Positions 1 through 10,673 of a stretch of 10,673 nt of DNA are shown piece after piece. Position 1 is the stretch's first letter, and the number at the start of each line of letters is the position of its first letter. This stretch comes from Thermofilum sp. (GTDB lineage: Archaea; Thermoproteota; Thermoprotei; Thermofilales; Thermofilaceae), in assembly GCA_020832965.1 (NCBI GenBank), contig JAJHRM010000072.1, positions 1-10,673 on the forward strand, written 5' to 3'. The translations under genes were made by a program, and so were the position numbers. The notes under the pieces were generated by a model, which was given only the letters and a program-made list of their open reading frames with translations, searched no databases and was not told where the DNA came from.

Positions 1-451
1 TCGACCGCCCTCCCCGCTATGAGCGCGAGCTGGGCGTAGCGCCTGTAGCACTCGGCGAACTCGCGCAGCCCCTCACGCTCCAGCCCCCCGCGAGCTCCCC
101 CATCTCCCTGAAGCAGAGGCCGAGGAGATCCGCGTGGAGCGAGTACGGCGCGCGCGTCACGTCGTCCCAGCGCCACTTGAAGCAGTCGTCGTAGAGGAAG
201 AACTCCACGTCGTCGAGGATGCGGCCCAGCGCGACCGAGAGCTTGAGCCTCTCCCTCCAGTCCTCGCTCAGGAGCGCGTCCGCGAGCTCCAGGAGGTAGG
301 CGAGCCGGAGCGCCAGCAGGGTGCGCGCGAACGCCAGCGACTCGAGCAGCGCCTGCCTGATGCGCCTCCGCGCGTACCCGCTGAGCGCCTCGCCCCTGCG
401 GAGCAGCAGCCTCCAGCGGTCGCCCCCAGCTGCGCGCGCCTCCACGGCCAC
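1..451 (-). CDS. Helical protein of unknown family, frameshifted and cut off by the window edge
   Basis: I do not recognise this protein. The first continuous frame runs from GTG at 451 for about 120 residues and is rich in Leu, Ala, Arg and Glu, predicting an all-helical soluble protein with no membrane segment or signal peptide. At a run of six C on the plus strand (84-89; G on the coding strand) the protein-like frame changes. One extra G would continue it as an open frame containing LREFAECYRRYAQLALIAGR, with no stop before base 1, so the gene is probably longer than the window shows. A sequencing error and a true frameshift are both possible. Residues Arg100 and His106 form an Rx5H pattern like the Rx4-6H motif of HEPN RNases. 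With the small helical gene just upstream, a toxin-antitoxin type pair is conceivable but unproven. The start codon lies 4 bases after the upstream gene's stop, so the two are probably co-transcribed. Confidence 0.5.
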
Positions 452-455
452 CGCC

Positions 456-659
456 TCACTTCAGCATCGCGTCGAGGTCCATAAGGGCTTCGCGCAGCCT
501 CCTCGCCCAGTCCCTCAGCGCGTCGAGGGCGTGCCGCGGCAGCATGTACTCGTCCGCGAGCTTCTCGAGCACGTGGATCTGCGCTGCAACCTCGTCCAGC
601 TGATCTCACCTCTCCGCCACCACCTCCCTCCACCTCGCCACCTCCAGCTCGGCGTGCAT
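456..659 (-). pseudogene. Small helical protein (67 codons) interrupted by an in-frame TGA
   Basis: The reading frame starts at ATG 659 and opens MHAELEVARWREVVAER. It meets TGA at 606-608 and then continues in the same frame with convincing protein, including QIHVLEKLADEYMLPRHALD, to TGA at 456-458. If codon 18 were sense the product would be a 67-residue helical, charged protein. The start lies about 29 bases from the centre of the TATA box at 684-692, so the transcript would be essentially leaderless, which supports this start. Thermoproteota are not known to decode TGA as selenocysteine, so this is either a broken gene or a base error. An internal GTG start giving about 38 residues is also possible. 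The family is unrecognised. Its place directly ahead of a larger helical protein resembles antitoxin-first gene pairs. Confidence 0.45.
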
Positions 660-683
660 CCGCAGCGCGCGCCCCGCGCCAGT

Positions 684-692
684 GATATATAG
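684..692. promoter_or_regulatory. Shared TATA box between divergent genes
   Basis: GATATATAG is nearly symmetric. It sits about 29 bases from the minus-strand ATG at 659 and about 33 bases from the plus-strand GTG at 721, so TBP bound here could serve both directions. Its position also argues against starting the plus-strand gene at the earlier GTG at 682, because that would put the TATA box inside the coding region. Confidence 0.55.
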
Positions 693-720
693 CCCTGTGC
701 ACGGCTCGCTGCGAGGGCGC

Positions 721-2208
721 GTGGAGCTTGGCGCGAGCCTGGAGCTCTGGGGGGCTCTAGAGGTTGTCTCGTCCAGGCTAACCGAGCTTGCGAGGGAGAC
801 TTGCCGAGAGCTGGGCCTGGATCTCGGTGTAAGCGCTCTAGCATCCCTTGAGCGCATCTACGAGGACAGCGAGTACGGGCGCGAGATCTGCGGTTACTAT
901 GACCCAGTGAGGAGGCTCGTAGTGGTCTCCCTGCCGTGCCTGGCGGAGGAGGAAAAGAAACTCGCGGGTCGCCTCGCCGAGACGCTCGCGCACGAGCTCG
1001 TCCACCACTGCCAGTTCACGCGCGGCCCGCTGTGCGAGGTCCACCTCGACCCCGGGCTCGCCGCCAGGGTGGACGCGGCGCTGCCCTACAGGCTCAGGCC
1101 CCACGAGGTCGAAGCCTACGGGAAGCAGCGGGAGCTAGCCGAGAGGCTGCGGGGGGTAAGGGGCTTCGACGAGGCGGTGGGCTACGTGAGACGGTTGCTC
1201 TCTCCCGAGGTGGTGCTCCCGCTGAGCGAGGTCGCCAAAACTCTGAGCAAAGCCCCAGCGCTCAAAGAGTCAGCTAGGCTCATCGCAGAGCTCACTGGAG
1301 AGGACCTGCTATCAGCCGTAAGAAACCTAGAGAAGCGGCTAGTTACAGAGGATGAGACGGTCAGAGAGTGCTACAGAAAGGAAATAGCCGGCTACCTGCA
1401 GAAAATCGAGAGAAACCCTGCCGACGTGGTCGCCGAAGAGCTAAGGAAGAGAGCAGAAACCTTCCTGTCACAAAAAGTAGAGGGGGGCAGAGCCAAGATC
1501 ATTATTACAGATCCCGGCATTGCCCAGCCGCGTGCTTATGTAGTCTCTAACAATGGCATAGCTATCGGCTTTGATTTGAAGAAAGGAGCACCACCGCTTC
1601 TTCCTCTACTCCTGGAGACCGCCGGCTGGGGTCCCTCGTTCAAAGAGCCCATAAGGCTGCAGATGACTCTTGCTCAGATCCTGAAGGGAGCCGTCAGAGC
1701 TGGGAGCCACGAGTTCAGAGTAAAAGTTCTACCTCGGGAGAACATAAACGTATGTAAAGAACTTTACAAAGAGCTTTACAACGAGTACTGGAAAGAGCAC
1801 TGGCTTGCTGCTGATGTGCTCTTAGCTCTCCTCTTACTCAGCGGCTGGAAGATGCAAGCTCTTGAGAGCAGGAAGTTCGGGGAAGCTGAGTGCTTTGCCG
1901 TCGCAGTGGAGGATCCAGGGGGCATGGAGCGTTTGGAACTCATCGTGCCCAGCAACGTGAGAGTCAAGGATGAAAGCCTAGGCATCGATGCGCCGCTTAA
2001 AGATGCGGTGGAGAGACTAAAGAGCGAGGAGAGCTCCAGAGACTTCATCATAAGATATTTCACAGAGGATCTCACTCATAAAATTATTTTCAAATGCAAT
2101 GAGAAGCTGAGGAAGAAAATGCTTGAAGAATTAGCAGAGGAATTAAATCAGCTATTAAAGGTTTTGGAGGAATTCGATGGGAAAGAAAAGCTAGTACCAG
2201 AAGTCTAA
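721..2208 (+). CDS. Putative zinc metallopeptidase-domain protein (HELVHH) with a long uncharacterised C-terminal region
   Basis: The protein has 495 residues from GTG 721. I chose this start because the frame's earlier GTGs (682, 697) overlap or crowd the TATA box at 684-692, while 721 lies about 33 bases downstream of it. Residues 87-96 contain LAHELVHH, the HExxH zinc-binding and catalytic motif of metallopeptidases. About 32 residues later RPHEVEAYG (127-134) offers a Glu as third zinc ligand, as in gluzincin-like enzymes. The remaining roughly 340 residues are unrecognised: helical around 170-260, then a more strand-rich part, then a Lys/Glu-rich helical tail. There is no signal peptide or membrane segment, so it should be cytoplasmic. 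The first third is very GC-rich and the last third clearly less so, which may mean a composite origin. The glycosylase remnant follows after 22 bases. The substrate is unknown; the motif alone makes peptidase activity likely, not certain. Confidence 0.7.
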   Translation: MELGASLELWGALEVVSSRLTELARETCRELGLDLGVSALASLERIYEDSEYGREICGYYDPVRRLVVVSLPCLAEEEKKLAGRLAETLAHELVHHCQFTRGPLCEVHLDPGLAARVDAALPYRLRPHEVEAYGKQRELAERLRGVRGFDEAVGYVRRLLSPEVVLPLSEVAKTLSKAPALKESARLIAELTGEDLLSAVRNLEKRLVTEDETVRECYRKEIAGYLQKIERNPADVVAEELRKRAETFLSQKVEGGRAKIIITDPGIAQPRAYVVSNNGIAIGFDLKKGAPPLLPLLLETAGWGPSFKEPIRLQMTLAQILKGAVRAGSHEFRVKVLPRENINVCKELYKELYNEYWKEHWLAADVLLALLLLSGWKMQALESRKFGEAECFAVAVEDPGGMERLELIVPSNVRVKDESLGIDAPLKDAVERLKSEESSRDFIIRYFTEDLTHKIIFKCNEKLRKKMLEELAEELNQLLKVLEEFDGKEKLVPEV

Positions 2209-2230
2209 TGGAAGATAGCCTCCTGAGGGT

Positions 2231-2695
2231 ATGCTGAGAGGGGATGACTCGCTGAGAAACGCTCTTCAAGACTTAGTCGGGGAAATAGTCAAATGGTGGC
2301 GCAGGATTGGCGCTAGAAAGTACCCCTGGAGGGAGGTCAATGATCCATGGCACGTCCTCGTTGCCGAAGTCCTCCTAATACAAACCAATGCAGCAAAAGT
2401 GGTCAGGGTGTATGAGGAGTTTGTGAAAAAGTACTCCATACCAGCGCACTTCGCCGAAGTCTCTGAGGTGGAGGAGCTGCTAAGGCCGCTCGGTCTCCAC
2501 AGGCAGAGAGCTAGGCTACTGAAGCAGGCTGCCGAGTTCCTCTGCCGCGAATACGGCTGCCGGGTTCCTGACTTATACGGAATAGCGCAGACCCCCGGGG
2601 GGTTATTCAAGATGTTGAGCACTCCTTCGCTAACGAAATCCCAGGTGATACGCTCTTCGAGAGCGTGTGTGACTTGGCGAGCTGCTCTGAAGTAA
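2231..2695 (+). pseudogene. Truncated DNA glycosylase of the MutY / Nth / mismatch-glycosylase (HhH-GPD) family
   Basis: Intact members remove mismatched or damaged bases (A opposite G/oxoG, or T/U opposite G) in base excision repair. The N-terminal half is recognisable: RKYPWREVNDPWHVLVAEVL (residues about 29-48) matches the family's PWR...DP...EVLLQQT segment, followed by the helical stretch to GCRVPD. A degenerate hairpin (QTPGG) then appears and similarity stops. The catalytic Asp expected about 20 residues after the hairpin (VDxNV in relatives) and the C-terminal four-cysteine 4Fe-4S loop are both missing. The last 40 or so residues look out of frame. Another frame of the same DNA reads VIQDVEHSFANEIPGD, ending at the TAA at 2703-2705. 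At 154 residues it is shorter than the usual 210-230 or more. It is therefore probably an inactive remnant, perhaps co-transcribed with the metallopeptidase gene 22 bases upstream. Confidence 0.7.
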
Positions 2696-2775
2696 GCGTG
2701 CGCTAAAGAACCTTGAGAAAGAGGCAAAGAAATCCTAAACCTTTCACAGCCTTAAACTGTGGGCTACTCCGGACT

Positions 2776-2907
2776 TTATCCTCGAGACGCCTCCAGCGCT
2801 CCCCCAAGGCTACCCGCTGCGCCCTGCGCTCCGAGCACAGCGGCGCGCTCGGGGTAGCGGGGCTCGCACAGCTCTTCCAGTGCATACAAAAAATGCGGGT
2901 CTAGCAA
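2776..2907 (-). pseudogene. Possible remnant of a minus-strand protein gene
   Basis: The GC-rich stretch between the glycosylase remnant and the operon's end holds minus-strand frames that look like pieces of one protein. One reads DPHFLYALEELCEPRYPERA and stops at 2776-2778. The neighbouring frame, open to 2703, reads RVALGERWRRLEDKVRSSPQ. A single frameshift would join them. There is no convincing start codon, and I recognise no family. A TATA-like TATATAAAG lies on the minus strand at 2917-2925, over the end of the preceding gene, so a transcript here is possible. An RNA gene instead of a protein remnant cannot be excluded. The rest of 2696-2918 shows nothing else I can name. Confidence 0.25.
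2888..2893 (-). terminator. Oligo-T terminator of the four-gene operon
   Basis: On the minus strand a run of six T lies about 25 bases past the stop codon of the NurA-like gene. It is flanked by short inverted bases (GCAT...ATGC). Archaeal RNA polymerase terminates at such oligo-T tracts. Confidence 0.45.
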
Positions 2908-2918
2908 GCAGAGGTACT

Positions 2919-4265
2919 TTATATAGCAAGCATGGATTCCAAAATTAGCTCTTTAATATACGATCGGAGCCAAAGCTCAGCCTCATATATAGGGTAAAAT
3001 TCCGTGAAAATTCTAGTTCCATGTGTAGAAGGTATAGGGTATTTTTCAACCACCACTCCCTTCAAAATTTTATAGAGTAATTTGCCTCTATCATTAGATA
3101 AATTAGCAAATTTGTTTGGAAATATTTCTGTAAAAACTTTATTTAAGAAATCATTCAGATACCAGTCCTCATTTTCCCTACATATATTTGGTAGCGGTAT
3201 ATCAAATCTGGCAACCATCGACATATTAGAAATTACCCTTTCCCTATAAATTTCGGATAATTCTGGTCTTAAGACCGTAAATGCAGATAACGTCGCTCTC
3301 ACTAAATCCTCCAGCTCGCTTTCATCTACACTTTCCTGTCTTAAGGATCTCACCACCGCACTCATAGGATAAACAACAAAAATCTGTTCTTCTGTATTAC
3401 GGTTGAATACTGCATAAAAAGTATCATCTGAAGGAACCTTGTAAACTCTTTTAACACATCCTACAACATTCTTCAACATATTATACGAAACATTTTTATC
3501 ACTAAGCTCATAGAGGCCCCTAATCTTCTCACTTACAAGTTTTGCGTAAATATGTAATGGCGAAATAGGGCCATCAAATGCTATCAAGTAATTATCAACA
3601 CTCTTGCTATTTTTTAATATATGAAGAACACCTACCTCAAGAATTCTCATTATGATCTTAGCTTCATCGCGGGCTCTTACTCTCACATACCCTGTTCTTA
3701 AGAGATCCTGCTTCTCGATAGTTCTAGTATCTCTCCCGAAGCTCACCGATGTGTCCAGCCATGCATCTTTCCCTAATCTCCCCAGGTTGTCAAAAAGAGG
3801 TTTGGCATCATTAAGTCTAGCACCTGGTGGTGGCTCAAGACTATTATCCATTTCTTTCAATGTTGTATATGGAAAAGCTATGAATCTTAACAAAGTAATA
3901 CTATTAGTCACAGGTCTGATTTCCCCTTCATCGGTTCTTTCGAAAACTCCAGCTCCGCAAACAACTAAATGTATAGGCACTGTTATTCCTTTAACATTTA
4001 TTTTTCTAATTACCCTTGTTTCTACAATTCCATCGATAAAATATTTGAATTGAATATCAGATTGCGATATTTCTTTGAATTTAATTTTTATTATTCCTCC
4101 ACTAGTTTGCAAAATTAATTCTTTTGAGGCTGTCGGAATATCTTCCGCATATTCTTCGGGCTCTTCTTGGAAGACCAGCTCTCCTTCATACTTTCTATCT
4201 AATTTACTTAAATATGATGAAAGTTCATCAAATGTGCCATAAATTTTTATAGAATTATAGCTCAT
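2919..4265 (-). CDS. NurA-like nuclease, last gene of the defence operon
   Basis: The protein has 448 residues. NurA proteins are Mn-dependent RNase H-fold nucleases that work with the hexameric HerA translocase to degrade DNA. Family signs are YFIDGIVETR (75-84), which matches the first conserved block with its catalytic Asp (D78); YLIAFDGPI (226-234), which matches the second acidic block (D231); and VVGCVKRVYKVP (267-278), which matches the conserved Lys strand. It is longer than the housekeeping archaeal NurA and differs from it, so it looks like an operon-specific variant. Its ATG overlaps the end of the HerA-like gene by 11 bases and is preceded by GGTGA six bases upstream, so the two are translationally coupled and probably form a complex. 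There is no signal peptide or membrane segment; it should be cytoplasmic. The family call rests on motifs alone; the adjacent HerA strengthens it. Confidence 0.65.
   Translation of the reverse strand: MSYNSIKIYGTFDELSSYLSKLDRKYEGELVFQEEPEEYAEDIPTASKELILQTSGGIIKIKFKEISQSDIQFKYFIDGIVETRVIRKINVKGITVPIHLVVCGAGVFERTDEGEIRPVTNSITLLRFIAFPYTTLKEMDNSLEPPPGARLNDAKPLFDNLGRLGKDAWLDTSVSFGRDTRTIEKQDLLRTGYVRVRARDEAKIIMRILEVGVLHILKNSKSVDNYLIAFDGPISPLHIYAKLVSEKIRGLYELSDKNVSYNMLKNVVGCVKRVYKVPSDDTFYAVFNRNTEEQIFVVYPMSAVVRSLRQESVDESELEDLVRATLSAFTVLRPELSEIYRERVISNMSMVARFDIPLPNICRENEDWYLNDFLNKVFTEIFPNKFANLSNDRGKLLYKILKGVVVEKYPIPSTHGTRIFTEFYPIYEAELWLRSYIKELILESMLAI
4215..4230. repeat. Perfect palindrome inside the 5' end of the NurA-like gene
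   Basis: TGATGAAAGTTCATCA consists of 7-base arms around an AG centre. Its outer bases (TGATG...CATCA) match those of the palindrome in the divergent promoter. It lies within 50 bases of the gene's start, in coding sequence for a plausible peptide, so it may be chance. Confidence 0.3.
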
Positions 4266-5994
4266 TTTGAGTCACCATATTCGTAGATAGGCTTTCTCTC
4301 ATAATATCGTTTATCGGCGGTGGGAATGATAGGATTAATGGTTGAAGATATATCGGATGATGAACTAGTACTTCGCCTTTCCCTAAATATCCAGCAGTAT
4401 TCCTTAGCTCCCCAAATATCTTATACATCTTCTCCTCCAATTCGGCAAGTGGCATCCTACCTACCACTAAAGTGCCGGTGTTACCCAGCACTTGGCTGTC
4501 TATATCGCTTGGGAATTGCTCGGCACCGAACAGAGACACCCTAAGATCTCTACCTCTCGCAGCTATTTCTACGAGAATCTTTTTTATAGGAGATTTCGAG
4601 GTTGGAGCATACTTATTTAACTCATCAACTATTATCACAAAAGCTTTATCCTTACCCTTTCTCTGCATTTCTTCAGCAAACCTTAAGATGTCATTGATCA
4701 CACATGAAACTATAACCCTCTTTTCGACATCGCTCAATCCATAGAGTTGTATGACATTTACTCCTTTCACAAGACCATCAGCACGAATAGGACTCGACGA
4801 GGGCGCTGAGCGGTCGATAATGTGCTTAGCCCTCTCCAAAAAGCCGTCTAAACGTCTCATAACCGCCTCGACGGTTCTAGGATCGGGACTCATCTCTTGC
4901 AATATGCGTGCACAAATATTCTGAGCAGAGTCGCTGTGAGTGCCAGAGCGGCTGGGTTTCGATGATGCTCGTTCTGCACGTAAACATTCGAGAACCTGTC
5001 GCAAAGTATTCATAGAGGGGCGAAGGTGAGAATACTCGGCAATGATGTTCATTATCTTTGTTATAAGGTTCATTTGTAAAATTGAAGCCTCATCCTCCTC
5101 TTCAAAGAGCCCCGCTATAAGGCCTTCTGTACCTAGATCCAACAACCCATAAGAATATACCTGAGCATTGCTCATGAACTCCGGCTTATTGCGGTAGGGG
5201 TCATCCTGGTAAGTAAAATACTTTATATTATTCCTGTAGTTATACATAGCATTAAAAATTTCTTTATACATTTGTTTATAAATCTGTAATGTTTCATTAT
5301 CTATCCCTTTATTTCTTCCCCATGCTTCAATACATTTGTCTAGATCATTTTCTGAATCTGGAATCCTATGTAATCCCATAAAGTCTAATCGTTTAACATT
5401 AAAAGCTATTATATATATTTCTTGTTGAGTTCTTTCCATATATTCTATTAATGAAAACATTAGGAATCTCAAATAACTGGTCTTTGCAGCTAACCCTGAC
5501 ATACCACCTACATTCAGATGAGCCCCCTCAGGCCCCAACAAGAAGTCTGCGTAGTAGAAAGCTGGTATTGGTTCGCGTCCTTTAAGGAAACCAGCTAGTA
5601 TACGTTTATTAGGATCAGGTATAAGCGATTTCCATAGGGCATCTGTATCGGATCTTTCTGGAAGTTTTATGGCATAAGCTTTATCGAAAGTTTCATTCTT
5701 CAATTTCACAAGAATATTTATAGAAGCTTTTCTGAAAAGTCTGGGCTTTGTAGCGGGTTGCCCCTGCGTCAACCTTATGCCGAGACTCGCGTACTCGAAT
5801 TTATCCACCGCGGAATACACTTCCACGTTCGATACCACGCCGATTGCCAGAGGAGAACCGTCCTGAGACACAATAGTTACCACGTCTCCCTCTCTAACGG
5901 ATTCATCGAGAAGATCCGCGTATATCTTTGTCGTGCGCATAGGTGATTCTCTAGAAATCACCACGTACCCGACGTATTGTTGCGCGTTTACCAT
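4255..5994 (-). CDS. HerA-like hexameric ATPase/DNA translocase with an unusual Walker A
   Basis: The protein has 579 residues from ATG 5994. An in-frame GTG at 6003 exists, but GGTG at 6001-6004 sits six bases ahead of the ATG, so I prefer the ATG. Residues 8-60 (YVGYVVIS...GDVVTIV...PLAIGVV) look like the HAS-barrel of HerA. The Walker A region (about 163-173) reads GGMSGLAAKTS, lacking the usual GK[ST] glycine. Walker B is VIIVDELNKYAP (about 453-464). AARGRDLRVSLFGAEQFPSD (about 478-497) matches the HerA arginine-finger and sensor segment, followed by VLGNTGTLVVGRM. HerA proteins pump DNA through a hexameric ring and feed NurA; the NurA-like gene directly follows and overlaps. The middle region (about 180-440) is long and helical, perhaps an insert. 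It resembles the helicase role of DptH in phosphorothioation-linked restriction, but is far smaller. I am confident of the superfamily and less so of the subfamily. Confidence 0.8.
   Translation of the reverse strand: MVNAQQYVGYVVISRESPMRTTKIYADLLDESVREGDVVTIVSQDGSPLAIGVVSNVEVYSAVDKFEYASLGIRLTQGQPATKPRLFRKASINILVKLKNETFDKAYAIKLPERSDTDALWKSLIPDPNKRILAGFLKGREPIPAFYYADFLLGPEGAHLNVGGMSGLAAKTSYLRFLMFSLIEYMERTQQEIYIIAFNVKRLDFMGLHRIPDSENDLDKCIEAWGRNKGIDNETLQIYKQMYKEIFNAMYNYRNNIKYFTYQDDPYRNKPEFMSNAQVYSYGLLDLGTEGLIAGLFEEEDEASILQMNLITKIMNIIAEYSHLRPSMNTLRQVLECLRAERASSKPSRSGTHSDSAQNICARILQEMSPDPRTVEAVMRRLDGFLERAKHIIDRSAPSSSPIRADGLVKGVNVIQLYGLSDVEKRVIVSCVINDILRFAEEMQRKGKDKAFVIIVDELNKYAPTSKSPIKKILVEIAARGRDLRVSLFGAEQFPSDIDSQVLGNTGTLVVGRMPLAELEEKMYKIFGELRNTAGYLGKGEVLVHHPIYLQPLILSFPPPINDIMRESLSTNMVTQNEL
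4272..4276 (-). promoter_or_regulatory. Ribosome-binding site of the NurA-like gene
   Basis: GGTGA on the minus strand, six bases ahead of the ATG at 4265, lies within the last codons of the HerA-like gene. It supports both the start and translational coupling. Confidence 0.7.
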
Positions 5995-6000
5995 CTTCCA

Positions 6001-6004
6001 CACC
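6001..6004 (-). promoter_or_regulatory. Ribosome-binding site that decides the start of the HerA-like gene
   Basis: GGTG on the minus strand is six bases ahead of ATG 5994, the same spacing as for the other two inner operon genes. It would overlap the alternative GTG start at 6003, making that start unlikely. Confidence 0.65.
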
Positions 6005-7030
6005 TTATCCGGCTACCTTTAATAATCCTCGCGTAAAACTTCCAAAGTCAACTTTTAAGCCTTTCGCCGTAGCTAGCCACAGAACCATGCTTGCAAGTTC
6101 ATGGCGAATAATGAAGCTCCTGACCCCTGGCTCTACCTCGTCGATAACACTCGCCGGTAGGCGCTGCTCGTAACTTACAACGTCAATTAATGTTGAACCC
6201 GATAATCGGAATGTCTCAAGACTGCTCGCTATCTTTTCGTTAGCAATTTTCCATAATATTTGATGATAGTTAGCTAACAGATATAATCTATCATATATCT
6301 CCTGAAGTTCTAGATGTGATAATTCTTCAAACTTTTTCAAGAGATATATACCAGGTACAGTTATCGTCACATGATATGCTGAACCAGGTAAAATCTTAGC
6401 CCTTCTTCCAACATCCGAGCCAATGAAGTGAATCCTTCGATGGATTGTAGGTGCAATGCTTGTGAGCAAATTACATGTTGCTAGGAAATCATGAATCTCT
6501 CCAAGAATAGAATAAATCATCAGCTTATTTTTTTTATCAAGTTTTATGAAATCATGGAAGGACATAGATTTGTAGAAAATATAAAGGCTACTTCTTTCAA
6601 GAGTTAAGAGCCAAGTAGTTGTAAACTCATTAAGCTTTAGCAATACATTCCTTAACGCTGAAGGAATCAATATATAATTCTCATTTTCTGTATATACATG
6701 ATAGTAAGCATAAACTAATAACGATGTTAATTGTACTTGAAACTCTGGAAAGCTTTCAGGTATTTTTCCAAATAATTCTACCCACATATTTTTAATCAAT
6801 TGTTCATCGATATTTAATATTCGTTTATTTTTAATTTTTTCAGTTAATAACTCATAGAAAATTATGCCTTTAGTAGCATAATACGGATCATCAATTACTG
6901 TAATTTTATAGTTTAAAGCATCATTAAGAATCCTTTGGTAAACTTCTGTTCTTCGTTGAGAAATTCTTTTAGGATTATAAAAGATGTTTATTAGATCCCA
7001 TAATTCTTTACCTTTATAGTCATTATTCAT
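6005..7030 (-). CDS. Uncharacterised 341-residue protein, second gene of the defence operon
   Basis: I do not recognise a family. The protein is about 341 residues, rich in Ile, Leu, Tyr and Lys, largely helical and without a clear signal peptide, membrane span or cysteine cluster. Residues 170-210 hold a His/Arg-rich patch (THRRIHFIGSDVGRRAKILP, about 200-219) that could contact nucleic acid. The middle (LRNVLLKLNEFTTTWLLTLE) looks like a helical bundle. It starts at ATG 7030 with GGTGA six bases upstream, in the stop codon of the ATPase gene, and ends 10 bases before the HerA-like ATG. This packing makes it an obligate operon member, probably a subunit of the same complex. It sits where DptG (also of unknown function) lies between an ATPase and a HerA-type helicase in Dpt modules. 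That is an argument from position only; I see no sequence similarity to DptG. Confidence 0.75.
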   Translation of the reverse strand: MNNDYKGKELWDLINIFYNPKRISQRRTEVYQRILNDALNYKITVIDDPYYATKGIIFYELLTEKIKNKRILNIDEQLIKNMWVELFGKIPESFPEFQVQLTSLLVYAYYHVYTENENYILIPSALRNVLLKLNEFTTTWLLTLERSSLYIFYKSMSFHDFIKLDKKNKLMIYSILGEIHDFLATCNLLTSIAPTIHRRIHFIGSDVGRRAKILPGSAYHVTITVPGIYLLKKFEELSHLELQEIYDRLYLLANYHQILWKIANEKIASSLETFRLSGSTLIDVVSYEQRLPASVIDEVEPGVRSFIIRHELASMVLWLATAKGLKVDFGSFTRGLLKVAG

Positions 7031-7036
7031 TTTCGA

Positions 7037-7041
7037 TCACC
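7037..7041 (-). promoter_or_regulatory. Ribosome-binding site of the 341-residue protein gene
   Basis: GGTGA overlaps the TGA stop of the preceding ATPase gene and lies six bases ahead of ATG 7030, indicating coupled translation. Confidence 0.7.
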
Positions 7042-8773
7042 TACGCTCCAGGATATCTTCAATTATTTCCCTAATTTTACTTACATATCTTTCTTCATAT
7101 ATTTTTCTTAATGCCTCCTTAAACTCTTGAGGTAAACCTCGAGTTAGTTCAGACCCGCTGGCACCGGGAGCCGAAGCTAGTATCGCCGCTAACGTTAGGC
7201 CATCCTCTATGGGCAAAGGAACTATAAGGTCATACAGTGCAGCTTGCAAACGAGAAACCCACTTGACGTTAGGGGTGTACACGAGAAGTATTTTAGTTGG
7301 TGAAGCTCTAATATCTTGTTCTGTTAGATGAAACTTAGAAAGTATCTTTCTTCTATCAAGCTTCTCAACATTGATGTCCGTTAGTCTCGCCCACACAATT
7401 AACCTTAGCGCTGTACTCCCTCTTTCACCTTTGATGAATACCTCATACGCCTTATAACCTTTTGCCCGAGATATTGGAGAAGGTTGTAGCACGCGACCTC
7501 TATAAATATTTCTATAAATCCTATGAATTTCTTTAGCAGTAATTTCTGAAACCATATCAGCGTACTTAGAAATTCTATCAAATCTTCCGGAAAGTATATC
7601 ATTCAATTCTTTTGATAATCCTATTTCAAATAAGAGCATGCCTGGAGGAGTAGTTATAGTTATTTTACTAAAAATATCTTCTAAAACTCGATTTTTAACA
7701 ATTTCAGGTGGCTTTAGCTGTTGCAATTCACTTACGAAATTAGGATACATAGCTATATATTGGGCTATAATGCTACTTAATATTTGTCTTATGAGGGCGA
7801 TTTTTAATCTAGTATTATTTAAATTCATTTTTTCTATTTCATTTACGATATCTTCTATACTTTTCTTGGTAAATATTTTTTCGGTTTGATTACCAATCAT
7901 TCTGTTTAGAAGATCATTAATATACCTCTTCATGTCATCTTTAGTTATTGGGTCTAGCGTCTTGATAATTCCTATTACCCCATGAGTCCTTGAGATGCCC
8001 GGTTGTGTCCTGACTTGTTCTAAAAGTGAAGCAAACCTAGCACGCGCATATTCCTGTAACAGTAAAACGATAGTCGGGTAACGCGTGTTTCCCTTGCTCA
8101 AAGCTTGGTCATGAATTACTCTAAATAGATATAGTACCTTGCCTAACCTATCAATTGAGAAAATTTCTTCCACGTCTTCTAACTCATCTAAGATCACTAT
8201 AAGTTTACTATTAATTTTTCCTAAAACAGCTCTAGCTATATCCAGGAGGCTTCCTGTGTAATCATTAGCATCCAAATCACATGTTTGTGGAAGCGTAGTT
8301 AATATTTCATCTATCCCTACTGTATTAGGAGAAAAGATTACCGGAAGGATTATTGATAAAAACTTTCTTGCATCCATAGGCAATGATTCTTTTGAAAGTG
8401 GCGTCATGTTGCCATAGAACCTTTTGATAAAATTCTGGTAGTCTTGATTCACTTTTGAGTAAACGATAGATAAAGGAATATATGTCACATAATACTTGTA
8501 AGCAGAATCGCTGTATAGCAGTTGTTTCGACCTTCTATACAGTAGTTTTCCAGTAAAGCTTTTCCCCTGCCCCCAATCACCAGCTACTACGAAAATTGGC
8601 AAGCTCGCACCTAGTATCTCGTCTACTATTTTTCTTGGAATCAGCACTGGATTCTCTTCTAGTGAAAGCAGACAACCATCAGTAAGGTAAGTTAAAGTTT
8701 CTACGATTAATGGTATAATTGCTGCTCGCATATCATCAAGGGATTGCGAAATATTCGGGCTCGCTGCGGGCAT
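7037..8773 (-). CDS. AAA+/ORC-like P-loop ATPase, first gene of the defence operon
   Basis: The protein has 578 residues. Walker A is GDWGQGKS (65-72), just after a hydrophobic strand (LPIFVVA). Walker B is KLIVILDELEDVEEI (190-204), with Asp196 and Glu197. A sensor-1-like strand PTIVLLLQEYARARF follows (233-247), then LDPITKDDMKRYINDLLNR (about 275-293), which resembles the lid of ORC/Cdc6- and STAND-type ATPases. The C-terminal half (about 370-578) is uncharacterised and may form a recognition or winged-helix region. Such ATPases act as ATP-driven sensors or loaders on DNA; leading position in the operon fits a role like DptF of phosphorothioation-linked restriction or the P-loop proteins of BREX-type systems. 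The ATG at 8773 has no Shine-Dalgarno sequence; the divergent TATA box would give a leader of about 12 bases. The fold is clear, the exact family is not. Confidence 0.75.
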   Translation of the reverse strand: MPAASPNISQSLDDMRAAIIPLIVETLTYLTDGCLLSLEENPVLIPRKIVDEILGASLPIFVVAGDWGQGKSFTGKLLYRRSKQLLYSDSAYKYYVTYIPLSIVYSKVNQDYQNFIKRFYGNMTPLSKESLPMDARKFLSIILPVIFSPNTVGIDEILTTLPQTCDLDANDYTGSLLDIARAVLGKINSKLIVILDELEDVEEIFSIDRLGKVLYLFRVIHDQALSKGNTRYPTIVLLLQEYARARFASLLEQVRTQPGISRTHGVIGIIKTLDPITKDDMKRYINDLLNRMIGNQTEKIFTKKSIEDIVNEIEKMNLNNTRLKIALIRQILSSIIAQYIAMYPNFVSELQQLKPPEIVKNRVLEDIFSKITITTPPGMLLFEIGLSKELNDILSGRFDRISKYADMVSEITAKEIHRIYRNIYRGRVLQPSPISRAKGYKAYEVFIKGERGSTALRLIVWARLTDINVEKLDRRKILSKFHLTEQDIRASPTKILLVYTPNVKWVSRLQAALYDLIVPLPIEDGLTLAAILASAPGASGSELTRGLPQEFKEALRKIYEERYVSKIREIIEDILERR

Positions 8774-8786
8774 ATTCTAGCCACTA

Positions 8787-8799
8787 TGATGTCACATCA
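8787..8799. promoter_or_regulatory. Palindromic candidate operator in the divergent promoter
   Basis: TGATGTCACATCA is a perfect inverted repeat with 6-base arms and one central base. It overlaps a tandem hexamer CATCAGCATCAG (8795-8806) that runs up to the TATA box. For the minus-strand operon it lies between TATA box and expected transcription start; for the plus-strand gene it lies just upstream of the BRE position. A dimeric regulator bound here could affect both. No regulator gene is in the cluster. Confidence 0.5.
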
Positions 8800-8807
8800 G
8801 CATCAGG

Positions 8808-8815
8808 TATAAATA
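8808..8815. promoter_or_regulatory. Bidirectional TATA box for the DndC-like gene and the four-gene operon
   Basis: TATAAATA reads TATTTATA on the other strand, so both strands offer a TATA box. Its centre is about 28 bases from the plus-strand GTG at 8840, giving a leaderless transcript. In the other direction transcription would start near 8786, 12 bases before ATG 8773. No other TATA-like element occurs in the 66-base spacer, so one box probably serves both sides. Confidence 0.65.
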
Positions 8816-8839
8816 GCTGTCCCTCCACTCAATAAGGAC

Positions 8840-9841
8840 GTGGAAGCAAGTCTTATCATCGATAGAATATTCGATAAATCTGTGGATTTTATTAAGAAAA
8901 TTTCAAAACATTATGGTAAACTACCGTGGGTTATAGGGTTCTCTGGCGGTAAAGATTCCACAACCGTCGTTCATATAGTTATGGAAGCCATCAAAAGGGG
9001 AGCAGAGCCCAGCAAGATTTACGTCGTCTACGAGGACACCCTCTTGGAACACCCTCTGTTGAGGCAGAGCGCGCTTGAAACGCTTGCTTCTTTGCGGAAA
9101 GTTTCTCAAGAAGAGCTCGACGGGGTAATCGAGCCTGTGGTTCTAAAGCCCGCTCCGCGTGAGGATTTTATCTCTATGATGGTCCTAAAAGGATACCCAG
9201 CACCAGGACCGAGGTTCAGGTGGTGCACGCGCGTGCTGAAGCTCAACCCCCTCAAAAATTTCGTGCGCTCGCTCGGAGAATTCGTTATGGTGTCGGGCGT
9301 TAGGCTCAATGAGAGCAGCTACAGGAAGGCTAACTTGAAAAGTAGAAAGCTTGCAGAGACACCAGTGACTGAGATAAGCTTTGCCGGTACTAAAGCTATC
9401 GCGGTTATGCCCATACTTACGTGGAGCGATGATCATGTATTTAGATTTTTATCGAGCACTGATAGATGGGATGGGAAAAGCTATGATTATATTTTTGAAC
9501 TTTATGGGTTTGATAAGCCCTTAGATGCCATGCCGATCACTGTGAGGTACGGCTGTTGGGTGTGCACAGTTATAAGAAGAGAGAAAACTCTTCTTCCTGA
9601 AGTATTGCTTAAGGCTAAAGAGCAACTATTTTATGTTGCTAAAAGAGAACAACGATATCGCGAGAAAAAACGTGGCAAGTTAAACATAGAAGGTAGAAAA
9701 GCTGTTGCTAGTGTTTTCCTTCAAGCGCTGCATGATGCACCAGAAGCTTTTGGATATGATATAGAAAAATTGCAAAAATTCCTAAAACTTATTATTGATG
9801 ATTACGAGAAAGCTAGAAACATATGGTATGAATTGTATTGA
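8840..9841 (+). CDS. dndC: Compact DndC-like sulfurtransferase (PAPS reductase / PP-loop family)
   Basis: DndC-type proteins use ATP-pyrophosphatase chemistry and an Fe-S cluster in putting sulfur into the DNA backbone (phosphorothioation). The protein has 333 residues. Its PP-loop is SGGKDS (35-40); GxRxxES (153-159) is the second PAPS-reductase block; PRFRWCT (124-130) and RYGCWVCTV (236-244) are the DndC-type cysteine motifs. Only three cysteines exist in the whole protein (129, 239, 242), all in these motifs, which would allow a three-cysteine 4Fe-4S cluster with one free iron. Bacterial DndC has close to 500 residues, so this is a shortened form. The GTG start lacks an SD and lies about 28 bases after the TATA box, so it is probably leaderless. 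It is divergent from the ATPase/HerA/NurA operon and shares its promoter. DndA, DndD and DndE are not present here. A role in sulfur modification of RNA or a small molecule is the main alternative. Confidence 0.8.
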   Translation: MEASLIIDRIFDKSVDFIKKISKHYGKLPWVIGFSGGKDSTTVVHIVMEAIKRGAEPSKIYVVYEDTLLEHPLLRQSALETLASLRKVSQEELDGVIEPVVLKPAPREDFISMMVLKGYPAPGPRFRWCTRVLKLNPLKNFVRSLGEFVMVSGVRLNESSYRKANLKSRKLAETPVTEISFAGTKAIAVMPILTWSDDHVFRFLSSTDRWDGKSYDYIFELYGFDKPLDAMPITVRYGCWVCTVIRREKTLLPEVLLKAKEQLFYVAKREQRYREKKRGKLNIEGRKAVASVFLQALHDAPEAFGYDIEKLQKFLKLIIDDYEKARNIWYELY

Positions 9842-9848
9842 AATATGC

Positions 9849-9971
9849 ATGCTTTGCGTTGCCATGTTCTTCAGCAGTACGGAGACGGTTAAGCTTTTGA
9901 TCAAGTGCGGAGCGGAACGGGGGGCTGCTGCGTGCCGTGTGAAGTATGCCGAGGTGTTCGGCAACCCCTGA
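9849..9971 (+). CDS. Possible 40-residue protein of unknown function
   Basis: A short frame from ATG 9849 (or ATG 9864) to TGA at 9969-9971 follows the DndC-like gene by 7 bases. Its part ETVKLLIKCGAERGAAACRV followed by KYAEVFGNP looks protein-like and has two cysteines. No ribosome-binding site or TATA box stands out. It may be a small real gene, a remnant of a longer one, or chance in GC-rich DNA. Confidence 0.25.
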   Translation: MLCVAMFFSSTETVKLLIKCGAERGAAACRVKYAEVFGNP

Positions 9972-9981
9972 CCGCGTGCTA

Positions 9982-10135
9982 CTACCCCTTCATCTCGCTG
10001 ACAACGTGCTCCTCCACGAGGCTCCTGCATTCCTCCCCGCACTCCCTGTCCCAGCAGGAGGTGAAACAGCCCCAGCTTCTCCTCGCACCTGTCGAGGCAG
10101 TCTCGGTGCCTCTTCCAAGCGGCCCCCAGTTCCAC
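9982..10135 (-). pseudogene. Frameshifted small cysteine-rich protein with three CxxxC motifs
   Basis: From GTG 10135 the frame reads into RHRDCLDRCEE. It then shifts at about 10076-10081, where one extra base on the coding strand (an A) separates it from a frame reading SWGCFTSCWDRECGEECRSL and ending EEHVVSEMKG before two adjacent TAG stops (9984-9979). Joined, this is about 50 residues with six cysteines as CLDRC, CFTSC and CGEEC. Such regular CxxxC spacing in a helical peptide suggests disulfide-stapled helices or metal binding. That the cysteine pattern continues across the shift is the evidence for one original gene. The family is not recognised. Either the gene is broken or the base call is wrong. 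GAGGTG precedes the GTG very closely, so the true start is uncertain. Confidence 0.4.
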
Positions 10136-10192
10136 ACCTCGAGAATTTTTCCCAGGTTATGAGCTTAGCGCGCTAAACACGCCGCTTTGTCC

Positions 10193-10237
10193 GGTTTTGC
10201 CCGACCCCTCTCTCGGGACAAAACAGTTTTGCCCGGC
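10193..10237. repeat. Three alternating copies of a GTTTTG(T)CCCG element
   Basis: GGTTTTGCCCGA (10193-10204), then TCGGGACAAAAC (10213-10224, reverse orientation), then GTTTTGCCCGG (from 10226). The middle copy can pair with either neighbour, each time leaving one unpaired A, so two mutually exclusive hairpins are possible. A fourth, partial copy (TTTGTCCGG) precedes. There is no following T run, so a simple terminator is not supported. Confidence 0.5.
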
Positions 10238-10422
10238 TGTTAGGCTAGGAAGCCGAGCCACCAGCCGTTAATTAGCTGGGGGACCCCGCCTGAGAATCTC
10301 CACAGCGCCGCGCGCGGCAGGTGGGGAAGCCTGCGCGCCCTACCGCGCGACCTCCACCCTCACGGGCTCGGGTTTCAGGCGCGTACATACCTTTTCACTG
10401 TGTCGAAGCGCGCCGCAGAAGC

Positions 10423-10443
10423 CCTCGCCCTCTTAAGGCGAGG
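10423..10443. repeat. Hairpin with a 7-base stem
   Basis: CCTCGCC and GGCGAGG form a perfect stem around a 7-base loop (CTCTTAA). No oligo-T follows on either strand, so a terminator role is unclear. Confidence 0.4.
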
Positions 10444-10494
10444 AGGGGGTCGGCTTCCTCGCTTCCTCGTGGGGCAGCTGGAGGGGTCTGGGGA

Positions 10495-10519
10495 GAGACC
10501 GCGGCAAGCGAGACCGCGG
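10495..10519 (+). repeat. Direct repeat of GAGACCGCGG
   Basis: Two exact 10-base copies start 15 bases apart (10495 and 10510). No further copies were seen, so this is not an array. Confidence 0.5.
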
Positions 10520-10570
10520 AGCCCTTTTCGAGGGCGCTTGGCATAGGGCGCGCTGGGAGTAGGCCGTGCT

Positions 10571-10673
10571 ATGCTGGAGGTGAAAGTCGGTGGCACGTGG
10601 TGTATTGTGGACGCCAGTTGCACGACACCTAGCAGTCCCGTGAAGGTCAGCGGGTATGTCGAGCACCTCAGTA
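10571..10673 (+). CDS. Start of an unidentified protein gene, cut off by the window end
   Basis: ATG 10571 opens a frame that stays open to the end, beginning MLEVKVGGTWCIVDASC and continuing PVKVSGYVEHLS. The alternation of charged and hydrophobic residues looks like genuine beta-rich protein. A TAG at 10544-10546 and the lack of an ATG, GTG or TTG after it make this ATG the first usable start. No clear TATA box or ribosome-binding site is seen. Thirty-four residues are too few to assign a family. Confidence 0.45.
   Translation, partial: MLEVKVGGTWCIVDASCTTPSSPVKVSGYVEHLS

What the first reader, a model, noticed from the sequence alone, without database searches (positions are those of the whole stretch)
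2919..9841. Divergent DndC-like / ATPase / unknown / HerA-like / NurA-like cluster: a candidate sulfur-modification-linked defence system
Seen: a DndC-type PP-loop protein diverges from four overlapping or abutting genes, two of them ATPases of different types, one nuclease-like and one unknown. Known: DNA phosphorothioation modules pair DndC-containing modification genes with a restriction part including ATPases and a HerA-type helicase (DptFGH), and archaea have Pbe-type variants. Inferred: this cluster is a compact version in which translocase and nuclease are separate HerA-like and NurA-like proteins. DndA, DndD and DndE are missing from the window, so either they are elsewhere or the chemistry is simplified.
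Basis: partly seen in the sequence, partly recalled or inferred. Interest (0 to 1): 0.85.

Follow-up and report, generated by a model that had tools for sequence, protein, structure and literature searches.

The report
Sulfur-enzyme-linked HerA–NurA defence cassette
A probably heat-loving archaeon carries a five-gene, apparently imported cassette that pairs an enzyme of the kind that puts sulfur into DNA with a DNA pump and a likely DNA-cutting enzyme, perhaps a self/non-self antiviral system in a combination we did not find described.

Summary
The five genes are real and at the stated places. They form an AT-rich block (33-43% G+C) between 54-62% G+C flanks: a NurA-like protein, a HerA-type DNA pump, an unknown protein and an Orc/Cdc6-like AAA+ ATPase in one tight operon, divergent from a short DndC-like PP-loop enzyme. 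The link looks more than chance: among 229 related genomes this HerA type, this NurA type and the short DndC-like family occur in the same two. G082 has an intact DndC-like gene beside HerA-NurA. G483 has a decayed locus in the window's order, with a DpdA-HerA-NurA-Mrr cassette between its remnants. Neither genome, as held, has DndE, nor DndD over cut-off. The DndC-like family is a clade apart from canonical DndC, and the window's own branch lacks the two extra DndC cysteines. Membership in Dnd, Dpt, Pbe, Ssp or BREX is not supported. Best reading: a modification-linked HerA-NurA restriction system whose marking enzyme is swappable (PP-loop; DpdA; methylase in viral contig L250). Chemistry and antiviral function are inferred. 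New variant of a known kind; interest 0.62.

The parts
2919..4265 (-). NurA-like nuclease candidate (last gene of the operon)
   Evidence: (29% to the G082 orthologue, E 2e-31); D77, E209 and D230 shared by six aligned rows; own family and PDB searches without significant hit; negative
4255..6003 (-). HerA-type DNA translocase nearest in PDB to Deinococcus HerA; Walker A variant GMSGLAAKTS, Walker B IIVDELNKYAP
6005..7030 (-). Unknown protein; search returned 5 proteins, its own included
   Evidence: AlphaFold mean pLDDT 55.6, mostly helical, not usable; possible remote relative next to the G134 ATPase (hhalign E 2.6e-4, prob 42%; BLASTP no match)
7037..8773 (-). AAA+ ATPase of the Orc/Cdc6-like initiator type (model residues about 12-392) with a C-terminal alpha/beta domain
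8774..8839 (.). 66-base divergent intergenic region between the operon and the DndC-like gene
8840..9841 (+). Short DndC-like PP-loop enzyme: SGGKDS, Cys129, Cys239 and Cys242 kept, the two extra DndC cysteines and the C-terminal part of DndC absent

Best explanation
A modification-linked restriction (defence) cassette. Steps inferred: the DndC-like enzyme, a PP-loop protein predicted to hold a three-cysteine iron-sulfur cluster, activates its target with ATP and puts sulfur on host DNA (phosphorothioate or a thiolated base) without DndD or DndE. The Orc/Cdc6-like ATPase, with the unknown protein, detects or loads onto unmarked incoming DNA. The HerA hexamer then pumps that DNA into the NurA-like nuclease, which degrades it. 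Steps shown here: the gene set, its linkage in two related genomes, the fold of the ATPase core, the families of the HerA and DndC-like proteins, and a sharp base-composition step that suggests arrival as one block. The marking enzyme appears exchangeable around HerA-NurA: PP-loop here, DpdA in one relative, DNA methylases in a viral contig.
For: Three-way co-occurrence: HerA type 2 of 229 at E 1e-12, NurA type 2 of 229 at E 0.001, short DndC-like in the same two (intact at 474 bits in G082; broken in G483, assigned by 59-92% identity to P0018). G082 was found through DndC and its proteins are rows of the HerA and NurA search alignments, so G483 is the one independent case. The G483 relic keeps the window's order: NurA, HerA, a stub of the unknown, then DndC-like on the other strand. 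Among 262 loci held at the end, the window NurA and unknown hit only G082/G483 loci at E 1e-4; HerA hits these plus three plasmid loci and L250; the 79 other genome loci and 79 viral loci fetched through DndC gave none. ATPase homologue P0011 and DndC-like homologue P0016 are each on one contig, both of 8086 bases, the only equal length among 12 and 15 compared: probably one contig, not seen. An ATPase relative in G134 lies on a contig with DndB and a PAPS-reductase-family protein. Viral contig L250: Eco57I-type methylase, NurA-like, HerA, N6_N4 methylase in a row. G+C step. No DndE and no DndD over cut-off in G082 or G483.
Against: No function is tested. UBA164 has the short DndC-like gene without the other four in 21 kb. 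G082 has no ATPase match in its genome at E 0.001, so the five-gene set is not fixed; I have seen all five intact together only in the window. The G134 ATPase has no HerA, NurA or short DndC-like partner on its 9.8-kb contig. Two annotated plasmid HerA homologues sit beside SbcD and an SbcC/SMC-type gene, a repair setting. NurA identity rests on a weak chain (negative, 110 weak). The window's branch lacks the cysteine dyad thought to carry sulfur in DndC, so phosphorothioation in particular is uncertain.
Confidence: 0.5

Rival explanations
1. A HerA-NurA DNA repair or mobile-element DNA-processing module that happens to neighbour a PP-loop gene in a defence or mobile island.
For: The nearest solved HerA is studied as a DNA end-resection protein with NurA; of 6 plasmid records with a HerA relative I looked at 3, and the 2 with annotation have sbcD and an SbcC/SMC-type gene directly after HerA; an Orc/Cdc6-like ATPase fits replication or transfer; G082 carries a VirArc_Nuclease gene beside DndC-like.
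Against: No SbcD/SbcC among the window proteins scanned; the same three protein types occur in the same two of 229 genomes; methylases flank the pair in L250; other NurA-family genes exist elsewhere in the G082 and G483 genomes.
Confidence: 0.2
2. The DndC-like enzyme acts on RNA or a small molecule, not DNA; the four-gene operon is a separate HerA/FtsK-type capture defence.
For: PAPS-reductase-like or DndC-like genes occur in 22 of 50,697 phage records (their neighbours were not looked at) and without HerA-NurA in UBA164; the three-cysteine pattern is also that of other PP-loop sulfur enzymes (recalled); the dyad is missing.
Against: Best models are DndC; tRNA-thiolation models score 0.013-0.14; linkage to HerA-NurA in two genomes.
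Confidence: 0.17
3. A broken-off or scattered canonical Dnd system, the remaining Dnd genes being elsewhere in the genome.
For: DndC homology; the window holds only 10.7 kb and its genome is not held.
Against: Separate clade with support 99/96 against canonical DndC at 100/99; no DndE and no DndD over cut-off in G082, G483, G001 or G134 as held, with G363 as positive control.
Confidence: 0.06
4. Mark-sensing rather than mark-sparing: the cassette attacks DNA that carries an invader's modification, or the DndC-like protein is itself a sensor.
For: A system in which the effector relies on phosphorothioate marks exists (SspE; start of the abstract of PMC9646914); no dyad for sulfur transfer in this branch.
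Against: The PP-loop and the three cluster cysteines are kept in 30 of 30 aligned rows, which suggests catalysis.
Confidence: 0.07

Closest known systems
HerA/FtsK 'capture' systems (Rakesh, Aravind and Krishnan 2024, PMC10853773; abstract, section 22 and passages seen)
   Same: HerA-type translocase with an Orc/Cdc6-family ATPase, a nuclease and a fast-evolving partner
   Different: Nuclease is NurA-like, no REase recognised; HerA nearest in PDB to the Deinococcus one; a DndC-like enzyme is linked; NurA is not mentioned in that paper's main text (0 occurrences)
HerA-NurA of Deinococcus radiodurans (PMC9960219, passages seen)
   Same: HerA family, Walker variants, adjacent NurA-like gene
   Different: Studied in DNA end resection; no Orc/Cdc6-like ATPase or PP-loop enzyme in the passages seen
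DndABCDE phosphorothioation
   Same: PP-loop and three cluster cysteines of DndC
   Different: No DndD/DndE recognised; separate clade; no C-terminal part; no cysteine dyad in the window branch
BREX-related capture (BRC) systems (PMC12839542, passages seen)
   Same: HerA translocase combined, in a subset, with a DNA-modification enzyme (TGT)
   Different: No PglZ, DUF6079, DUF4007 or STAND protein recognised in the window; PP-loop enzyme in place of TGT
DndCDEA-PbeABCD (PMC6459918, passages seen)
   Same: Archaeal, linked to DndC
   Different: None of the four Pbe proteins has a recognised counterpart here

Membership tests
Dnd phosphorothioation (DndABCDE) | DndC over the curated TIGR03183 cut-off | tested here: not met
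   154 bits against 290; own clade
Dnd phosphorothioation (DndABCDE) | Five conserved cysteines including the dyad | tested here: not met
   Window keeps 3 of 5; the 24 canonical rows have the two further columns at 100% and 96% Cys
Dnd phosphorothioation (DndABCDE) | DndD and DndE beside DndC | tested here: not met
   No such NCBIfam hit in 14 of the 26 window ORFs that were scanned; relatives G082 and G483 have no DndE and no DndD over cut-off
Dnd phosphorothioation (DndABCDE) | DndD and DndE anywhere in the window's genome | not testable with these tools
   Genome not held
DptFGH / DndFGH | DndH-type multidomain protein, DndF and DndG | tested here: not met
   582-aa HerA protein matches only the C-terminal ATPase part of DndH; no DndF/DndG hit in the seven proteins scanned
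PbeABCD | PLD-helicase PbeA and AAA PbeC with two small proteins | tested here: not met
   Family searches against the description
Ssp / BREX type 4 | SspB, SspC or PglZ, BrxC, BrxL partners | tested here: not met
   No such hits in the seven window proteins scanned; SspD 2.4e-10 and BrxP 2.6e-12 score far below DndC
HerA-NurA pair | HerA-family translocase | tested here: met
   Walker motifs
HerA-NurA pair | NurA-family nuclease in the same operon | tested here: inconclusive
   Operon place and 11-base overlap; weak chain; negative
HerA/FtsK capture systems | Orc/Cdc6-family AAA+ ATPase with HerA | tested here: met
HerA/FtsK capture systems | Inactive REase domain after the AAA+ core | tested here: inconclusive
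   C-terminal alpha/beta domain; two Foldseek rows for MspJI, E 8e-4 and 2e-3, TM 0.16 and 0.15; domain not folded alone
HerA/FtsK capture systems | Active REase-type nuclease | tested here: inconclusive
   No REase family recognised in the five proteins, but the unknown protein has no usable model; a NurA-like protein is present instead
DNA phosphorothioation activity | Sulfur in host DNA | not testable with these tools
   Needs mass spectrometry

The most novel reading that the evidence does not exclude
A class of restriction systems in which one HerA-NurA DNA-shredding engine is paired with interchangeable marking chemistries: here a stripped-down DndC-like enzyme that works without DndD, DndE and the cysteine dyad, in one relative a DpdA-type deazaguanine enzyme inserted into the same locus, in a viral contig DNA methylases. 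The Orc/Cdc6-like ATPase would be the loader or sensor.
Probability: 0.3. Interest if true: 0.82.

Novelty: new variant of a known kind. Interest (0 to 1): 0.62.

Why it matters
If right, DNA sulfur marking could exist in a minimal form, without the DndD-DndE core around which known Dnd modification systems are built, and HerA-NurA, known as a repair engine, would also be a restriction engine. Both claims are directly testable by mass spectrometry of DNA and by virus challenge. It would also give thermophilic archaea a new kind of modification-linked immunity.

Tried and rejected
Rejected: Pbe, DptFGH, Ssp and BREX type 4 (partners not recognised). Canonical Dnd with lost genes. CysH or tRNA-thiolation enzyme.

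Led nowhere: AlphaFold of the unknown protein (pLDDT 55.6). NurA profile against PDB, bacterial NurA-like profile and the second NurA of G483: no significant match; that second NurA is itself only just over the Pfam cut-off (21.2 against 21 bits) and is not among the rows. ATPase profile in viral contigs: none of 60 candidate stretches. ATPase and NurA in 72,556 plasmid records: none. ATPase profile: 1 of 398 phylum genomes and 1 of 229 class genomes, the latter 51 residues of an 1138-aa frame, doubted. A REase-like C-terminal domain of the ATPase was considered and left open. No tRNA and no notable repeats in the window.

Literature: HerA + NurA + DndC found 0 papers; DpdA + HerA + archaea 1; HerA + Cdc6 + phosphorothioat + defense 4. 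Searches gave no description of this combination in their listings, nor did the passages read of PMC8175902, PMC4158269 and PMC6563490. Only open-licence PMC was searched, and listings were capped; Iyer et al. 2004 on FtsK-HerA is not held, and I recall, without having seen it, that it discusses HerA-NurA neighbourhoods.

Dropped before counts: the tree used 72 of 73 rows (one partial DndC-like ORF left out); its canonical and archaeal rows were a hand-picked part of the ORFs found; the cysteine table covers the 30 rows of A1.
Full report
Observation. All five ORFs exist as described. The four minus-strand genes overlap or nearly abut (11-base overlap, then gaps of 1 and 6 bases) and the DndC-like gene diverges across 66 bases. 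G+C is 33-43% over the five genes against 60.5% for bases 1-2207, 54% for the HhH-GPD ORF, 58% for 2700-2918 and 62% to the right: one imported block is the simplest reading.

DndC-like protein. PADLOC DndC 1.4e-47, PRK06850 3e-47 and TIGR03183 4.9e-45, the last below its cut-off; the broad Pfam PAPS_reduct domain 1.9e-12; specific CysH and tRNA-thiolation models are near chance. A search of 5.8 billion proteins gave 1796 relatives, best 120 listed. In a tree of 72 proteins, 32 short proteins form one clade (99/96) apart from 24 canonical DndC (100/99) and 15 other archaeal ones, which fall in two groups; the short set was chosen from the top hits of the window protein, so its unity is partly by choice. 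All 30 rows of A1 keep SGGKDS, RWC and GCWxC. In E. coli B7A DndC, Cys146, 280 and 283 hold the cluster, with Cys262 and 273 conserved in addition and Cys273 predicted as the fourth ligand (PMC12193691, passages); another paper speaks of a distinct cysteine dyad that likely receives the sulfur (PMC10853773, passage). My equation of the two is inference. The window keeps the first three and neither of the others. Between W[DN]G and GCW, 9 of 30 rows have no cysteine (window and close relatives), 2 have one, 18 have two, 1 has three. The loss is therefore special to the window's branch; G082 keeps a CxC.

HerA-like protein. Nearest solved structure: Deinococcus HerA, 4.8e-33, with the same unusual Walker A type (window GMSGLAAKTS, Deinococcus GISGVATKTS) and DELNKYAP Walker B. 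Other models are weaker: mad8 4.8e-11, DndH 5e-6, HerA_Thermprot 9.7e-8.

NurA-like protein. Own searches give nothing significant. Indirect evidence: the orthologue in G082 (29%, E 2e-31) rings PF09376 below cut-off; a NurA-like protein beside a related HerA in viral contig L250 matches the profile at E 1.6e-6 and Deinococcus NurA at 0.035; the gene before HerA on a cyanobacterial plasmid matches Deinococcus NurA at 2.5e-22; across six aligned rows F75, D77, G78, E209, D230 and G231 are among the invariant residues, the order D-E-D expected for a NurA metal site (recalled). Direct profile comparisons with two bacterial NurA-like proteins and with the second NurA of G483 were not significant.

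Unknown protein. Five proteins found, its own included, 52-100% identical; one is named as from Thermofilum sp., which suggests the window's lineage. Structure prediction failed.

Linkage. In 229 genomes of one class: HerA profile 2, NurA profile 2, DndC-like profile at 1e-40 in 9. Of these 9, G082 (474 bits) is of the short family by score; the broken copy in G483 (174 bits, partial) by 59-92% identity of its pieces to P0018; the other seven score 146-179 bits. So the same two genomes carry all three. G082 was found by DndC and feeds the HerA and NurA alignments, so only G483 is independent. G082 (L185): HerA 5690-7624, NurA-like 7639-9006, convergent DndC-like 9029-9955, then a VirArc_Nuclease gene. 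G483 (L196/L215): NurA-like and HerA each in two frames, a stub of the unknown (residues 286-339), then a 415-aa Mrr-type protein, a 662-aa unknown, a canonical HerA, a NurA just over the Pfam cut-off, a divergent DpdA, and the rest of a DndC-like gene in pieces without its start. The second cassette thus lies between the two remnants and has the same divergent layout. DpdA rings in 1 of 229 genomes, this one. Frameshifts in an unnamed assembly may be sequence errors. A tblastn of the window proteins on all 262 loci held found NurA and unknown only in G082/G483 loci, and HerA also in three plasmid loci and L250.

Against linkage. UBA164 (L001) has a short DndC-like gene near a conjugation-type ATPase and none of the other four in 21 kb (the conjugation reading is by eye). 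The ATPase is not found in G082 and, in G134, sits with DndB, a PAPS-reductase-family protein and a GHKL-like protein instead (GHKL below its cut-off). All five genes intact together were seen in the window only.

No DndDE. Of six genomes searched, TIGR03185 is over cut-off only in G363, next to its canonical DndC; TIGR03184 rings only there, at 66.5 bits, just under its cut-off of 71.85. G082, G483, G001, G134 and G172 have no DndE match and no DndD over cut-off, with weak sub-threshold DndD matches in four of them. Completeness of these genomes was not told. G082 also lacks a class V aminotransferase in the 450-bit range seen in G483, G134 and G363 (its best is 144 bits), so its sulfur donor is unknown.

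Generality. Viral contig L250: Eco57I-type methylase (1127 aa), NurA-like, HerA, N6_N4 methylase, all on one strand in a row. Two plasmid homologues with a NurA-like gene before and sbcD and an SbcC/SMC-type gene after HerA show the repair alternative. In G462 and G452 another DndC-like protein adjoins three genes conserved between the two genomes (41%, 37% and 25% identity): a DpdJ/BrxHI/DrmA-like helicase, a protein with a weak DrmC/PLD match, and a 300-aa unknown (only the G462 proteins were scanned). Modification enzymes and effector engines therefore look exchangeable.

Known systems. The nearest precedent is the HerA/FtsK capture class with Orc/CDC6 ATPases (PMC10853773, section 22) and the BRC systems combining HerA with TGT (PMC12839542, passages). 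NurA does not occur in the main text of either. A 2026 survey of 7747 archaeal genomes (PMC12988326, passages) mentions neither HerA nor NurA in its main text.

Verdict. Real, probably non-random, and a combination of known parts that I did not find described. The mechanism (sulfur mark spares host DNA; loader, pump and nuclease destroy unmarked DNA) is inference at about 0.5; phosphorothioate as the exact mark is lower.

Noticed in passing
L196:1873-9801 (L215:8972 onward), genome G483: A Mrr-type protein, a 662-aa unknown, canonical HerA, a NurA just over the Pfam cut-off and a divergent DpdA lie between remnants of a DndC-like/HerA/NurA locus: apparent replacement of one modification-linked HerA-NurA cassette by another.
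   Followed up: partly
L250:2944-10592 (IMGVR_UViG_3300045912_000930): Methylase, NurA-like, HerA and second methylase genes in a row in a contig classed as viral; a PAPS-reductase-like gene with DUF3440 further along (15763-16983).
   Followed up: partly
L203, genome G134 contig C51: Relative of the window ATPase with a 312-aa partner on a contig with DndB (PF14072), PAPS reductase (PF01507) and a GHKL-like ATPase (below cut-off): another candidate sulfur-linked defence set.
   Followed up: partly
L197:3376-10957 and L200:2877-10469: A DndC-like protein of a sister group adjoins three genes conserved between two genomes (41, 37 and 25% identity): DpdJ/BrxHI-like helicase, about 800-aa protein with weak DrmC/PLD match, about 300-aa unknown.
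   Followed up: partly
window 2231-2695 (+): HhH-GPD (MutY/Nth-like) ORF that ends early at 154 aa; matches PADLOC type II nicking endonuclease at 6.7e-16.
   Followed up: no
window 682-2208 (+) and L214: 508-aa protein with an HELVHH motif (by eye). Relatives of it and of the HhH-GPD ORF lie near the two ends of the L214 stretch of G172, around another DndC-like gene and a helicase, which hints at an older defence island.
   Followed up: partly
L001:10001-10987 (UBA164): Short DndC-like gene without the other four, near a conjugation-type ATPase (by eye) in what looks like an integrated element.
   Followed up: no
L215:4045-4584 (G483): ORF downstream of the decayed NurA-like gene that looks by eye like a tyrosine recombinase, a possible route of cassette exchange.
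   Followed up: no
phages collection, e.g. PQ109078.1 (Thermus phage Tsatsa): PAPS-reductase/DndC-like genes in 22 of 50,697 phage records; neighbours not examined.
   Followed up: no
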